Assembly: GCF_007750395.1 (NCBI RefSeq)
Contig: NZ_CP036281.1
Coordinates: 3,557,001-3,621,000, forward strand
Direction of reading: 5' to 3'
DNA length: 64,000 nt
Origin: Polystyrenella longa
Lineage (GTDB): Bacteria > Planctomycetota > Planctomycetia > Planctomycetales > Planctomycetaceae
A program made the translations under genes and the position numbers. Position 1 is the first letter of the stretch; each line of letters begins with the position of its first letter. Of this stretch, positions 1 through 64,000 are shown piece after piece. The notes beneath the pieces are model-generated. The model had not been told where the DNA came from and made no database searches. It worked only from the letters and a program-made list of their open reading frames with translations.

Positions 1-29
1 GACAACTTGACTGATCGAAGAGCCGTCTG

Positions 30-974
30 ATGAAACTATACCATTTGATAATAGCGATTTCTTGTATCTTACTTCCCATCACCATTTTGTCGGCAGAAGA
101 AACAAATCCGTTTCGATTCGAACAGTCCGCAGGTGAGATTGTGATCTACCTGGGGGATCAAGCTCTTGCAAGTTATCTCTATGACGATCCCATCACGACG
201 CGTCCCTATTTTGCACACGTCAAAACGAAACAAGGGACTCAGGTCACACGAAACCATCCACCGAAAGCGGACGATCCGCAGGACCACGGAACATACCACC
301 CCGGAATATTTCTGGCCTTTGGGGATATCAATGGCAATGACTACTGGAGGCTGAAAGCTCCCGTACGGCATTCTCGATTTATTGCGGCACCGGATTCTGC
401 TTCGTCAGGTTTTACAGTCGAAAACCAATATCTGGACGCGACAGCGACAAAGACAGTTTGTATTGAAACATGTCATTATCAGTTTTTGTCTCAACCCTCG
501 GGATATTTGATCCTGATGAAGAGCGAGTTCACTTCACCTGACGATGACTTTTATTTCGGCGATCAGGAAGAAATGGGGCTTGGCGTAAGAATGGCGAGTC
601 CGTTGCGAGAAAAAGATGGCAATGGTCGTATTCTTAACAGCAACGGCAAACTGACAGCCAAAGAGACATGGGGACAACTTGCAAGCTGGGTCGATTACTC
701 CGGTCACATTCACGACCAGCAGGTCGGAGTCATGCTCATGACCGATCCGGGGAATATTCGCCCCTCGTGGTGGCACAACCGCAATTACGGACTATTCGCT
801 GCAAACCTGTTTGGACGAAAAGCGATGCAGCAAGGTGCAGCCAGCAAACTGCCCGTTAAGCAGGGCGAGACATTTCACCTCGGGTACGGAGTCTACATTC
901 ACGAAGCAGAGGGATTAACCGAGACCGATTTGCAATCTGTTTACGAAAACTACACGAAACTCGCCAAAGAGTAA
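30..974 (+). CDS. DUF6807 (PmoA-like) secreted protein
   Basis: A 314-residue protein with a signal peptide at about residues 1-22 (hydrophobic core, then SA|EE). The RPYFAHVKTKQG stretch near residue 58 and DHGTYHPG near residue 85, followed by a D-Y-W, match the DUF6807 family, often mislabelled 'methane oxygenase PmoA'. Members are secreted or periplasmic beta-rich proteins common in Planctomycetota and Bacteroidota, often near carbohydrate-degradation genes; no reaction is established. The start is the only ATG before the signal peptide. Only 29 bases precede it, so any operon partner to the left cannot be seen. The downstream neighbour is convergent, 15 bases away. The family call is confident, the function unknown. 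Confidence 0.8.
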   Translation: MKLYHLIIAISCILLPITILSAEETNPFRFEQSAGEIVIYLGDQALASYLYDDPITTRPYFAHVKTKQGTQVTRNHPPKADDPQDHGTYHPGIFLAFGDINGNDYWRLKAPVRHSRFIAAPDSASSGFTVENQYLDATATKTVCIETCHYQFLSQPSGYLILMKSEFTSPDDDFYFGDQEEMGLGVRMASPLREKDGNGRILNSNGKLTAKETWGQLASWVDYSGHIHDQQVGVMLMTDPGNIRPSWWHNRNYGLFAANLFGRKAMQQGAASKLPVKQGETFHLGYGVYIHEAEGLTETDLQSVYENYTKLAKE

Positions 975-989
975 TGGCCTTAGCCCAGA

Positions 990-2327
990 TCAGACACCAG
1001 TGAAGACGGATTGATCAAAGGTTCCCGTGCTGTCACCAAAGGAATCTTTTTCAATTCCCATCGAATGCAGAATGCTGAGATAAAGGTTCGACAGGCGTGT
1101 ATCTTCTTTCCGCCAGTGAGAACCGTGCTTCACACCCATGTTTGCTCCGCCCGCCAGTAAGGTCGGCAGGTTGCGGGGGTTGTGAGTCGTGCTAGCCCCA
1201 CTACCAAACAGCACAAGACTGTTATCGAGAACGGTTCCGTCAGCGTCTTTATATTCCTGCAATTGGCTCAGGAAATGGCTAATCTGTTCACTCAGGAAGA
1301 GGTCGTACTTCGCAAAGTTAAGTTGCCCTTCTTTATCAGCAGCATGAGAAAGCTGGTGGTGGGTGCTGGCGAGTCCGAGCTTGATGGGGAACGTATCGCT
1401 GATTCCCATTCCATCTTCTCGGTTCAACATGAAGGTCACCGAACGGGTAATGTCGGCATCAAAGGCGAGTGCAATCAGGTCGAACATCGTCTGGTAATAG
1501 TCGGCCGGTTCTCCCTCGGGCGAGGCGTCCAGATTCAGATGAGAGTAGTCCTGGTTTTTAAGCGGGATATCGATCCATTTTTCAGAAGCAATTAAACGCG
1601 ACTCGACTTCGTTTAGAGAAGTCAGGTACTGATCCATTTTCTCGCGGTCCGATTGCCCCAGTTGTTTATTCAGAGAACGAGCTGTATCGAGAACAGCGTC
1701 TACCAGTTTAATACGTTTGTTGAGTTTTTCGCGTTCATGCTCTAACGAAGAAGTATCTCCGCGGAACAGTCGATCGAAGATACGGCGAGGGCTGTTTTCA
1801 GCAGGAACAGGTTTACCATCGACACTGTAAGAGATTGTTCCTGTTCGTGATAGAAATCCGGTCCCAGCATCAATAGAGAGAACGAGAGAAGGTTGCCGGC
1901 AATGTTGCTTGGTATGCAGCGCGATCAACTGATCGAGCGCGACCGAGTTGTAGGTACCCGGTTTGGGATTATGCAGCGGTGCCCCAGTGAGCCACATATC
2001 CGAACAGGTATGAGGATCGGCCTTGGTCCCATTTGGATGATGCATGCCGCCTAGAAAACTAAGTTGATTTCGAAACGGACTTAATGGCTCTGTTGATTTA
2101 TTGAATTTGAATTCCTGCCCGACCTCCTGAGGAAACCAGTGCCACTCGTCAATTTCATGCTCTTCTTTCGGTAAGGCCATTCCATTGGCTGTATAGATCG
2201 CGCAGAATCGTCGGGGATTCTTTTGAGATACTTCGCTTCCCATCGCTTCTAGAATGGGTAACGCCAAGGTAGCGCCTGCGATTCCTTTGAGAACGGCACG
2301 TCGATTGAGTTTGAGGCTGTCAGGCAT
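990..2327 (-). CDS. DUF1552 domain protein with twin-arginine-like signal
   Basis: About 445 residues. The N-terminus carries an Arg-Arg pair (NRRAVLKG) followed by a hydrophobic stretch ending LPILEAMG, a twin-arginine-type export signal. The body ([26 protein letters not shown]) matches DUF1552, a planctomycete/proteobacterial family that resembles the DUF1501 and alkaline-phosphatase-like fold; the activity is unknown. The frame is open back to 2357, but the ATG at 2327 puts the Arg-Arg motif at the usual place. It lies 117 bases downstream of the DUF1592 gene on the same strand. This pairing recurs in Planctomycetota, so the two proteins probably act together in the periplasm (inference). 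Confidence 0.85.
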
Positions 2328-2444
2328 AAGACTTCCCTTCGAAGGGATACCCTGCAATTCAATAGCGAATTACAGCAGAGAATCACGACAAAGATGGTGA
2401 GGAAATATATTAAGGCAAGAGAGTCGAGGCGGGAGCAAGTTAAA

Positions 2445-5400
2445 CTATTTTTCGAGGAAGAGCGGAGAATGGACCACAAATCGGAGCATATCCTGCATGC
2501 GGTATCCGTATGCCTTCAATTCTACTGCATTCTCTCGCAAGAACTCAATCTCATTATAGGTTAATGTCCGTCCGACGGCGTAGGTCGCCAGGTGCTTTAA
2601 TACGCTAAAGGCGACCTGATCGACACGATCGTCCGCCAGATAATCTTTAAATTCCTGCATACTGGCGACATGAGTACCATCGGGCAACGTTGTTTCAGAA
2701 TCGACATCCCCCTCTGATTTAAACAAACCACCCGCGTCGTACTCTTCAAACGGGAAGCCCCAGGGATCAATCCCCGTATGACATTGCACACACCCTTTCT
2801 GGTTGCGGTGCAGCTCAAGGCGTTGGCGTAAAGTCAGCTTGGTCAGGTCTTCATCAAGTGCCGGAACGTTCGGTGGTGGATCTTCGGGGGGTTCAGCAAC
2901 AATCTTACGGGCCAACCACGCTCCCCGTTTAATCGGGTTCGCCTCTTTCCCGTCCGAAAGTCCGGCCAGAATTCCTGCTTGTGAAAGCATCCCGCCCAAA
3001 CCGTTTTTATTGTGAAGGATAGCTCGATACTCGAAACCACTTTCGGAATCAGATTCGATTCCGTAATAGTTTGCAATCACATCATTTACTACGATGAAAT
3101 CAGACCGAACCAGATTTGCAACAGGCAGATTCTCTTGGAATAGATAAGCCAGAAACTGCTGAGGTTCTTTTCGAAGATATAATTTCACCTGCCGAGTCAG
3201 GTTCGGATACATTTTCCGATTAGTTTCGACAACGTCGAGTTTATCCAGACTCAGCCACTGCGAAGTGAATTCACTCAGGAACTGTTTAAACTGAGGATCA
3301 GCCATCATACGGTCAATCTGTTGATCCAGATCCGCTTCGAGTCTTTTCGTAGTGGCCAATTTTAGAAGTTCTGCATCGGGCGACGAATTCCAAAGGAAGT
3401 AGGACAGCTTCGATGCAAGTTCCCATTCATCCAGCCGCTCTGGTTTGGGGGACGTGCTGTTTTCAATAAGAAACAGAAACTGAGGAGAGGTTAGGACAAC
3501 GAGCAGAGACTCCTTGATTGCCTGATTAAAGTCACCAGTTTCGGCGTAAGCCTCTTTCCAGATTTGTAAAGTCGACGACATTTCCTGTTCAGCCACAGGA
3601 CGTCGGAAGGCACGTGAGGCAAACGAATGAATGATCTCACTTGCGTAGATTTCTGGTTCATCCTGGTGGTCGGAAGCGATAAAGATATTCTCGTGCGATT
3701 TAGGTGGCCATTGTTCATAATACGGCCCTTCAAACTCAACTGAATGCAATTTCAACCGTGGGCGATCCCGTTGATCTGTGTACTCGCTTTGGACCCCAAT
3801 TTCTTTGATCCCTGCCAGATAATTGACGTTATCTTTCTCGACATCAGGACGAGGGAAGTTACGAATTGCTCCACTAAACTCGAATGTCTGTAATTCCGTA
3901 GAATTCACTGAAACCGGTTCATTAACTGGAACCAAGGTACTGCCGCAATCGCGACGAAGACCGATATGGACGCCTAAGAGAGGTGCTCTGCTTTCGAATT
4001 GTTTGAATTCTCGGAAAAGCGAAGTATCCTCGGCGATCGGCGTCATCTGCAACCGGACCAAAGGTATGTCATCGGCCAGTTTTGCCTTCACGTTCAATTC
4101 ACCAGCGTCGAGACGAACGAGTAGGAATGCGGGCTGGGCAAGCTCACCGCTGAATCGACGATCTCCCAAAGAGAGATCGAGCCGTTTCCGGGTTTTGTTC
4201 TCATTCGGAGTAGGATGGATATCAACTTGGTAGACTCCTGCCTCAGGAACAAGAACTGTTTGTGAATCATTTAAATTGGTGACAGTCAGGGCGTCTGTCG
4301 CATCAGCCGGGAACTCAGGAACCCGACGTTCGAGAAGTAAACCATCGTCGTACTTCGCCGCATCGACAGTGACGCGAAAGTTTCCGTGATCCGGTAATTC
4401 GCGTAATGATATTTTAAAATTCGCTTTGGGACCGTAGGTAGAACCAACCTGAAACTCTTCAATACTTGGAATAGCGGGCCTCAATAAGAGCCCCTCCGGA
4501 ACGAGATCATAAGCCTCCCCTTTAGGATACCCAGTATCACCTCGCATGCAGGCAAACACCGAGTGATAGATGCTGTCATATTCTCGCCAACCACGGACAG
4601 TCGCGTTTCCTTCATACCCTTCAATAAAACGATACTCCGTCGTCATCAGGTCATGTACGTACGGGAATGGTTTTTCCGGGGCAGTTTCTTTGACGACAAA
4701 ATCCGTATTAGGCAACAAGTGACTGTTCGCCCCCAGAATTAGTTTATCCGGGTAAGGTTCGGTATTGATTTGCTCCCCGAACTCCATTCGAAACTTTTGA
4801 ATTGCAGGGGGAGTCGTTGTATCGACGATAGCCGCATCCAGTGATTTCTCGGCGATGTCAAAGTAGGCCTCAAGTAGAACGGGCGAAAGTAACATGCTAT
4901 CGGCGTTGTTCAGGAATCCATCTTTGGAAATAGCGTCCGGCGGAAGGATGTCGGTGAAATCGTCATCCATACCAAGTAGGTCGCGCAAAGAATTTCGGTA
5001 CTGCGCCACGGTCAGTCGACGAACGGAACCATTTTTATCCTTCACTCTTGAGCGAACGGCAATCAGTCCCTGATCGATCCAGTTGATGATCGTTTCTTTC
5101 TCTTCAGCGGAAAGAGGATCATCTTCCTCTGGTGGCATGGCGTCGGTCGCGATCTGTTTGCGAATTCCCATCCAGAGCCGTAAGCGATTTTCCGGCAAGT
5201 CCCCCATCAGGTGATCAACGCGAATGCCTGAAGACATTTCATCTGCATTATGACAATGCACACAGTATGTCTGCAGAATTGGGGCCACCTTCTTATCAAA
5301 CTCCAATTGCAAGCGTTCGCTTTCTACACGTTCAGCGTCATCCAGTTCATCAGCACTGGAATTTAAGCACGAGAAAATGCTAAGTAAAAGAACGATCAGG

Positions 5401-5471
5401 ATTAAACTAGTTTTATCACTCACCAGCAGAAGGACCTTCGGAAGGAGAATCAGGATGGACGCAGGCAACAT
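2445..5471 (-). CDS. DUF1592/DUF1587/DUF1588/DUF1585 (PSD1-type) protein with two CxxCH haem motifs
   Basis: A 1008-residue exported protein. After an N-terminal hydrophobic segment comes a cytochrome-c-like domain with CVHCH at residues 70-74. Next is a DUF1587-like segment (LTVAQYRNSLRDLLG), a long beta-rich insert, DUF1595/DUF1592 (RAFRRPV, LSYFLWNSSPDAELL) and a DUF1588 region (NPIKRGAWLARKI) with a second CVQCH at residues 894-898. DUF1585 (YAVGRTLTYNE) is at the C-terminus. Planctomycetes carry many such genes; electron transfer or oxidation of polymers has been suggested but the role is unknown. The first ATG gives a long double hydrophobic leader; a GTG at 5423 would give a more ordinary signal peptide. 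DUF1552 follows on the same strand. Confidence 0.85.
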   Translation of the reverse strand: MLPASILILLPKVLLLVSDKTSLILIVLLLSIFSCLNSSADELDDAERVESERLQLEFDKKVAPILQTYCVHCHNADEMSSGIRVDHLMGDLPENRLRLWMGIRKQIATDAMPPEEDDPLSAEEKETIINWIDQGLIAVRSRVKDKNGSVRRLTVAQYRNSLRDLLGMDDDFTDILPPDAISKDGFLNNADSMLLSPVLLEAYFDIAEKSLDAAIVDTTTPPAIQKFRMEFGEQINTEPYPDKLILGANSHLLPNTDFVVKETAPEKPFPYVHDLMTTEYRFIEGYEGNATVRGWREYDSIYHSVFACMRGDTGYPKGEAYDLVPEGLLLRPAIPSIEEFQVGSTYGPKANFKISLRELPDHGNFRVTVDAAKYDDGLLLERRVPEFPADATDALTVTNLNDSQTVLVPEAGVYQVDIHPTPNENKTRKRLDLSLGDRRFSGELAQPAFLLVRLDAGELNVKAKLADDIPLVRLQMTPIAEDTSLFREFKQFESRAPLLGVHIGLRRDCGSTLVPVNEPVSVNSTELQTFEFSGAIRNFPRPDVEKDNVNYLAGIKEIGVQSEYTDQRDRPRLKLHSVEFEGPYYEQWPPKSHENIFIASDHQDEPEIYASEIIHSFASRAFRRPVAEQEMSSTLQIWKEAYAETGDFNQAIKESLLVVLTSPQFLFLIENSTSPKPERLDEWELASKLSYFLWNSSPDAELLKLATTKRLEADLDQQIDRMMADPQFKQFLSEFTSQWLSLDKLDVVETNRKMYPNLTRQVKLYLRKEPQQFLAYLFQENLPVANLVRSDFIVVNDVIANYYGIESDSESGFEYRAILHNKNGLGGMLSQAGILAGLSDGKEANPIKRGAWLARKIVAEPPEDPPPNVPALDEDLTKLTLRQRLELHRNQKGCVQCHTGIDPWGFPFEEYDAGGLFKSEGDVDSETTLPDGTHVASMQEFKDYLADDRVDQVAFSVLKHLATYAVGRTLTYNEIEFLRENAVELKAYGYRMQDMLRFVVHSPLFLEK

Positions 5472-5608
5472 AGAGAGCGATCTGTCACCAGATAAGGAGG
5501 TGGGAATATTCTCTGGGGCGGGCGACAGATTATTGTCGGCGGGATATCAATCGGACTCGGATTGCGACTCGATCAGAAAAGAATGAACTATTCCAGTGTA
5601 CCACTTAA

Positions 5609-5632
5609 AATGGGAGGGTTCAGCCCCCCATT
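5609..5632 (-). terminator. Possible intrinsic terminator after the kinase gene
   Basis: Read on the minus strand, AATGGGGGG and CCCTCCCATT pair over nine base pairs with one G-U wobble, and a short U-rich run follows. It lies about 55 bases after the kinase stop, with a second perfect hairpin (GCTGGAAA/TTTCCAGC, 5641-5659) between stop and terminator. It suggests that the kinase transcript ends before the DUF1592 gene, at least in part. Confidence 0.5.
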
Positions 5633-5685
5633 CGGCTTTCGCTGGAAAGTTTTTCCAGCCGGGAGCGAGAGCAATCTTCCCGATA

Positions 5686-8106
5686 TCACTTCTCTGGAGC
5701 AGTCCAGTTGTTTCCCCAGCTTTGATATAAACCGTCCAGATACTCCTGCCACTCCTCTTTCGTGCGCATAGCGGGATAAGGATCCGGTTCAATCGGTTCG
5801 GGGGAGCGCCAGACAATTTCATACTGATCGTATGAATTCGCCAGCCCGATAAATCCGTTTCGGACTGAATACTGAGTTTTCGGATCAATGCTGACTTTAC
5901 CCGAAGGAGCCTGCATTTCCATTCCTGACATCGCGTCACGAATTTTGATTGGGTCAAGAGAGCCTGATTTTTCTACAGCCCTGGCCCATAGATAAACGCC
6001 ATCGTAACCAGCTTCCATTGAGGAAATCAGTACCCGGAATTCCCCGAACATCTCCTGGAAGTCATCAACAAAGATTTCATTCTCTTTATTCTTAAGCGAT
6101 TGAAAATAGGTGGTACAGGAGTAATTCTTGATACTCGGATTATAATTGACTCTTCTTAGCACATCCTCACCAATACCCGTTGCGAACTGAGTCGTCTCAA
6201 TTTTCCGTTTCTCCAGACCACGCAGAAACAGCATTTGCGAATCGCCCGTAATCGTATTGATTATGGCGTCTGGTTGGGTTGCTTCAATCTTATCCAACAC
6301 GTTTGTCACATCGGCGGCGTCGAAATCGAGATACTCTTCCCCCACCAGTTCCGCTCCGAGACTATCGAGTTGATCTTTAACGATGTCATTCACCACATGC
6401 GGAAAAATATAATCGGAGCCAACCAGAAAGAATGTCCGTTTCTCTTCAAACGCATAAGCCCACTTCACGAAGGGGAGGACCGTTTGATTCGGGTCGCCTC
6501 CCAGGTAAATAATGTTGGGACTTATTTCTACTCCCTCTGTATTGACCGAATAGACGAGCAGGTGGTTGTTTTCTTCAACGACTTCTTGAACTGCCTTTCG
6601 GCTCCCGGATGTGCAACAGCCAAATATCGTACAAACGCCCTCCTCTGTTATTAGCTCAGTCGCCTGTTGTGCGAAAACAACGTCATTTGACTTTCCGTCG
6701 CGAATAATGGGTTCAATTTTTCGCCCCAGCACTCCACCATTATCGTTTATTTCTTTGATTGCTAACTTATACGAATCGACAATGACTTCTTCGCTGGTAG
6801 CCATCGCCCCCGTCAAGGAGTGCAATATTCCAATCCGTATGGGTTCTTGCTCAACGGGCGGCACAATAGCCTGGTTATCTTCCGGTCCCGTTTCGACTCT
6901 GATGATCAAAAACAGAACTAGACCAATCAAGACCAGCAGACCGATCGCCAACCCCGCGATCCTTTTACGAATGTCGCGACGCGGTAGCATCTTGATTTCG
7001 GGGTTTAAGGTAAAGCTAGTGTCAGCTGATAATCCAGCAGGCATCGTCAATTCAGACAAGAGCAGTACTAACGCATGCTGCATTTCTTCGACCGTCTGAT
7101 ATCGGTCCTCAGGTTTCTTCGCCATGGCCTTTAAGATGATCTCGGCACAAGGCTCGGGAATGCGGTCGCTCCATTCCCGAGGGTCGGGAGGTTCTGCGTT
7201 GCAATGGGCGTGCATCACACTGACGAAGCTGTTTTCCTCCTCATACGGCATACGACCCACCAGCAAACTAAAATAGGTTGCGCCGAGTGAATAGACATCG
7301 CTTCGTTCATCAACCGATTTCCCTTCACATTGCTCCGGGCTCATGTAGCAGGGTGTTCCAACCAGTTGTCCCTGACGAGTCAGCTCCAGAGATTCGCCAT
7401 GCGTAAATTTGGCAACACCGAAGTCAGAGACTTTGGTGATGTCCCCCTCGATAAACAGCAGGTTAGCCGGTTTAATGTCCCGGTGGATCAGACCTTCTTT
7501 ATGTGCGGCTGACAGGCCGCCGCAAGCTTGTTCGAGAATGCGTGTCGCCTCACCCGGGGAATAAACTCCGACATTTTTGAGATGATCTGCGGCCGATCCA
7601 CCAGTGGCGTATTCCATTACCAGGTAGTCGACGCCTTCATTCGAGCCCACTTCATGGATTGTCAGCACATGAGGATGGTTGAGACGTCCCACTGCTCTCG
7701 CTTCTGATACAAACCTCGTTCGTAGCGATTCGTCTTTCGTCAGATCCTCATGTAAGACCTTGATCGCCACTCGACGTTCGATCACAGTATCGACGGCTTC
7801 GAAAACAATTCCCATTCCACCGGCGTAGATCACACGCTCGATTTCATAGTTTCCGAGACGCTGACCCACCCAATCGTGAGATTTCAAGCGTTCTTTTCTC
7901 TTCTCAGAATCAACCAGCGACTCCGAAAGGCCTGTGAGTATCGTTTCCGGGTTATCGTTCTCCAGCAGAGAGATTACGGAATCGCGGAGCTTGTCATTAT
8001 TGCCACATGCTTTCTCAATGAATTCTTTGCGCTTCGTTCCTTTCAGCTCGCTCGCTTTAAGGAAGATTTCTTTCACGCGGGCGTGCTCGTCCTGACTCAT
8101 GCTCAT
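5686..8106 (-). CDS. Membrane Ser/Thr protein kinase fused to a urea/amide-receptor (UrtA-like) periplasmic binding domain
   Basis: An 806-residue protein. Residues 1-80 are a helical N-terminal extension. The Hanks-type kinase spans about 88-350, with Lys116 (VAIK), Glu135, HRD at 208-210, DFG at 228-230 and the activation segment GTPCYMSPEQ. One transmembrane helix follows at about 383-403, after a basic RRDIRKR. Residues 422 to about 775 resemble the periplasmic receptor of urea and short-chain amide ABC transporters (UrtA/FmdD type): RIGILHSLTG, INDNGGVLGRKIEP, VFPH-like IFPH and INTITGDS. The layout is that of a receptor kinase: cytoplasmic kinase, outside ligand domain. The first Gly of the Gly-rich loop is Tyr94. 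No transporter permease lies nearby, so the binding domain probably senses rather than transports (inference). Confidence 0.9.
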   Translation of the reverse strand: MSMSQDEHARVKEIFLKASELKGTKRKEFIEKACGNNDKLRDSVISLLENDNPETILTGLSESLVDSEKRKERLKSHDWVGQRLGNYEIERVIYAGGMGIVFEAVDTVIERRVAIKVLHEDLTKDESLRTRFVSEARAVGRLNHPHVLTIHEVGSNEGVDYLVMEYATGGSAADHLKNVGVYSPGEATRILEQACGGLSAAHKEGLIHRDIKPANLLFIEGDITKVSDFGVAKFTHGESLELTRQGQLVGTPCYMSPEQCEGKSVDERSDVYSLGATYFSLLVGRMPYEEENSFVSVMHAHCNAEPPDPREWSDRIPEPCAEIILKAMAKKPEDRYQTVEEMQHALVLLLSELTMPAGLSADTSFTLNPEIKMLPRRDIRKRIAGLAIGLLVLIGLVLFLIIRVETGPEDNQAIVPPVEQEPIRIGILHSLTGAMATSEEVIVDSYKLAIKEINDNGGVLGRKIEPIIRDGKSNDVVFAQQATELITEEGVCTIFGCCTSGSRKAVQEVVEENNHLLVYSVNTEGVEISPNIIYLGGDPNQTVLPFVKWAYAFEEKRTFFLVGSDYIFPHVVNDIVKDQLDSLGAELVGEEYLDFDAADVTNVLDKIEATQPDAIINTITGDSQMLFLRGLEKRKIETTQFATGIGEDVLRRVNYNPSIKNYSCTTYFQSLKNKENEIFVDDFQEMFGEFRVLISSMEAGYDGVYLWARAVEKSGSLDPIKIRDAMSGMEMQAPSGKVSIDPKTQYSVRNGFIGLANSYDQYEIVWRSPEPIEPDPYPAMRTKEEWQEYLDGLYQSWGNNWTAPEK

Positions 8107-8525
8107 ATATCCAGATGGTGTTCAGGACTGAAATCGGGGTTGCAAGAAAAGGAAGCGGAAGTTAACCGAAAGCAGCAATCGCTACTCACGATCCTATTCT
8201 AGTCAGTTTATTCTGTAAGACGATCAGAAAAAAAGGGCTCACCGGATCATATTAACCAAACAGATGTATATTGCAGGTACGCATTGAGCTGCGTTTGACA
8301 AGCTGGCGAAAGAAGAGCAAGTGAAATTGAAAACGTCGTTGACTCGATGAGCTGATACTGGGCTGGCGTGTTGGTCGCACCTACTAAGTTCTCAAAGTCA
8401 CAATAAAAAGAATGACCGCGACCATCGGATTACCGACGACCACGGCCATGTGCTGTTTAATCTGATCGGATAAGCATATCCTTGCCAATCAGTTTCTGTT
8501 CTCTACGTCAGCCTGAAGAATGAAT
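8107..8525. other. Intergenic region between the giant-protein gene and the kinase gene
   Basis: This 419-base stretch holds the terminator of the giant-protein gene (see 8405-8447) and presumably the minus-strand promoter of the kinase gene. I could not pick out a convincing -35/-10 pair. No open frame in it looks coding and no RNA gene was recognised. Confidence 0.5.
8405..8447 (-). terminator. Intrinsic terminator of the first giant-protein gene
   Basis: In minus-strand RNA, 15 consecutive pairs form between 8433-8447 and 8414-8428, around a UAAU loop. Five of the pairs are G-U wobbles, so the hairpin is much stronger in minus RNA than in plus RNA. A run of five U (8405-8409) follows four bases later. 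It lies about 80 bases after the stop of the 1515-residue gene, which fixes its direction. Confidence 0.7.
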
Positions 8526-11500
8526 TCAGGCCAGAATCGCCGATCCTTCTGATTCCATATTTGAGAATAAACTATCGATGGCAGAAGCTGGCGGAGCGAT
8601 CTCTTCTGCTATGAAATTGCGGAAGTAGTTGCGAGAACCTTTGACGCCAAATCCGACAGCCCCATTATTCACTGGCTCGCTGAACGTTACTTCTGCGATC
8701 GATTCTCCATCGACGAGAAGTTCAACATCGGCACCGTGAACGTTGACAGCGATTTCGTAGTATTTTTTGGATAGGATTTCTCGATCTTCGGCCGACCAAT
8801 CAACATCTGCTAAGCGATTGGCAAAGTGGCCCTGATAATGTCCGATTACCCAGCGGTTCTGGCTGACGAGGGCTCCCGCAAACTTGAAATCATTCTCGTT
8901 CTTGTAATCAAAGATCACAAACCCGGTTCGAAAGGGTTGCGGATCGTCACGAGACAAGAACTCGACGCCGACGTGGTAATTCACAGGTAACGGATCCTCT
9001 GTCGGCAAAATAAATGCCCCTAACGAGTTCTCGCTCGTCGCATCAAATATCAGTGTCTTGTTCGATTGGTAGTAATTTGAAGATTCTTTATTCAGTTCTA
9101 AAAAGGGAAGATTGTTACGATCCTGATAGTAGTCAGAAAGATTGTTAGAGTACGGAAATGCAACAACGTCTCCTTGTACTAGATTATTTCCAACGCGGAA
9201 TTCGTCAAACCAGGTTTTCGCATTATAGTTTCCGAAACCAAGTTGTCCTTCGTTAACAGGTGCGTCGAAATTCGCAGTACCGATCAGTTCAGTATCGACC
9301 CGTAGTTGTACTTCACTCCCATCTATGCTGACATGCAACAGATAAAGTTCATCAGGATTGATCTGTCGACCGATGTCATCCCAATCTACAGTTAGTTCCC
9401 GATTCCCGAACCCTCCATTAAAATGGCCAATGATCCATTGATTTTGTCCCGCCATCATTCCAGCATATTTAAAATCAGTGGGGCTCTTATAGTCAAAGAT
9501 GAGAAACCCGTCTTGCCATCCCCCTGGTTGACTTAAGGGAGTTATCTCGATCGACATTTCAAAGGAAGAGGGCAGATTATTGATTGGCTGTATTAAAGCT
9601 GTGGCGAGGGGGGAATCGCTCAGACTGTTTGCCTCTGCGATACCATTGCTACCATTTTTAACGCGGCTCCAGTGGTCCATTGAATCGGTATGTAACCAAT
9701 CGGAAATATGGTTGGAATCCCAATAGTCGAAATCAAAGTAAAAGGAAGGGTCAATCTCTCCTCTCGGCTCCATTTCTTCATGTACTTCGAAGTTACTGTA
9801 GGCCACGACAGACGGTTTGGATATGAGGCCGAGTTGACCGTCACTCATGTTGGATTCTTCGAATTCATACTCCAGCATTTTCAGTTGATCAACAAAGGCT
9901 TCAATAATACTCCCTCGCACACTCAAATGCAGGTTCACTTTCGAACCAGTTTCGATAAAGAAACCGGGAATAATACCATCCGCAAGGTTGATTCTTGGAG
10001 CGTTTCCATCGACGACTGCCGAAATGGAGACTCTTCCTCTATCAAAATCTAATAGGGCAAACTTGTAATTATCTGCGTCCTGATAATCAAAGATAATTCC
10101 CCCTTCGCGTCCTTCCTCATTCGTAATTTCGACAGATACATCGAAATTATGGGGAGCATTCGGTATTCCATTCACTATTGTTACAGATCCGGTGCTGCTC
10201 AATTCTTCTAACGATATATCGCTTAAGTCTAATTGATAAGGAAGACTTTGAATACTTCCTGAACTGTTTTTCAGGAAGAGGCGGAAGTCATCGAAATGCG
10301 TTACTGCATTATATGCACCCAGGCCAATCCTCCCCCCATTCAGGTTTGTCGCAAATTCGACGCTCCCCATGACAACGCCATTCACTGAGAATGTGGCGAT
10401 CTTACCAACAGCTTCCACCTCCATGTGATAAGCGACATTCGCTTTGATTTCCCAACCAAAGTCATCGCCGTCAACAGTCAGTAAGCGATTACCCCAGTTA
10501 CCCTGGTAGTGCCCTACGACCCACTCGTTCTGGCCATTGAACATTCCCGCATATTTGAAATCATTCGCATTTTTGTAGTCGAAGATAAGAAATCCATCCT
10601 GCCAGCGATTAGGACCACTGATCGCCTTCACATCCGCCTCGACCTTCCAGATTTCTGGGAGTGGGTCATGGTTGGGATGCAGCGCAACTCCCAGTCCGGA
10701 CGAACCAGAGGTGTCCACTTTTAGATATCCATTTTCGTCACCCTGAACCACGCTCACTTTTAATAGATTATTGAACTGGAATTGTGTGGGGAAGGGAGAG
10801 TTGAAGTCTTCATAGTAATCCAGAAAGTACGGACCGACCTCTCTCAGTTTCAGATTATCAAACCGGCTAATTGCATTCAGCGAGGCAATTCCAGTCAGAC
10901 CGTCATTTAAAGGGCTTGCGATCTTGGCCGAAGTGACCAGTTTCCCATCAACGAGCAGACGGACCTCTTTGCCCACCACCTGGAGTTCGAGCTGATAACT
11001 TTTGTTGGACTGAATTACTTTTCCCGAGTCGTCCCAGTCTACCTGAGAAAACCGATTGCTCCAGGTTCCCTGATAGTGACCGATGACCCACTGGTTCGTC
11101 TCGCCGATCATTCCGGCGTATTTAAAATCATTCTCATTCTGGTAATCGAAGACGAGAAATCCATTTCGTAACGCACCAAATCCGCCGGAGGTGCTGACAT
11201 TCGCTTTCAGAATAAAGTCCGCAGGGAGGGGCTCCAGAGTCTCCATGGTCGCCATCGAAATGCCACGCTGGCGTGAATTATCAAACTTCAGAAAATGATT
11301 AACCTCATTTCCAATAACGGTACTGGTCGCGGGGGAACTCAACTGCAAATGCTGCAGACCTCCCTGGATCCCTTCGAAGTCATGTTCATAGGGCAACAGA
11401 ACCTTATTCGTATTAAACCAGACTTCGCCTCTGGTCGAAACAAAGTCGAGTGCCCCGTCCCCATTCAGGTCGCCTATCGCATGCTTATAGGAACCGATAC

Positions 11501-13061
11501 CCGGATAATGAGTCCCCGTGGTTGAGAAGTTACCCAACCCATCATTCAAAAACACTTCATTTCCAAGCGTATCTGGATCAAACGTACTCGATCCTCTTTT
11601 CGAAAACACCACATCCAGATCGCCGTCGGCATCAAAGTCTGCAAAGGAGACATCATATGTTTGATTTGCAGGTTGCAGATCCCGATTAGTTTCAAAGATT
11701 CCAGACCCATCATTAAGAAAAAGGGTACTGAAGTCGCCCCCGTTATCATCTCGCTGAGCAACGAGTAAATCCAAGTCTCCATCGCCATCTACATCCCCTA
11801 AATCAAAACCTCGTACTTCTCGTGTAATGAAAGATGGGGAGTTTTGTGCAAACTCTCCTTTCCCATTGTTTATGAACATAAGTGTCTCATCGATAAATCG
11901 ATAAGTCCTAGAACTATTGGTTGAGATTACGAGATCCAAATCACCATCGCCATCAAGATCTCCAAGCTGCATATCAACAATGTATGTTGATCCACCAGCG
12001 AACTCAAAAGATTGCGTGAACTCTCCGGCACCGTCGTTCAGCATAGTGTATAAGCTGGTGAACTCGTCACTATAAACAAGATCCAGATCACCATCACTGT
12101 CGACATCACCTGCAGTTAGATTAATATAATCTCCGTCAAGTCCCGATGATTCTTGCCATCTCCGCGAGAAGTTGAATTCTCCATCCCCTATCCAAAGTGT
12201 AATAAGCTCATTTTCTACAGTGAGTACATCAAACAGTCCGTCGCCGTTGAAATCTCCGATCTCAAAGGTCTCTAGATAGCCAAAGTTAATTATTGGTCCC
12301 TGTATCGTGAATACGCCTTCCCCATTGTTCTCCAGGAATAACAAGATGTGATCTGTTCCCGGCCCAGAAATAGAGTCCCTTGCAGTGATGATGTCCTGGT
12401 CACCATCGTTGTCGAGATCCGCGAGTTGTACTTCGAAGAAACCTCCATCTCCGGGAGTGACAAAGCCCCCTTGTTCACTTTGATCACTGAGTTCGAACAG
12501 TCCCGACCCCGTTGTCGCTTTCAGAACGACCAAATCGGAATCACCAGCGGAGTTATTCTCTGGTGCGGTATCAGTATTCGAAGGGGAGTTGATACTTACG
12601 ACGTTGGTCACCGTGCCGCGCGCACTCTCTTTGAGCGTTCCCGTCAGTACGTACTCAATACTGGCCCCAGCCGGGAGAACGACGGTTTCATTCAAGTCGC
12701 CCGAACCGTTCGCATTGCCCGAGGCGCCCCCGGCAAAGGTCGCCGTCCACGAGGCACTGTCCAGAAAAGAAGAAACTGCATCGAGGACTTGAGCATCGGT
12801 TACCGCTGAGGGGCCATTATTGGTCACAGCGATGTCGTAGATTATTTCGCTACCTTGCACTGCGGCAACGGCATTTGACGATACCGCCACGGCGAGATCC
12901 GTACTCACCGGAGCTGCGACTCCGGATAACATGACCCGAGGTTCAAAGCATTCCAGTCCGGACAAACGTGAAGAAGGCGTTTGAGAAGACCGGCGTTTTT
13001 TAGGATCCGCTGAGAAGAATTGAGCTGCAAGTTGATAAAAGATCGCGGCAGGATTGTTCAT
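8526..13061 (-). CDS. Giant secreted FG-GAP/VCBS protein with DUF11 domain and five lectin-like modules (paralogue A)
   Basis: About 1511 residues. Near the N-terminus LECFEPRVMLSG is the planctomycete extracellular motif (LExxxxRxxLS). A DUF11-like domain follows (ITVTNNGP-type, here IAVTNNGPSAVTDAQVLD). Seven FG-GAP/VCBS calcium loops follow (e.g. DLDGDGDLDLV, DVDGDGDLDLL), consistent with a seven-bladed integrin-like propeller. Then come five modules of about 190 residues with the signature DFKYAGM...QW(V/I)IGHYQG...VDWDD; the third is divergent. These modules look like concanavalin-A-like/LamG folds (inference). The ATG at 13061 has GGAG six bases upstream and is preferred to the ATG at 13073. 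It is a cell-surface adhesion or glycan-binding candidate. A paralogue lies directly upstream on the same strand. Confidence 0.85.
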   Translation of the reverse strand: MNNPAAIFYQLAAQFFSADPKKRRSSQTPSSRLSGLECFEPRVMLSGVAAPVSTDLAVAVSSNAVAAVQGSEIIYDIAVTNNGPSAVTDAQVLDAVSSFLDSASWTATFAGGASGNANGSGDLNETVVLPAGASIEYVLTGTLKESARGTVTNVVSINSPSNTDTAPENNSAGDSDLVVLKATTGSGLFELSDQSEQGGFVTPGDGGFFEVQLADLDNDGDQDIITARDSISGPGTDHILLFLENNGEGVFTIQGPIINFGYLETFEIGDFNGDGLFDVLTVENELITLWIGDGEFNFSRRWQESSGLDGDYINLTAGDVDSDGDLDLVYSDEFTSLYTMLNDGAGEFTQSFEFAGGSTYIVDMQLGDLDGDGDLDLVISTNSSRTYRFIDETLMFINNGKGEFAQNSPSFITREVRGFDLGDVDGDGDLDLLVAQRDDNGGDFSTLFLNDGSGIFETNRDLQPANQTYDVSFADFDADGDLDVVFSKRGSSTFDPDTLGNEVFLNDGLGNFSTTGTHYPGIGSYKHAIGDLNGDGALDFVSTRGEVWFNTNKVLLPYEHDFEGIQGGLQHLQLSSPATSTVIGNEVNHFLKFDNSRQRGISMATMETLEPLPADFILKANVSTSGGFGALRNGFLVFDYQNENDFKYAGMIGETNQWVIGHYQGTWSNRFSQVDWDDSGKVIQSNKSYQLELQVVGKEVRLLVDGKLVTSAKIASPLNDGLTGIASLNAISRFDNLKLREVGPYFLDYYEDFNSPFPTQFQFNNLLKVSVVQGDENGYLKVDTSGSSGLGVALHPNHDPLPEIWKVEADVKAISGPNRWQDGFLIFDYKNANDFKYAGMFNGQNEWVVGHYQGNWGNRLLTVDGDDFGWEIKANVAYHMEVEAVGKIATFSVNGVVMGSVEFATNLNGGRIGLGAYNAVTHFDDFRLFLKNSSGSIQSLPYQLDLSDISLEELSSTGSVTIVNGIPNAPHNFDVSVEITNEEGREGGIIFDYQDADNYKFALLDFDRGRVSISAVVDGNAPRINLADGIIPGFFIETGSKVNLHLSVRGSIIEAFVDQLKMLEYEFEESNMSDGQLGLISKPSVVAYSNFEVHEEMEPRGEIDPSFYFDFDYWDSNHISDWLHTDSMDHWSRVKNGSNGIAEANSLSDSPLATALIQPINNLPSSFEMSIEITPLSQPGGWQDGFLIFDYKSPTDFKYAGMMAGQNQWIIGHFNGGFGNRELTVDWDDIGRQINPDELYLLHVSIDGSEVQLRVDTELIGTANFDAPVNEGQLGFGNYNAKTWFDEFRVGNNLVQGDVVAFPYSNNLSDYYQDRNNLPFLELNKESSNYYQSNKTLIFDATSENSLGAFILPTEDPLPVNYHVGVEFLSRDDPQPFRTGFVIFDYKNENDFKFAGALVSQNRWVIGHYQGHFANRLADVDWSAEDREILSKKYYEIAVNVHGADVELLVDGESIAEVTFSEPVNNGAVGFGVKGSRNYFRNFIAEEIAPPASAIDSLFSNMESEGSAILA

Positions 13062-13080
13062 GGAAGACTCCATTTGATTT

Positions 13081-13107
13081 ACGTTCGCATGAATAAGGAA
13101 CGAACGT
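13081..13107. promoter_or_regulatory. Inverted repeat just upstream of the first giant-protein gene
   Basis: ACGTTCG at 13081-13087 and CGAACGT at 13101-13107 are perfect inverse complements separated by 13 bases, 20 bases before the start codon. It could be a leader hairpin or an operator. The same 266-base gap also holds AAGTCAT/ATGACTT (13234-13255) and the palindrome ATGTTC-G-GAACAT (13295-13307). Confidence 0.35.
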
Positions 13108-13339
13108 GGGTATAAAGAGGATATTTTTGAACAGCCCGCTCAATGTATTCACCAATTCTATCAGTTTACTCCTTAAAAGAACCAACAATAAAGATGGCTC
13201 CTGCTCCTATTTCTCCATAATGAACATTTAAGCAAGTCATTAACTGACATGACTTTCGGCTTCATCCAAACATGCATAGCAGTTACTCCATTCCATGTTC
13301 GGAACATCATTTTATGAGAATTACATCGAAAACAAGAGC

Positions 13340-16300
13340 TTATGTAGAAAGGAATTCGGGTTCTGCAGCCATGCCGCTAAACACGGCGTCGGTGACCGCT
13401 GCAGAAGGGGTAAGTTCAGCGACTCGAAAATCTCGATATTCGGTCCATCCTTTCCAAGTACCATAGCCGACTTCGCCTACGTTCACTGGGGCGTCGAAAG
13501 TCGCGTTCGCAATGGACTCATCGTCGACAATAAGCTCCACCTGATTACCGTTGACGTTTATTTTCAACTCGTAGTAAGTATTCACAAGGATTTCACGACC
13601 GACATCATCCCAGTCCACAGTGACTTCTCGCTGACCAAAATCCCCTTCCCAGTGGCCGATGATCCATTGATTTTGCCCGGCCAACGCTCCTGCATACTTA
13701 AAATCATTCTCATTCACGTAGTCGAAGATCAGGAATGAGTCGAGTGCCCATCCTCCACCGAACTTCATATAAGTATCAATTTGCATTTGGAACGAGGAAG
13801 GAATTGCCTCTTTAAGTGGTAACAGAACAACGCCGAATCCCTCTGCTTCAGTAGCGTTGATGAGTCTGTTATATAATTCATACTCAACATCCGCGGTGTG
13901 AACTTCTTGAAGGTAATCGCCACTTTCGGTAGGACCAAAACTAGTCCGGTACGGTAAATCAGTCGCGTTTCCGCGGGCGATAAATCCGTTGAGTTCGAAG
14001 TTATTAAATTCAGTTACTGCGCCATTCCCGCCAAACCCCGTATCTCCCGTATTGATGGAGGCAGCGAACGAAGCTGAGGCAACGAGTCTTCCATCAACAC
14101 GTAATTCAACGTCACTCCCATTGATATCCAGGTGCAACTCAAAAGACTGATCCAGTTCAATAGCACTACCGATGGAATCGGCATCAACGGACTCAATCGG
14201 ATTATCAAAGTTTCCCTGGTAATGTCCGATTACCCAACGACCCTCATCTGCTGATGCACCTGCATATTTGAAATCATTCTCGTTTAAATAATCGAAAATG
14301 AGATATCCATTGTTCATTCGATCCGGTCCACTTACTAACGTAATTTCGGAACCGACTTGAAATTGCTCGGGCAACTGAGCAGGGGTTGGCAGTAATGCAA
14401 GTCCGACACCAGCTTCACTCGAAGCAGCTAGATCCAAAGTTGGTCCAGTCCAAAGGTTTTCCTTAACGAAGTAGAACTGTTGATAACCCACGTTCCTGTA
14501 GTCCGGCTCAAACTCTAATTCATTTTCGATTTCCGGAGCCACTTTAAAATTGTCGAACCGGGTCGTTCCTTCGGTTACGCCAAAACCAACATCTCCGCCT
14601 GTGAATCCATCGGGAAAGAGTCCCCGAGCGATTTCTTCTCCATTGATAGAAAATTTGGCAACGGTGGAGCCCACGCTCAGGTGAAACTTATAGCTTTGAT
14701 TGTTGTCGAGAAAACGACCATTCTTATTAAAAGAATTAAGTTCGACAGCGGAGTGCAATACCCCATCTTGGTAATAGCCGAGGGAGGTGAAGATTTCTTG
14801 ATGGCCATATCCTGCGAATTTAAAGTTGTCATCGTCTTGATAATCAAAAACAATCACACCACCAGTATAGGACCATTCCAGCGGGAAGGTCATTTCGACG
14901 GAAATATCGTAATTGTCAATTAGTGCATACTTTTGGGGAACGATTGCTTTGAAGCTTTCATAATCCCTCCCCGGCCCCGTCATTTGAAACGACTTACTTT
15001 CGGCGCCCTCCACAATAGTTCCTGACGAACCTGGTGTCAGGACAAACTCTCCCAAAGTTCCCGATTCAAAGTCTTCCTGGTAGGGGAAATTACGAGCGGC
15101 TCCTGTTGGAATAAGGTCTCCAATTTCAAAACTGTTATACAATGTTTTCGCATTAAAGTTACCGACACCGGTGAGACCACCGTTCACGTTGCTGGAAAAT
15201 GTGGCTTCCCCAATCAATTCACCATCAACCGAAAGTTTGACAACATTCCCATCGACTTCCAGATGCACTGCGTATTCAGTGTCCACATCAATCGAACGTC
15301 CGCTATCATCCCAGTCGACAGTCAACAGGCGATCAGACCAGTTTCCCTGATAATGTCCTACAGTCCATTGATTCTGTCCGGTGAACATGCCGGCGTATTT
15401 GAAATCGTTCTCGTTTAAATAATCGAATACGATAAATCCGTCGTACCATTTTCCGGGAGCATATTTCGACGTTATCTGCGTCGCCACTTCGAAACTCGCT
15501 GGCAGAGGATCACTCGTAGCGATCGTGGCGATGCCAACCCCACCGCTGATGGTGGAGTTCAGACTTAATAGTCCTTCTCCCGCCACATTTTGTACCGACA
15601 CCTGATTCGGAGTTACGGAAGTCAAAGAATGATTTTGACCGTGATTAAACTGTTCCGAATGAGGCAGGCTGAGGGGCTCGACGGACTGGAGTTGCACGTT
15701 GTCAAACAGAGTGACTGCATTGTAAGAAGCAATTCCGACGTCTCCGTTAATGACGGTCGCCGCAAACTGACCAGACAGTATGGATTCTCCGTCAACAACC
15801 AGTTCTACGTTGGACTCGTTCACTAGTAATTCCAACAGATAGGACTGATTCGCTTTAATCTGCCGTCCTTGATCATCCCAGTCGACTTGAACCAGACGAT
15901 TGCCGAAGTGCCCCTGGTAGTGACCAATCACCCATTGATTCTGTCCAGTAAACATCCCTGCGTATTTGAAATCTATTTCACTCTGGTAGTCAAAAATCAG
16001 AAACCCATCGGCCCAGCGATTAGGGCCCGGTACTGATTTAACTTCTGCAGACAAACGAAACTCTTCAGGAAGATCTACGAAGCTACTGACAAGGGCTGTG
16101 GAAAGCCCAGTCAGACCTGAATTATCAAAACGCAATGCTTCATTTCCAGTTGGTGAAATGAGTTGTGTGTTCTCTGGTGAACCAAGAATGAGACCCCCTG
16201 TTCCTTCGCTGAAGTTCTGACGATAAGGGAGTTCCGCAACTGGATCATTCCACCAGATGTCCGTGCCCGTGTTAATTTTCGTCACGACTATATCGAGTGC

Positions 16301-17950
16301 ACCATCATTATTCAGGTCCCCGGAAGACATAAACACGGGCCAATAATATTCACCGTTCAACTCATTGAAGAATTGATAAGATGAGGCCACAAATTCTCCG
16401 GCCCCGTCATTCAGCCACACATTATTCAGAATCTCTTCGGAATAGGTTGATCGTAACCGGCCACCTGCGATCAAATCCAAATCTCCATCACCATCAATAT
16501 CTGCCAGTTCATGATCGACAGCATATAAACTTTGAATCAGATGAGGATTTTCAACAAAGGTACCGTCACCATTGTTCAGCCAGATATTATGTTTCGGTGA
16601 AACATAACTGTAATCCTGTCTGACAAAACTTGTGATGACCAAATCGAGATCGCCATCATTGTCGAGATCACCGACTTCAGCAGATTCAGCATTATAATTG
16701 AGAAATTCCGTTTTCCCGTCATCAAATGCCCCATCGCCATTATTAAAGAGCACCGCTGTCCAGGTGTTATACGGAAACTCCTCTGAAGGTCCCCATGGTC
16801 CTACAATCAGAAGATCCATATCGCCATCCCCATCAAAATCACCCGGTTTCATCTCCTTATGATAGAAATCGTTAGATGCGAAAAGAAAATTATTAAACTC
16901 CCCATTGCCATCATTGAGCCATGTTTTCGTTCCGTAAGATTCGTTTTCATAATCAGGTGTCGCTAAATCCAGATAGCCATCACCATTGAAGTCTGCCATT
17001 GCGAATGTTGCTATCCGATATGTAAACGTTACTTGACTCTCAGAAGTAAAGTGCCCGTTGCCATCGTTCAGATACACGTTTGCAATTTTTTCTGTTCCGT
17101 TTGATTCTTCACTCATCACCAGATCGAGATCCCCATCTAGATCGATGTCACCTACTTCAAAGTCAACAACTAGTGCATCTATCTCACTGAGGGCACTACT
17201 CGTAAATGTTCCATCCCCATTATTAATCCAAAGCTGATGTTCTACTGAAGCATCATCACTGTATTCGTTTTCCAGCAACAGAATGTCGTTCCAACCGTCT
17301 CCGTTGAAATCAGCGACTTCCGAAACATACTCCTGGTCTTCCGGTGAAGTGATTCGATCACCATCAAGCAGAAAATGCCCCGTTCCAGAAGTGCCATTCA
17401 ACACGACCAGCTTGCTGTCGCCCGCAAAATTATTTTCAGGGGCAGGATCAGAATTAGAGGGCGAATCTATTGAGGCAGAATTCGAGATGGTGCCAATCTG
17501 ACTCGGCTTGACTGTTCCCGTAAGTACATATTGGATGGACGCTCCTGCAGGTAATTCAACGACCTCATTCAATCCGCCCGTTCCTGCGAGATCCCCCACG
17601 GCGCCACCGGAGAGAGTGGCAGTCCAACTTGCGTTATTTAGAAAGGAAGAGACGTCATCCAGTACAGTAGCATCGGTCACTGCGGCCGGGCCGTTATTCG
17701 TCACCACGATACCATAGGTGATTTCACTCCCCTGCTCGGCGGCGACGGCATCTGATGTCATTTCCACTGCCAGGTCCGTACTGACCGGGGCCGCAACGGG
17801 TATCACAGCGGAAAGTAGAGTTCTCACCTCCAACGCTTCAACGTTGGATTTAGGGGCGGTCGATTTGCGTTTGGATTCTAAAGACTTCACGGCAGCGAAA
17901 GGAGACACGAATGCCACAAATCTTTGTAAGATTGTCGGGAGAAACAACAT
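13340..17950 (-). CDS. Giant secreted FG-GAP/VCBS protein with DUF11 domain and five lectin-like modules (paralogue B)
   Basis: A 1536-residue paralogue of the gene downstream, with the same order of parts. The planctomycete extracellular motif (VEALEVRTLLSA) comes first, then the DUF11-like domain (GIVVTNNGPAAVTDATVLD) and seven FG-GAP loops (DFNGDGWNDIL, DIDLDGDLDLV, DFDGDGDMDLL and so on). Five repeats of the DFKYAGMFTGQNQW...GHYQG module follow, again with a divergent third copy (NFKFAGYGHQE). C-terminal ends also match (AxSxAxxDxxFS-like). A GGGG run seven bases before the ATG is a plausible ribosome site, although it can pair with CCCC next to the start. The pair looks like a tandem whole-gene duplication. 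Function unknown; surface adhesion or polysaccharide binding is inferred. Confidence 0.85.
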   Translation of the reverse strand: MLFLPTILQRFVAFVSPFAAVKSLESKRKSTAPKSNVEALEVRTLLSAVIPVAAPVSTDLAVEMTSDAVAAEQGSEITYGIVVTNNGPAAVTDATVLDDVSSFLNNASWTATLSGGAVGDLAGTGGLNEVVELPAGASIQYVLTGTVKPSQIGTISNSASIDSPSNSDPAPENNFAGDSKLVVLNGTSGTGHFLLDGDRITSPEDQEYVSEVADFNGDGWNDILLLENEYSDDASVEHQLWINNGDGTFTSSALSEIDALVVDFEVGDIDLDGDLDLVMSEESNGTEKIANVYLNDGNGHFTSESQVTFTYRIATFAMADFNGDGYLDLATPDYENESYGTKTWLNDGNGEFNNFLFASNDFYHKEMKPGDFDGDGDMDLLIVGPWGPSEEFPYNTWTAVLFNNGDGAFDDGKTEFLNYNAESAEVGDLDNDGDLDLVITSFVRQDYSYVSPKHNIWLNNGDGTFVENPHLIQSLYAVDHELADIDGDGDLDLIAGGRLRSTYSEEILNNVWLNDGAGEFVASSYQFFNELNGEYYWPVFMSSGDLNNDGALDIVVTKINTGTDIWWNDPVAELPYRQNFSEGTGGLILGSPENTQLISPTGNEALRFDNSGLTGLSTALVSSFVDLPEEFRLSAEVKSVPGPNRWADGFLIFDYQSEIDFKYAGMFTGQNQWVIGHYQGHFGNRLVQVDWDDQGRQIKANQSYLLELLVNESNVELVVDGESILSGQFAATVINGDVGIASYNAVTLFDNVQLQSVEPLSLPHSEQFNHGQNHSLTSVTPNQVSVQNVAGEGLLSLNSTISGGVGIATIATSDPLPASFEVATQITSKYAPGKWYDGFIVFDYLNENDFKYAGMFTGQNQWTVGHYQGNWSDRLLTVDWDDSGRSIDVDTEYAVHLEVDGNVVKLSVDGELIGEATFSSNVNGGLTGVGNFNAKTLYNSFEIGDLIPTGAARNFPYQEDFESGTLGEFVLTPGSSGTIVEGAESKSFQMTGPGRDYESFKAIVPQKYALIDNYDISVEMTFPLEWSYTGGVIVFDYQDDDNFKFAGYGHQEIFTSLGYYQDGVLHSAVELNSFNKNGRFLDNNQSYKFHLSVGSTVAKFSINGEEIARGLFPDGFTGGDVGFGVTEGTTRFDNFKVAPEIENELEFEPDYRNVGYQQFYFVKENLWTGPTLDLAASSEAGVGLALLPTPAQLPEQFQVGSEITLVSGPDRMNNGYLIFDYLNENDFKYAGASADEGRWVIGHYQGNFDNPIESVDADSIGSAIELDQSFELHLDINGSDVELRVDGRLVASASFAASINTGDTGFGGNGAVTEFNNFELNGFIARGNATDLPYRTSFGPTESGDYLQEVHTADVEYELYNRLINATEAEGFGVVLLPLKEAIPSSFQMQIDTYMKFGGGWALDSFLIFDYVNENDFKYAGALAGQNQWIIGHWEGDFGQREVTVDWDDVGREILVNTYYELKINVNGNQVELIVDDESIANATFDAPVNVGEVGYGTWKGWTEYRDFRVAELTPSAAVTDAVFSGMAAEPEFLST

Positions 17951-18253
17951 GGGGACACCCCTTTGAAAATGCCGTGTGTATCAATTTGGCATCGAAGATG
18001 ATCGGATTAAAAATAAAGCACATGGACTGATACGATCATTGGTGATCCATATAAACTGATTTACTGACCTTTTTCAAAAGAATTCATAAAAGAGCTCATT
18101 TTCCAGCACATGTATATATTTAAGCAACTTTTTAATCGTTTTATTTACCAACGATTATCGTGGTAGCAATGGGGAATTCAGGCGTTCTTGGAGCACTGAG
18201 TTCTACGTCAATTCACAGCTCATTCAAGCCGGTCAGCCACCGACCGGCACAGA
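17951..18253. other. Intergenic region upstream of giant-protein gene B
   Basis: An AT-rich stretch of about 300 bases that should contain the minus-strand promoter of the 1536-residue gene. The only clear structure is the crcB-proximal hairpin at 18228-18248. No coding frame or RNA gene is evident. Confidence 0.5.
18228..18248 (-). terminator. Hairpin after crcB
   Basis: GCCGGTC and GACCGGC pair perfectly over seven GC-rich pairs around AGCCACC, five bases after the crcB stop. There is no U-run, so it may stabilise the 3' end rather than terminate by itself. Confidence 0.4.
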
Positions 18254-18643
18254 TCAATGAGTCCAGGGGGCGGCAAGCAGATAGCCCACGACGACGGCGA
18301 CTAGACCGCACAGTAAATTGGCTCCTACAGAGAGCAGAGCTTCCCACACGCGTTGTTCACGTAGCAGTTCCACCGTTTGGAAGCCGAAGGTGGAAAATGT
18401 CGTCAGGGAGCCGAGAAAGCCGGTGATCAGCAGCAGATACAACCAGACAGGAAATGACTTCTGGTGCTCAGAGACAATCGCCATCAGAAACCCGATGATG
18501 AGACACCCCAGAACATTGACGGTAAAGGTTCCCCAATAGGGAGCCTCGGGAAAGCGTTTTACGACCAGATCATTCAGATAAAACCGAGAAATTGCCCCCA
18601 GGCATCCCCCCAAACCAATCGCCGCGATATTGAGGAATTGCAT
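18254..18643 (-). CDS. crcB: Fluoride ion channel CrcB/Fluc
   Basis: A 129-residue, four-helix membrane protein of the usual Fluc length. GGCLGAISRF near the N-terminus, TFTVNVLGCLIIGF in helix 2 and GFLGSLTTFSTF in helix 3 are the family signatures. The Asn and the Phe/Thr/Ser of these motifs line the fluoride path. Fluc proteins work as antiparallel dimers and lower cytoplasmic fluoride. The gene follows the PQQ-propeller gene by 80 bases on the same strand. No fluoride riboswitch consensus is visible in that gap, so expression is probably not riboswitch-controlled here. Confidence 0.93.
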   Translation of the reverse strand: MQFLNIAAIGLGGCLGAISRFYLNDLVVKRFPEAPYWGTFTVNVLGCLIIGFLMAIVSEHQKSFPVWLYLLLITGFLGSLTTFSTFGFQTVELLREQRVWEALLSVGANLLCGLVAVVVGYLLAAPWTH

Positions 18644-18723
18644 TCGTTAACAGAACCTCTGTTTGTCAGTCGATAGCGGGTGGAGAATATTACGAGAGAG
18701 GACCGTCGCTCTTTTCAGGCGAG

Positions 18724-19965
18724 CTACTTTTCAGAAGCGATTTTCCAGAGGGTGTCATCGCTACGTACGAACATAGCATTGTGTGCCACGGCAGGCGTGC
18801 AGAGGATTGTTTCATTCAGGGGATTCTCGGAAACGATTTTGCCTTTATCGCCAGTCAGATCTACAACAAAACAGATCCCTTCTTCATTGAAGGCATACAT
18901 TTTTCCATCGGCAATGATCGGAGTCGAAGAGAACCGACCGCCGAGTCGCAACTGCCACAAACGTTTTTCTGCTTCTACATCACCACAAGCAAGAACGCCC
19001 GAACGGTTGACTGTATAAACTTTGCCATCAAAGGCGATCGGGCTGGGCGTCGACGGCGAAAGGTTCTGAATAGAACCCAGCATCTCGGGAGCGGGGCTAC
19101 TGGCGTGAGGCTTAATCGCCGTCACCCCGTTTGACGGGACATAGATCGTCTCTCCCGCGACAACAGAAGAGGGAATGGTAGAGGCGCCATCTTCAAACGA
19201 CCAGAGGGTCTTTCCGTCCTGTGGATTAATCGCGTCCAAACCAGCGGACGATTGTAATAGCGCCACTTGCTGCAGCGAAGAGTCTCCCACGGGATACACA
19301 GAGGGAGAGGTCCAATTCGCGCGTCGGGGACGACTCAATTGCCATTTGGTTTCGCCAGTCCTGGTATCTAAGCCGAACGCAAGAGAATCGGCATCGCATT
19401 CAACCTGAAAGATTGCAACATCGTCCACTACAATCGGGCTGGAAGACATCCCTAGACTGTTAGAGGCATTGGGATAATCAAAAGTTAATCCACGGTACCA
19501 GAGCAAGTTCCCGTCGAGGTCGAGGCAAGCGACATCGTTACTGGAAAAGAAAGCGAAAATCCGTTCGCCATCCGAAGCAGGCGTTGGGGTGGCGACACAC
19601 ATTTTCTCGTGACAGATCGTTCGGCCAGTTGCTGCGAATGTCCGCTCCCAAAGCTGGTCGCCACTTTCCGCATCGTAGCAGAGAACATGCAATCGGGACT
19701 GATCAAATCCGCTACTGGAAGTCAGGTAGACTCGGTTGGAGACAACGATGGGCCCTGACAGACCACGGCCTACCAACGATTTCTTCCAGGCAATATTTTT
19801 GTCTTCACCGAATTCCAGGGGAAGGCTCGCATCGAGTGCCAGCGAAGTGCAATCGTTCCCACGGAACTGTCGCCATTCGTCCGCCTGCACCGAACTGGTC
19901 CCGTGTGATAAACAGGTCATCGCAACAAGAGCAAGTAGTAACGAGAATCGAAAAGTCAATCGCAT
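18724..19965 (-). CDS. Secreted PQQ-type beta-propeller protein
   Basis: A 413-residue protein with a signal peptide of about 28 residues (cleavage near SVQA|DEW). WRQFRGNDCTS at the mature N-terminus and repeats of the form G...LW...G are typical of the PQQ-like/BamB-like propeller family that planctomycetes encode in large numbers (LYVTSS, GDQLWERTF, GETKWQLSRP, GKTLWSFEDG, EKRLWQLRLGG). In this family many members do not bind PQQ, and no catalytic residues can be identified here. It may be a periplasmic scaffold or polymer-binding protein. crcB follows on the same strand, but a functional link is doubtful. Confidence 0.85.
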   Translation of the reverse strand: MRLTFRFSLLLALVAMTCLSHGTSSVQADEWRQFRGNDCTSLALDASLPLEFGEDKNIAWKKSLVGRGLSGPIVVSNRVYLTSSSGFDQSRLHVLCYDAESGDQLWERTFAATGRTICHEKMCVATPTPASDGERIFAFFSSNDVACLDLDGNLLWYRGLTFDYPNASNSLGMSSSPIVVDDVAIFQVECDADSLAFGLDTRTGETKWQLSRPRRANWTSPSVYPVGDSSLQQVALLQSSAGLDAINPQDGKTLWSFEDGASTIPSSVVAGETIYVPSNGVTAIKPHASSPAPEMLGSIQNLSPSTPSPIAFDGKVYTVNRSGVLACGDVEAEKRLWQLRLGGRFSSTPIIADGKMYAFNEEGICFVVDLTGDKGKIVSENPLNETILCTPAVAHNAMFVRSDDTLWKIASEK

Positions 19966-20105
19966 GTGCGGATCACCTTCTTATTTTCAATCGTCGCTTC
20001 CCGCTAACGCGAACAGGAAACAGATTTATGATCGGGTCGTGTATGAAGTCGGATTTAATTTAATGAATCGAGCTAATTTAACAGAAGAGTCAATCGGCCA
20101 GAGAA

Positions 20106-21260
20106 TTACTTCTCGGCATGCACTGCGCTGCCCACCAAATCGGAAACTCGAAACTGAAACTGGTATCGCTGGGCCCAGTCTTCTTCCTGCTCGTTCTGAA
20201 GTAATTTAAGCAGAATTTGATTTTTGCCTGCCTGCAATTCAACAGGAATTCGATACTGATCGAGTTTCATTCCGCGTTGGTATTCTTCGTGAGAGAACAT
20301 CAACTTACCATTGATCCACAACTTCCAGGCATTAGGAGTTCCCATACGGAATTCGACGGTTTGTTTCTCAGGTGAAACGAACTCCGTCGTCGCATACATG
20401 ACGGCCCCCTTGTAAGGTCCAAGATCTTCTGAGATATCAAGAATTCCATAATCTTCTTCAGTCGCCAGTTCCTGCCAGGAAACCGCTCCTTCTTTCCCCT
20501 CATAGGACGCTTCCAGGTCTACCTGTTTTTCGGGTGGGTAGGCCACATCAAATCCAATTAGTCCACTGTTATCGAACGGACCAATTAAATGCCATCTACA
20601 AAGAAAGCCAAAGTGCTCCTGTAAATTAACAGTCACGCCTAACTCTTCCAGTGGTGTAATGATCTCCTGAACCTGGTCGCTATCGACGGCCCCAGAGAGC
20701 GCTTTTTCAAAAGCAGGCTTGGCCTCTTCCGATTTCGCCTCGTGAAGGTCTTTCGCTTCTGAGATGGCAAGGGCGACCGCTTCCCGTCGCAATTCGGGGC
20801 TAGGGTCATTCAGCATACCCGTAATTAGTTCTTCCCGGTACGACTCATTGATTCCAGTCAACAGATCAAAAGCAATTTTGCGAGCTGTTGGATTGTGATT
20901 AATATCCACCACAAAAGCATGTAGCTCTTCTTGTGGCAGTGTTTGGCCCTCTTTCTTTAGCCGGCTCGCGGCAGTTTCCACGGCGTTACGCAGGTAATTG
21001 GCGGCCAGTGGGTTCGCTTCCTGGAATGCATTCAGAAGGGGCAGTAGATCGCCCGCGGACGCATTTTGTTGGAGATTCTGCAGCGCTGCAGTCGCCTGTT
21101 CACCATTTTTCGCTTTTTGATCGATCTGCTGAATCGCAGAAATATTCTCTTCAATCGTAGCCGCAGACAGGCAGATCGGTTCGATAAAGAGGACAGCGAC
21201 AGCACAAATCAGCCAGAAGAATTGGACCGATTGCTGAAGCCATGATTTCCCGGTGGGCAT
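20106..21260 (-). CDS. Exported HEAT-like repeat protein with C-terminal beta-sandwich
   Basis: About 384 residues from the ATG at 21260 (the frame is open to 21284). A hydrophobic segment (FFWLICAVAVLFIEPICLSAA) gives an export signal. Residues of about 40-200 are helical repeats resembling HEAT or armadillo units (LLTGINESYREELITGMLNDPSPELRREAVALAI). The C-terminal half (WHLIGPFDN...WKLWINGKLMFSHEE...VELQAGKNQILLKLLQ) is the sandwich found at the end of many planctomycete exported proteins, where it resembles glycoside-hydrolase-associated galactose-binding folds. No catalytic motif is seen. The upstream gene is a divergent histidine kinase. The function is unknown. Confidence 0.7.
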   Translation of the reverse strand: MPTGKSWLQQSVQFFWLICAVAVLFIEPICLSAATIEENISAIQQIDQKAKNGEQATAALQNLQQNASAGDLLPLLNAFQEANPLAANYLRNAVETAASRLKKEGQTLPQEELHAFVVDINHNPTARKIAFDLLTGINESYREELITGMLNDPSPELRREAVALAISEAKDLHEAKSEEAKPAFEKALSGAVDSDQVQEIITPLEELGVTVNLQEHFGFLCRWHLIGPFDNSGLIGFDVAYPPEKQVDLEASYEGKEGAVSWQELATEEDYGILDISEDLGPYKGAVMYATTEFVSPEKQTVEFRMGTPNAWKLWINGKLMFSHEEYQRGMKLDQYRIPVELQAGKNQILLKLLQNEQEEDWAQRYQFQFRVSDLVGSAVHAEK

Positions 21261-21494
21261 CTGTTGAACTCCCGAATAAAACAAAATCCTCAGGTTGAGC
21301 GTCCCTGAGTCGAGTCGCCTGGATACAATGATCGTAGCAGTTCCCGACGGCGATTAGCAACTAATGACACTCGAAACGAGTCTGGAATTCGCCTGATAAA
21401 ATCTGGTTGCCCGCTTTCACTGAAATACCATATGATGGGGAACGCCTGTCACTAAAAAGAAACATCCCCTTTCCCGCCCACCGAGTCTGACTGC

Positions 21495-23216
21495 ATGTCC
21501 TATCGCACCGTAAAACGCCTGTTGGGTGAAACCAGCCTCGAACGGAAATGCCGTTTTCTGTTCGGAGGCGGGTTGATGCTCCTGATTGCTGGAAGTTTTT
21601 ACTTCTATGCGTCACTGAACAGGAAATTAATTGAGAACACCAACCTCACACGCGCACGCACACTGTCCCGGGTAGTGATGCTGTCTCATCACTGGAAGCA
21701 GTCGGAACTGTCCAGCTTTCATGGGGTCATCGACCAGCTGTCTATGGATTCGCTCGCTTCAAACCCCTACGCCACTGATGAGAAGGGTGAAGACTCCGAC
21801 ATCCAGGAACCGTCAAACTTCGACTGGCAAGTCCTCAATAAGGATACAACAGAGCGTCCTCTGTACCAACAAGGGTATGAGGCGATTGACTTATTCAAGA
21901 ACGGGCAGACTGAATTCACATTAACTCAGCCTGGCACGGACTCAGAACAGGGGGATACCTATCACTATTATGCGGCCATGCGCGCCAAGCGTTCCTGCAT
22001 TGAGTGTCATTTGAAAACAGAACCCAACCTCAAGGAAGGCGATTTGCTGGGTGCCGTTTTCGTGAAGTTCCCGCTTAAGAAAACACAAAAAGCCCTCGCG
22101 ATGAATAACGCCATCCTGATGGCGACCGCGATTGTCACAGCATTCCTTGCCATGTTGGCCGCGTATGCGATCGTGCGATACGTCATTGTGAAGCCGGTAC
22201 TCCACTTGAAGGATGTCAGTGATGGAATTGCGCGCGGCATCCTGGACCTGCGAGCTGATATTCGTACCGGTGACGAATTCGAAGAATTAAGCCATGCCTT
22301 CAACCGCATGTTGCGTCACCTGGTGACGATTCAAGAAGAACTGCGCGGCGTGAATACGAACCTGGATGCAAAAGTCGATGAGCTGGCCCAGGTAAACCTG
22401 AACTTGTATGAAACCAACAAACTGAAAGACAACTTTCTGGCGACGATGAGCCATGAACTTCGCACTCCACTGAACAGTATTCTAGGCTTCAGCGAAGTGC
22501 TGGAGCAGGCACCTAACCTGAATGAGAAACAACAACGGTATGTCCACAACATCCAGCAGTCTGGCCGTGAACTCACTTCGTTAATCAATGAACTTCTCGA
22601 TCTTGCTAAGATTGAGAGCGGCAAGATGGAAGTACAGATCGTAGAGACGAGTATCAATGACCTTGTCTCGCGCCAGGTCGATGCGATTTCGTCCCTGGCT
22701 CACAAGAAGAATATCGACCTCAATCTCGTTCCTGCTGAAGACTTGAAAATCGTTCAACAGGATCCAGGCAAGTTACAGCAAATTCTGAACAACCTGCTCT
22801 CCAATGCAGTGAAGTTCACGCCTGAAGGGGGGCGAGTGAGCATTTACGTCGACAAACTGGAAGACGATAAATTCCAGATACTCGTCGAGGACACTGGTGT
22901 CGGCATTCCGCTGGACGACCAGGAAATGATCTTCGACAAGTTCCGGCAGGGAAAAAGTATCCCCGGTATGGAGGACACGATGACCCGTGAATTCGGAGGA
23001 ACAGGCTTGGGACTCTCGATCGTTAAAGAGTTAACCAAGCTGCTTGGAGGGGAGATTTTCCTCGAAAGCGAGTTCGGTAAAGGAAGTCGGTTCTTTGTCC
23101 AACTTCCCCTGGTTCTGACTGAGCCGGAACCGGAACTCATCAGTACTGGCTTCGAGTCCTTGTTAGTCGTCGATGTGCGGCATAACCACGAAGTCGACAT
23201 CGACGAACGCCGTTAA
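21495..23216 (+). CDS. Sensor histidine kinase with extracytoplasmic haem-type (DUF3365/Tll0287-like) domain
   Basis: A 573-residue kinase. Transmembrane helix 1 is at about 24-41. The sensor domain runs over about 45-200 and carries CIECH at 168-172, a c-type haem motif of the DUF3365/Tll0287-like family. Transmembrane helix 2 is at about 206-231, HAMP at 232-285, then a coiled coil. HisKA contains SHELRTPLN with phospho-acceptor His320. The ATPase domain has the N box around 432-441, DTGVG at 466-470 and GGTGLGLSI at 501-509. All catalytic motifs are present. The domain layout suggests sensing of redox state, NO or another haem ligand outside the membrane (inference). No response regulator lies nearby. 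Confidence 0.9.
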   Translation: MSYRTVKRLLGETSLERKCRFLFGGGLMLLIAGSFYFYASLNRKLIENTNLTRARTLSRVVMLSHHWKQSELSSFHGVIDQLSMDSLASNPYATDEKGEDSDIQEPSNFDWQVLNKDTTERPLYQQGYEAIDLFKNGQTEFTLTQPGTDSEQGDTYHYYAAMRAKRSCIECHLKTEPNLKEGDLLGAVFVKFPLKKTQKALAMNNAILMATAIVTAFLAMLAAYAIVRYVIVKPVLHLKDVSDGIARGILDLRADIRTGDEFEELSHAFNRMLRHLVTIQEELRGVNTNLDAKVDELAQVNLNLYETNKLKDNFLATMSHELRTPLNSILGFSEVLEQAPNLNEKQQRYVHNIQQSGRELTSLINELLDLAKIESGKMEVQIVETSINDLVSRQVDAISSLAHKKNIDLNLVPAEDLKIVQQDPGKLQQILNNLLSNAVKFTPEGGRVSIYVDKLEDDKFQILVEDTGVGIPLDDQEMIFDKFRQGKSIPGMEDTMTREFGGTGLGLSIVKELTKLLGGEIFLESEFGKGSRFFVQLPLVLTEPEPELISTGFESLLVVDVRHNHEVDIDERR

Positions 23217-23301
23217 AGCTCTCGAGTACTCGCGTAGAACGACCGAAAGAGTATGAGCGAGTTCATCATGACGAGCCCGATCTACCTTAGAGCGGCTGTG
23301 A

Positions 23302-24189
23302 TCAGGCTTCATTCATGATCAACATCGTGGCGGAATCGGGTGGTGGCACCAGATTGTAGATGAAGTGCCTCAGTCCGCGTTGATAAATCTCTCGTTCCAC
23401 AACCGCAAAATTATTGTGATTCGCTTCGGGAAGTTCCACAAACCGCTTGGGAACTCCTTTCTCGGAGAACCGTTCCGCTGCTTTGTACAGCTTTTCTCCC
23501 AGCTTCATGGGCACGATCTCGTCTTGAGTACCATGGAAGAAGATAAGTGGACAGGTCACTTGCCTGATGCGATCTATCGAGCTGTAGGATTCCACCAGGA
23601 ACTTGTGTAGAGGAAGCCGGGGATATATGGATTGGGCAGCTTCTTTGAGAGACGTGAAAGTCGCACAGAGTATAAGCCCACAGGGTGATACTTCTTGCTG
23701 ATTTAGTTCCGAAGCCAGTCTGACGGCGACGGCTCCTCCCAGTGATTGGCCACAGATCAGAACTTCTTCTGGTTTGTAATTCAGATTCTTGGTGACGTAT
23801 TCCCAAGCTGCATGGGCGTCGCGAGCTATGTCTTCTTCCCGAGGGCGTCCAGGATTGTCCCCATAACCTCGGTAGTCAAAACATACGACGTCCAGCCCCA
23901 GTTCCAGAAAGATTTTGAACTGCGTGATACGTCGTTGGCGGTTCGACGAATTTCCAGCCAGGAATAAGACAACGCGCGGTCGCGTAGGATGAGAATCGGA
24001 CCAACTGCTCTCTTCCCGATCCGCATGCTCCGACCGCAAATGCCAACCATTCAATTGAAGGTTGTCTTCTGTATGCATCTGAATATCGCGAGATAACTTC
24101 GGATCAAAATCCGTGTTCTTGACTGAAATCAACCGAGAGCGACTGGGACGATAGATGAATTTACATTGCAGGTATTGAATCAGCTTCAT
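23302..24189 (-). CDS. Alpha/beta hydrolase of the BEM46/ABHD13-like type
   Basis: A 295-residue single-domain hydrolase. The nucleophile elbow is GQSLGG with Ser149; the acid is Asp223 (HGTQDEIVP) and the base His258 (EANHNNF), so the triad is complete. FLAGNSSNRQRR near residue 77 forms the oxyanion-hole strand, and DYRGYGDNPGRP near 105 is typical of BEM46-like lipase/esterase relatives. There is no clear signal peptide, although FIYRPSRSRL after a short N-terminal stretch resembles the membrane-associated members. The substrate cannot be told from sequence. It is convergent with the histidine-kinase gene, 85 bases away. Confidence 0.85.
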   Translation of the reverse strand: MKLIQYLQCKFIYRPSRSRLISVKNTDFDPKLSRDIQMHTEDNLQLNGWHLRSEHADREESSWSDSHPTRPRVVLFLAGNSSNRQRRITQFKIFLELGLDVVCFDYRGYGDNPGRPREEDIARDAHAAWEYVTKNLNYKPEEVLICGQSLGGAVAVRLASELNQQEVSPCGLILCATFTSLKEAAQSIYPRLPLHKFLVESYSSIDRIRQVTCPLIFFHGTQDEIVPMKLGEKLYKAAERFSEKGVPKRFVELPEANHNNFAVVEREIYQRGLRHFIYNLVPPPDSATMLIMNEA

Positions 24190-24787
24190 TCTTGATGAGA
24201 TCCATCTGGAAAACGAGAAGTGGTGTGATGAACGGTTAAGAATAAACCATTCCTTTGTAGAATCTCAATCTATTTTAATGCTAACCCGCACGATCATCGA
24301 CGTTGAAACGATCTCCGGCCGGCCCATGCATACACTTCCGACTCTTTTTAAAATACAGATTCTTTCCCGCATGCTCCGCCGTGGCCCAAGCGAAATGCGG
24401 ATAGCAATGTCTTGATCACGAATCAGATTGCGGCAAGTTCATCTGCCAGCTGAAACTGATTGCGTTGATTTGCGGGAAAGGGAGTAATCCGTATAAAAAG
24501 TCTGACGACAGATTGAGTGACACAATTTCACAAGTAGAACACAGAATTGACTAAATGAAACCATAATCAGTAGGCAGCTCAATTCAAAATCGATTCGCGT
24601 GAAGTTATCGACTCTGTCATACTCTCTCAATCGTTCCAATTGCTAAGGTCGGCAAAGGAAGCTTATGATTTCCGAGGCGCACAACGGTTGAACTGGCATT
24701 CCTGATAAACAGAACCATACTAAGGTTCCATCGTTCCCTCTTTTGAGTGGAATATCAAACATTAAATTTGATTTCGAGACAAATCTC
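24190..24787. other. Long intergenic region between the hydrolase and HisA-like genes
   Basis: About 600 bases with no coding frame of the local composition and no tRNA-like cloverleaf. It lies between divergent genes, so it should hold both promoters. An AT-rich inverted repeat (ATCAAA-N7-TTTGAT, 24754-24772) sits 15 bases before the HisA-like start codon and could be a leader hairpin or an operator. Confidence 0.45.
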
Positions 24788-25528
24788 ATGAAAATAATAC
24801 CCGTACTCGACCTCAAGGGGGGACAGGTCGTCAGAGGAATTGCGGGACAACGAGAGACGTATCAACCCCTCCAGAGCCCTTTCAGCGCTAGCTCGGGCCC
24901 TGTCGAATTGGCCACCGCCATTTTCAAGCGATTCGGACTAAACCACTTCTACCTGGCCGATCTGGACGCACTGGGAGGAGAAGTCCCCAGCTTTAATGTC
25001 TATCAGACTCTAACGGATGCTGGATTCCTTTTGGACGTCGATGCAGGATGCAGCCACCTGGAACAAATTGAAGCTCTCTTCAAGGCAGGCGTGCAGCGAG
25101 CCATTATCGCGATGGAAACTCTTACAGAGAAAGACTTCCTCGCCCGTGCAGCAGAGCAATTCGGAGGCGAAAGACTTCTATTCAGTCTCGATTTACGTCA
25201 GGGAATGCCCGTCTCTGCTTACCAAGAATGGCAGAACCAGACTCCTTTGGAAATCGTGAGAGAGGTGGTCGAATTCGGTATTCAACAGATCATCGTCCTC
25301 GACATCGCTGCGGTGGGGACCGGCTCCGGTTTAACTACAGGCTCGCTGTGCCAGCAGATAGCGACTCAGTTTCCCAACGTGGAATTGATTAGCGGCGGCG
25401 GCATCCGAACTGCCGCAGAAGCCCAGGCCCTGGCGGACCAAGGCGTGATCTCCGGCCTTCTAATCTCATCCTTATTGCATCAGGAAAAACTAACCCGCGA
25501 TCAAATCGATGCGATCTCGACCCCCTAA
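24788..25528 (+). CDS. HisA/HisF-like TIM-barrel protein (TIGR00734 type)
   Basis: About 246 residues from the ATG at 24788; the frame is open to 24743, but residues before MKIIPVLDLKGG are not conserved in the family. HisA landmarks are present: the N-terminal Asp8 strand (IPVLDLKGGQVV), DLDALGG, and the phosphate-binding loops SGGGIRT and LLISSLL. The sequence resembles the TIGR00734 'hisA/hisF family' of archaea, methylotrophs and planctomycetes rather than true HisA. That family occurs with genes for tetrahydromethanopterin/methanofuran-linked C1 transfer, so a role in C1-cofactor synthesis is plausible. No his genes or C1 genes lie in the window. It is convergent with the RNase D gene, 51 bases away. 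Confidence 0.75.
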   Translation: MKIIPVLDLKGGQVVRGIAGQRETYQPLQSPFSASSGPVELATAIFKRFGLNHFYLADLDALGGEVPSFNVYQTLTDAGFLLDVDAGCSHLEQIEALFKAGVQRAIIAMETLTEKDFLARAAEQFGGERLLFSLDLRQGMPVSAYQEWQNQTPLEIVREVVEFGIQQIIVLDIAAVGTGSGLTTGSLCQQIATQFPNVELISGGGIRTAAEAQALADQGVISGLLISSLLHQEKLTRDQIDAISTP

Positions 25529-25579
25529 TCTTTCTGAAATCAAGGATATGGGTCCCCCACAACTTTGATAAAAGTCGAT

Positions 25580-26773
25580 TCACTCCGAGTCCCACTGCTC
25601 AAACCGGAGTGGATTCTCGGCCCGGGGATCAACGACTCGTAGAGAGATCTTTCCGTCAATTAGGTTCGACAGCAAGTCTCCACAGATTTCGGATCGCCAG
25701 CCTTCGGCCAGACGCGGGGTCGACTCTGAATCGCGACCGTATAGGTGCCAGCGAATCAGGTGCTTTAAATCGGCGGCCGTTCCCACAATTTGTCGCGCGA
25801 CATTTGCCTCAGCACAACGGTTGGAGAGTGCCAACGAAAGAAGTTGACCCAGTACCTGACTGTCAATTGCTGGATCACCCAAAGGAGGCTGTGGAGCAGG
25901 ATCCAGTTTCGTCTTCGGAACATCCAACCCGGCATTAATCACGTCGATCAAATCCTGATGATATCGTCGATACCCATCCCGATTGATGTCCCGTGTTTCC
26001 AACAGTTCTTTATTGGATCGAGGTTGCCGTTTTGCGAGTTCAATGATGAGGTCATCACGAAGAATGCGCTTTAACGGTCTATTAGACTTGTCTGCTTCGG
26101 ACTGTCGCCAAGCACAAATTAAACTCGCAATCTGGAACTCACGTTTATTCAGTCGGTAGATACCTGTCAGTCTCGTCCAGGGGTCTCGCGCACGATCAGA
26201 AGACTGGTCCTGAATCATCCGATCGAATTCTGATCGGGCCCATTCCATACGATCGAGTTTTTCGAGACTCTTCTTCTGTTTCATCCAGATCGGCACAACA
26301 TGCCGGACATCTTCCAGAGCGTATTCAATCTGACGTTCACTGAGTGGTCGCTGTCTCCAGTCGGTACGAGTTTCTTTGCCCGAAAGTCGAATATTCAGAC
26401 GTCGATTAACGATCGCTTCATACCCCAGGGGATAACTGCGGCTTTGCAGGCCCTCTGCTAGTTGAATATCAATCAGATTCTGCGGCGTTTTCTGGCCTTC
26501 TTCAAGGCAGAAACGGACTTCGGCCTGTCCTCCATGGACCACTACGGTCACATTCGGATCGGCCATGATCTCCCACCACTCAGATAAATTACTGAGTTCT
26601 CGGGGATCGACGACGGCTACTTCGTCGCCAAAAGCGAATTGGAGTAAACAGAGTTCAGGACGATATGTGTATTCAGAAACGAATTCGGTGTCGAAAGCAA
26701 CTATTCCAACTTCGCGTATCTTTTCACATAATGTGCTAAACCCCTGCGGTTCAACAATGAGTGGTGTCGTCAT
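25580..26773 (-). CDS. rnd: Ribonuclease D
   Basis: A 397-residue DEDD-type 3'-5' exonuclease. Asp28 and Glu30 (VAFDTEF) start the exonuclease fold. The later motifs are QLAEGLQSRSYPLGYEAIVNR-like (exo II region) and YALEDVRHV (exo III, YxxxD form). The C-terminal half carries one or two HRDC-like helical domains (RDDLIIELAKRQPRSNKELLETR). Length and order fit RNase D, which trims the 3' ends of tRNA and other small RNAs. The start ATG is followed directly by the conserved strand. It is divergently transcribed from the isocitrate-lyase-family gene. Confidence 0.9.
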   Translation of the reverse strand: MTTPLIVEPQGFSTLCEKIREVGIVAFDTEFVSEYTYRPELCLLQFAFGDEVAVVDPRELSNLSEWWEIMADPNVTVVVHGGQAEVRFCLEEGQKTPQNLIDIQLAEGLQSRSYPLGYEAIVNRRLNIRLSGKETRTDWRQRPLSERQIEYALEDVRHVVPIWMKQKKSLEKLDRMEWARSEFDRMIQDQSSDRARDPWTRLTGIYRLNKREFQIASLICAWRQSEADKSNRPLKRILRDDLIIELAKRQPRSNKELLETRDINRDGYRRYHQDLIDVINAGLDVPKTKLDPAPQPPLGDPAIDSQVLGQLLSLALSNRCAEANVARQIVGTAADLKHLIRWHLYGRDSESTPRLAEGWRSEICGDLLSNLIDGKISLRVVDPRAENPLRFEQWDSE

Positions 26774-27025
26774 AGGGAGTGGATTCTGAGCGGGATGTTT
26801 TTTGGCTGGTCAACACTCTCAGAGGAGAACTTGAGAGAGTGATCACAAACCAGTGGTCGTTAGAGAGTTAGCGTACTTACTACGTACCATCGAAATATTG
26901 TCTGCAGCTTCTATAGTATTTTTAAGAAGTCGGCACTGTCACCGAAAGACCTGCGCCGTTTAAAAGTGAAGTAAGCATAATTAAGGTTTTCATTAAACTT
27001 ATATCTCATTTTTTAAATCGAACAC

Positions 27026-27934
27026 ATGAAAAAGCATAGTTTCACCTCCAACTATCCCACATCAACCGCTCTTCGCGAAAAACTGGGACAGTCCGGTCTA
27101 ATCACGGGAATCGGTATCTATGATGCATTTTCGGCACTCATGCTGGAATCCGCCGGAGCAGAATTACTCTTCCTGGGGGGGTTCGGAGCGACGGCCAGTC
27201 AACTCGGGCTGCCTGATCTTAGCCTGATATCAGCACCTGAAATGATTACAGCGATTCGTCACATTACGAACGTTGTTCAGGTTCCCCTCATCGCAGATGG
27301 TGACACCGGTTTCGGTTGTTTGCCTAATTTAGTTCAGGCTGTCCAGCAATATGAAGATGCCGGTGCTGCGGGAATCCTTTTGGAAGACCAAACTTTTCCA
27401 AAACGTTGCGGCCACTTTCAAAACAAATCCGTCATCCCCAGCGAAGAGATGGAACGCAAACTTGGCATTGCCGTCAATGCCAGACAAAACTCAGATTTTC
27501 TGATCATCGCCCGTACAGATGCGTTGGCTGTTGAGTCATTTGACCAAGTCGTGCACCGAGTGCAACGGTACGCAGACGCTGGCGTCGACATGTGTTTCGT
27601 AGAAGCGTTGGAGACGGAAAAACAAATACGAGAACTGCCGCAAAAAGTTTCCATCCCTCTCATGATCAATATGCTCTGGGGAGGCCGCACTCCGATCCTC
27701 TCCGCATCGGAACTGGAAGAATTGGGCTACAAACTGATGGCTATTCCAATTGCTTCGTTACTGGCAGTCGGCGGAGCATTAAAAAACCTGATGGCCGATT
27801 TGCAGCAGCATGGCAAAATTGTCGACTGTGCTGATCAGTTGATCTCCTTCAAGGAGATCAAGAATGTCTTGAAGCTGGATTCGATTCTCGATTCACTCGA
27901 ATCCGACCCCAAATCGCCCATGAGCGATCACTAA
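27026..27934 (+). CDS. Isocitrate lyase / PEP mutase superfamily enzyme
   Basis: A 302-residue TIM-barrel enzyme. DGDTGFG (Asp91 and Asp93 region) and ED (120-121) are the metal-binding residues. KRCGH at 126-130 corresponds to the KKCGH catalytic loop of isocitrate and 2-methylisocitrate lyases; the Cys points to C-C lyase activity rather than PEP mutase. IARTDALAVES is another family signature. 2-Methylisocitrate lyase, oxaloacetate decarboxylase and carboxyphosphonoenolpyruvate mutase-like annotations are all possible. No methylcitrate-cycle partner genes lie nearby, so the substrate stays open. The downstream gene on the same strand is MotB-like and probably unrelated. Confidence 0.85.
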   Translation: MKKHSFTSNYPTSTALREKLGQSGLITGIGIYDAFSALMLESAGAELLFLGGFGATASQLGLPDLSLISAPEMITAIRHITNVVQVPLIADGDTGFGCLPNLVQAVQQYEDAGAAGILLEDQTFPKRCGHFQNKSVIPSEEMERKLGIAVNARQNSDFLIIARTDALAVESFDQVVHRVQRYADAGVDMCFVEALETEKQIRELPQKVSIPLMINMLWGGRTPILSASELEELGYKLMAIPIASLLAVGGALKNLMADLQQHGKIVDCADQLISFKEIKNVLKLDSILDSLESDPKSPMSDH

Positions 27935-28084
27935 AGAGACTCTTCTCTCTAATCTCTTTAAATAAGGCTCGAATGTCTCTTTCTATAGAACCGATATAAC
28001 CGGTAGCGATGCAGCTGCGTTCCTCTGCGCGCTAAGGATTTGTATGTTCCCTCGGTGAATTGTGGAAGAGACAGGATTGGAGTA

Positions 28085-28786
28085 ATGGAAGACGACGGCC
28101 CTCCTGGCGTTCCGGAATGGGTGGTGACCTATGGTGATATGATGTCATTGTTACTGACATTCTTCATCATGCTCGTCTCGCTTTCCGAAGTCGTCGCCGA
28201 AGATAAATATCGCGCGATTCTAGAAGCTCTTCAATCCTATGTAGGATACGATTTTGCCCCTGCCAATCCACCGGGTAAGAGTTTCCCACATAATAGTATG
28301 TTGGAGAAAATGACCAAACTAGGATCGTGGAAAGACAAGTCTAAAGACAACGGAGGACTGCGACGTAAATCGACCTCAGGAGAAGACCTGCGCGTCTTCC
28401 GAAACCGCGAGGGGAAAGTCATTCTGGTGGGCGAACCCATTTACTTCGAGGGAAATAAAGAATCGCTCGCGGAATCGGAAATCTTGAAACTGCGAACCAT
28501 TGCAGATGAGTTAAAGGGCAAACCAAACAAAATTGAAATCCGCTCCCACTGCTCCGAATCGATTCCTGACAAGGAGAAACGGAATCTCTGCTACCGTCGT
28601 GGCCGGTTTATCTATGACTCACTCGTTCGGGTTCTGGAAATTGAACCAGACCGAATCCGTATAGGAGCCGCCGGTTCCACTATGCCCATGGAAAAAAAAC
28701 AATTCGACACGAATGAGAATCGAAACCGTGTCGAAGTTCTTATCCTCGACACTTTCAGCGATGAATATGTAGGTCCGCGCGAGTAA
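28085..28786 (+). CDS. MotB/OmpA-like protein without adjacent MotA
   Basis: About 233 residues from the ATG at 28085 (the frame is open to 28040). WVVTYGDMMSLLLTFFIMLVS is a MotB-plug helix with the conserved Asp at residue 18, which carries protons in stator units. After a linker rich in charged residues, the C-terminus is an OmpA peptidoglycan-binding domain (KIEIRSHCSE, RNLCYRRGRFIYDSL, NRNRVEVLIL). Such proteins normally pair with a MotA-like membrane protein, but none is encoded in the window. It could be a flagellar stator part encoded apart from motA, or a cell-wall anchor. The family call is confident, the motor role is not. Confidence 0.85.
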   Translation: MEDDGPPGVPEWVVTYGDMMSLLLTFFIMLVSLSEVVAEDKYRAILEALQSYVGYDFAPANPPGKSFPHNSMLEKMTKLGSWKDKSKDNGGLRRKSTSGEDLRVFRNREGKVILVGEPIYFEGNKESLAESEILKLRTIADELKGKPNKIEIRSHCSESIPDKEKRNLCYRRGRFIYDSLVRVLEIEPDRIRIGAAGSTMPMEKKQFDTNENRNRVEVLILDTFSDEYVGPRE

Positions 28787-28792
28787 ACTTAT

Positions 28793-28807
28793 CCACGTTA
28801 CTCGTGG
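28793..28807. terminator. Small hairpin between convergent genes
   Basis: CCACG-TTACT-CGTGG forms five pairs between the MotB-like stop and the convergent sugar-isomerase stop. There is no U-run. It is a weak candidate for a shared 3' end. Confidence 0.3.
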
Positions 28808-28828
28808 CTTCTCAGTCGATCCGCCACA

Positions 28829-29809
28829 TCAGATCTGCGTCAGGCATTTGTTGAGGTACATGCGAGATTCATTAATTGCGTCCGTAATCGCCGAAGAACT
28901 ATCGAGGATCGGTACCCCTCGAGGTACGGGATGCATAAAGATTTCCGTGAAGCCCTGGTATTGATGCTTTTTCAATGCTGCCAGGATGGGGGTAAAATCC
29001 AGATCGCCTCTTCCAGGCATCTGTAGCATTTCCTGCTCTTTGGGCAACTTCTTCGAAGATCCCATGCCATGCTGCTGAGCATAAAAGAAGGCTACTCCTG
29101 ATCCCAAGTCGTATGCAATTTTTCCAATCAACTCGCCATCCTGAGGAAGGTGATGCGGTGCGAGCGCGACGCCCAATCGATCTGACCCCAATTTTTCTGA
29201 GGTCGTCATTTCTCCGAACCAGCGAATCGAATCAGGTGAATGCAACAAGGCATTCGCATGATTTTCAATCGCAATCGTGCAACCAAACTCTTCGGCTTCT
29301 TCCACATGAGGTTTCATTTTCTCCACGAAGTTCCGCATTGCCGATTTGAGTTCAGTCCCCTTAAGATCTTTTGGACCACCGCTGGCCGTGACCAGAACCG
29401 TTCCCGGTCCAGCGATAGAGTTTGCAAACTTCATTTCGCCTGCCAGCCGGAAAGGCCCCTGGACGTAGCAGGTCACTACTCCCAGCTTCACATCGTGCTT
29501 CTTCAATAACTCACGAAAAGCGTCGTGTCCCATCTCTTCTGCTTGCTCACGCTGATTGCCATGAACTTTGGGCCAGATATCGATGTACTCGGTCCCCGTC
29601 TTGTGGACTTCGCCAATGATCGTCCCCACATCGGTGTAACCATACATCGCCGAGTTCAGGATATAGTTGAGCTGAAACTCCTCTTTCGCTGCATCAAGAT
29701 TAGGAAGAAATGGACCACCTAGAATCCCAGCAGTCAGTCCACCGAGGGCGGATCCTTTCAGGAAGTCGCGACGGTTTAGTTCATGGCGATTGGTCTCAGT
29801 GATTTTCAT
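28829..29809 (-). CDS. Twin-arginine-exported TIM-barrel protein (sugar phosphate isomerase/epimerase family)
   Basis: About 326 residues from the ATG at 29809, which places NRRDFLKGSALGG at the N-terminus as a twin-arginine signal; the frame is open to 29872. The mature part is an AP-endonuclease-2/xylose-isomerase-like TIM barrel: EYIDIWPKVHG, AIENHAN, LGVALAPHHL, GRGDLDFTPIL and GFTEIFMHP. The Glu and His residues in these motifs are the usual metal ligands. It lies 71 bases downstream of a Gfo/Idh/MocA gene with the same kind of export signal. Such pairs in planctomycetes are presumed to handle sugars in the periplasm (inference). The substrate is unknown. Confidence 0.82.
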   Translation of the reverse strand: MKITETNRHELNRRDFLKGSALGGLTAGILGGPFLPNLDAAKEEFQLNYILNSAMYGYTDVGTIIGEVHKTGTEYIDIWPKVHGNQREQAEEMGHDAFRELLKKHDVKLGVVTCYVQGPFRLAGEMKFANSIAGPGTVLVTASGGPKDLKGTELKSAMRNFVEKMKPHVEEAEEFGCTIAIENHANALLHSPDSIRWFGEMTTSEKLGSDRLGVALAPHHLPQDGELIGKIAYDLGSGVAFFYAQQHGMGSSKKLPKEQEMLQMPGRGDLDFTPILAALKKHQYQGFTEIFMHPVPRGVPILDSSSAITDAINESRMYLNKCLTQI

Positions 29810-29880
29810 CGGAAGCACTTTCAACGCAGAGGAGTCAATTACACCACAGGCTTGGACTAAGATTACATTCAAAAAAAAAG

Positions 29881-31239
29881 TTATACGGTTTCAAAACCGG
29901 CACGCTGTTCGCGAGAAAGTTTTGCATTTGCCTCATTGTCATCAAGGAAGACTTCCTGATCTGGATCCCATTTTAACGGACGGCCCAACTCCATCGAGAT
30001 ATTTGCCAGATGGCAAGTGCTGACCGACCGATGCTGGCCTTCAATATCAGAGATTGTCTGCTGACGTGACTTAATGCAATCAAAGAAGTTGCCCATGTGA
30101 TTGATGATTGCGTCCAGCTTACCAACCCGTTCAGGACGTTCCAGGTTGTCATTATCATAAATGGAAAACGTATCCCGGTTCAATGGTTTGCTCGCCAACT
30201 CATCAACCGGTGTTCCCGAGATCGATCCCCGATTCACGAAGATACGCCCTTCGTCACCTTCGAACAGAATCCCCCGTCGACCTTCATCACGGATTAGCAA
30301 CTCCACTCCGTTCGCATACTTGAGGTCCGCTTGAAAATCAGTGGAGACATTGTAACCGTTCGGAATATCAGGGTATTTCGCGCGTCCGTTGATTTCCACA
30401 GGCAAGCTGTCAATCGCCCATTGAGCGATATCGATGTGGTGAGCGCCCCAATCCGTCATTTTGCCGCCCGAATACTCGCGCCACCAACGAAACGTATAGT
30501 GAGATCGTTCCGGAAGGTAAGGAACATCGGGAGTCTGCCCTTGCCAGAGATCCCAGTTGAAATGCTCGGGAATGGGTCGCTGTTCAAACGGACCACCGGT
30601 TGGATTTTTGTCAGTCGCACAAGTCACCCGTTGCAGTTTGCCAATGCGTCCCTGTCGCACCATTTCAACGGCTAGACGAAAACGATGATCGCTCCGTTGC
30701 CAAGTCCCCACCTGTACTACCTGATCCGTTTCACCAACGGCATTCCGAATGACTTTGCCTTCGTCGATCGTCAACGTGAGCGGCTTTTCACAGTAAACGT
30801 CTTTCCCTGCGCGACAGGCATCAATTAACATTTTTGTATGCCAGTGATCGGGAGCACCAATCAAAATCACATCAACATTTTTCTGCTGCAATAGATCGAG
30901 ATAGTTTTCGTAGATTCTGGGAGTGCTGCCAAAACTCGCCCGTGCTTGCTCGCGTACATGCCGGTCGACATCAGCAATACCAACGATGTTTCCATACAAC
31001 CGAGCTTTTTCCGTAATAACTGAACCCTGATACCGCATCCCAATGGCACCGATACCAAGTTGTTCATTCGCCGAACGCCCTGTCTCTGCGGCACGAGCTG
31101 TATTCACAAACATCGCGGGAGTGGCGGCGGCCAGGCCAGCAGTTAAGCTAGTCAGCGCAGATGTTTTTAAAAAGTCACGGCGAGAGGACGTGGAAGTGTC
31201 GGATCTGGAAGGAATTTGGCAGAACTTTTCGCGGGACAT
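29881..31239 (-). CDS. Twin-arginine-exported Gfo/Idh/MocA family oxidoreductase
   Basis: A 452-residue protein with SRRDFLKTSALTSLTAG (Arg20-Arg21) as a twin-arginine signal, ending near NTARAA. The nucleotide-binding fold follows (IGIGAIGMRYQGS, IVGIADVDRH), then CEKPLTLTIDEG, the family EKP signature, and WGAHHIDIAQWAI in the substrate domain. These enzymes bring NAD(P) with them when exported folded, and many catalyse sugar oxidation or epimerisation. The sugar isomerase gene follows on the same strand, so the two probably form an operon. The exact reaction is not determinable from sequence. Confidence 0.88.
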   Translation of the reverse strand: MSREKFCQIPSRSDTSTSSRRDFLKTSALTSLTAGLAAATPAMFVNTARAAETGRSANEQLGIGAIGMRYQGSVITEKARLYGNIVGIADVDRHVREQARASFGSTPRIYENYLDLLQQKNVDVILIGAPDHWHTKMLIDACRAGKDVYCEKPLTLTIDEGKVIRNAVGETDQVVQVGTWQRSDHRFRLAVEMVRQGRIGKLQRVTCATDKNPTGGPFEQRPIPEHFNWDLWQGQTPDVPYLPERSHYTFRWWREYSGGKMTDWGAHHIDIAQWAIDSLPVEINGRAKYPDIPNGYNVSTDFQADLKYANGVELLIRDEGRRGILFEGDEGRIFVNRGSISGTPVDELASKPLNRDTFSIYDNDNLERPERVGKLDAIINHMGNFFDCIKSRQQTISDIEGQHRSVSTCHLANISMELGRPLKWDPDQEVFLDDNEANAKLSREQRAGFETV

Positions 31240-31340
31240 TTAGAACAGACCTTTCTCACAGGGATCAGCAGATGCTGAGGAAACAGTGATGATGTTCCCC
31301 GATTGTAACGGCATCCGCGAGACGGGTCTTTAGTTATTTA

Positions 31341-31365
31341 CGGAAAACTGTTCCGCCATTTTCCG
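31341..31365 (-). terminator. Hairpin after the site-2 protease gene
   Basis: CGGAAAA and TTTTCCG pair over seven bases around an 11-base loop, about 40 bases after the protease stop and before the Gfo/Idh gene on the same strand. There is no strong U-run. Confidence 0.35.
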
Positions 31366-31403
31366 GAGTATCCTTGCTCCGCAGATCGCTGATTTACTTG
31401 CGT

Positions 31404-32417
31404 TCAGATCGGATCGACTGTAAATCCGAGAATGAGGAACGCCAGTGTTAACCAGCCGATGACGGTTCTCATTTTTCCTAATTCAGCTCTGTCATTTCCT
31501 GTAGGGGGATGTTTCACACCCATGAAGATGACCAGAATTAACATTAAGATGTATTCGTATTGCCCGAACCAGGTCATCAAGGCGATTGCCAGCATTGTCA
31601 GCGAGATCGCGACGTAGTGCGCTTTGCGACCTAACAACGCATAGAGAATGTGTCCCCCATCGAGTTGCCCCAGGGGTATCAGGTTGAGCGCCGTCACAAA
31701 TAATCCTACCCAGCCGGCAAACAGGAGGGGTGTCAGCATAATCTCTGTATTCGGCGGTTGCTCTCCTAAAACCTGTGCGGCCATGAGCTTCATGATCAGT
31801 GGATCCCCGAATCGAATGACTTGCGACATATCCACATCTTTGGGAAAATCGATGTATCTCGATTCGAGCAATCCGAAGTAGAGAATCGGGATCGTCAGAA
31901 CGAGCCCCGCCAGCGGACCTGTGACAGCGATGTCAAACAGAATCTTCCGATCCCGCCATCCCGTTCTTTGCACGATCACGGCCCCCAATGTTCCGAAGGG
32001 CTGAATAACGGGTAACGGAATAAAATAAGGCAGCGATGCCGGAACACCATACCTTCGGGATTGCAGGTAGTGCCCGAGTTCATGGAAGGTGAGTATCCCC
32101 ATAATGCTCAGTGAATACCCCCACCCCCATTCCTGTAGCACACTCCAGTCTCGCACAATTAAGGGCCAATAGGTCCCCTCCTCAACCATGATCTGACCAG
32201 ACATGAACGCCCCGGCGATGAAGGTACTCAGACAGGTTGCAATATAGAGAATTGCCGCTCGCAGATATCGGGGAGGCATTTCATAAAACTGCTCAACCCG
32301 ATAGTGCGACGGCGGCCGATTCGGTCTCTCCACAATCGTCACCTCCACAGGCCTCGGCGATTGTTCCGATTCTGTATTCGTGGAAAGGTGATGATCCGAT
32401 GGTGAGGAAGCGTCCAT
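31404..32417 (-). CDS. Site-2 protease family (M50) intramembrane metalloprotease
   Basis: About 337 residues from the ATG at 32417 (the frame is open to 32441). The zinc motif is HELGH (His112, Glu113, His116), and the third ligand is the Asp of NLIPLGQLDGGH in a later helix, so the active site is complete. Six or so hydrophobic helices are visible, with PYFIPLPVIQPFGTLGAV as the conserved loop after the first metal motif. Members cleave anti-sigma factors or other membrane proteins within the bilayer. No anti-sigma factor lies next to it. The N-terminal 45 residues are a soluble, Ser/Pro-rich extension. Confidence 0.9.
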   Translation of the reverse strand: MDASSPSDHHLSTNTESEQSPRPVEVTIVERPNRPPSHYRVEQFYEMPPRYLRAAILYIATCLSTFIAGAFMSGQIMVEEGTYWPLIVRDWSVLQEWGWGYSLSIMGILTFHELGHYLQSRRYGVPASLPYFIPLPVIQPFGTLGAVIVQRTGWRDRKILFDIAVTGPLAGLVLTIPILYFGLLESRYIDFPKDVDMSQVIRFGDPLIMKLMAAQVLGEQPPNTEIMLTPLLFAGWVGLFVTALNLIPLGQLDGGHILYALLGRKAHYVAISLTMLAIALMTWFGQYEYILMLILVIFMGVKHPPTGNDRAELGKMRTVIGWLTLAFLILGFTVDPI

Positions 32418-32766
32418 ACAATTTCTCTTCGTTAAGAGCAAACCAATCTAATTAGCCAATTTGAATGTCCGCGTGTTATACCAGATCGCGCCCAACCGAC
32501 GACAGTGAACAACAATGAGAGGAACCCCTTCAACAGGACCACCAGCACCATTTTTGGAGCCTCCCCAAGACAAGTCAACGACAGAAAGTCTGTCGGACAC
32601 TGTCCCTGGAGAAACGACGATTGGGTTTTAAAAGCTCTCAGTATATAACGCTCGCCCTGATCGAGAAGTCCAGCAGCACTGCGTTAAATCTATACCTACG
32701 AAAAATCCCCTCCACGGCAGCAGTCGCCGGAAGGGGAATTTAGTTTATCCTGTCTTTATCGAACCG
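32418..32766. other. Intergenic region between nadA and the site-2 protease gene
   Basis: About 350 bases. It holds the nadA terminator (32701-32737) and should hold the protease promoter on the minus strand. No coding frame or RNA gene was recognised. Confidence 0.5.
32701..32737 (-). terminator. Intrinsic terminator of nadA
   Basis: In minus-strand RNA, TCCCCTTCCGGC pairs with GCCGTGGAGGGGA over 12 pairs with a single bulged U, followed directly by five U (32701-32705). It lies 30 bases after the nadA stop. The GC-rich stem and U-run make this one of the best terminators in the window. Confidence 0.8.
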
Positions 32767-33756
32767 TTACTGCAGCAGACTTCGCTCCAACACGTCATAC
32801 GCTTTCTGGAAGTAGGGTTGCCATTCGATTTCGGGTTTGCCGTCGCGGAGGCAATTGCGGATTTTCTGGAGAGTGTTCAGGGCCATGTGCGGACATCGGT
32901 TGCAGGCACAGGTTTCTCCGGTCGACGTGATGATGCCAGGGACGGGCACATAGGTGTGTTGCGGGGCGAGTTTTTCCAGCGGATGGATCATCATCGCTTC
33001 GGTCGCCACGAGGAACGTCGTCGGTTTTTCAATCGATTTGACGTATTGCCGCATCTTCTCGGTCCCACCGATGAAGTCACTCACTTCGAGAATGTTCTGC
33101 GGGCATTCGGGGTGGGCAATCACCTGGCTTTCCGGATTGTTTCGTTTCGCGCGATTTAAGTCTTGCAGACTGAAGACTTCATGAACCATACACGCCCCCG
33201 GCCAGAGGATCATTTTGCGACCAGTCACTTCGGACAGGTAACGGCCCAGGTGTTGGTCCGGGACGAAGAGGATTTCTTTATCTTCCGGAATTTTCTCGAT
33301 GATCTCACGGGCATTGCCACTGGTGACAATCCAGTCGCACAGGCTTTTCACAGCCGCCGTGGTGTTGATGTAGGCCACCGTCAGGAAGTCGTGCCCTTCG
33401 GCCCGCAGTTTTTCCTGGTAGTTTTTGAGAGGCTCGTACTGACAGCTTTCTGCCAGAGAACAACCCGCATTCAAGTCGGGCAGCAGGACCCGTTTCTTCC
33501 GGTTCAGAATTTTGGCTGATTCCGCCATGAAGTGGACACCGCAGAAAACGATGGTGGAGGTTTCCACCTGTGTCGCATCGCGAGCCAGTTTCAAACTGTC
33601 TCCGGCGAAGTCCGCAATATCCTGAATGTCGCCATCGACATAGAAGTGAGCGAGAATGGTCGCATCTTTTTCTTTTTTTAGCTCGTCGATTTCGTCCATC
33701 AGATCGAGCGGATCTTCGTACTCGGTGCCGGTCGGTTCGATGATGGGAAGTGGCAT
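32767..33756 (-). CDS. nadA: Quinolinate synthase (NadA)
   Basis: About 329 residues from the ATG at 33756; the frame stays open to 33855 but family similarity begins at MPLPIIEP. NadA condenses iminoaspartate with dihydroxyacetone phosphate to give quinolinate for NAD synthesis, using a [4Fe-4S] cluster. Visible motifs are [38 protein letters not shown] (Cys99), [11 protein letters not shown] and [12 protein letters not shown]; the three cluster cysteines are in the last three. Length fits the family. It lies downstream of proB on the same strand with a 360-base gap, so it is probably transcribed alone and ends at the terminator noted next to it. Confidence 0.95.
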
Positions 33757-34119
33757 TCCCGTCTCCCTTGCTGATAATAGAGGGTGACTGCTCAAGACAG
33801 TCGTATTTCGTCGATAACATACACAGTTGGTCGCGTCCACAATTCTGTGGTTCACCTGTTATGAAGCGTGTACGTTATTACAAGTATAGGAGTCTCATAA
33901 AGCTCGATCCAGCCCGGGTCAGGTTGCTTTACTGGCAGGACACATGTTTCATCGGATTTGTTCAGTTAAAACACACGAAAATAAAACAGTCGGGAACAGG
34001 ATGTCTCTAGATCGTGTTCAGGATAAGTGTGGCGGCTATCGGTCCCGAAAAGCCCTTAAATACAGCAGGCTACGCCGCCAGAACACGCTGCGGTTATCTG
34101 GGATGCGCTCTAGCTTGTA
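33757..34119. other. Intergenic region between proB and nadA
   Basis: About 360 bases. Below the proB stop a long-range inverted repeat (GTGT-GGCGGC at 34027-34036 with GCCGCC and ACAC at 34074-34086) could fold the proB 3' end. The rest should contain the nadA promoter and leader. No known NAD-binding riboswitch pattern was recognised and no frame looks coding. Confidence 0.45.
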
Positions 34120-35268
34120 TTAAGGATTTGACATCACAACCAGATTGTCTCGATGGATGATTTCAACATAGGGAATCGATCCCAGAATCTGTTCAATCTC
34201 GGGAGTCCGTTTTCCGGCGATCATCTGAACCTGTTCGGAATTGTAATTGGTCAGGCCCCGCGCGAATTCATGCCCCTGGGGATCCACCAGCGAAACGACT
34301 TCGCCCTGATCAAAATGTCCGGATACCTGCACGACCCCAATCGCCAGCAGGGACCGGCCCGATTCCCGCAAAGCACGGCATGCGCCTTCATCCAGAACAA
34401 ATTTTCCTTTGGGCGTGATGGTATAACCAATCCACCTTTTCCAGGCGGGGATCGTCTGACCTTCCGCGAGAAAGAGTGTACCGACTTCTTCACCTGCCAA
34501 CACTTTGTCGAGCACTTGCGGGTCCCGTCCGTTGGCGAGAATGACATTCTCTCCCACGGCGGTTGCTGTTTGAATTGCCTGAAGTTTCGATTGCATCCCC
34601 CCTGTCCCGCGCGTACTTTTCACCGCAGCTGCGTATCCGAGGAGGTCCTCATCCCATTTCTGCACGAGCGGAATCAACTTGCTTCCTTCTTCGGAAGGAT
34701 CGCGGTCGTAAAGTCCTTGAATATTCGAGAGGATTACCAGCAACGGAGAGGGCATTAAATTGGTAACAAGTGCGGCGAGTCGGTCGTTGTCGCCGAATTT
34801 AATTTCATCGATGCTGACAGTGTCGTTCTCATTGACGATGGGAATGACACCATACTCAAACAAAGTCGACAGTGTATTTTTGACGTTCAAGTACCGTTTA
34901 CGCGATTTGAAGTCGTTAATTGTCAATAATAATTGAGCTGCGTGGTATCCATGTCGCTGAAAACATTCATCATAGACGTGAATCAACCGTGCCTGTCCAG
35001 TAGCAGCGGCAGCCTGTAGATGAGGGAGATCTTCTGGTCGTTTTTTCAGGGAGAGCAGTCCCATCCCGGCGCCAATGGCTCCACTGGAGACCAGGACCAC
35101 TTTGCGACCGGTCTGGCGGATTTTATGGAGCTGTCCCGATAGGAGTTCAATCCGTTCGATGTCAAGCGTATCGTCATCGAGGGAGAGAACATTCGTACCC
35201 ACCTTCACCACGACGGTACGCGCCGTTTGAATGACTTCCTGACGTACCAGATTTCCGATTTGATTCAT
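34120..35268 (-). CDS. proB: Glutamate 5-kinase (ProB) with C-terminal PUA domain
   Basis: A 382-residue kinase that phosphorylates glutamate in the first step of proline synthesis. [10 protein letters not shown] starts the amino-acid-kinase fold; [17 protein letters not shown] and [12 protein letters not shown] are the glutamate- and ATP-binding loops. The C-terminal 90 or so residues ([22 protein letters not shown]...[13 protein letters not shown]) form the PUA domain found in full-length ProB and linked to feedback control by proline. proA is not adjacent. The leader region to 36041 contains an unexplained structured element on the same strand (see 35545-35825). Confidence 0.95.
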
Positions 35269-35544
35269 GAGCTGTTTGCGAATCTATCAGTGCATGGAAG
35301 ACGGGGAATAATCAGGAGTTCGTCGAGCGAGCCCTGAAAAGTTCTGTTGCGAAGAAAGAAAACGACATCAACGGGTAAAAACGGCTAATCGACCTGCAAT
35401 CGAAAGTGTCGTAATCGATCACCCATCCCGGCTTGGAGAAATACCAAATGCTTCGAAATATCCCTTGTCGATTTTGGACTGGGCGATCTGAACACGCTAC
35501 CGAACCTCTTATAGTGTCGACATTTCGACGCGAAAACCGAAATC

Positions 35545-35825
35545 GTCTCAAAAAAAGAGGGCAAATAACGCCCTGACTCCATTATAAAATGACTTCGTAG
35601 GAACGGGATGGCCGGGTAAGGTAGAAAACCTGCTTTTTCTACTATTCGAGTAATCGACCTGCTGAATTCGTCGGACCTACTCCTGGACAATCGAACCAAT
35701 AACGAAAAAGACGTTCTATGCGTTCTCCCGGACAGGTAAAATGGGAGTGTTGAACCCCGTTCCCTATAAGGATGTCGAGATATCTTCCCGGAATTGAATC
35801 TTAACGATTGGTTCACACAATACAA
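35545..35825 (-). ncRNA. Candidate structured RNA or attenuated leader upstream of proB
   Basis: On the minus strand, a perfect eight-pair hairpin (GTAGAAAA at 35621-35628 with TTTTCTAC at 35635-35642) is followed 45 bases later by an intrinsic terminator (AGGGC stem, then seven U). No protein gene feeds this terminator. The 5' end is not defined; the upper limit is only a guess. It may be a small RNA of up to about 280 nucleotides, or an attenuator far upstream of proB. It matches no RNA family I recognise. Confidence 0.35.
35550..35574 (-). terminator. Orphan intrinsic terminator between proB and purF
   Basis: AGGGC (35558-35562) pairs with GCCCT (35570-35574) around a seven-base loop, and on the minus strand the stem is followed by C and seven U (35550-35556). 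It is a textbook intrinsic terminator, but no minus-strand gene lies upstream of it within 450 bases; the next gene in that direction, purF, is on the other strand. Confidence 0.65.
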
Positions 35826-36041
35826 TTGAGTATGATGAAAGCGGAATCGGTCGTAGAGGGTCTCTTCTCCTTTAGTTTATGAAGATTCTCTCTCAGCTCT
35901 CTGCACTCCAGTACGCTCCTCGCTTGATCATACTCAAGCTCCAACCTACAGAGGAATGTTCTCTCTTCCAGACGACGGGATCATTCCAACTTCCGAATTC
36001 ATTCAATTTCCTTTTGCCGCAACGACAAAGGCTCACGAATA

Positions 36042-37643
36042 ATGGCGGAACTCCACCACGAATGTGGAATCGCAGCAGTTTACCACCTTCCCTCCGCAGA
36101 AACATCCTCATTCGCTCCTCGTGGTGACGCCAATCAGGCCTCCCGCGTTATACCGCGTATTCTGCTGGATATTCAGAATCGCGGACAGCTGGCTGCCGGA
36201 ATGACGACCTTCTCCACGGAGAGGAATCAGCTGATCGACACTCATAAAGATGTCGGGTCCGTCAGCGAGGTTTTCCACCTGAATCACCCTCGCAAAACCG
36301 ACGCTTTAATGGCCGAGTATGCGGGACGCGCCGCGATCGGACACGTTCGTTACGCCACCTGTGGCAAAGACGACCGCAGTTATGCTCAACCGTTCGAACG
36401 GCATCACATCGAACGATCCAAATGGTTCAGCTTCGCCTTCAACGGTCAGCTTTCCAACTATCTCGACTTACGAAAAGAAATCCTCGCCGAAACCGACTTC
36501 CATCTAGCCCGCGAAACGGACACCGAAATCCTGATGCACCTGATCTGTCAGGAGCTCACTAGCGACCCTCGCATGGACCCGGCTGACTTGCTGTCGAATC
36601 TCGCCAAAAGACTGGATGGCGCCTACAATATTGTCTACCTGAATGCTCGCGGAGACATGTTTGTTTCCCGCGATCCGCTTGGCATCCGTCCTCTCTGCTA
36701 TGTTGTCGACGGTCCAGAAGAAGCTCCCAACATGGTGGTTGCCGCCAGCGAGTCGGTCGCATTGGCAAACCTCGGGTTTCCGGAAGAGAACATCAAAAGC
36801 CTGGAACCGGGCACCGCAATTGTAATTCGTGACGGAAAGTTTTCGATCAAGCGGTATGCAGAAAGCCCCCGCCGGGCACATTGCTTCTTCGAATGGATCT
36901 ACTTCGCTAATGCTGCCAGTACGCTGGATGATCGATCAGTTTATCTCTCTCGGAAACGACTCGGAGAAGAACTGGCCAAGCAGGAAGATCTTGAGATCGA
37001 CGATGACACCATCGTTGTTCCTGTTCCCGATACGGCCAAGGGGGCTGCGGCCAGCATGGCCTACGAATTGAATGTACCTTGCCTCGAAGGTTTACTGCGT
37101 AACCGGTACGCAGGACGTACATTTATCGACAGTACTAACCGAGCGGACAAGGTCCGCATGAAATACACTCCCCTGCCGGAAGTACTGGAAGGAAAAAAAG
37201 TTCTTCTGGTTGAGGACACCATTGTCCGTTCTACGACGATGCAAGTTCTGATTTCTCAGTTACGTGAACGTGGCAAAGCGAAAGAGGTCCACATCCGCGT
37301 CGCCTGCCCTCCGATTGTCGCACCCTGTTTTTACGGGATCGATATGTCGACGATCGAAGAACTGTTCGCGCCTCGGTTCATGCCCGGAACGGAATTAACT
37401 CCTGAACATGAAGCCGAGATGGCTGCATCGATTGGAGCCGATAGCCTGCGTTACCTGCCTTTGGACTCGATCGCTCGGAGCGTTCAGTTTGACAGCAGCG
37501 AACTCTGTCAGGCCTGCATCGATCAGAAGTACCCGACTCCCGCCGGCGAACGCCTCTACCAACTCGCTGTTGGCAACCACGAGCGAGGTGAATCAGGTCG
37601 TACCTATGATGCAGCCGAGCCCGCGGCCTCCGTCCGCACCTGA
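36042..37643 (+). CDS. purF: Amidophosphoribosyltransferase (PurF), Fe-S type
   Basis: A 533-residue enzyme that makes phosphoribosylamine from PRPP and glutamine, the first step of purine synthesis. A seven-residue propeptide precedes the catalytic Cys8 (HECGIAAVY), as in the processed, Bacillus-type enzymes. [10 protein letters not shown] and FAFNGQLSN are glutaminase motifs. [10 protein letters not shown] and [14 protein letters not shown] (the PRPP loop) belong to the transferase half. Four cysteines for a [4Fe-4S] cluster are visible: [16 protein letters not shown], and CQAC near the C-terminus. It is probably transcribed alone; a weak terminator-like hairpin follows. Confidence 0.95.
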
Positions 37644-37706
37644 GACTGAGTTTAAATGCAGTTCGGTTTCTTTTCCTAACTAAAACAGATTCGATGTGCG
37701 CGATTC

Positions 37707-37725
37707 TCCTCTCTTGGAGGATTTT
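37707..37725 (+). terminator. Weak terminator-like hairpin after purF
   Basis: TCCTC-TCTTG-GAGGA forms five pairs followed by four T, 60 bases after the purF stop. The stem is short, so this is tentative. Confidence 0.4.
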
Positions 37726-37903
37726 CACCTGGTTCCATCAATTGAAGGAATCTGGGAAAATGCACTATGCTGTCCAAGAATAGCTTACGGCACGAGACTT
37801 CTGCACAAAGTGACGCACTGGCACCTTAACATTGGCCTGCGTTTCGCATCTGTGTGCGATCAGAATTTGAGTGCCTGAATCGTCAGCAAGGAAAGCGAAT
37901 GCC

Positions 37904-38305
37904 ATGTCCTCCGGCACTATCCAGGAACATCAAATTGAAATTCGTGTCCGCTACAGTGAAACGGATGCCATGGGATTTGTTCATCACGGAAATTACGCCA
38001 CCTATTTTGAGATGGGGCGCACCGAGTTACTCCGCGAGCAGGGTGGCAACTATCGGCAAATGGAAGAGTCAGGGTTGCTGTTTGTAGTCGCTAAACTAAG
38101 CACTCATTATATTGTTCCTCTCCAGTATGACGATCTGCTGGTACTCACCACCCGTGTCAAAAAAATCGGTATGGCCAAACTCGAACATGAATACGAGATT
38201 CATCGAGATGGCCAACTATTGACTCGCGCGGAAACAGTCCTTGCTTGCGTAGATCGCAATGGCAAGATCCAACGCATCCCGGAAAACATTGCTGGTTCCC
38301 GCTGA
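37904..38305 (+). CDS. Hot-dog acyl-CoA thioesterase (YbgC/4-hydroxybenzoyl-CoA type)
   Basis: About 133 residues from the ATG at 37904, which has AAGGAAAG upstream; a GTG at 37871 is also in frame but less likely. RYSETDAMGFVHHGNYATYFE is the 4HBT signature, with the Asp before A-M-G as the catalytic residue. The length is that of a single hot-dog domain. YbgC-type enzymes hydrolyse short-chain acyl-CoA or act on acyl carrier protein-linked substrates; in many bacteria they sit with tol-pal genes, which are not seen here. tsaE follows after 56 bases on the same strand. A second, related thioesterase is at the right end of the window. Confidence 0.85.
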   Translation: MSSGTIQEHQIEIRVRYSETDAMGFVHHGNYATYFEMGRTELLREQGGNYRQMEESGLLFVVAKLSTHYIVPLQYDDLLVLTTRVKKIGMAKLEHEYEIHRDGQLLTRAETVLACVDRNGKIQRIPENIAGSR

Positions 38306-38361
38306 CTCATTCCTGAACCATCGTGCCTGACAATACAATTTGAGACCAAGGCGGCCCAGTT

Positions 38362-38838
38362 ATGTCCTGTCATTTCAAAGTGACGACTCATTCGGAAGAC
38401 GAAACCAAACAGCTGGGCACCGCTTTGGGTAATTGTTTGCAACCTGGAATTGTCATCTCGCTGAACGGAAATCTAGGGGCAGGTAAGACGCGATTCGTGC
38501 AAGGAGTTGCGACCGCGTTGGGCGTGAATGAGAAAGAAGTGACCAGCCCGACTTTCACGCTCATCCAGGAATATGCGGGAACCATTCCGCTCTATCATTT
38601 CGATACCTATCGGTTACGCGACAGTGATGAATTCGCTGAACTGGGTGCACCTGAGATTCTCGATCTGCCTGCCATCTCCCTTCTGGAATGGGGAGACCGC
38701 ATGGCCGAGTATCTGCCCGAGTCAACACTGCGAATTAAAATCGATATCGTTTCTGAGACGGATCGTGAATTTAATTTCAGTGCGTCAAAAATGGAAATCT
38801 GTGAATTGCTGGAGCTGCTCAAACAGCGTTTAGGCTAA
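38362..38838 (+). CDS. tsaE: tRNA threonylcarbamoyladenosine ATPase TsaE
   Basis: A 158-residue P-loop protein of typical TsaE length. GNLGAGKT (36-43) is the Walker A motif, TSPTFTLIQEYAG and LYHFDTYRL are the switch-like and Walker B-related segments, and LLEWGDRMAEYLPE is the conserved C-terminal part. TsaE works with TsaB and TsaD to make t6A37 in ANN-decoding tRNAs; neither partner is in the window. It probably shares a transcript with the thioesterase gene upstream. Confidence 0.93.
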   Translation: MSCHFKVTTHSEDETKQLGTALGNCLQPGIVISLNGNLGAGKTRFVQGVATALGVNEKEVTSPTFTLIQEYAGTIPLYHFDTYRLRDSDEFAELGAPEILDLPAISLLEWGDRMAEYLPESTLRIKIDIVSETDREFNFSASKMEICELLELLKQRLG

Positions 38839-39214
38839 CGCTCCTCCAGACAACTTCAGTCATCATTCCTCTGTCGAATGACGCTTTTGAGTCCATAAAC
38901 AACGCCGATTCCCCTATTAATTTTCTGGGAAGTTCGTAGTAGCTAAACGACGCTGGAACGCTCTAAGCTTGTTGTCCTCAGGCCCATCAAGCTCGCAAAA
39001 GCATTCGTTTCCCCTATTTTGAAAGTTTTGCCAGACCCGGAATGAATTCCATTTCTTGATTCCATTCTCTAAAAACTCTGATTAGAATCGAGTGACGTGA
39101 CAAGTCTTTGAAGAAACTGACTTACTCATCATAAATCTGATACAGGGATGTACGTTCCAGGTTTATTCATCCCCGTCCGGACAATCTGTCCTTAACGGAA
39201 AGGAATCCGTTGTT
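38839..39214. other. Intergenic region before the citrate synthase-like gene
   Basis: About 375 bases with no gene recognised. Its last bases hold a hairpin that presents the ribosome site (see 39194-39211). No -35/-10 pair stood out. Confidence 0.5.
39194..39211 (+). promoter_or_regulatory. Ribosome site held in a hairpin loop
   Basis: AACGGA (39194-39199) pairs perfectly with TCCGTT (39206-39211), leaving AAGGAA as the loop. The loop is a purine-rich Shine-Dalgarno match, nine bases before the ATG at 39215. It may expose or, if extended, mask the ribosome site. Confidence 0.45.
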
Positions 39215-40384
39215 ATGCATGGTTCTCCCCATCACCGTCCTGAGCACCTCTTTTCTGGTTTAGCCAAACTCGTCGATCGTCTCTCCGTACCGGATGAAGA
39301 TGCGGCTGTCTTTGCCGACAACCTGAATACTTTCACGACTCATATTTCCAATCCACAAAAGGCGGAACATTTCCGGGGTTATTCTCTTAACGAGCTGGCT
39401 CGGAAAAATACCTTTCTGGATACAAGTTATCTGCTGTTGTACGGCGCTATTCCTAATCAGGAAGAGCTGGCCGACTTCCAGTCGATCCTCACGGAAACGG
39501 CAGAACTGCCCTCCCCTATCGCGGACATTATTCAACAGACACCGCTACACGTTGATGCCAGTGAGTTCATCCGGTCGGTGTGTGCTTTGCTTCCTCTGTT
39601 TGATTCGCAATCGAAAAGCGGTGCGGAAGAATCTGTACTCTGGCAGGCTCATAAATTACTGATGCATATTCCGCTGATTTTGATCGAACGTCAGCGACTC
39701 GTTGAAGGTTGGCAATCAGCTAAATTTGATCCCGACATTCACTGGGCGGTTAACCTTGCTCAATTATTAACCAACCGCACTCCCACCCCGCTCGGCGAAC
39801 GTGCTTTCGAAGTCCTACTACTCTCCCGTGCCGAGTTAGGATACGACGCCGCCTCACACGCCGCGCGATTGGTCGCCAGTCGTGGTGGCAATTTATATTC
39901 GGCCATTTCAACGGCTATGAATTCAATTCCCCTTGATGATTGGCAGGAAGAACGTTCCCTCGCCATTGAAGTCCTCGCGGAAGGAAATCAATTCGCGACT
40001 GAGAAATGGGCGCGTAGTTTAACACCGGGGCAGGCTCGTAAGCTCGGCTTTGGTGCCGACATTGAAAAAGAATCCGTTCGTCTCCAGTTGTTCAACACGT
40101 TCTGCTATTACCTGGCGGAAGAGAACAACATGATCCCCATGGAAAAAGCGGCACGTCGCTCAGAAAAACTGATCTTCGAACTCACCGGGCTTTCACCGCA
40201 TTCCGAATGGGCCGCCACACGAATTCTGTATTACCTCGGAATCGATATCGAGCTCAATCAACCTTTGCAGCTGATGTCCCGTATTCCAGGTTGGACTGCC
40301 CATGTCCTGGAGCAACTGCAACAGGGCCCGCTCGTTCCAGCACGACTCGAGTACGAAGGTCCGATTCACCGATACGAAAAGTAA
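39215..40384 (+). CDS. Citrate synthase homologue lacking catalytic histidines (probable pseudoenzyme)
   Basis: A 389-residue protein with the citrate synthase fold signals: FRGYSLNELARKNTFLDTSYLLLYG-like start, LVASRGGNLYSAISTAMNSI (about 219-238), GFGADIEK (278-285), LGIDIELNQPLQLMSRIPGW and AHVLEQL near the C-terminus. The residues needed for catalysis are gone. The His of PLHGGAN is replaced by an Asp-rich IPLDDW (238-243), the His of GFGHRVY is Ala281, and the Asp of NVD aligns by eye with Glu331. It is therefore unlikely to make citrate. It has its own ribosome site and no in-frame stop, so it looks expressed. A regulatory or binding role is inferred. Confidence 0.8.
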   Translation: MHGSPHHRPEHLFSGLAKLVDRLSVPDEDAAVFADNLNTFTTHISNPQKAEHFRGYSLNELARKNTFLDTSYLLLYGAIPNQEELADFQSILTETAELPSPIADIIQQTPLHVDASEFIRSVCALLPLFDSQSKSGAEESVLWQAHKLLMHIPLILIERQRLVEGWQSAKFDPDIHWAVNLAQLLTNRTPTPLGERAFEVLLLSRAELGYDAASHAARLVASRGGNLYSAISTAMNSIPLDDWQEERSLAIEVLAEGNQFATEKWARSLTPGQARKLGFGADIEKESVRLQLFNTFCYYLAEENNMIPMEKAARRSEKLIFELTGLSPHSEWAATRILYYLGIDIELNQPLQLMSRIPGWTAHVLEQLQQGPLVPARLEYEGPIHRYEK

Positions 40385-40390
40385 TCGACC

Positions 40391-40416
40391 ACAGAAGGTT
40401 ATTCATAACCTTCTGT
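40391..40416. terminator. Perfect hairpin between convergent genes
   Basis: ACAGAAGGTTAT and ATAACCTTCTGT pair over 12 bases with a two-base centre. It lies seven bases after the citrate synthase-like stop and 26 bases before the uvrB stop, so it is probably a shared bidirectional 3' end. No U-run on either side. Confidence 0.6.
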
Positions 40417-40441
40417 CAGAATCGATCCCCGGCTACCAACT

Positions 40442-42514
40442 CTAATTCCCTTTACCACGACCACGCCCTTTTCGGCCACGTTTTCCTCGTTTGGCAAAGC
40501 CGGGTTTATCTTTTACAGCTTCCTCTTCGACAGTCGCTTCCTGTCCAAGTTGGTTCTTGAGTTCCAGGATTCGGTCACGAAGTTGAGCCGCCCGCTCGAA
40601 ATCCAGGTTCTGGGCAGCCTCCAGCATTTCACCTTCGAGTTCGTTCAAGAACTCCTGAGTAACATACTGTTTCTCCGATTTTGCTCCCCCTGTTTTCTGA
40701 ACGACCTGTCGAGCCTGAATTTCATCTTCGATCCCCCGTTTGATCGCTTTACGAATCGTTTCGGGGGTGATTCCGTGCTCTTTGTTGTAGGCCATCTGGA
40801 TTTCACGACGTCGCAAGGTCTCATCAATCGCCTTTTGCATACTGTCGGTCACCCGGTCCGCATACAAAATGACCTCCGCATTCTCGTTACGAGCAGAACG
40901 ACCAATCGTCTGAATCAGACTTTTCTCACTCCTCAGAAAACCTTCCTTATCGGCATCCATAATCGCAACCAGCGAGACTTCGGGCAGGTCGAGTCCTTCT
41001 CGCAGCAGGTTTACGCCTACGAGGACATCATATTTACCCTGACGCAACTCGCGAAGGATTTCAACACGCTCAATGGCATCCAGTTCCGAGTGCAACCACT
41101 GGCAGCGCAAGCCTTCTTCCTTGAAATAATCCGTTAAGTCTTCGGACAACCGTTTCGTCAACGTCGTCACCAGCACCCGCTCTTTCCTCTCCGTTCGCTT
41201 ACGAATTTCCGTAATCAAATGCGGAACCTGGCCTCGGGCAGGTACAATATGTATTAACGGATCCAGCAGGCCAGTCGGGCGAATAACCTGTTCGACGATT
41301 TCACCATCGGTTTGGTCAAGTTCCCAATCTGCCGGTGTCGCTGACACAAAAATGGTCTGACCCCGTTTTGAATTCCATTCATCGAATTTCATCGGTCGGT
41401 TATCAATCGCCATTGGGAGCCGAAACCCATGCTCCACCAAAGTCGATTTTCGTGAGAAGTCTCCCGCATGCATCGCTCGAATTTGCGGCAATGTCACATG
41501 CGATTCATCGACCATCAATGTGAAGTCTTTCGGAAAGAAATCAAACAGTGTAAATGGAGGCTCCCCTGGTTTACGACCAGCTAAAGCTCTACTGTAGTTT
41601 TCAATTCCCGGACAGAACCCTGCTTCACGCATTAGCTCAATATCGTACCGGGTCCGCGCGGCTAAACGTTGAGCTTCGAGCAACTTGCCTTCATTGCGAA
41701 ACTTTTCCAGTTGCTGCTGTAGTTCGTCCTCGATCTCTTTGAGCGCTCCCTGAATTCTCTCCTGGGGCAACACGAAATGCTTTGCCGGGTAAATGAAGAT
41801 TTCCTGCTCAGTCTTCAACTCTTCACCACTGGTCGGATTAATGATCGACAGCTTTTCAATTTCATCACCCCACATTTCAATCCGATAGGCAAACTCCTCA
41901 TACGCAGGCCAGCATTCCACGACATCGCCCCGCACTCGAAATCGCGCCCGGGCCAGTTCAACATCATTTCGGTCGTATTGAATATCGATCAGCTTGCGTA
42001 ACAACTTGTCCCGGTCAATTTCATGACCCACGGAAAGGGGAATCATCATCTCCAGGTAGTCTTTTGGAGATCCCAACCCGTATATGCAACTGACAGAGGC
42101 AACGATGATCACATCGCTGCGGCTCATCAGCGCCGAGGTGGCATACAACCGGAGTCGGTCAATCTCATCATTAATCGAGGCATCTTTCTCAATGTAGATA
42201 TCTCGCTGCGGAATATACGCTTCCGGTTGGTAGTAATCGTAATAGCTGACGAAGTAAGCCACGGCATTGTTGGGAAAGAAATCCTTGAATTCACCATACA
42301 GCTGAGCCGCCAACGTTTTATTGTGTGAAAGGACAAGGGTTGGACGTCCAATCTGCTGGATGACATTCGCCATCGTGAACGTTTTACCAGAACCAGTTAC
42401 CCCCAGCAGAACCTGATCTTTCCGATTCTCACGAATACCGGCGACCAGTTGCTCGATCGCCTTAGGCTGATCGCCACCCGGTTCAAATTCACTCACCAGA
42501 TTAAAGGGAGACAT
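40442..42514 (-). CDS. uvrB: Excinuclease ABC subunit B (UvrB)
   Basis: A 690-residue helicase-fold protein of nucleotide excision repair. The P-loop is GVTGSGKT (38-45); [10 protein letters not shown] is the beta-hairpin that probes DNA damage. VDESH is the Walker B motif (family DESH), and RSARN belongs to motif VI of the second helicase half. [28 protein letters not shown] is the C-terminal UVR domain that meets UvrC. The last 25 residues form a basic Lys/Arg/Gly tail ([16 protein letters not shown]) not found in most UvrB proteins. uvrA is not in the window. The gene sits 97 bases below the ABC permease gene on the same strand. Confidence 0.96.
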
Positions 42515-42611
42515 GCAAACTCCATAGAAGGTGCGGAAGACTGAAATCGTTCTGAATTATAGGCAGGCATCGCCCGAAGAGAGGGAACTGATCGTAGTGA
42601 AATAATAGTTC

Positions 42612-43793
42612 TTAAACGAGAAATTGAATCAGGAAGGACGTCCCCAGAAATCGAATCACCAACAACAGCCCGCCCGTCACGACAATCGCTCCCAGCAACA
42701 GAAATCCAATTTCAGCAGCATGGATTTGAAAAATCATGGAGCGACTGGAACCAATTCGAACCATCGTTTGCATCTCTCCCTGTCGGATTTGCAACGTCAG
42801 CCAACCGATGAGTAACAGGAGACAACAGGTCGTCACCCCCATCAAGACCGCGACGAGATCGAGGAAAAAGCGAAACTGAAAGACGACTTCCATCAGTTCA
42901 TCGACTACCTCCAGCGGCTGCACGATCTGATATTCGGCATCATCAGCAACATACTGCCCTCTTAAAAGTGTCTTTTCCCGCTCACTGGCCGGATCAATGA
43001 TAATTGCGGTAATTGGGAAGTCATATTGTTCGCCATGATAATGAAAGTCATTAATGTTTTCGTCTGTGATTTCCGTGTAAGGCAGAATCGCCGAAGCTCC
43101 AAGGGCCTTTTGCGTTTCCTGAGGATCATTCCCTTTCACATTGTGATCAACATCGGCCGCCCCTTCGTGCCCGTGCCCAAGTCCTGTGGCGACCCACGCC
43201 GTCTGTACTGTGACAAAGACGGCCTCGTCATCGGCAGAGTGATTTGATTTCAACACACCAACCACATTCAATCGTAGCGGAGGAATCCCCGCGATGCTGA
43301 ATACGTTGTTCACATCGACCGTCAGATGATCTCCCGGTCCGACTTCAAGCTCTTCCGCCAGCGCCGCACCGACGACGCAATCCCCTAACCGGCCAATGTG
43401 CTTCCCCTCGGCGACTTCTAAATCTCGAAATGAAAAGTAAGCACTGTTTGTTCCTACCAACGGAGCCCCCTGCACCGTCAATTGCCGATGAATAGGGAAA
43501 ATAGTGCCGTAATCTGTTTTGGAAAGACGGTCATATTCCCGGAACTTGATCACAGGTAGGGCAGGCTCTTTGAAATACAGCACATGCAGAGCCAAATCAA
43601 ACCGGCTTCCCTTCGCGCCAACCGCTAGCGGGGTTGCTTCCGCCCGCGACCGTAGTTGCGATTCGAAATCGACAATCAACATCCGCGAAGCCAGTGGGAG
43701 TGCGAAAGTAATCGCCAGGCAAAGCATTAACAGAATTGACCGAGTTCGGTAATACTTCACGGAACGCCAGGCCAGAAAGAAAGGTCGCCACAT
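42612..43793 (-). CDS. FtsX-like ABC transporter permease (MacB/LolE type)
   Basis: About 393 residues from the ATG at 43793 (the frame is open to 43856). SVKYYRTRSILLMLCLAITFALPLA is the first membrane helix of the FtsX-like type, followed by a large extracytoplasmic domain (residues about 50-280) rich in beta strands. Three C-terminal helices follow (FFLDLVAVLMGVTTCCLLLLIG and later). This 1+3 helix layout is that of MacB/LolCE-type mechanotransmitters that move lipoproteins, toxins or glycolipids. The matching ATPase gene lies 75 bases upstream. The 620-residue gene is next, so all three are probably one unit. Confidence 0.85.
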   Translation of the reverse strand: MWRPFFLAWRSVKYYRTRSILLMLCLAITFALPLASRMLIVDFESQLRSRAEATPLAVGAKGSRFDLALHVLYFKEPALPVIKFREYDRLSKTDYGTIFPIHRQLTVQGAPLVGTNSAYFSFRDLEVAEGKHIGRLGDCVVGAALAEELEVGPGDHLTVDVNNVFSIAGIPPLRLNVVGVLKSNHSADDEAVFVTVQTAWVATGLGHGHEGAADVDHNVKGNDPQETQKALGASAILPYTEITDENINDFHYHGEQYDFPITAIIIDPASEREKTLLRGQYVADDAEYQIVQPLEVVDELMEVVFQFRFFLDLVAVLMGVTTCCLLLLIGWLTLQIRQGEMQTMVRIGSSRSMIFQIHAAEIGFLLLGAIVVTGGLLLVIRFLGTSFLIQFLV

Positions 43794-43868
43794 AATAGAT
43801 TGGTCGTATAAAAAAGGAGGGAGCATCAAAGGTAGAAAGCGACTATGCAGGTTCAACCGAATGAAATA

Positions 43869-44534
43869 TCAGGCGATTGCGCTGACGAGTTTGGAAAAAT
43901 CGAGACGATGTTCAAACCGGGCGAACAGGGACGGGTCGTGCGTCGACATTATTAACATTGCCCCGGAACTCTGAGAATAATCAAACAAGACCTGCATCAC
44001 TCGATCAACATTCGCCTGGTCCAGACTTGCCGTCGGTTCATCAGCCAACAGAACTCGAGGTTGTGTTATCAACGCTCGACAAATTGCCAGTCGCTGCTGT
44101 TCACCCACTGAGAGGGAAGTCACCCGGCTTTGAAGATAAGCCGACAGACCTAGTTGTTCAGCCAGTTGATAGGCCCGTATTTCAACTTCGGATGTTCGTT
44201 CGAGTACCGGGTTAAGGTAGTAAGGCAATTGAATGTTCTGAAAGACATTCAAATAGGGAATGAGTTCGAAGCTTTGGAAAATCAATCCACATTGACCAAT
44301 CCGGAAGTTTCGCCGTTCTGTATCAGATAACTGAGTAATGTTCTGACCATGGAGTTCGATCTTGCCCGCGTCGGGTTTCAGGATACCGGCGATTAAAGAG
44401 AGTAGCGTCGTTTTTCCGCTCCCGCTTGGACCGATTAATGCCGCCTGTCCCCCTTCTGGCACTTCCCAGGAAGGAAGCGATAATTGAAACCCGGACTCGG
44501 GATATCGAAACTGTAGATTCGTGATGTTCAGCAT
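43869..44534 (-). CDS. ABC transporter ATP-binding protein (LolD/MacB-like)
   Basis: A 221-residue ATPase of the LolD type. Walker A is GPSGSGKT (35-42), the signature is LSVGEQQRLAI and Walker B is VLLADEPTASLD. The Q-loop lies in LIFQSFELIP. The length fits a stand-alone ATP-binding subunit. It lies between the permease gene downstream and the 620-residue gene upstream, all on the minus strand, and would power that permease. Whether the substrate is a lipoprotein or another lipid-anchored molecule cannot be read from this sequence. Confidence 0.9.
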   Translation of the reverse strand: MLNITNLQFRYPESGFQLSLPSWEVPEGGQAALIGPSGSGKTTLLSLIAGILKPDAGKIELHGQNITQLSDTERRNFRIGQCGLIFQSFELIPYLNVFQNIQLPYYLNPVLERTSEVEIRAYQLAEQLGLSAYLQSRVTSLSVGEQQRLAICRALITQPRVLLADEPTASLDQANVDRVMQVLFDYSQSSGAMLIMSTHDPSLFARFEHRLDFSKLVSAIA

Positions 44535-44594
44535 GTCTATTCTCTGTCTCCCGAGATCGACGAACTCGTGGCATGAAGACGACTGGATTGGAGC

Positions 44595-46436
44595 TCAAAT
44601 GCCACGCAGGCGGGTTTCGTATTTGATCCTGTTTTCACTTTCCACCGTCAGAGCGGTGATTTTCCATTTCCCTTCGACCGGGCTGACAACGAACAGAGCC
44701 TGATATTCAATTGTTCGTGAATGAATATGCCCCCAGTGCTCAACCGTGCCCACAACCTGCCAGGTACAATCGACGGTAAAGGCACGGGGGTCCACTTTCT
44801 TTGCGGTCGGTTCTTGCGCTGGCTTTCCGATTTCCATCGCTTGGATCTTGATATCAGTAACTCGAGCGACAGGCCCTCCCTGCTCTTCGATAACGAGTTC
44901 CTTCTTCATTTTCAAATAAAGATCGCTCAACATTTCTCCCGCTACAGCATGTTCCAGCCCGTCGTAAATTCGCTCTTCCTGTCGGTTCTCCATTGCGTAG
45001 TAGACGTTTCCAAGTAATTCTTCGAACAGAGTTTTTGATTCCTCTTCCGAAAGTCTCGCCGGAGGTGCGATCCAAGTTGCGGCATCGATGCGAGCGATAG
45101 GCAGAAAAGCGAGCCCCAACGCAACCGCAACCAGAATGCCGGGCAAAGTGTATTTACGTCCAACAAAAAGAGTGACCACGGCTATTCCCAAGCAGAGGAG
45201 TGCCGGAATCGAAACCGGGTAGGCTACTGGTTTCGGTAATGTCACATCGTAGGGTTCGATTTCACGATAGGGTTCGACCACAGATTCACTTACCCAGGTA
45301 TAGGTATTCTCCTCGTTCAACCGGGAAAGTTCGGTCTTGATTGTCTTGTCATTCACATAGACAGTCCCTTTGACATCCCACAAATATCTGTTGAAGAAGT
45401 CCCACGTCATTTTGACTTCTTCCGGTGGTTGATTCAAAGGATAAGAGATGATCACGCCCACCCGACCATTCGCCATGCTGACATTCTGGTCGGGAGCCTG
45501 CTGAGCGAAATCACGAAAGTCGAGTCCATAAAAGTCGATGCGATCGATCTCCGGTTCAATCAATTGACCATTTACTTCGACTTTGTTTTTGGACTTAAGA
45601 AACTTCTCGATTGCCTCTCGCGCTTTAGGTTGCTCCTTGATGGTCAAAAAAGCGGAATCAGCCCGTGGGATCTCCACGCTTTGTTCCAACGTGACGACGG
45701 GAATGAGGATCTCGTGCCGAATTTCACGAGGTTCGATGTAAAGAAACGAATAGACGGCACCGTAGCTCGTAATGCCCAGCAGCTCCTCTTCATCCGAATC
45801 GCCCTCTTCTCCTTCCGTAGTTTCACCTGCGTTGAAACTTGAGTCAGTCATTTCCGGGTTTTCCCAATTGAATCTCAACGTAAAAGGTTCACCGGGTAAC
45901 ATCAGTTTTTCTTTTCGTCGTTTCGCCCCTTCTTGCAGAACTCGCAATTGCGTCTCAGCCGGAACGCCAATGTCTTGATTCCCCATATCCTGCAAGAACG
46001 TAAGGTATTCCGGTTTGTCGACGTCATATTCGAGAGTGTAGGTCAGCTGAAAAAACATCAACGAGGCGAGCGGCAATCCTTCTTCAGGAATGTCGAATTC
46101 TCGGACATCCACCACTGTCCCCTTCAGCTGATTCCCATCTTTGTCCAGAATCTGAAAATGCTTGGCCAGAAACTCTTTATGCAGCTCGATTCCCTTCCGA
46201 AGCGTATCCGGTTCGAGCAAATCCTGATCGTTCGGTTTCAGGTCATGAAAGAGGTATAAGTCTTCGACAAAGATCTCGATCTTGGCCGAAACCTTGTCCG
46301 GAAAAACGCGGATATACGCATTCGTCAATGAAATGGGATGCGCATGCAGTTGCGTCGAAGCGAACAAACCCACGAACAGAACCATTATCAATGGTAAAAA
46401 CGAACAGGAGCGGTGTATCCGCACAGGTAACTCCAT
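44595..46436 (-). CDS. Unknown membrane-anchored protein in an ABC transporter operon
   Basis: About 613 residues from the ATG at 46436, or 620 from 46457. A signal-like hydrophobic segment ends at QLHAHPISL. The first half is beta-rich; its opening (AHPISLTNAYIRVFPDKVSAKIEIFVEDL) recalls the extracytoplasmic domain of HupE/UreJ_2-type proteins. Near residue 410-460 two hydrophobic helices occur (PVSIPALLCLGIAVVTLFVG and LPGILVAVALGLAFLPIARI). The C-terminal 150 residues (FEELLGNVYYAMENRQEERIYDGL...WKITALTVESENRIKYETR) could be a Tim44- or SnoaL-like domain (inference). I do not recognise the family. It lies first in a three-gene operon with the ATPase and permease, so it may be the dedicated partner of that transporter. 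Confidence 0.7.
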   Translation of the reverse strand: MELPVRIHRSCSFLPLIMVLFVGLFASTQLHAHPISLTNAYIRVFPDKVSAKIEIFVEDLYLFHDLKPNDQDLLEPDTLRKGIELHKEFLAKHFQILDKDGNQLKGTVVDVREFDIPEEGLPLASLMFFQLTYTLEYDVDKPEYLTFLQDMGNQDIGVPAETQLRVLQEGAKRRKEKLMLPGEPFTLRFNWENPEMTDSSFNAGETTEGEEGDSDEEELLGITSYGAVYSFLYIEPREIRHEILIPVVTLEQSVEIPRADSAFLTIKEQPKAREAIEKFLKSKNKVEVNGQLIEPEIDRIDFYGLDFRDFAQQAPDQNVSMANGRVGVIISYPLNQPPEEVKMTWDFFNRYLWDVKGTVYVNDKTIKTELSRLNEENTYTWVSESVVEPYREIEPYDVTLPKPVAYPVSIPALLCLGIAVVTLFVGRKYTLPGILVAVALGLAFLPIARIDAATWIAPPARLSEEESKTLFEELLGNVYYAMENRQEERIYDGLEHAVAGEMLSDLYLKMKKELVIEEQGGPVARVTDIKIQAMEIGKPAQEPTAKKVDPRAFTVDCTWQVVGTVEHWGHIHSRTIEYQALFVVSPVEGKWKITALTVESENRIKYETRLRGI

Positions 46437-46735
46437 AACTGAGAAAATATTCGTCATTCGATGTAAACTGGAGGTTTCTTAGATCGCCGAATCAGAGGTG
46501 AAGAAGACAGCAATCTGAGAACTAGGGGCCTTATTATACGCAATTCTCTTCTCGAAGTCTGGTGAAGCGGATACCCTCGGGCGAACCTGCAGAAAGGAAA
46601 GGCGTCTACAAACAGGAACACCCCCTTTTTTCTTACGATGCTCCCCCCGCTTTCCGAAATCGCCCGTATCTCTTTGCTCGCAGCATTTCTACAATCTGAA
46701 ATAAGCGTAATCAGTGCGGACCGGCCTAAAAAATG

Positions 46736-46752
46736 GACGCTAGAACAGCGTC
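46736..46752. promoter_or_regulatory. Inverted repeat next to the metX promoter
   Basis: GACGCT and AGCGTC are perfect inverse complements separated by AGAAC. The repeat ends four bases before the proposed -35 element of metX, where an activator or repressor could bind. Confidence 0.4.
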
Positions 46753-46756
46753 TAAC

Positions 46757-46785
46757 TCGTCATTCCTCCGTTCTCGGTTTATAAT
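46757..46785 (+). promoter_or_regulatory. Predicted sigma-70-type promoter of metX-metW
   Basis: TCGTCA (46757-46762) and a perfect TATAAT (46780-46785) are 17 bases apart. The start codon of metX is 88 bases downstream. Planctomycete promoters are little studied, so the consensus is borrowed from other bacteria. Confidence 0.5.
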
Positions 46786-46872
46786 ACCACACTAACTGAC
46801 TCTCTCCTCCCCTACCGATGAGAATTTCCTGAAACTGAAACAGCATGTCTGTAGCAGACTAGTTCCGTATCG

Positions 46873-48078
46873 ATGGCGACTGAAACAAGCGAACCATTCC
46901 AGATCCCTGAGACCTCCGTCGGTTTAGTGGAAACACAAACTGCCACGCTGTTTGCCCCTCCGCACCCTCTTAAAACAGAGGGCGGTTCCAAACTCGGGCC
47001 AATTCAGGTCGCATACGAAACTTACGGAACCCTCTCTCCCGCTCGAGACAATGTCATCTTCATCTGTCATGCCCTGACAGGCGATGCCCACGCAGCCGGC
47101 TATCACGAAAACAGCAATCGGAAAAAACCAGGTTGGTGGGAAGATTTTATCGGACCGGGCAAAGGAGTGGACACAGACCAATACTTCGTCGTCTGCGCCA
47201 ACGTGCTCGGAGGGTGTATGGGGACGACTGGCCCAGGGGCAATCAACCCGGAAACTGGGGAACGCTACAGTCTCGAATTCCCGGTTGTTGCCATCAACGA
47301 CATTGTCCGCGTCCATCACGAACTGTTGCGAACTCTCGGTATCGATAGAGTCCTTGCCGTCGTAGGCGGTTCGCTTGGAGGAATGCAGGCGCTCGAATGG
47401 GCCGCCAGCTACCCCAACGATGTGGGAGCCGTAATCGCAATAGCCTCCGCAGCGAACGTCTCCGCGCAAAGTATCGCCTTTAATACTGTTGGTCGCCGCG
47501 CGATTCTTGCTGACCCTCAGTTCCAGGAAGGTCGTTTCTACGGCGACCAAGGCCCTCGCTACGGTCTAGCTCTCGCTCGGATGTTGGCCCATATCACTTA
47601 TCTTTCTGAAGCCTCAATCGAAATGAAATTCGGGCGACGTCTTCAGGATACCGAAAAGCTGACTTACAACCTGTTGAAAGAGACCGAATTTCAGATCGAA
47701 AGCTATCTGCATTATCAAGGACGACGATTCGTCGAACGATTTGACGCTAACAGCTATCTGTACCTGACCAAGGCGATGGACTACTTCAACATCACCGAAA
47801 GCTACGGTTCGCTTTCGGATGCCTGGAAAGACTCTACCGCCCGATTTTTAATCGCGTCCTACGACACCGACTGGTTATTCACTACCAGCCAGAGCAAAGA
47901 AATCGTGACAGCGCTCAATCAGACGGCGAGACATGTCTCTTACATCGAATTTCAGTCTCCCTACGGTCACGACTCCTTCCTGATTGAATGTGAGCAATTG
48001 GCGGCAGCAGTTCGACCCTTTCTCGCCCAGACCTATTCCAGTTTCAAATTGCCTGAAAAGAACCAGAAAACGAACTGA
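46873..48078 (+). CDS. metX: Homoserine O-acetyltransferase (MetX)
   Basis: A 401-residue alpha/beta-hydrolase-fold acyltransferase that activates homoserine for methionine synthesis. The nucleophile is Ser167 in VVGGSLGGMQALEW. YDTDWLF holds the Asp and YGHDSFLIE the His of the triad. HALTGDAHAAG and the GCMGTTGP loop are typical of MetX. Acetyl and succinyl transfer cannot always be told apart from such motifs, but the MetX family and the metW neighbour favour acetyl-CoA or a related donor. metW follows after 27 bases on the same strand, the usual metX-metW pair. Confidence 0.93.
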   Translation: MATETSEPFQIPETSVGLVETQTATLFAPPHPLKTEGGSKLGPIQVAYETYGTLSPARDNVIFICHALTGDAHAAGYHENSNRKKPGWWEDFIGPGKGVDTDQYFVVCANVLGGCMGTTGPGAINPETGERYSLEFPVVAINDIVRVHHELLRTLGIDRVLAVVGGSLGGMQALEWAASYPNDVGAVIAIASAANVSAQSIAFNTVGRRAILADPQFQEGRFYGDQGPRYGLALARMLAHITYLSEASIEMKFGRRLQDTEKLTYNLLKETEFQIESYLHYQGRRFVERFDANSYLYLTKAMDYFNITESYGSLSDAWKDSTARFLIASYDTDWLFTTSQSKEIVTALNQTARHVSYIEFQSPYGHDSFLIECEQLAAAVRPFLAQTYSSFKLPEKNQKTN

Positions 48079-48105
48079 GGCCAGTTCAGAATCGTCCTTT
48101 ACCCC

Positions 48106-48813
48106 ATGAATCCGAGTCCCATGAATTCAGCAGCTGATACCGGAATCGAATACGATGCGGCACAACCGCACGATCTCAAACCCAACATGCGTCGGTATTG
48201 CATGCCGAATCCGGAATTGACGCTGACAGACGGCATTATCATTTCGCACATCGAGCCGTCCAGTCGTGTAATCGACCTGGGTTGTGGCGACGGGCGTCTA
48301 CTCGCGAAACTAAGAGATCTATCCGATTGCTCCGTGATGGGAATCGAGCTGGAAGAAAAAGGGGTTCTCGAAACGATCAGTAACGGTGTGCCCGTGATTC
48401 AGGCGAACCTGGACCATGGTATCCCCGAGATTCCGTCCGGTTCCTTCGACTGGGCCGTCATGAGCCAGACATTACAGCAGGTCCGACACCCGAAGTACGC
48501 CTTGCAGGAAATGATTCGAATTGCCCGACGTATGATTGTCGTCGTCCCGAATTTCGGTTATTGGAAAGTTCGCTTACAAGTCGTCTGGCAGGGACGCGCC
48601 CCCGTCACAGAGAAGCTACCGTACTCTTGGTATAACACGCCGAACCTGCACCTGATGTCGATCTCGGACTTTCGCTATCTGACCGTGGGTCAGTTGAATT
48701 GCCGGATTGTTAAAGAGATTCCCATCATCAATGGGTCCGCTGTCGAACGTGCCTGGGCATCCAACTTGCGAGCGGAAAGCGTTGTTTACATTTTGGAAAG
48801 CCCGCTGGCTTAA
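48106..48813 (+). CDS. metW: Methionine biosynthesis protein MetW
   Basis: A 235-residue class I methyltransferase-like protein. VIDLGCGDGRLL is the SAM-binding motif, MGIELEEKG the acidic loop, and SQTLQQVRHP...EMIRIARR the MetW-specific stretch. WPYSWYNTPN-like LPYSWYNTPNLHLMSISDF is the family signature. MetW is required for full methionine-synthesis activity with MetX in several bacteria and is thought to bind it. An alternative ATG at 48121 would shorten the protein by five residues. It ends 76 bases from a convergent GNAT gene. Confidence 0.92.
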   Translation: MNPSPMNSAADTGIEYDAAQPHDLKPNMRRYCMPNPELTLTDGIIISHIEPSSRVIDLGCGDGRLLAKLRDLSDCSVMGIELEEKGVLETISNGVPVIQANLDHGIPEIPSGSFDWAVMSQTLQQVRHPKYALQEMIRIARRMIVVVPNFGYWKVRLQVVWQGRAPVTEKLPYSWYNTPNLHLMSISDFRYLTVGQLNCRIVKEIPIINGSAVERAWASNLRAESVVYILESPLA

Positions 48814-48823
48814 AGCAAGTTTT

Positions 48824-48844
48824 CTGTAGCAGCCATCGCTACAG
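48824..48844. terminator. Hairpin between convergent metW and GNAT genes
   Basis: CTGTAGC and GCTACAG pair over seven bases around AGCCATC, a dozen bases after the metW stop. There is no U-run on either side, so the role as a terminator is tentative. Confidence 0.35.
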
Positions 48845-48889
48845 CTGACATCATCCAACGAGATTAAAGATGCAGATCAAAGACTGACA

Positions 48890-49852
48890 TCAAACGTCGT
48901 TAAGGTCTTTGTCGTAAACAATACCCGTATCAACGAGGCTGAAACCAGTTCCCAGAACCATTTGGGTCAGTGCCGTATTGGTCTCATTGGAATGAATTTC
49001 CACATTGGTAATCAGCTCTTCGCGAAGTCGCTGACAAACCATGCTGATGAGTACCTGCTTATACAATGGGTCGGTCTGCCCAGGTGCAAGTTGGAGATCA
49101 ATCAAGCCAATCGCTCGCTGGTGCCAAGTGGATATATACAGGTCCAGGCCGACGATCGTAACATTAGCGACCTCTGGACCGCCGACTTTCGGTACGAGAC
49201 CGAATCGCAGCGTATCCAACCGTCCCATACGGGTGATCCACCACCAACTGGGTATACCAAGTGGTTCGGACAGGGAGAGCGCCATCTTTCGGCGGATCGT
49301 GGTGACTCGAAAATTGATCGGTTCGCGGGCATTTTTTAAATCACGTTGGTAGATCAGATATTTGGGACCGGCGTGATAACCGTGGGTAGAGAAAAAGTCG
49401 GCCGCCACAGGGTCGGAGTGTAGAAAACCAACCGGGGCCGTCCCACCATAAAGACCGACATAAAACGGAGCGTCGTCGGGAGCAGGTCCCGCCTGGATGG
49501 TCTTCGCCCCTTTTCCATACAGGTATTCTTCGCCACGGCGTAAAAGCTCAGTGCCGATTCCTGTGCCCCGTTTCCGGGGACTGACCATCAAATGACAAAT
49601 AAGGCCGCGGGAATAATCGAGTCCGGTACGATCAGCATTCGGTCCGAAACCAGCGTGCAGCGCACCGACCAGGCAGCCATCTTCGACGGCGAAAATCAGT
49701 CCTTTGCGGTCAAAATAGGATTGAGCAAAGACCAATCGTTCCAGCGCATCGGTTGAGAATCCAGCGGCCGCGCCACGACCTAAATGGCATTCATGCCACA
49801 AGGCGACCATCTGAGGCGGATCAGTATTTTTAAAGGTGCGGTACTCAACCAC
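48890..49852 (-). CDS. GNAT family N-acetyltransferase
   Basis: A 320-residue protein. The first 150 residues are a GNAT domain: LICHLMVSPRKRGTGIGTELLRRGEEY contains the acetyl-CoA-binding R/Q-x-x-G-x-G/A loop as RKRGTGIG. The second half (residues 180-320) is a partial repeat with YISTWHQRAIGLIDLQL and is likely a second, degenerate GNAT fold (inference). The substrate is unknown. The gene ends close to the convergent metW, and a strong terminator for the transketolase operon lies just upstream of its start, so it is read from its own promoter. Confidence 0.8.
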   Translation of the reverse strand: MVEYRTFKNTDPPQMVALWHECHLGRGAAAGFSTDALERLVFAQSYFDRKGLIFAVEDGCLVGALHAGFGPNADRTGLDYSRGLICHLMVSPRKRGTGIGTELLRRGEEYLYGKGAKTIQAGPAPDDAPFYVGLYGGTAPVGFLHSDPVAADFFSTHGYHAGPKYLIYQRDLKNAREPINFRVTTIRRKMALSLSEPLGIPSWWWITRMGRLDTLRFGLVPKVGGPEVANVTIVGLDLYISTWHQRAIGLIDLQLAPGQTDPLYKQVLISMVCQRLREELITNVEIHSNETNTALTQMVLGTGFSLVDTGIVYDKDLNDV

Positions 49853-49878
49853 CTAATGCATGTCCTCACGTACGCATG

Positions 49879-49905
49879 AAAAACGCGACGCCCGCAGACG
49901 TCGCG
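49879..49905 (-). terminator. Intrinsic terminator of the transketolase operon
   Basis: CGCGACG (49884-49890) pairs perfectly with CGTCGCG (49899-49905) around an eight-base loop. On the minus strand five U (49879-49883) follow. It lies 200 bases after the transketolase stop. A shorter hairpin (GAAGCC/GGCTTC, 50086-50099) directly follows that stop. Confidence 0.75.
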
Positions 49906-50103
49906 CTGAATGTCGGACAATGAAATACGAGTGTCTTATTATCGAGCCGGCACTGGAAGATATGGTCAATCGACTTTTTTCAGTAAAGACCAGAAGTGCG
50001 GATCTGATTTGTAGAATAGACACTGCTTCCTGTGAAGGCAACATGCATTGATCAACGTCTGCTGATTAAATGCAATTACCGACTGGAAGCCAAGGCTTCT
50101 CAC

Positions 50104-51060
50104 TTAGGAGAGTAAACCTTCCGCCGCTTTGACTACAGATTCGGCAGTCAGGCCATATTTTTCCAACAGGCCATCGCCGTCGCCACTTTCGGCGAATGTA
50201 TCGCCCAGGTTAACGAAGGAAATCGGGGTGGGATGCTCTTTGCACACAACCATGGAAACAGCTGATCCTAAACCACCGTGAGCCAAGTGTTCTTCGACGA
50301 CGACGATTTTACCAGTCTCTTTGGCAGCAGCGATAACAGCCGCTTCATCGAGAGGTTTAACCGTGTGCATGTCGATTACTCGAACGGAATGACCTTTTTT
50401 CTCCAGTGCGGCAGCCGCATCCAGAGCAGCAGGTACCATCAGCCCGTTAGCGATGAGGGTGATATCTGTACCTTCTTTAACCGTGTTCGCTTTACCGATG
50501 GTGAAATCGCAGCCATTGGGGTAAACGACAGGAGCTTTAGGACGTCCCAAACGGAGGTAGGTAGGACCTTCGTGATCGAGCATGGCTTTGGTCGCCGCTT
50601 TGGTAGAAGCAGCATCGCAGGGGACCATCACGGCCACACCGGGAAGCGAGCAAGCCAAGCCTACATCTTCAATACCCATCTGCGAGGGACCATCTTCTCC
50701 GATAGAGATACCGGCGTGAGATCCAACCAGTTTGACGTTCAGGCCCGGAAAAGCGACTGACATACGAATCTGGTCATAAGCATTGCAAAGCAGGAAAGCG
50801 GCAAAGCTGGCTACAACAGAAGTTTTTCCGCTGGAAGCCAAACCACCGGCGACTGAAACCATGTTACTTTCCGCGATCCCAACATTGAAGGCCCGGTCTG
50901 GAAACGCTTTGGCGAAAGGCTCTGTACGGGTAGAGTTACCCACATCACCATCAACAGTGACGACATCTTTGTATTCTTCGCCGAGTTCCTTCAGGGCATC
51001 GCCGAAGGCGTCGCGGGTCGCCTGACCCAGTTTCAATCCACTTAATTCACCTAGTGCCAT
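50104..51060 (-). CDS. Transketolase, C-terminal subunit
   Basis: A 318-residue protein that matches the C-terminal half of transketolase (pyrimidine-binding and C-terminal domains). TRDAFGDALKEL, VGIAESNMVSVAGGLASSGKTSVVASFAAFL (the catalytic Glu is in GIAESNM) and GEDGPSQMGIED are typical, and VIDMHTVKPLDEAAV is in the last domain. With its partner gene upstream it forms a split transketolase, as in many archaea and some bacteria, for the non-oxidative pentose phosphate path. A 1-deoxyxylulose-5-phosphate synthase-like role is less likely given the length. It lies 94 bases after the N-terminal subunit gene. Confidence 0.92.
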   Translation of the reverse strand: MALGELSGLKLGQATRDAFGDALKELGEEYKDVVTVDGDVGNSTRTEPFAKAFPDRAFNVGIAESNMVSVAGGLASSGKTSVVASFAAFLLCNAYDQIRMSVAFPGLNVKLVGSHAGISIGEDGPSQMGIEDVGLACSLPGVAVMVPCDAASTKAATKAMLDHEGPTYLRLGRPKAPVVYPNGCDFTIGKANTVKEGTDITLIANGLMVPAALDAAAALEKKGHSVRVIDMHTVKPLDEAAVIAAAKETGKIVVVEEHLAHGGLGSAVSMVVCKEHPTPISFVNLGDTFAESGDGDGLLEKYGLTAESVVKAAEGLLS

Positions 51061-51154
51061 TATCTTGTCTCTTTATTGAAAATTCGCATGTACAAAATGG
51101 GGAAGTTCTGATGCCGCTGCTCGAATCAACTAAAAACGCGAGAGCAACGTTTCA

Positions 51155-51994
51155 TCAGGACAACATGGCCAGCGCTTTTTCCGCCATAGCGGGAGGAAGC
51201 GGCTTACCGTGGAAGTTCATATCGCCTGCTTCTTCAAGCAGAGGCAGAATGCCGAAGCCTTTCTGCGTTTTGGATACGATCGCTTTGGGTCGGTCGGTGA
51301 TGCTTTCCGACGTTTTCAAAGCGTCAACAACTTCCTCCATCGAATTTCCGTTGATCGTCTGCACATGCCAGCCGAAGGCTTCGATTTTTTTATGGAAGTC
51401 TCCCATATCGAGAACTTCGTTGGTCGATCCAGTCTGCTGATAGCCGTTCTGGTCGATGATCGCGGTCAGGTTGGCCGTTTTGTATTTCGATGCGGCTGCG
51501 AATGCTTCCCAGACCTGGCCTTCGCCCATTTCACCGTCGCCAATCACGACATAGACTTTGCTGCCGGTTTTGTCGATGCGAGCGGCAAGTGCCTGTCCCA
51601 GACCAATCGATAAGCCCTGTCCCAGTGAACCGGTTGAGGCTTCGATACCAGGAAGACGCTTCAGGTTGGGGTGCCCCTCAAGTGGACTGCCCAGTTTTCG
51701 TAATGTTTTGAGTTGGGATTCTGCAAAGAAACCAGCTTCCGCCATGGCTGCGTACAACACGGGTACGGCGTGACCTTTACTCAGCACGAAGCGATCGCGT
51801 TCCGGCATGTGCGGTTTCTTCGCGTCGTACTTCATGAAGCCACCGAAGTAGAGGGCCGTCACCACTTCTACCGCCGACAGGCTACTTGAGGGATGACCGC
51901 TGTTTGCAGCTGTCGTCATCTCAATAATGTGTTTGCGAAGCGTCTTGGCGATTTGTTTCAGTTCGTCGATTGACAACTTCTCTTCCTCATCCAT
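51155..51994 (-). CDS. Transketolase, N-terminal subunit
   Basis: About 279 residues from the ATG at 51994; an open frame extends to 52093, but with a TTG start and unconserved residues. SGHPSSSLSAVEVVTALYF, LSKGHAVPVLYA, EGHPNLKRLPGIEASTGSLGQGLSIGLG and GDGEMGEGQVWEAF (the thiamine-diphosphate motif GDG...N with DQNGYQQTG) match the N-terminal half of transketolase. The upstream leader is about 150 bases, measured from a predicted promoter at 52150-52178. It forms an operon with the C-terminal subunit gene. Confidence 0.93.
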   Translation of the reverse strand: MDEEEKLSIDELKQIAKTLRKHIIEMTTAANSGHPSSSLSAVEVVTALYFGGFMKYDAKKPHMPERDRFVLSKGHAVPVLYAAMAEAGFFAESQLKTLRKLGSPLEGHPNLKRLPGIEASTGSLGQGLSIGLGQALAARIDKTGSKVYVVIGDGEMGEGQVWEAFAAASKYKTANLTAIIDQNGYQQTGSTNEVLDMGDFHKKIEAFGWHVQTINGNSMEEVVDALKTSESITDRPKAIVSKTQKGFGILPLLEEAGDMNFHGKPLPPAMAEKALAMLS

Positions 51995-52415
51995 CTGTAA
52001 GTATTGTTGACGGGTTACGGTCCGGACGACGAACGTCACTGCCGATACAAATTCAGCTGGCCGGGAAGATGTTTTCGGCGGTTCTATGACCAATTCCCTA
52101 AACAGATTCCCGATGTTACTCCCGATGGTTCCGGGATTTTCGTTGATCTCTTATAATAAGTTCTGTCCGAGTTCGCAAATGTGCGGGATAGACAAACTTC
52201 TCGCTGACAGGGCTTTGCGATAGAGACGCCATTTTCAACATAGTCGATTCGATCCGTCGTAAAGCAGCTTTTTTACGAACTTCAGATCAGGCAAACCGGC
52301 AACTCCTGAATGAGATTCTCGAGATCGTTCACTAAGAATTCATCTTAGAAGACGAATAATACCTATGTAATAAAGGCGACCCTTTTCAAAACCTCATACA
52401 TGCAACACAACGCCC
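51995..52415. other. Intergenic region between transketolase and the small HC-motif gene
   Basis: About 420 bases between divergent genes. Apart from the transketolase promoter (52150-52178), nothing was recognised. Confidence 0.45.
52150..52178 (-). promoter_or_regulatory. Predicted promoter of the transketolase operon
   Basis: On the minus strand TTGCGA (52173-52178) and TATAAG (52150-52155) are 17 bases apart, four and five of six matches to the sigma-70 consensus. It leaves a leader of about 150 bases before the ATG at 51994. Confidence 0.45.
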
Positions 52416-52817
52416 ATGAACACCTATACCGATGAAGAATTGCTCGCATTTCTCCAGGAACAGCTTTCCTCGGACCGAGCTGCGGACATTGAGGATAGTT
52501 TGCGTAACTCGCCTGAATTGACAACTCGCCTCTCAGAGCTGGTGGAAGTCTCGTTTCAGGACCATCATTCAGTGGGGCAAATCTGGCGGCGGGAGCAACT
52601 CAGTTGTCCCAACCGAAGTCAGCTTGGCGCCTGGATGCTCGGAACAATAGATACGAAACAGGCTAAATATCTCGAATTCCACCTCAACGTCATTGGCTGC
52701 CGACCCTGTAATGCCAACATGGAAGACCTGAAAACAGCGGCAGAAGAACAGAAATCAGCCCTCACTCGGCGTCAGAAGTATTTTCAGACCTCGATCGGTT
52801 ATCTGAAAAAATCTTAA
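52416..52817 (+). CDS. Small protein with a Cys/His zinc-finger-like motif
   Basis: A 133-residue protein I do not recognise. The N-terminal 50 residues are a charged helical region (TDEELLAFLQEQLSSDRAADIEDSL). Cys64 and the H89-x5-C95-x2-C98 group (FHLNVIGCRPC) resemble the zinc-binding anti-sigma (ZAS) motif. There is no transmembrane helix. Anti-sigma-type or DNA/RNA-binding roles are possible. It lies 190 bases upstream of the inactive site-2 protease homologue on the same strand; sharing a transcript is possible but not shown. Confidence 0.6.
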   Translation: MNTYTDEELLAFLQEQLSSDRAADIEDSLRNSPELTTRLSELVEVSFQDHHSVGQIWRREQLSCPNRSQLGAWMLGTIDTKQAKYLEFHLNVIGCRPCNANMEDLKTAAEEQKSALTRRQKYFQTSIGYLKKS

Positions 52818-53008
52818 TCCGCACCAAAAAATGATTTTCTTTTGGGGTGAATTTGATGACACTGGAATATAGCCCACATCGGTCGGATCAGGAGCGATTA
52901 AAACCTCGTACCTTTTAACGAGCACAAACTCCGAGACGGTTTGAATTGTGGAGACTCCCCTTCTCAACCTGCAAAGGGAGTGGTATTGCAGGTTTCTGAT
53001 TTGTCAGG

Positions 53009-54076
53009 ATGACAAGAATTCAATTCGTTCCCGGTACTCCGAGCAGTTCTATGTCTTCCGTTCTGAACGCGTTGACCAGCTCTTTCCCGGCTGGCAGTCT
53101 GTTTCACACACGTGTCCGTGTTGCGTATTCGTTGCCTGTCTTCTTTACGCTGGTATTGCTGAAATCTCACGACCTGTTAATCGGAACTTCGTTGATTCTG
53201 ATTTTAATCGGCAGTGTCTTACTCCAGCAGTTCGCCCAAATGTTCGTTGCTCGACGGTCAGGCGGCGACGTGCACGAAGTGCTGCTCTGGCCTCTCGGCA
53301 GTCTAGCGAGAATTCAACTCGGCTTTAAATTGAAAGGTCGACTGTTCACCTGGTTGTCAGTTCCATTGACTCACCTGTTGATTTGCCTCGCGACGCTTCC
53401 CTTCATCCATCAAACGGTGAGATTTCCCGACCTGCTCTATATTACGGCTCTTCCTGTGGCCGAGTACTCGACGATGTCCTTTGCGCAACTTGGCCGAGAG
53501 TTTCTGGCTCTCGCCTTTTACGTGAACTGGCTTCTGATGCTCATCAACCTACTCCCCGCGATTCCATTGAGCGGTGGACGGCTTACCGAAGAATTGATGC
53601 TGGGGCACTTCAATACCGTTTCAGCAAATCGTATAGCGTATGCTTTAACTACCTTTATCGGGTTTGTTTTATTGCTCACCGGCGTCGTCGCATCGCACGT
53701 CTGGCTTGCTCTGTTTGGAGCTATTCTGGTTGCCTGGACGTTGTACGAGAAAATCAGACTACTCGAAACGGCCCCCACCAAGGATGAATCCGAACTATTC
53801 CTGGGTTATGATTTTTCTGCTGGATACACTAGCCTGGAACATTCTCGTCAGCCTGAACGAACCATGCCTCCTCGTCCCGGAATAATCGCGCGGTGGAAAG
53901 CTCGACGAAACCTACAGCAACGACGGAAAGCCAATGTGCGGCGGCAACAGGCGCAACAGCGAATCGACGCATTGCTGGAAAAAGTAAGCGAGACTGGTCT
54001 CAGTTCCTTATCCGCCACCGAGCACAAACAGCTTAAACAAGCCAGCCAGTACCTCCGCCCCCAACAGTCCAAGTAA
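53009..54076 (+). CDS. Site-2 protease homologue without zinc ligands (probable pseudoprotease)
   Basis: A 355-residue protein with several hydrophobic helices. The arrangement matches the M50 family: QQFAQMFVARRSGGDVHEVLLWPLG stands where HELGHALVARRFG...VxEILLLPLG normally does, so the HExxH motif is replaced by QQFAQ (73-77). The later NLLPAIPLDGGR motif is NLLPAIPLSGGR, with Ser188 instead of the third ligand. All three zinc ligands and the catalytic Glu are therefore absent. The C-terminus (IDALLEKVSETGLSSLSATEHKQL) is a helical tail resembling that of rhomboid-type proteins. The frame is intact, so a scaffold or substrate-binding role is more likely than a broken gene. The 145-residue gene follows after six bases. 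Confidence 0.75.
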   Translation: MTRIQFVPGTPSSSMSSVLNALTSSFPAGSLFHTRVRVAYSLPVFFTLVLLKSHDLLIGTSLILILIGSVLLQQFAQMFVARRSGGDVHEVLLWPLGSLARIQLGFKLKGRLFTWLSVPLTHLLICLATLPFIHQTVRFPDLLYITALPVAEYSTMSFAQLGREFLALAFYVNWLLMLINLLPAIPLSGGRLTEELMLGHFNTVSANRIAYALTTFIGFVLLLTGVVASHVWLALFGAILVAWTLYEKIRLLETAPTKDESELFLGYDFSAGYTSLEHSRQPERTMPPRPGIIARWKARRNLQQRRKANVRRQQAQQRIDALLEKVSETGLSSLSATEHKQLKQASQYLRPQQSK

Positions 54077-54082
54077 ACGGGA

Positions 54083-54520
54083 GTGCGGACATTGCTTCAG
54101 AAAAGTCGTGAGAGACTTTTACAAATCCAACAAAGAGGGTCCGCGATCTATGAAAAACATTCGACTACGATTCTTTTAATCGGATCGTTGCTAACAGTCG
54201 CAATGGTATTCGGCGGCTCGATGGTGTACCGACATTATCAAACTCAAAAACGGGAATACTTCTTCGCAATGGACTGTATGTGCAGCAAACCATTGAACAT
54301 CCATTACCCAATTATCGAAGGCCAAAAGAAGTCAAAGTTCATTTTCCCCAAAGGAAACGTCACGGACAGCGACTTGAAGATCTTTGAAATGGCGTTCAAC
54401 GGATACGGGGCTAACCGACGAAGTCCCGTCATTCAGATGAATCTCAACGGGTCTCCCGTTTCAGAGGAAGCCATGGCCCGCTTTCGCAAAAAAGTACCGC
54501 AATGCGAGCTTGTCCCCTGA
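54083..54520 (+). CDS. Single-pass membrane protein of unknown function
   Basis: A 145-residue protein starting at a GTG, six bases after the stop of the site-2 protease homologue, so the two are probably co-translated. One transmembrane helix lies at about residues 28-50 (STTILLIGSLLTVAMVFGGSMVYRHYQ). The outer part contains FFAMDCMCSKPLN and ends with VPQCELVP; three cysteines could form a disulphide. No family was recognised. It may be a partner or substrate of the neighbouring membrane protein (inference). It is convergent with the xylulokinase gene, three bases apart. Confidence 0.55.
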   Translation: MRTLLQKSRERLLQIQQRGSAIYEKHSTTILLIGSLLTVAMVFGGSMVYRHYQTQKREYFFAMDCMCSKPLNIHYPIIEGQKKSKFIFPKGNVTDSDLKIFEMAFNGYGANRRSPVIQMNLNGSPVSEEAMARFRKKVPQCELVP

Positions 54521-54523
54521 CTG

Positions 54524-56053
54524 TCAGAGATTTTCCTGAATCGTTCTGTAGTCCGATTTCAACGATTTATACAGCTGGCCATACATGGGATACAGCTTGT
54601 TGTAAGTTCGCTTCACCTTGGCAACAGGCTTGGTAGTACTTTTGACAGAGATCGTCGCAGTACACGCTTCAACGACGTCTTTATAAGCTCCCGTACCTGC
54701 CGCGGCGAGCAAAGCGACTCCGTACGCCGGACCTTCCTCCGCATTGATGGTGCATACAGATTGTCCGTAGATATCGGCCTGCATTTGGCGCCAGAATTCA
54801 CTGCGGGCTCCCCCTCCAGAAACCCGAATTTCATTGACGGGGACATTCATCCCTTTAATGATTTCCAGACAGTCCCGCATGGCATACGTCGCCCCTTCCA
54901 TCAATGCACGAATGAGATGGGGCCGACCGTGGCGGAGGCTAAGTCCCACCCAGGCCCCGCGGGCATGGGGATCGGCGTGAGGTGTTCTTTCGCCTGCAAG
55001 ATAGGGAAGGAAATAGAGCCCTTCGCTTCCCGGTTCCGCTTCTGCCGCCTGTCGGGTAATGATTTCGTAAGGGTCCACCTTTTGTTTCCTGGCTTCGCGG
55101 ACCGCGTCTTCGCCCAGTTGATTTCGATACCACTGCAGACTGCCACCCGCGGAAAGGACGACGCCCATCACATGCCATTTTCCACGAACCGCGTGACAGA
55201 AGGTATGTACACGACCTTCCGGATCAATCTCGACGTCATCGCTGTGCGCGAAGACGACTCCACTTGTTCCCAACGTCGCTGAGATGACTCCTCGTTTGAC
55301 AATCGCATTTCCCACTGCGCCTGCGGCTTGATCGCCTCCCCCACCGACAACGGGAGTTCCTTCCAGCAAGTCAAGCAGCTTCGCCGCTTCAGAATGCAAT
55401 GTGCCGGAAACCTCTTCCGATTCGTAAACCTGTGGTAATAGATCCGTATCGATCTCCAGCAGTCCGAGTAACTTGTTCGACCAGCATCGTTTTTTAACGT
55501 CGAGTAATAATGTCCCGGATGCATCGCTGACTTCCGTGGCGAACTCGCCCGTCAAACGGAAACGAACATAATCCTTGGGAAGCAGAATCTGTTTCGTGCG
55601 AGCGTAGTTTCTGGGTTCGTTGTTCCGAAGCCAGAGGATTTTCGGTGCTGTGAAACCCGTTAACGCGGGGTTGGCCACTAGCTTGATCAATTTCTTGCGT
55701 CCGCCCGCTTTCGATTCAATCTCATCGCATTCAGCGGCCGTCCGTTGGTCATTCCACAATAACGCGGGTCTAATGACTTCCTGGTTTTTGTCGAGAAAGA
55801 CGGAACCATGCATCTGCCCACTGAGGCCGAGCCCCTTCACGTCTTCTTTTTTGATTTTACCCTGTTTTAGAACTTGTTTGACAGACTTGATCGTCGCCAG
55901 CCACCAGTCCTGAGGATCCTGCTCCGACCAACCCGGTTTCGGGCTGTAAAGTGGGTACTCCACGGTAGCCGAGGCCAGAATCTTTCCCGACTCTTCCATC
56001 GCCAACGTTTTCGTACCGCTGGTTCCAATATCAATTCCTAAATAGACGGCCAT
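54524..56053 (-). CDS. xylB: Xylulokinase
   Basis: About 509 residues from the ATG at 56053 (the frame is open to 56089), which places the first strand [13 protein letters not shown] at the N-terminus. It is an FGGY-family carbohydrate kinase; [29 protein letters not shown] and [17 protein letters not shown] are the conserved motifs of the xylulokinase subfamily. It would phosphorylate D-xylulose to feed the pentose phosphate path, which the split transketolase serves. No xylose isomerase or transporter gene is next to it. Its stop is three bases from that of the convergent small gene. Confidence 0.9.
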
Positions 56054-56163
56054 GTTACTTCCCGGATAGAGATAGTCAGGATGGAGCAAACCCTGGAACC
56101 TCGCTTATCTCAAAGTGACTTATGCAAGCCTGAAGCGAGAGACCCAAAGGGGAGAGAATATTT

Positions 56164-56185
56164 AGACCTAACGCAATTCAGGTCT
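56164..56185. terminator. Hairpin between the TrmH and xylulokinase genes
   Basis: AGACCT and AGGTCT pair over six bases around a ten-base loop, about 75 bases below the TrmH stop. There is no U-run on the minus strand; this is tentative. Confidence 0.35.
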
Positions 56186-56258
56186 TATTGAGATTTCAGT
56201 AGATCGCTATTTTCTGGCTCAATGTATTTTCAAATTCAATGTACCATGCCGAGGAAAC

Positions 56259-57014
56259 TCAAACTACCTCGGTGCGGGCGGATAGTCCGGAGATCAATAC
56301 GGCGGCGGCAACCGAGACGTTTAAGGAATGGACAGCTCCCTTGGGATTCAATCGGCAGACGACGTCGCACGATTCTTCAGTTAGACGTCGCATTCCCTTT
56401 TCTTCATTGCCAAGGACAATCAGCCAGGAACGATCTAAAGCGACGTTATTAAAGTCTTCGGTCCCGCGTTCCGACGAACCCAGGATCCACAGGCCCGCTT
56501 CTTTGGCCGCTTCGAGTGTTCGTTTCATATTCGCCTGCACGGCGTGAGGCACATACTCAACTCCACCGGCAGCGGTATCATAGACTGTTCCCGTCAGCGA
56601 AGCGGCGTTGTCTTTTAGCATGACAATCCCGCGAACACCAAAGAAAGAAGCCGAACGAAAAATCGCACCGACGTTCTGAGGGTCCTGAACCTGATCGAGT
56701 GCCAGCCAGATTCCATGCTCCCCTTCAGTTTCCGCAGTTCGGAAGAGGGTTTTCAAATCGACGCCACTTTTTTCTTGAATCATGGCAAAATTCGCCGCCG
56801 AACGGCCTTCCTGTCGGGATTTGTCGCGGCGTCCTCCTTTAGGAGGCGCGACCACCCGCGTGAAAACGGGTTTTCCTAATCGAGCGCACTCTTTCGCAAC
56901 TTCCTGCCAGCCCGCAGAAGGAGAGGTGCTGCTGATCGCAATTTCGGTAACAGCCTTAGGTCGCTCTTGGAGAGCCGCCAGTACGGAATGTGGATTTTTG
57001 AGTTCCAGAGTCAA
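56259..57014 (-). CDS. TrmH/SpoU-family RNA 2'-O-ribose methyltransferase
   Basis: A 251-residue SPOUT-fold methyltransferase. The three family motifs are visible: DPQNVGAIFRSA (motif 1, Asn and Arg), VLGNEEKGM (motif 2) and HSLNVSVAAAVLI (motif 3, the SLN trefoil-knot signature). The first 90 residues form the N-terminal substrate domain. The RlmB-like proteins methylate 23S rRNA and others act on tRNA; the exact target is unclear. It lies 79 bases after a second TrmH-family gene on the same strand, with which it probably forms an operon. Confidence 0.9.
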   Translation of the reverse strand: MTLELKNPHSVLAALQERPKAVTEIAISSTSPSAGWQEVAKECARLGKPVFTRVVAPPKGGRRDKSRQEGRSAANFAMIQEKSGVDLKTLFRTAETEGEHGIWLALDQVQDPQNVGAIFRSASFFGVRGIVMLKDNAASLTGTVYDTAAGGVEYVPHAVQANMKRTLEAAKEAGLWILGSSERGTEDFNNVALDRSWLIVLGNEEKGMRRLTEESCDVVCRLNPKGAVHSLNVSVAAAVLISGLSARTEVV

Positions 57015-57093
57015 AAGTCTTCGCTTTATAATTAGAGACGTAGTTTTTATGAGAGTGCTGCAACTAAAACCAAATGGGATTCTGCCGCGTCAT

Positions 57094-57861
57094 TCAACCT
57101 TGTAGCGACGCCGCATACAACAGTATTCCAGCGGCAACCGCAGCATTGAGAGAATCCAACTGACCCGATTGTGGAATACGAACCCGCAGGTTGCAAGCAT
57201 TCAGTAGTTCGGGAGCCACTCCAGTCGACTCATTGCCGATCAAAATCGCGGTGGGACGTTTAAAAAGCGTGGGAGTTAACGGGACCGATTCCGCCAGGGA
57301 CGTGCCGACAACCTGATATCCAGTCGATTTCAATGCATCCAGCAGATCAACCAGGCTCTCGACCTGCACAACCGGCAAATGATTCACCGCTCCTGCCGAG
57401 GCCCGTGCAACTGCGGGGGTGATTCCAACCTGATCGGTTCTGCCAATGATCAAACCTGCGGCTCCCAGAACCTCTGCGGAACGGAGCATGGCTCCTAAAT
57501 TCTGCGGATCCTGAATTCGATCCAGAATAAGGAGTGGTGCCGAGCTGGGTTGTTCCAACTTTTTTTGAAAATCGGAAAATTCCTCATACTCAAACTCAGC
57601 CATCTGTGCGACATAACCTTGATGCTCGCTCGATCGGCAAAGGACTTTCAGCCGACTCGCCGGAGCCATTTCCAGCGGGATTTGGTACCGCTCCAGACTG
57701 GATTTAAGTTGTGTCAACTCAGTCTGCCCCAGGTCCTCACTCAGTATGAGTTTACGTGGAATCCATCTTCCGCTAATAACGGTTTCCGTCACAAGATGAC
57801 GCCCCCATAGCCAGCATTTCTGATGGTTTCCGGCGAATTTTTGTTTACGTTTGGCGTTCAT
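57094..57861 (-). CDS. TrmH/RlmB-type RNA methyltransferase (second copy)
   Basis: A 255-residue SPOUT methyltransferase. Motif 1 is DPQNLGAMLRSA, motif 2 LIGNESTGV and motif 3 DSLNAAVAAGILL. The N-terminal 100 residues (WGRHLVTETVISGRWIPRKLIL) fit the RlmB-type substrate domain (L30e-like) better than its neighbour does, so 23S rRNA Gm2251 methylation is the likeliest role. The two adjacent genes have clearly different sequences in the N-terminal domain, so they are not a recent duplication. It is divergent from the methionine aminopeptidase gene. Confidence 0.88.
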   Translation of the reverse strand: MNAKRKQKFAGNHQKCWLWGRHLVTETVISGRWIPRKLILSEDLGQTELTQLKSSLERYQIPLEMAPASRLKVLCRSSEHQGYVAQMAEFEYEEFSDFQKKLEQPSSAPLLILDRIQDPQNLGAMLRSAEVLGAAGLIIGRTDQVGITPAVARASAGAVNHLPVVQVESLVDLLDALKSTGYQVVGTSLAESVPLTPTLFKRPTAILIGNESTGVAPELLNACNLRVRIPQSGQLDSLNAAVAAGILLYAASLQG

Positions 57862-58123
57862 GGATCACTTTATAGAGGATATTCGTCGCACAGGGGCGAG
57901 TTGATTCTGGGTCGACGATCGGGGCCCGATGAAGGGCTTTTCCGCCCGAACGAAATCGCTTAACTTGCATCTGAGTATAGAACTAAGCACAATACGCCGA
58001 AAATACAACAGAGCCCGAATCGAATCTTTGAAGCAACCCGAAGTTGGGTCGGATTCTTTAAACCGGGCAAGCATCGAGACTGGGCCAGAGATCACTGGCC
58101 AATACTGGAAAGCCGAGGAAACC

Positions 58124-58915
58124 TTGAAATCGCGACCACCTATCTATAACCGGGAAGAACGAGATAAACTGCGGGAAGCGTCGCGTTTCAATGCCGATCT
58201 AATGGACTTTATCCGTCCTCACGTTAAACCAGGCATTACCACGGATGAAATCAACACTCTCGCACACAACTACACGCTGGAGCATGGACACGTGCCGGCG
58301 ACGTTGGGATACAAAGGTTACCCCAAGAGCTGCTGTACCAGCATCAACGAAGTCGTCTGTCACGGTATTCCCGACGACACCGTTCTTAAAGAGGGAGACA
58401 TTGTGAATGTCGACCTCACCACGATTGTGAATGGCTGGTTTGGAGACCAGTCCGAAACATTTCTCATTGGAGAAGTCTCGGACGTCGCCCGGGAATTAGT
58501 GCAGGTCACATTTGATTCCCTGTTCGCGTCGATCAATGTACTGACGCCTCAAAGCAAAGTTTACGACATCGGACGCGCGATTTATGACTACGTGAAACCG
58601 TCCGGTTTTTCTGTCGTCCGCGACTTCCAGGGACATGGTCTGGGACGTTCTTTCCATCAGGAACCCGGTATCCCTCATTACCCCACGGTTCATACCCGTC
58701 GTGACGCCCTGCGTCCCGGGATGTGTTTTACGATTGAACCGATGATCAACGAAGGCCAATACGACACCGAAGTCGATCCCGCCGATGGATGGACAGCACG
58801 CACGGTTGATCGCAAACTGACTGCTCAGTTTGAGCACACGATCCTGATGACCGAGGAAGGCCCCGAGATCCTGACGCTCACTAAGACTGGCCCTCAGGAA
58901 GGCCACAAGTTTTAG
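58124..58915 (+). CDS. map: Type I methionine aminopeptidase, probable TTG start
   Basis: About 263 residues from a TTG at 58124, close to the usual MAP length. GAGGAA stands just upstream of that codon. The frame is open to an ATG at 57929, which would add 65 residues without family similarity. The pita-bread fold metal ligands are in VNVDLTT, GWFGDQS, FQGHGLG, IEPMI and [29 protein letters not shown] and [20 protein letters not shown] are typical of the type I enzymes. It removes initiator Met from nascent proteins. The gene is convergent with an aldo/keto reductase gene, 31 bases away. Confidence 0.93.
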
Positions 58916-58946
58916 ACTGAATGGCCTTCAATATTCCTAAGCCAGT

Positions 58947-59897
58947 TTAGTGTTCGTATTTCAGTCGTTCTGTAATCGCGTCCTCAATCTGCTGCCGATG
59001 TGCGTCGCTAAGAGAGAATTCTGCGGCGATGGCCGTTTCTCGAATCTGCTCTGGTCTCCGGGCACCACACAAAGCTGCAGTCACTCCGGGTAAAGAAATC
59101 GTCCAGTTCACAACGAGTTGCGATACTGTGTGACCGGTCTCCTGAGCTAGACTTCGCAAGACATCGACGAAATCTTGATTCCGTTGCCACTGCTCTCCTT
59201 GGAACAACGGGTAATTTTTCCGGGTGTCCCCTTCTTCGAACTGATGATCCCGCTCAATTTTACCAGCCAGCAACCCCTTCATCAGCAGCCAGAACGGCAT
59301 GAAGGAGACGTTGTTCTCCCGGCACCAGGGCAAGATTTCTTCGGTGACCTCCTGCTGCAACATGCTGAACCGGCCCTGGTAAGCGGAGAGAGGACAGATC
59401 GCGTGAAACCGTTTGATCTCATCCAAAGTCGCATTACATAATCCAGCCGATTTCGCTTTACCCTCACGCACGAACCGGGCAACCGCCTCCGCCGATTCTT
59501 CAATCGGGCATTCCGGATCCGGGCCGTGTAGATAATAAAGATCGACTACGTCCGTCTTTAATCGCTTCAAACTTTCTTCCAACTCCTGAGTCAATCTTTC
59601 AGGGCGTCCCCCACGTTTGTTTTTCCCTTCTTCCCAGTGGGAACCTCCTTTGGTCGCCAGCACAATCTCGTCCCGGATTCCTCCCAGAGCTTCCGCGATG
59701 TATTTTTCGCTTTCGCCTTCGTAGCCATACACAAACGCCGTATCAAAGAAATTGATCCCGGATTCAAATGCCCCGCGTAAAGTTGACATTGCAGCTTGTT
59801 TTGTGACGCCAACGGTAGTCACTCCCGCAATCGGCCAGCAACCCATCGCAATTTGAGTGACCTGGATTCCACTGTTGCCAATCTCGTTTTGTTTCAT
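58947..59897 (-). CDS. Aldo/keto reductase
   Basis: A 316-residue TIM-barrel oxidoreductase. NFFDTAFVYGYEG holds the catalytic Asp and Tyr, VLATKGG the Lys, and LYYLHGPDP the His. SAGLCNATLDEIKRFH and the last helices (REQIRETAIA-type) bind NADPH. It is likely to act on sugars, aldehydes or ketones, but no physiological substrate can be given. The start is an ATG at 59897, 45 bases from a perfect palindrome that may bind a regulator of both divergent genes. Confidence 0.88.
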   Translation of the reverse strand: MKQNEIGNSGIQVTQIAMGCWPIAGVTTVGVTKQAAMSTLRGAFESGINFFDTAFVYGYEGESEKYIAEALGGIRDEIVLATKGGSHWEEGKNKRGGRPERLTQELEESLKRLKTDVVDLYYLHGPDPECPIEESAEAVARFVREGKAKSAGLCNATLDEIKRFHAICPLSAYQGRFSMLQQEVTEEILPWCRENNVSFMPFWLLMKGLLAGKIERDHQFEEGDTRKNYPLFQGEQWQRNQDFVDVLRSLAQETGHTVSQLVVNWTISLPGVTAALCGARRPEQIRETAIAAEFSLSDAHRQQIEDAITERLKYEH

Positions 59898-59942
59898 ATC
59901 TTCAATCCTGTTTTAAATTCAATTCGCCATGACGTAAGATGC

Positions 59943-59959
59943 GCTGATATGATATCAGC
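59943..59959. promoter_or_regulatory. Perfect palindrome between divergent genes (operator candidate)
   Basis: GCTGATAT and ATATCAGC are exact inverse complements around a single central G. It lies about 45 bases from the aldo/keto reductase start and 33 bases from the DUF1570 start. Such a position suits a shared operator. Confidence 0.5.
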
Positions 59960-59992
59960 TGTCTAAACATTCCGTAAACCGATGTATTGCCA

Positions 59993-61255
59993 ATGACGAT
60001 CATCTCAAACCAATGGAGCAGGCGTGTGACCTTTGAAACGGAACTTCCGAAATCGAATTCCTTATCGATCTGGCAAACCTATCTGGGACTCACAGTCGCA
60101 CTCGTTCTTTCAATCCTGGTTTCCGTCGCCCACTCGCAGGATTCTTCTTCGGAGACTGAAACTGCAACATCGGTACCACTCTGGAAGCTGACCTACCGAG
60201 ATCACGAAGGCAAGTCGGTTACCACTGAAGGTCGCATACTCACCCGCGCCGCCGACGGGGGGCTCCTGCTTGAGAGAAGAGACGGATATTTGCTGAACGT
60301 TATTCCGGATGCGATTATTGAACAGCAGCAGACAACCAGCGATTTCAGCTATCTGACCTCAGATGAACTTGCGACTAGTTTACAACAGGAATTAGGGACG
60401 GGTTTCCTTACTCACCAAACGGAACATTACGTTCTCCTATCGGAGCTCTCACCAGATTACACGGAGTGGGCGGGAACTCTTCTGGAGCAAATGTATGGTC
60501 AGTTCTTCCGGGAATGGTCGAAAGCCGAACTCAAACTGCACGAACCACGCTGCCCACTTCCCATATTGTTGTTTCAGGACCGAGAACGTTTCCAGGAATA
60601 CGTGAAGACGGAACTGCTTCAAGACACCCTACCGAACCAGGGATTCTATTCAGTAAGAACAAATCGCGTCGTGCTGATCGACCTGGCGGAAGGTAAGACT
60701 TGGTTGGAGGCGCGGAACGCGCGAGCGGGAGACCAGCAATTGGCAGAAGCGATGTTAAATACGTCGACCATCGTTCACGAAGGGGTGCACCAACTCTGTT
60801 ACAACACGGGGATGCTCGCTCGTTTCTCCGATGCGCCGCTCTGGCTATCGGAAGGAATCGCCTTGTATTTCGAGACACCCAGCCAGCGTAGCCGAACGGG
60901 CTGGGGAGGGAGCGGTCGTATTAATAATTCCCGTCTCTTTCGATTTCGAGATTTCATGGATAAGGAGCGACCAGACAATTCCTTGACCACGCTCATTTCC
61001 AGCAATAGCCGCTTAGAACAGCAAGAAACGGCGCTGAATGCATATGCGGAATCTTGGCTATTCACCAGTTTTCTGATGAAACGACGTCGTCAGAATCTGG
61101 AAACGTATCTGAAATCACTGGGTGAAAAGACTCCGTTTGTCTGGGACGACACGGCAAAGCGAACTTCCGATTTCGAGGCAGCCTTCGGGAAGGAGTGGGA
61201 GGATCTTGAAAAAGAATTCCTGAACTTCGTCCGGCGCCTTCGTCCATCTCGGTAG
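59993..61255 (+). CDS. DUF1570 protein with HExxH-like metal motif
   Basis: About 420 residues from the ATG at 59993. A hydrophobic segment (YLGLTVALVLSILVSVAHSQ) gives an export signal, preceded by 28 residues. The first domain (residues 60-120) contains LWKLTYRDHEGKSVTTEGRIL and LLERRDGYLLNVIP. HEGVHQ (about 262-267) is the DUF1570 zinc-metallopeptidase-like motif, with Glu downstream (LSEGIALYFE) as a possible third ligand, in gluzincin style. Function in planctomycetes is unknown; peptidase activity is inferred. It is divergent from the aldo/keto reductase. Confidence 0.85.
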   Translation: MTIISNQWSRRVTFETELPKSNSLSIWQTYLGLTVALVLSILVSVAHSQDSSSETETATSVPLWKLTYRDHEGKSVTTEGRILTRAADGGLLLERRDGYLLNVIPDAIIEQQQTTSDFSYLTSDELATSLQQELGTGFLTHQTEHYVLLSELSPDYTEWAGTLLEQMYGQFFREWSKAELKLHEPRCPLPILLFQDRERFQEYVKTELLQDTLPNQGFYSVRTNRVVLIDLAEGKTWLEARNARAGDQQLAEAMLNTSTIVHEGVHQLCYNTGMLARFSDAPLWLSEGIALYFETPSQRSRTGWGGSGRINNSRLFRFRDFMDKERPDNSLTTLISSNSRLEQQETALNAYAESWLFTSFLMKRRRQNLETYLKSLGEKTPFVWDDTAKRTSDFEAAFGKEWEDLEKEFLNFVRRLRPSR

Positions 61256-61335
61256 CAGAACTTCAACGGTTCCACCGCCCCGACTTCTCAGCTTTCCCCT
61301 GCTCTTTGATTTATCCATCCTCAGAAATAACAGCT

Positions 61336-61359
61336 ACTGGACGGACCAACGGTCCCAGT
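61336..61359 (+). terminator. Hairpin after the DUF1570 gene
   Basis: GGACC-AAC-GGTCC is an inner stem, extended by ACTG and CAGT outside. It lies 80 bases after the DUF1570 stop. No U-run follows, so it is tentative. Confidence 0.35.
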
Positions 61360-61526
61360 CCGGGTCCCCTTAAATAGGGCCGCCATGATTGGACGGACAT
61401 CGAAATGATGTTACACTCGTTTGGCCTGAAGTCAGGTAAAATGCGTTTGAATTAACTCACCCAAGATTCTCACCACTGGATTCTCGCCTCGGGATCCCCC
61501 TCCTCTGATTTAAAAGTGAACCCAAA

Positions 61527-61757
61527 ATGAAATATGTTGTGTGGGGAATGGTCATTTTCTTATTGATCATTCATCAAGATAACTGGTTATGGGAAAATGA
61601 CAGCTTGGTCTTCGGATTCTTTCCGATTGGTTTGCTTTACCATGCAGGCATCTCGTTAGCGGCCGCGTTTACCTGGTATCTCGCGACGATCTTTGCCTGG
61701 CCGATCGACGAAGAAGAGGAAAAAGAGATCATTAAACAGGAAGGAGCCGGACAATGA
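61527..61757 (+). CDS. DUF3311-like small membrane protein coupled to symporter
   Basis: A 76-residue protein with two membrane helices (VVWGMVIFLLIIHQDNW and GLLYHAGISLAAAFTWYLATIFAW) and an acidic C-terminus. The IHQDNWLW start and GLLYHAGIS match small proteins (DUF3311 type) encoded directly before sodium:solute symporters. It overlaps the symporter gene by four bases (ATGA), which points to translational coupling, and an AAGGAG-like ribosome site precedes the symporter start inside this gene. It probably helps insertion or function of the transporter (inference). Confidence 0.8.
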   Translation: MKYVVWGMVIFLLIIHQDNWLWENDSLVFGFFPIGLLYHAGISLAAAFTWYLATIFAWPIDEEEEKEIIKQEGAGQ

Positions 61758-63340
61758 TGACCTTTGCTCAAATCTCCAGCCTGTTCAGCAACGAGAAGAT
61801 CTCATTCACTATCATCTCGGGTTACCTGTTACTACTCCTGTTGTTAGGTCTTGGTTCCAGCCGGATGTTCCGTGGAACAAGTAAAGACTTCATGCTGGCC
61901 AGTCACTCGATTGGTCCGTTCATGCTCTTGATGTCGATTTTCGGCACCACTATGACCGCCTTCGCTCTGGTCGGTTCAACCGGAGAAGCCTTCAAGGAAG
62001 GAATCGGTGTCTATGGCATGATGGCATCCTCCAGCGGAATCATTCACTCGCTCTGTTTCTTTATCCTCGGGGTAAAGCTGTGGAAGCTGGGACAGAAATA
62101 CGGTTATAAAACACAAATTCAATACTTCCGTGATCGTCTCGACAGTGACAAAATCGGCCTCGTGCTCTTTCCCGTAATCGTCGGTTTAGTCATTCCTTAT
62201 TTGCTCATCGGAGTGATGGCTTCGGGAACTGTTATTTTCAACACCACCCGCGGCGCTTTCCCGGACTTGTTTGAAGGTGGAGCGATTCCTAAGGAACTCG
62301 CTTCCCTCGCTATTTGTTGTGTCGTGTTAGTTTACGTCTTCTTCGGCGGTATGCGTGGCACGGCGTGGGCGAACACATTCCAAACGCTTGTCTTTATGGT
62401 GCTGGGGGTCATTACCTTCGTAACGATCTCTGCCAAACTAGGCGGAGTCACTGCGGCGAGCGAAGCGGTCATGGAACTCCATCCAGACAAGCTGGTAAGA
62501 ACAAACATACCGAAGCTCCAATTCTTCACATACTTATTTATCCCGCTTTCCGTGGGAATGTTTCCGCACCTATTCCAACATTGGTTGACGGCACGCAGTG
62601 CCAGTACCTTCAAATTGCCTGTTGTCGCACACCCACTTTTCATCATGATTGTCTGGGTCCCCTGCGTTTTGTTAGGAGTATGGGCGACTTCCATTATGAC
62701 CGAAGATGGGCCGATGTTCGCTGAAAAGTTCAATGCTAATGCCGTGCTGGCCGTGATGGTGAGCAAAATGACGACGCCAACTTTGGCCGGTTTCTTAACC
62801 GCCGGAATTCTGGCGGCCATTATGTCGTCGCTCGACAGTCAGTTCCTGTGCGTCGGTACCATCTTCACGGAAGACATGGTCGTTCACTACAAAGGTCGTG
62901 ACAAAATTACCGACACTCAGGAAATCTGGTTGGCTCGTGGATTTATCGTGGCCATCGTCGCGTTGACTTATGTTCTTGCTCTCTTCCTGCAAGGGACACG
63001 AATCTTCTCACTCGCTGTCTGGTGCTTCAGTGGATTTTCCAGTCTCTTCCCATTGATTTTAGCGGCACTCTATTGGAAGCGGTTAACTAAAGCTGGTGCT
63101 TACGCCTGTGTCATCGCAGCCTTTGCATCCTGGCTGTATCTGTTCGCACAGGCGGACTTCGCAGGAAATCCGGACTACGTTCTGCAATTGAGTCTGGGTG
63201 GCGAAGAATACAAGATGATGCCCGTTGTGGGTATGATCGCCTGTTCGACTCTGGCGTTGGTGATCGTTTCACTGTTCACCAAACCACCGCGTAAAGAAAC
63301 ACTTGAGAAATTCTTCCCGGAGCAAACCACGTCAAAATAG
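61754..63340 (+). CDS. Sodium:solute symporter (SSS family)
   Basis: A 528-residue membrane protein with about 13 helices. GYLLLLLLLGLGSSRMFRGTSKDFMLAS opens the SSS fold; QIQYFRDRLD, GGMRGTAWANTFQT and ILAAIMSSLDSQF are the family motifs, the last containing the Ser/Asp region linked to sodium binding. The pantothenate/proline-type solute cannot be assigned by sequence. An alternative ATG is at 61757. The gene overlaps the small upstream gene by four bases. A second thioesterase gene follows about 55 bases later; the two may share a transcript. Confidence 0.92.
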   Translation: MMTFAQISSLFSNEKISFTIISGYLLLLLLLGLGSSRMFRGTSKDFMLASHSIGPFMLLMSIFGTTMTAFALVGSTGEAFKEGIGVYGMMASSSGIIHSLCFFILGVKLWKLGQKYGYKTQIQYFRDRLDSDKIGLVLFPVIVGLVIPYLLIGVMASGTVIFNTTRGAFPDLFEGGAIPKELASLAICCVVLVYVFFGGMRGTAWANTFQTLVFMVLGVITFVTISAKLGGVTAASEAVMELHPDKLVRTNIPKLQFFTYLFIPLSVGMFPHLFQHWLTARSASTFKLPVVAHPLFIMIVWVPCVLLGVWATSIMTEDGPMFAEKFNANAVLAVMVSKMTTPTLAGFLTAGILAAIMSSLDSQFLCVGTIFTEDMVVHYKGRDKITDTQEIWLARGFIVAIVALTYVLALFLQGTRIFSLAVWCFSGFSSLFPLILAALYWKRLTKAGAYACVIAAFASWLYLFAQADFAGNPDYVLQLSLGGEEYKMMPVVGMIACSTLALVIVSLFTKPPRKETLEKFFPEQTTSK

Positions 63341-63394
63341 TAATTGTCGTGTTCTGTTCTTCTCTCAGACTTCGGGTTTGAAAACTGGCCTCTT

Positions 63395-63826
63395 ATGACT
63401 GAACCTTTTGTAACTCACCGCCGAGTGGAATTTTCCGACACCGACATGGCGGGGATTGTTCATTTCGCCAAATTCTACCATTACATGGAAAGCGCAGAGG
63501 CCGAGTATTTTCGGTCTCTGGGCATGACCTTGGCAAACCGCGTCAGCCATGGGCCATCCTATGGCTGGCCACGTGTTTCGACTTCCTGCAATTACAAAGC
63601 TCCCGCGTATTTTGAAGATGTGCTGGAACTTCGTATGTGGGTCGAAAGAGTGGGTGTGAAATCTCTTTCGCTGATTTTTGAATTTTGGCGAGAGGAGCTC
63701 CACTTGGCGACAGGGAAAGTCAAATGCGCCTATTGTAAATTCGTACCGGGAGAACCGATCAAGTCACTCGAAATCCCTCAGAAGTGGGTGACTGAATTTG
63801 AAAAGATTCAGTACCCTTTCAATTGA
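63395..63826 (+). CDS. Hot-dog acyl-CoA thioesterase (second copy)
   Basis: About 143 residues from the ATG at 63395 (the frame is open to a TTG at 63344). EFSDTDMAGIVHFAKFYHYME is the 4HBT signature with the catalytic Asp. It is a single hot-dog domain. The sequence is clearly related to, but different from, the thioesterase at 37.9 kb. The function of both is unknown beyond acyl-CoA or acyl-ACP hydrolysis. A convergent partial frame begins 15 bases after its stop. Confidence 0.85.
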   Translation: MTEPFVTHRRVEFSDTDMAGIVHFAKFYHYMESAEAEYFRSLGMTLANRVSHGPSYGWPRVSTSCNYKAPAYFEDVLELRMWVERVGVKSLSLIFEFWREELHLATGKVKCAYCKFVPGEPIKSLEIPQKWVTEFEKIQYPFN

Positions 63827-63840
63827 ACAGGTCTGATATT

Positions 63841-64000
63841 TCAATTGGGAAGCATTTCACTCGGGTCGACATCGGTTCCGCTTGAATACCGAATTGACCG
63901 GCCAATACTGATACAAGGGACTCCTGAAATCGCCCGCTGTAAGACTTTCAGAACTGCTTGAAAAGGACCATCGGGATGGCAACTGCTGATCTGTCGATCC
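63841..64000 (-). CDS. Partial coding frame cut by the window edge
   Basis: An open minus-strand frame with its stop at 63841-63843 runs off the right edge without its start. The visible C-terminus includes QAVLKVLQRAISGVPCIS and ends DVDPSEMLPN. Composition resembles a real protein and the spacing fits a convergent neighbour of the thioesterase gene, but 50 residues are too few to name a family. Confidence 0.35.
   Translation of the reverse strand, partial: DRQISSCHPDGPFQAVLKVLQRAISGVPCISIGRSIRYSSGTDVDPSEMLPN

Follow-up and report, generated by a model that had tools for sequence, protein, structure and literature searches.

A citrate synthase homologue without its catalytic residues in Polystyrenella longa, and the repeated loss of these residues among its relatives

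The locus and the encoded protein

The stretch of DNA analysed here, 64,000 nucleotides of Polystyrenella longa (hereafter the window), contains a citrate synthase (CS)-like gene, which the initial annotation had located exactly, together with a likely ribosome site that we also find upstream of the start codon (Table 1). Directly 3' of the stop codon, at window positions 40389-40414, there is a perfect 12-bp inverted repeat (ACAGAAGGTTAT..ATAACCTTCTGT). It lies between the CS-like gene and the convergent uvrB and is probably a terminator shared by both. A scan for sigma-70 promoters found no site, and a plasmid collection gave no match.

Gene neighbourhoods were compared by clustering the ORFs within 5 kb of 60 loci. 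Apart from CS and the ORFs antisense to its gene, no family was widely recurrent across genera. The genes next to the locus vary: tsaE and uvrB in the window, hemC in g10, thrC in g5, g26 and g43, and frr in g52 (genera are given by such handles throughout, that of the window being g1). An inference of partners from the gene neighbourhood was thus rejected, no neighbour being conserved across genera.

Table 1. Features of the CS-like gene in the window and of its domain-deleted relatives
Feature	Position	Strand	Remarks
CS-like pseudoenzyme ORF	39215..40384	+	389 aa plus stop; ATG start
Shine-Dalgarno-like stretch GGAAAGGA	39197..39204	+	10 nt before the ATG; read from sequence only
N-terminal extension, residues 1-40	39215..39334	+	helix 10-23 (EHLFSGLAKLVDRLS)
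Leu208	39836..39838	+	in place of oxaloacetate-binding His238; alignment
Asp241-Asp242-Trp243	39935..39943	+	in place of HGG of the His274 loop; alignment
Ala281	40055..40057	+	in place of catalytic His320; alignment
Arg289	40079..40081	+	equals anion-binding Arg329, kept; alignment
Glu331	40205..40207	+	in place of catalytic Asp375; alignment
Trp332 and Arg336	40208..40222	+	W/R-type clade hallmarks, in active and dead members
Arg356	40280..40282	+	equals Arg401, kept, inside SRxxGWxAHxxEQ motif; alignment
Pro375	40337..40339	+	in place of Arg421; alignment
275-aa form, G003	L243:407-1234		W/R type, g3
275-aa form, G004	L246:404-1231		W/R type, g3

That the ORF encodes a full-length CS homologue, as initially proposed, is beyond doubt. 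The protein matches the Pfam profile Citrate_synt (PF00285) over positions 5-352 of 357 with 166 bits against a cut-off of 27 (E 1.5e-48), and phmmer matched it to citrate and methylcitrate synthases of the PDB with E-values down to 1e-28. None of the NCBIfam cut-offs for citrate synthases is even approached; with TIGR01800 (2-methylcitrate synthase/citrate synthase II), for example, the protein reaches 158 bits, the curated cut-off being 421.3. The AlphaFold (AF2) model predicts a confident all-helical CS fold (pLDDT 89.6), whose best match in the PDB is the methylcitrate synthase 3hwk (Z 39.7 over 346 residues, rmsd 2.6), with citrate synthases also among the top structures. The profile score, above the gathering cut-off, and the predicted fold both place the protein in the citrate synthase superfamily. 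Its best structural matches are 2-methylcitrate synthases, PrpC (3o8j, 6s6f, 3tqg, 3hwk; Z 39-40), which have the NxDW motif type in common with it. However, PrpC is catalytically competent, is only about 21-24% identical to the window protein, and its motif NLDWFSAV comes without the Arg336 that the window protein has.

In pig citrate synthase numbering, with the residues of the window protein assigned by alignment with active enzymes, five of the seven substrate or catalytic residues are changed (H238, H274, H320, D375 and R421). The catalytic set of active citrate/2-methylcitrate synthases, His274/His320/Asp375, is therefore absent, and among the oxaloacetate ligands Arg329 and Arg401 are kept while His238 and Arg421 are replaced. 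The initial annotation had correctly recognized the loss of both histidines and the change of Asp to Glu, but overlooked H238 and R421. The counterpart of H274 is Asp241 or Trp243, by the placement of a two-residue gap. An orthologue from a second species of the genus (G097/JAGQQC010000471), 80% identical, carries the residue set L-F-S-R-E-R-P; because it has the same set of losses, these are not sequencing errors. An alignment artefact was likewise rejected, two different aligners being in agreement and the orthologue concurring. The same orthologue (L004/L161) stops eight residues earlier via an in-frame TGA, and from this the C-terminal tip of the protein seems dispensable.

The W/R-type clade and the losses within it

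In a tree from which the catalytic columns were left out, the window gene falls into a clade of CS-like proteins apart from the second CS of its own genome, with SH-aLRT support of 93 for the whole clade and 99 for the part within the window's family. Trp332 is found in every member of this clade and Arg336 in all but two; canonical CS usually has Phe at the Trp332 position. We call these proteins the W/R type, a name distinct from the usual "type II" (GltA) label. Relatives of the W/R type were found in many families of the class Planctomycetia. In three searched genomes of another family of this class, f5 (G518, G538, G554), the W/R type is the sole CS and has a complete active site; the sole CS of G070 is likewise an intact W/R-type protein. 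Since the only CS of these f5 genomes has the full active site, the W/R-type ancestor was, judging from the sequences, very probably a working house-keeping enzyme. Active W/R-type enzymes (e.g., G150/L157 and G518/L193) share the clade and both hallmark residues with the window protein but, unlike it, nearly all have complete H238/H274/H320/D375/R421, g36 lacking H274. The N-terminal GLxxLVxR-type helix of the window genus is also found in the mostly intact g14, g21, g23, g30 and g36, as well as in the degenerate g17, g34, g52, g50, g6, g7 and g46.

With the window protein as a query, a W/R-type gene with an open frame was detected in at least 40 of the 58 genera of the window's family; the Pfam profile also found such genes in g6, g7, g16, g46 and g50, and no copy was detectable in g28 and g47. 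Many of the genes in this family are intact (HHHRDRR). In at least 17 genera, they are severely degenerate: at least two of H274/H320/D375 are lost in g1, g5, g9, g10, g25, g26, g34, g45, g49, g52 and g58, to which g6, g7, g16, g46, g50 and the domain-deleted g3 are added. One core residue is lost in g17, g22, g36, g42, g43 and g44.

A single loss of catalysis was rejected, as degenerate lineages are nested in supported clades with intact members and their N-termini differ. The losses are not one event because g25 belongs to a clade of support 97 with mostly intact relatives, g5, g26 and g43 to a clade of support 99 with intact g51, and g10 to a separate clade of support 100 with a short N-terminus. 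The branches leading to the dead lineages are long, with 1-1.6 changes per column accumulated ahead of the crown of the genus; the tree tool flagged long-branch joins, and the order among these lineages carries no firm support. Overall, the orthologues in other planctomycete genera that the initial annotation had thought worth aligning do exist, many of them degenerate, and the degeneration is broader than one gene, being a repeated event across the family.

To describe what the severely degenerate genera have retained, we scored the 46 columns in which conservation among active CS reaches 95% or more. H238, H274, H320 and D375 are each kept in 18% of these genera and R421 in 33%, versus a mean retention of 82% for conserved columns away from the catalytic loops (Mann-Whitney p = 3e-5). 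R329, R401 and the GWxAHxxE motif are retained at 100%.

Second hits in g2, g15, g37 and g38 were at first taken as further degenerate forms and then excluded; those in g2, g15 and g38 keep H274, H320 and D375, lack W332 and R336, and look citryl-CoA-lyase-like. The proteins in question (L280-L283, from g38, g15 and g2) have equivalents of H274/H320/D375 and a C-terminal extension, and match the profile over positions 147-350 only.

Selection, a domain-deleted form and the co-occurring citrate synthases

Frames are open and omega is about 0.01-0.18 across the degenerate genera compared, which indicates purifying selection and bears out the initial annotation's supposition that the intact frame is under selection. 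In unsaturated pairs of g10, dN/dS of the dead gene is 0.003/0.23, 0.019/0.68 and 0.025/0.86 (omega 0.013-0.044), values as low as those that the intact CS gives in these pairs of species (about 0.03-0.05). Between the window and G097, dN is 0.125 and dS 3.2 by NG86 (0.118/2.6 by YN00), with dN/dS of the active CS of this pair at 0.06/1.2-1.4; because dS is saturated, omega in the window genus is a rough estimate from which only strong constraint can be claimed. By region, dN in this genus is highest in the small domain (0.168) and lowest in the C-terminal region (0.045). Values for g45 (0.04-0.13), g58 (0.08), g25 (0.07-0.18) and g50 (within 0.04-0.18) are somewhat relaxed, yet far from neutral. 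Thus, the window protein agrees with the notion of a pseudoenzyme on both counts: the predicted fold is kept with conserved catalytic residues lost, and selection maintains the gene, omega being well below 1 in g1, g3, g10, g25, g45, g50 and g58. The initial annotation had held that a want of constraint at the altered positions in orthologues would speak against a pseudoenzyme. These positions do vary freely while the rest of the protein is strongly constrained; such variation at old catalytic sites is what a pseudoenzyme predicts and hence does not refute it.

Two species of g3 have a 275-aa W/R-type form without about 110 residues. The deletion is in frame; it begins shortly after the His274 loop and ends shortly ahead of the Arg401 motif (SRxxGWxAHxxEQ, still present), removing the small (CoA/catalytic) domain that bears H320, R329 and D375. 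The model of this form is a CS large domain (pLDDT 86.8, pTM 0.88; Z 29.0 to PrpC), and its omega is 0.105, below the 0.176 that the intact CS shows in this species pair. Constrained although it lacks the small domain, it shows that selection has kept the large domain by itself in at least one lineage; only in g3 is the small domain dispensable. The domain-deleted relative favours a structural role for the dead CS. At L246, the 275-aa gene is directly preceded by a same-strand ORF whose product resembles GGDEF diguanylate cyclases.

The initial annotation had also suggested that an intact CS might be found elsewhere in the genome. Indeed, besides the W/R-type gene, the complete 6.13-Mb genome of the window organism encodes a single further CS (290364-291413; 441 bits), whose active site is complete. 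Genomes of the window's family normally have a second CS, and in each of the degenerate genomes checked the dead copy is accompanied by an intact enzyme of another type, which is either GltA-like or an orthologue, 58-91% identical, of the second CS in the window genome. Where the W/R type is the sole CS of a genome, that copy is intact. One and the same second CS throughout the family was rejected, since the 380-aa type (the window's second CS) occurs in g1, g10, g5, g45 and g51, and the GltA type serves as the intact CS in g9, g25, g34, g58, g6, g7 and g50. The switch of the main intact CS between these two types from genus to genus suggests that the house-keeping enzyme has been replaced repeatedly across the family. 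In g10 (L169, L170), a third CS, PrpC-like and with a complete active site and the NLDWF motif, is found beside the intact CS and the dead paralogue.

Possible roles of the dead protein and known precedents

We consider it rather probable that the dead CS is a pseudoenzyme lineage kept for a non-catalytic scaffold or regulator job performed via its dimeric large domain. The W/R-type CS that is the sole CS of the three f5 genomes would represent the ancestral form of the window gene. A second CS would then have taken over citrate production in the window's family and freed the old one. The old one, as the sequences show, has lost its catalytic residues in many genera independently while the fold stayed under purifying selection. 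The non-catalytic job was probably already present in the ancestor. The all-helical large domain, assumed to be dimeric from known CS structures, might act through protein-protein contacts, and the retained Arg329 and Arg401, where present, may still sense a dicarboxylate or a similar anion. The regulator or scaffold that the initial annotation envisaged for the window protein is thus compatible with our view of its role. With slightly less confidence, we suppose that the ancestral house-keeping CS was replaced and then converted several times independently to a structural or regulatory protein, the domain-deleted forms included. If so, a non-catalytic function of importance was already present in the ancestral enzyme.

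The dead protein might instead be a regulatory subunit that pairs with the cell's intact CS and tunes it. CS large domains dimerise, and Arg421 is contributed to the active site of the partner subunit, as is well established; an intact CS is present beside every degenerate copy checked. Pseudoenzymes, moreover, commonly modulate a catalytic relative (PMC5106787). However, the genes of dead and intact CS are never neighbours, and the coexisting CS differs by lineage (380-aa or GltA type), making one conserved partner interface unlikely. The dead protein is retained whichever CS accompanies it, so that an independent function going back to the W/R-type ancestor appears likelier than a dedicated heteromer with one CS, and we regard the latter as unlikely.

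Less likely again is a new enzyme running a different reaction in the old pocket by means of Arg329 and Arg401. Both residues are invariant wherever a degenerate member is full-length, which could be a sign of remaining or altered chemistry, although R401 lies in a motif common to all CS and may be structural, and g3 lacks R329 along with the whole small domain. The replaced positions, for their part, have not settled on any new residue and differ even among species of one genus (Ala/Ser and Trp/Phe in that of the window; Asn/Ser/Ala/His at the H320 position in g10), which argues against a new catalytic set.

We give very little credence to a pseudogene on its way out: the long branches, the higher omega in g25 and g50 and the want of a detectable copy in g28 and g47 would fit decay, but not the open frames in so many genera, omega values well short of 1 (in g10 no higher than those of active CS) or the clean, in-frame deletion in g3. 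Least credible is a citrate or methylcitrate synthase still working with an unusual active site, for even though the protein is a PF00285 member with the same predicted fold and Glu is a conservative replacement for Asp375, it has lost five of the seven residues for substrate binding or catalysis together, both catalytic His included, and changing the residue that matches GltA H306 is by itself enough to inactivate CitA (PMC7083601).

Preferring, then, a non-catalytic job for the dead protein, we would like to comment on what it would mean. The case for moonlighting by a central metabolic enzyme is as a rule made with single mutants. In these proteins, evolution itself has performed the separation of function, many times over, removing catalysis and keeping the protein; what citrate synthase may do other than produce citrate is therefore directly testable. 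Planctomycetes have an unusual cell biology and division, and some genetic tools exist for them. In practical terms, a citrate synthase annotation does not by itself make a planctomycete gene part of the TCA cycle, and many genes so annotated should be left out when the enzymes of that cycle are counted.

In the literature searched, mostly without subscription papers, no description was found of a citrate synthase pseudoenzyme or of a degenerate planctomycete W/R family, and the Planctopirus paper on essential genes is silent on citrate synthase in its main text. The closest functional precedent is CitA of Caulobacter crescentus, whose role in the cell cycle (G1 to S) survives a change of its equivalent of GltA H306 to W or A and is not supplied by CitB or GltA (PMC7083601). 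By analogy, CitA lends support to a similar way of working, though not to membership of the same group: its regulatory role is independent of catalysis, and its cell has a further CS paralogue that is functional, just as the window genome has a second CS. However, CitA is still an active enzyme, while the window protein lost its active site in evolution. Like pseudoenzymes in general (PMC5106787), which keep an enzyme fold for scaffolding or allostery after the loss of catalytic residues, the window protein represents a kind already known; what makes the case unusual is how often the conversion occurred independently, and that a form without the small domain exists.
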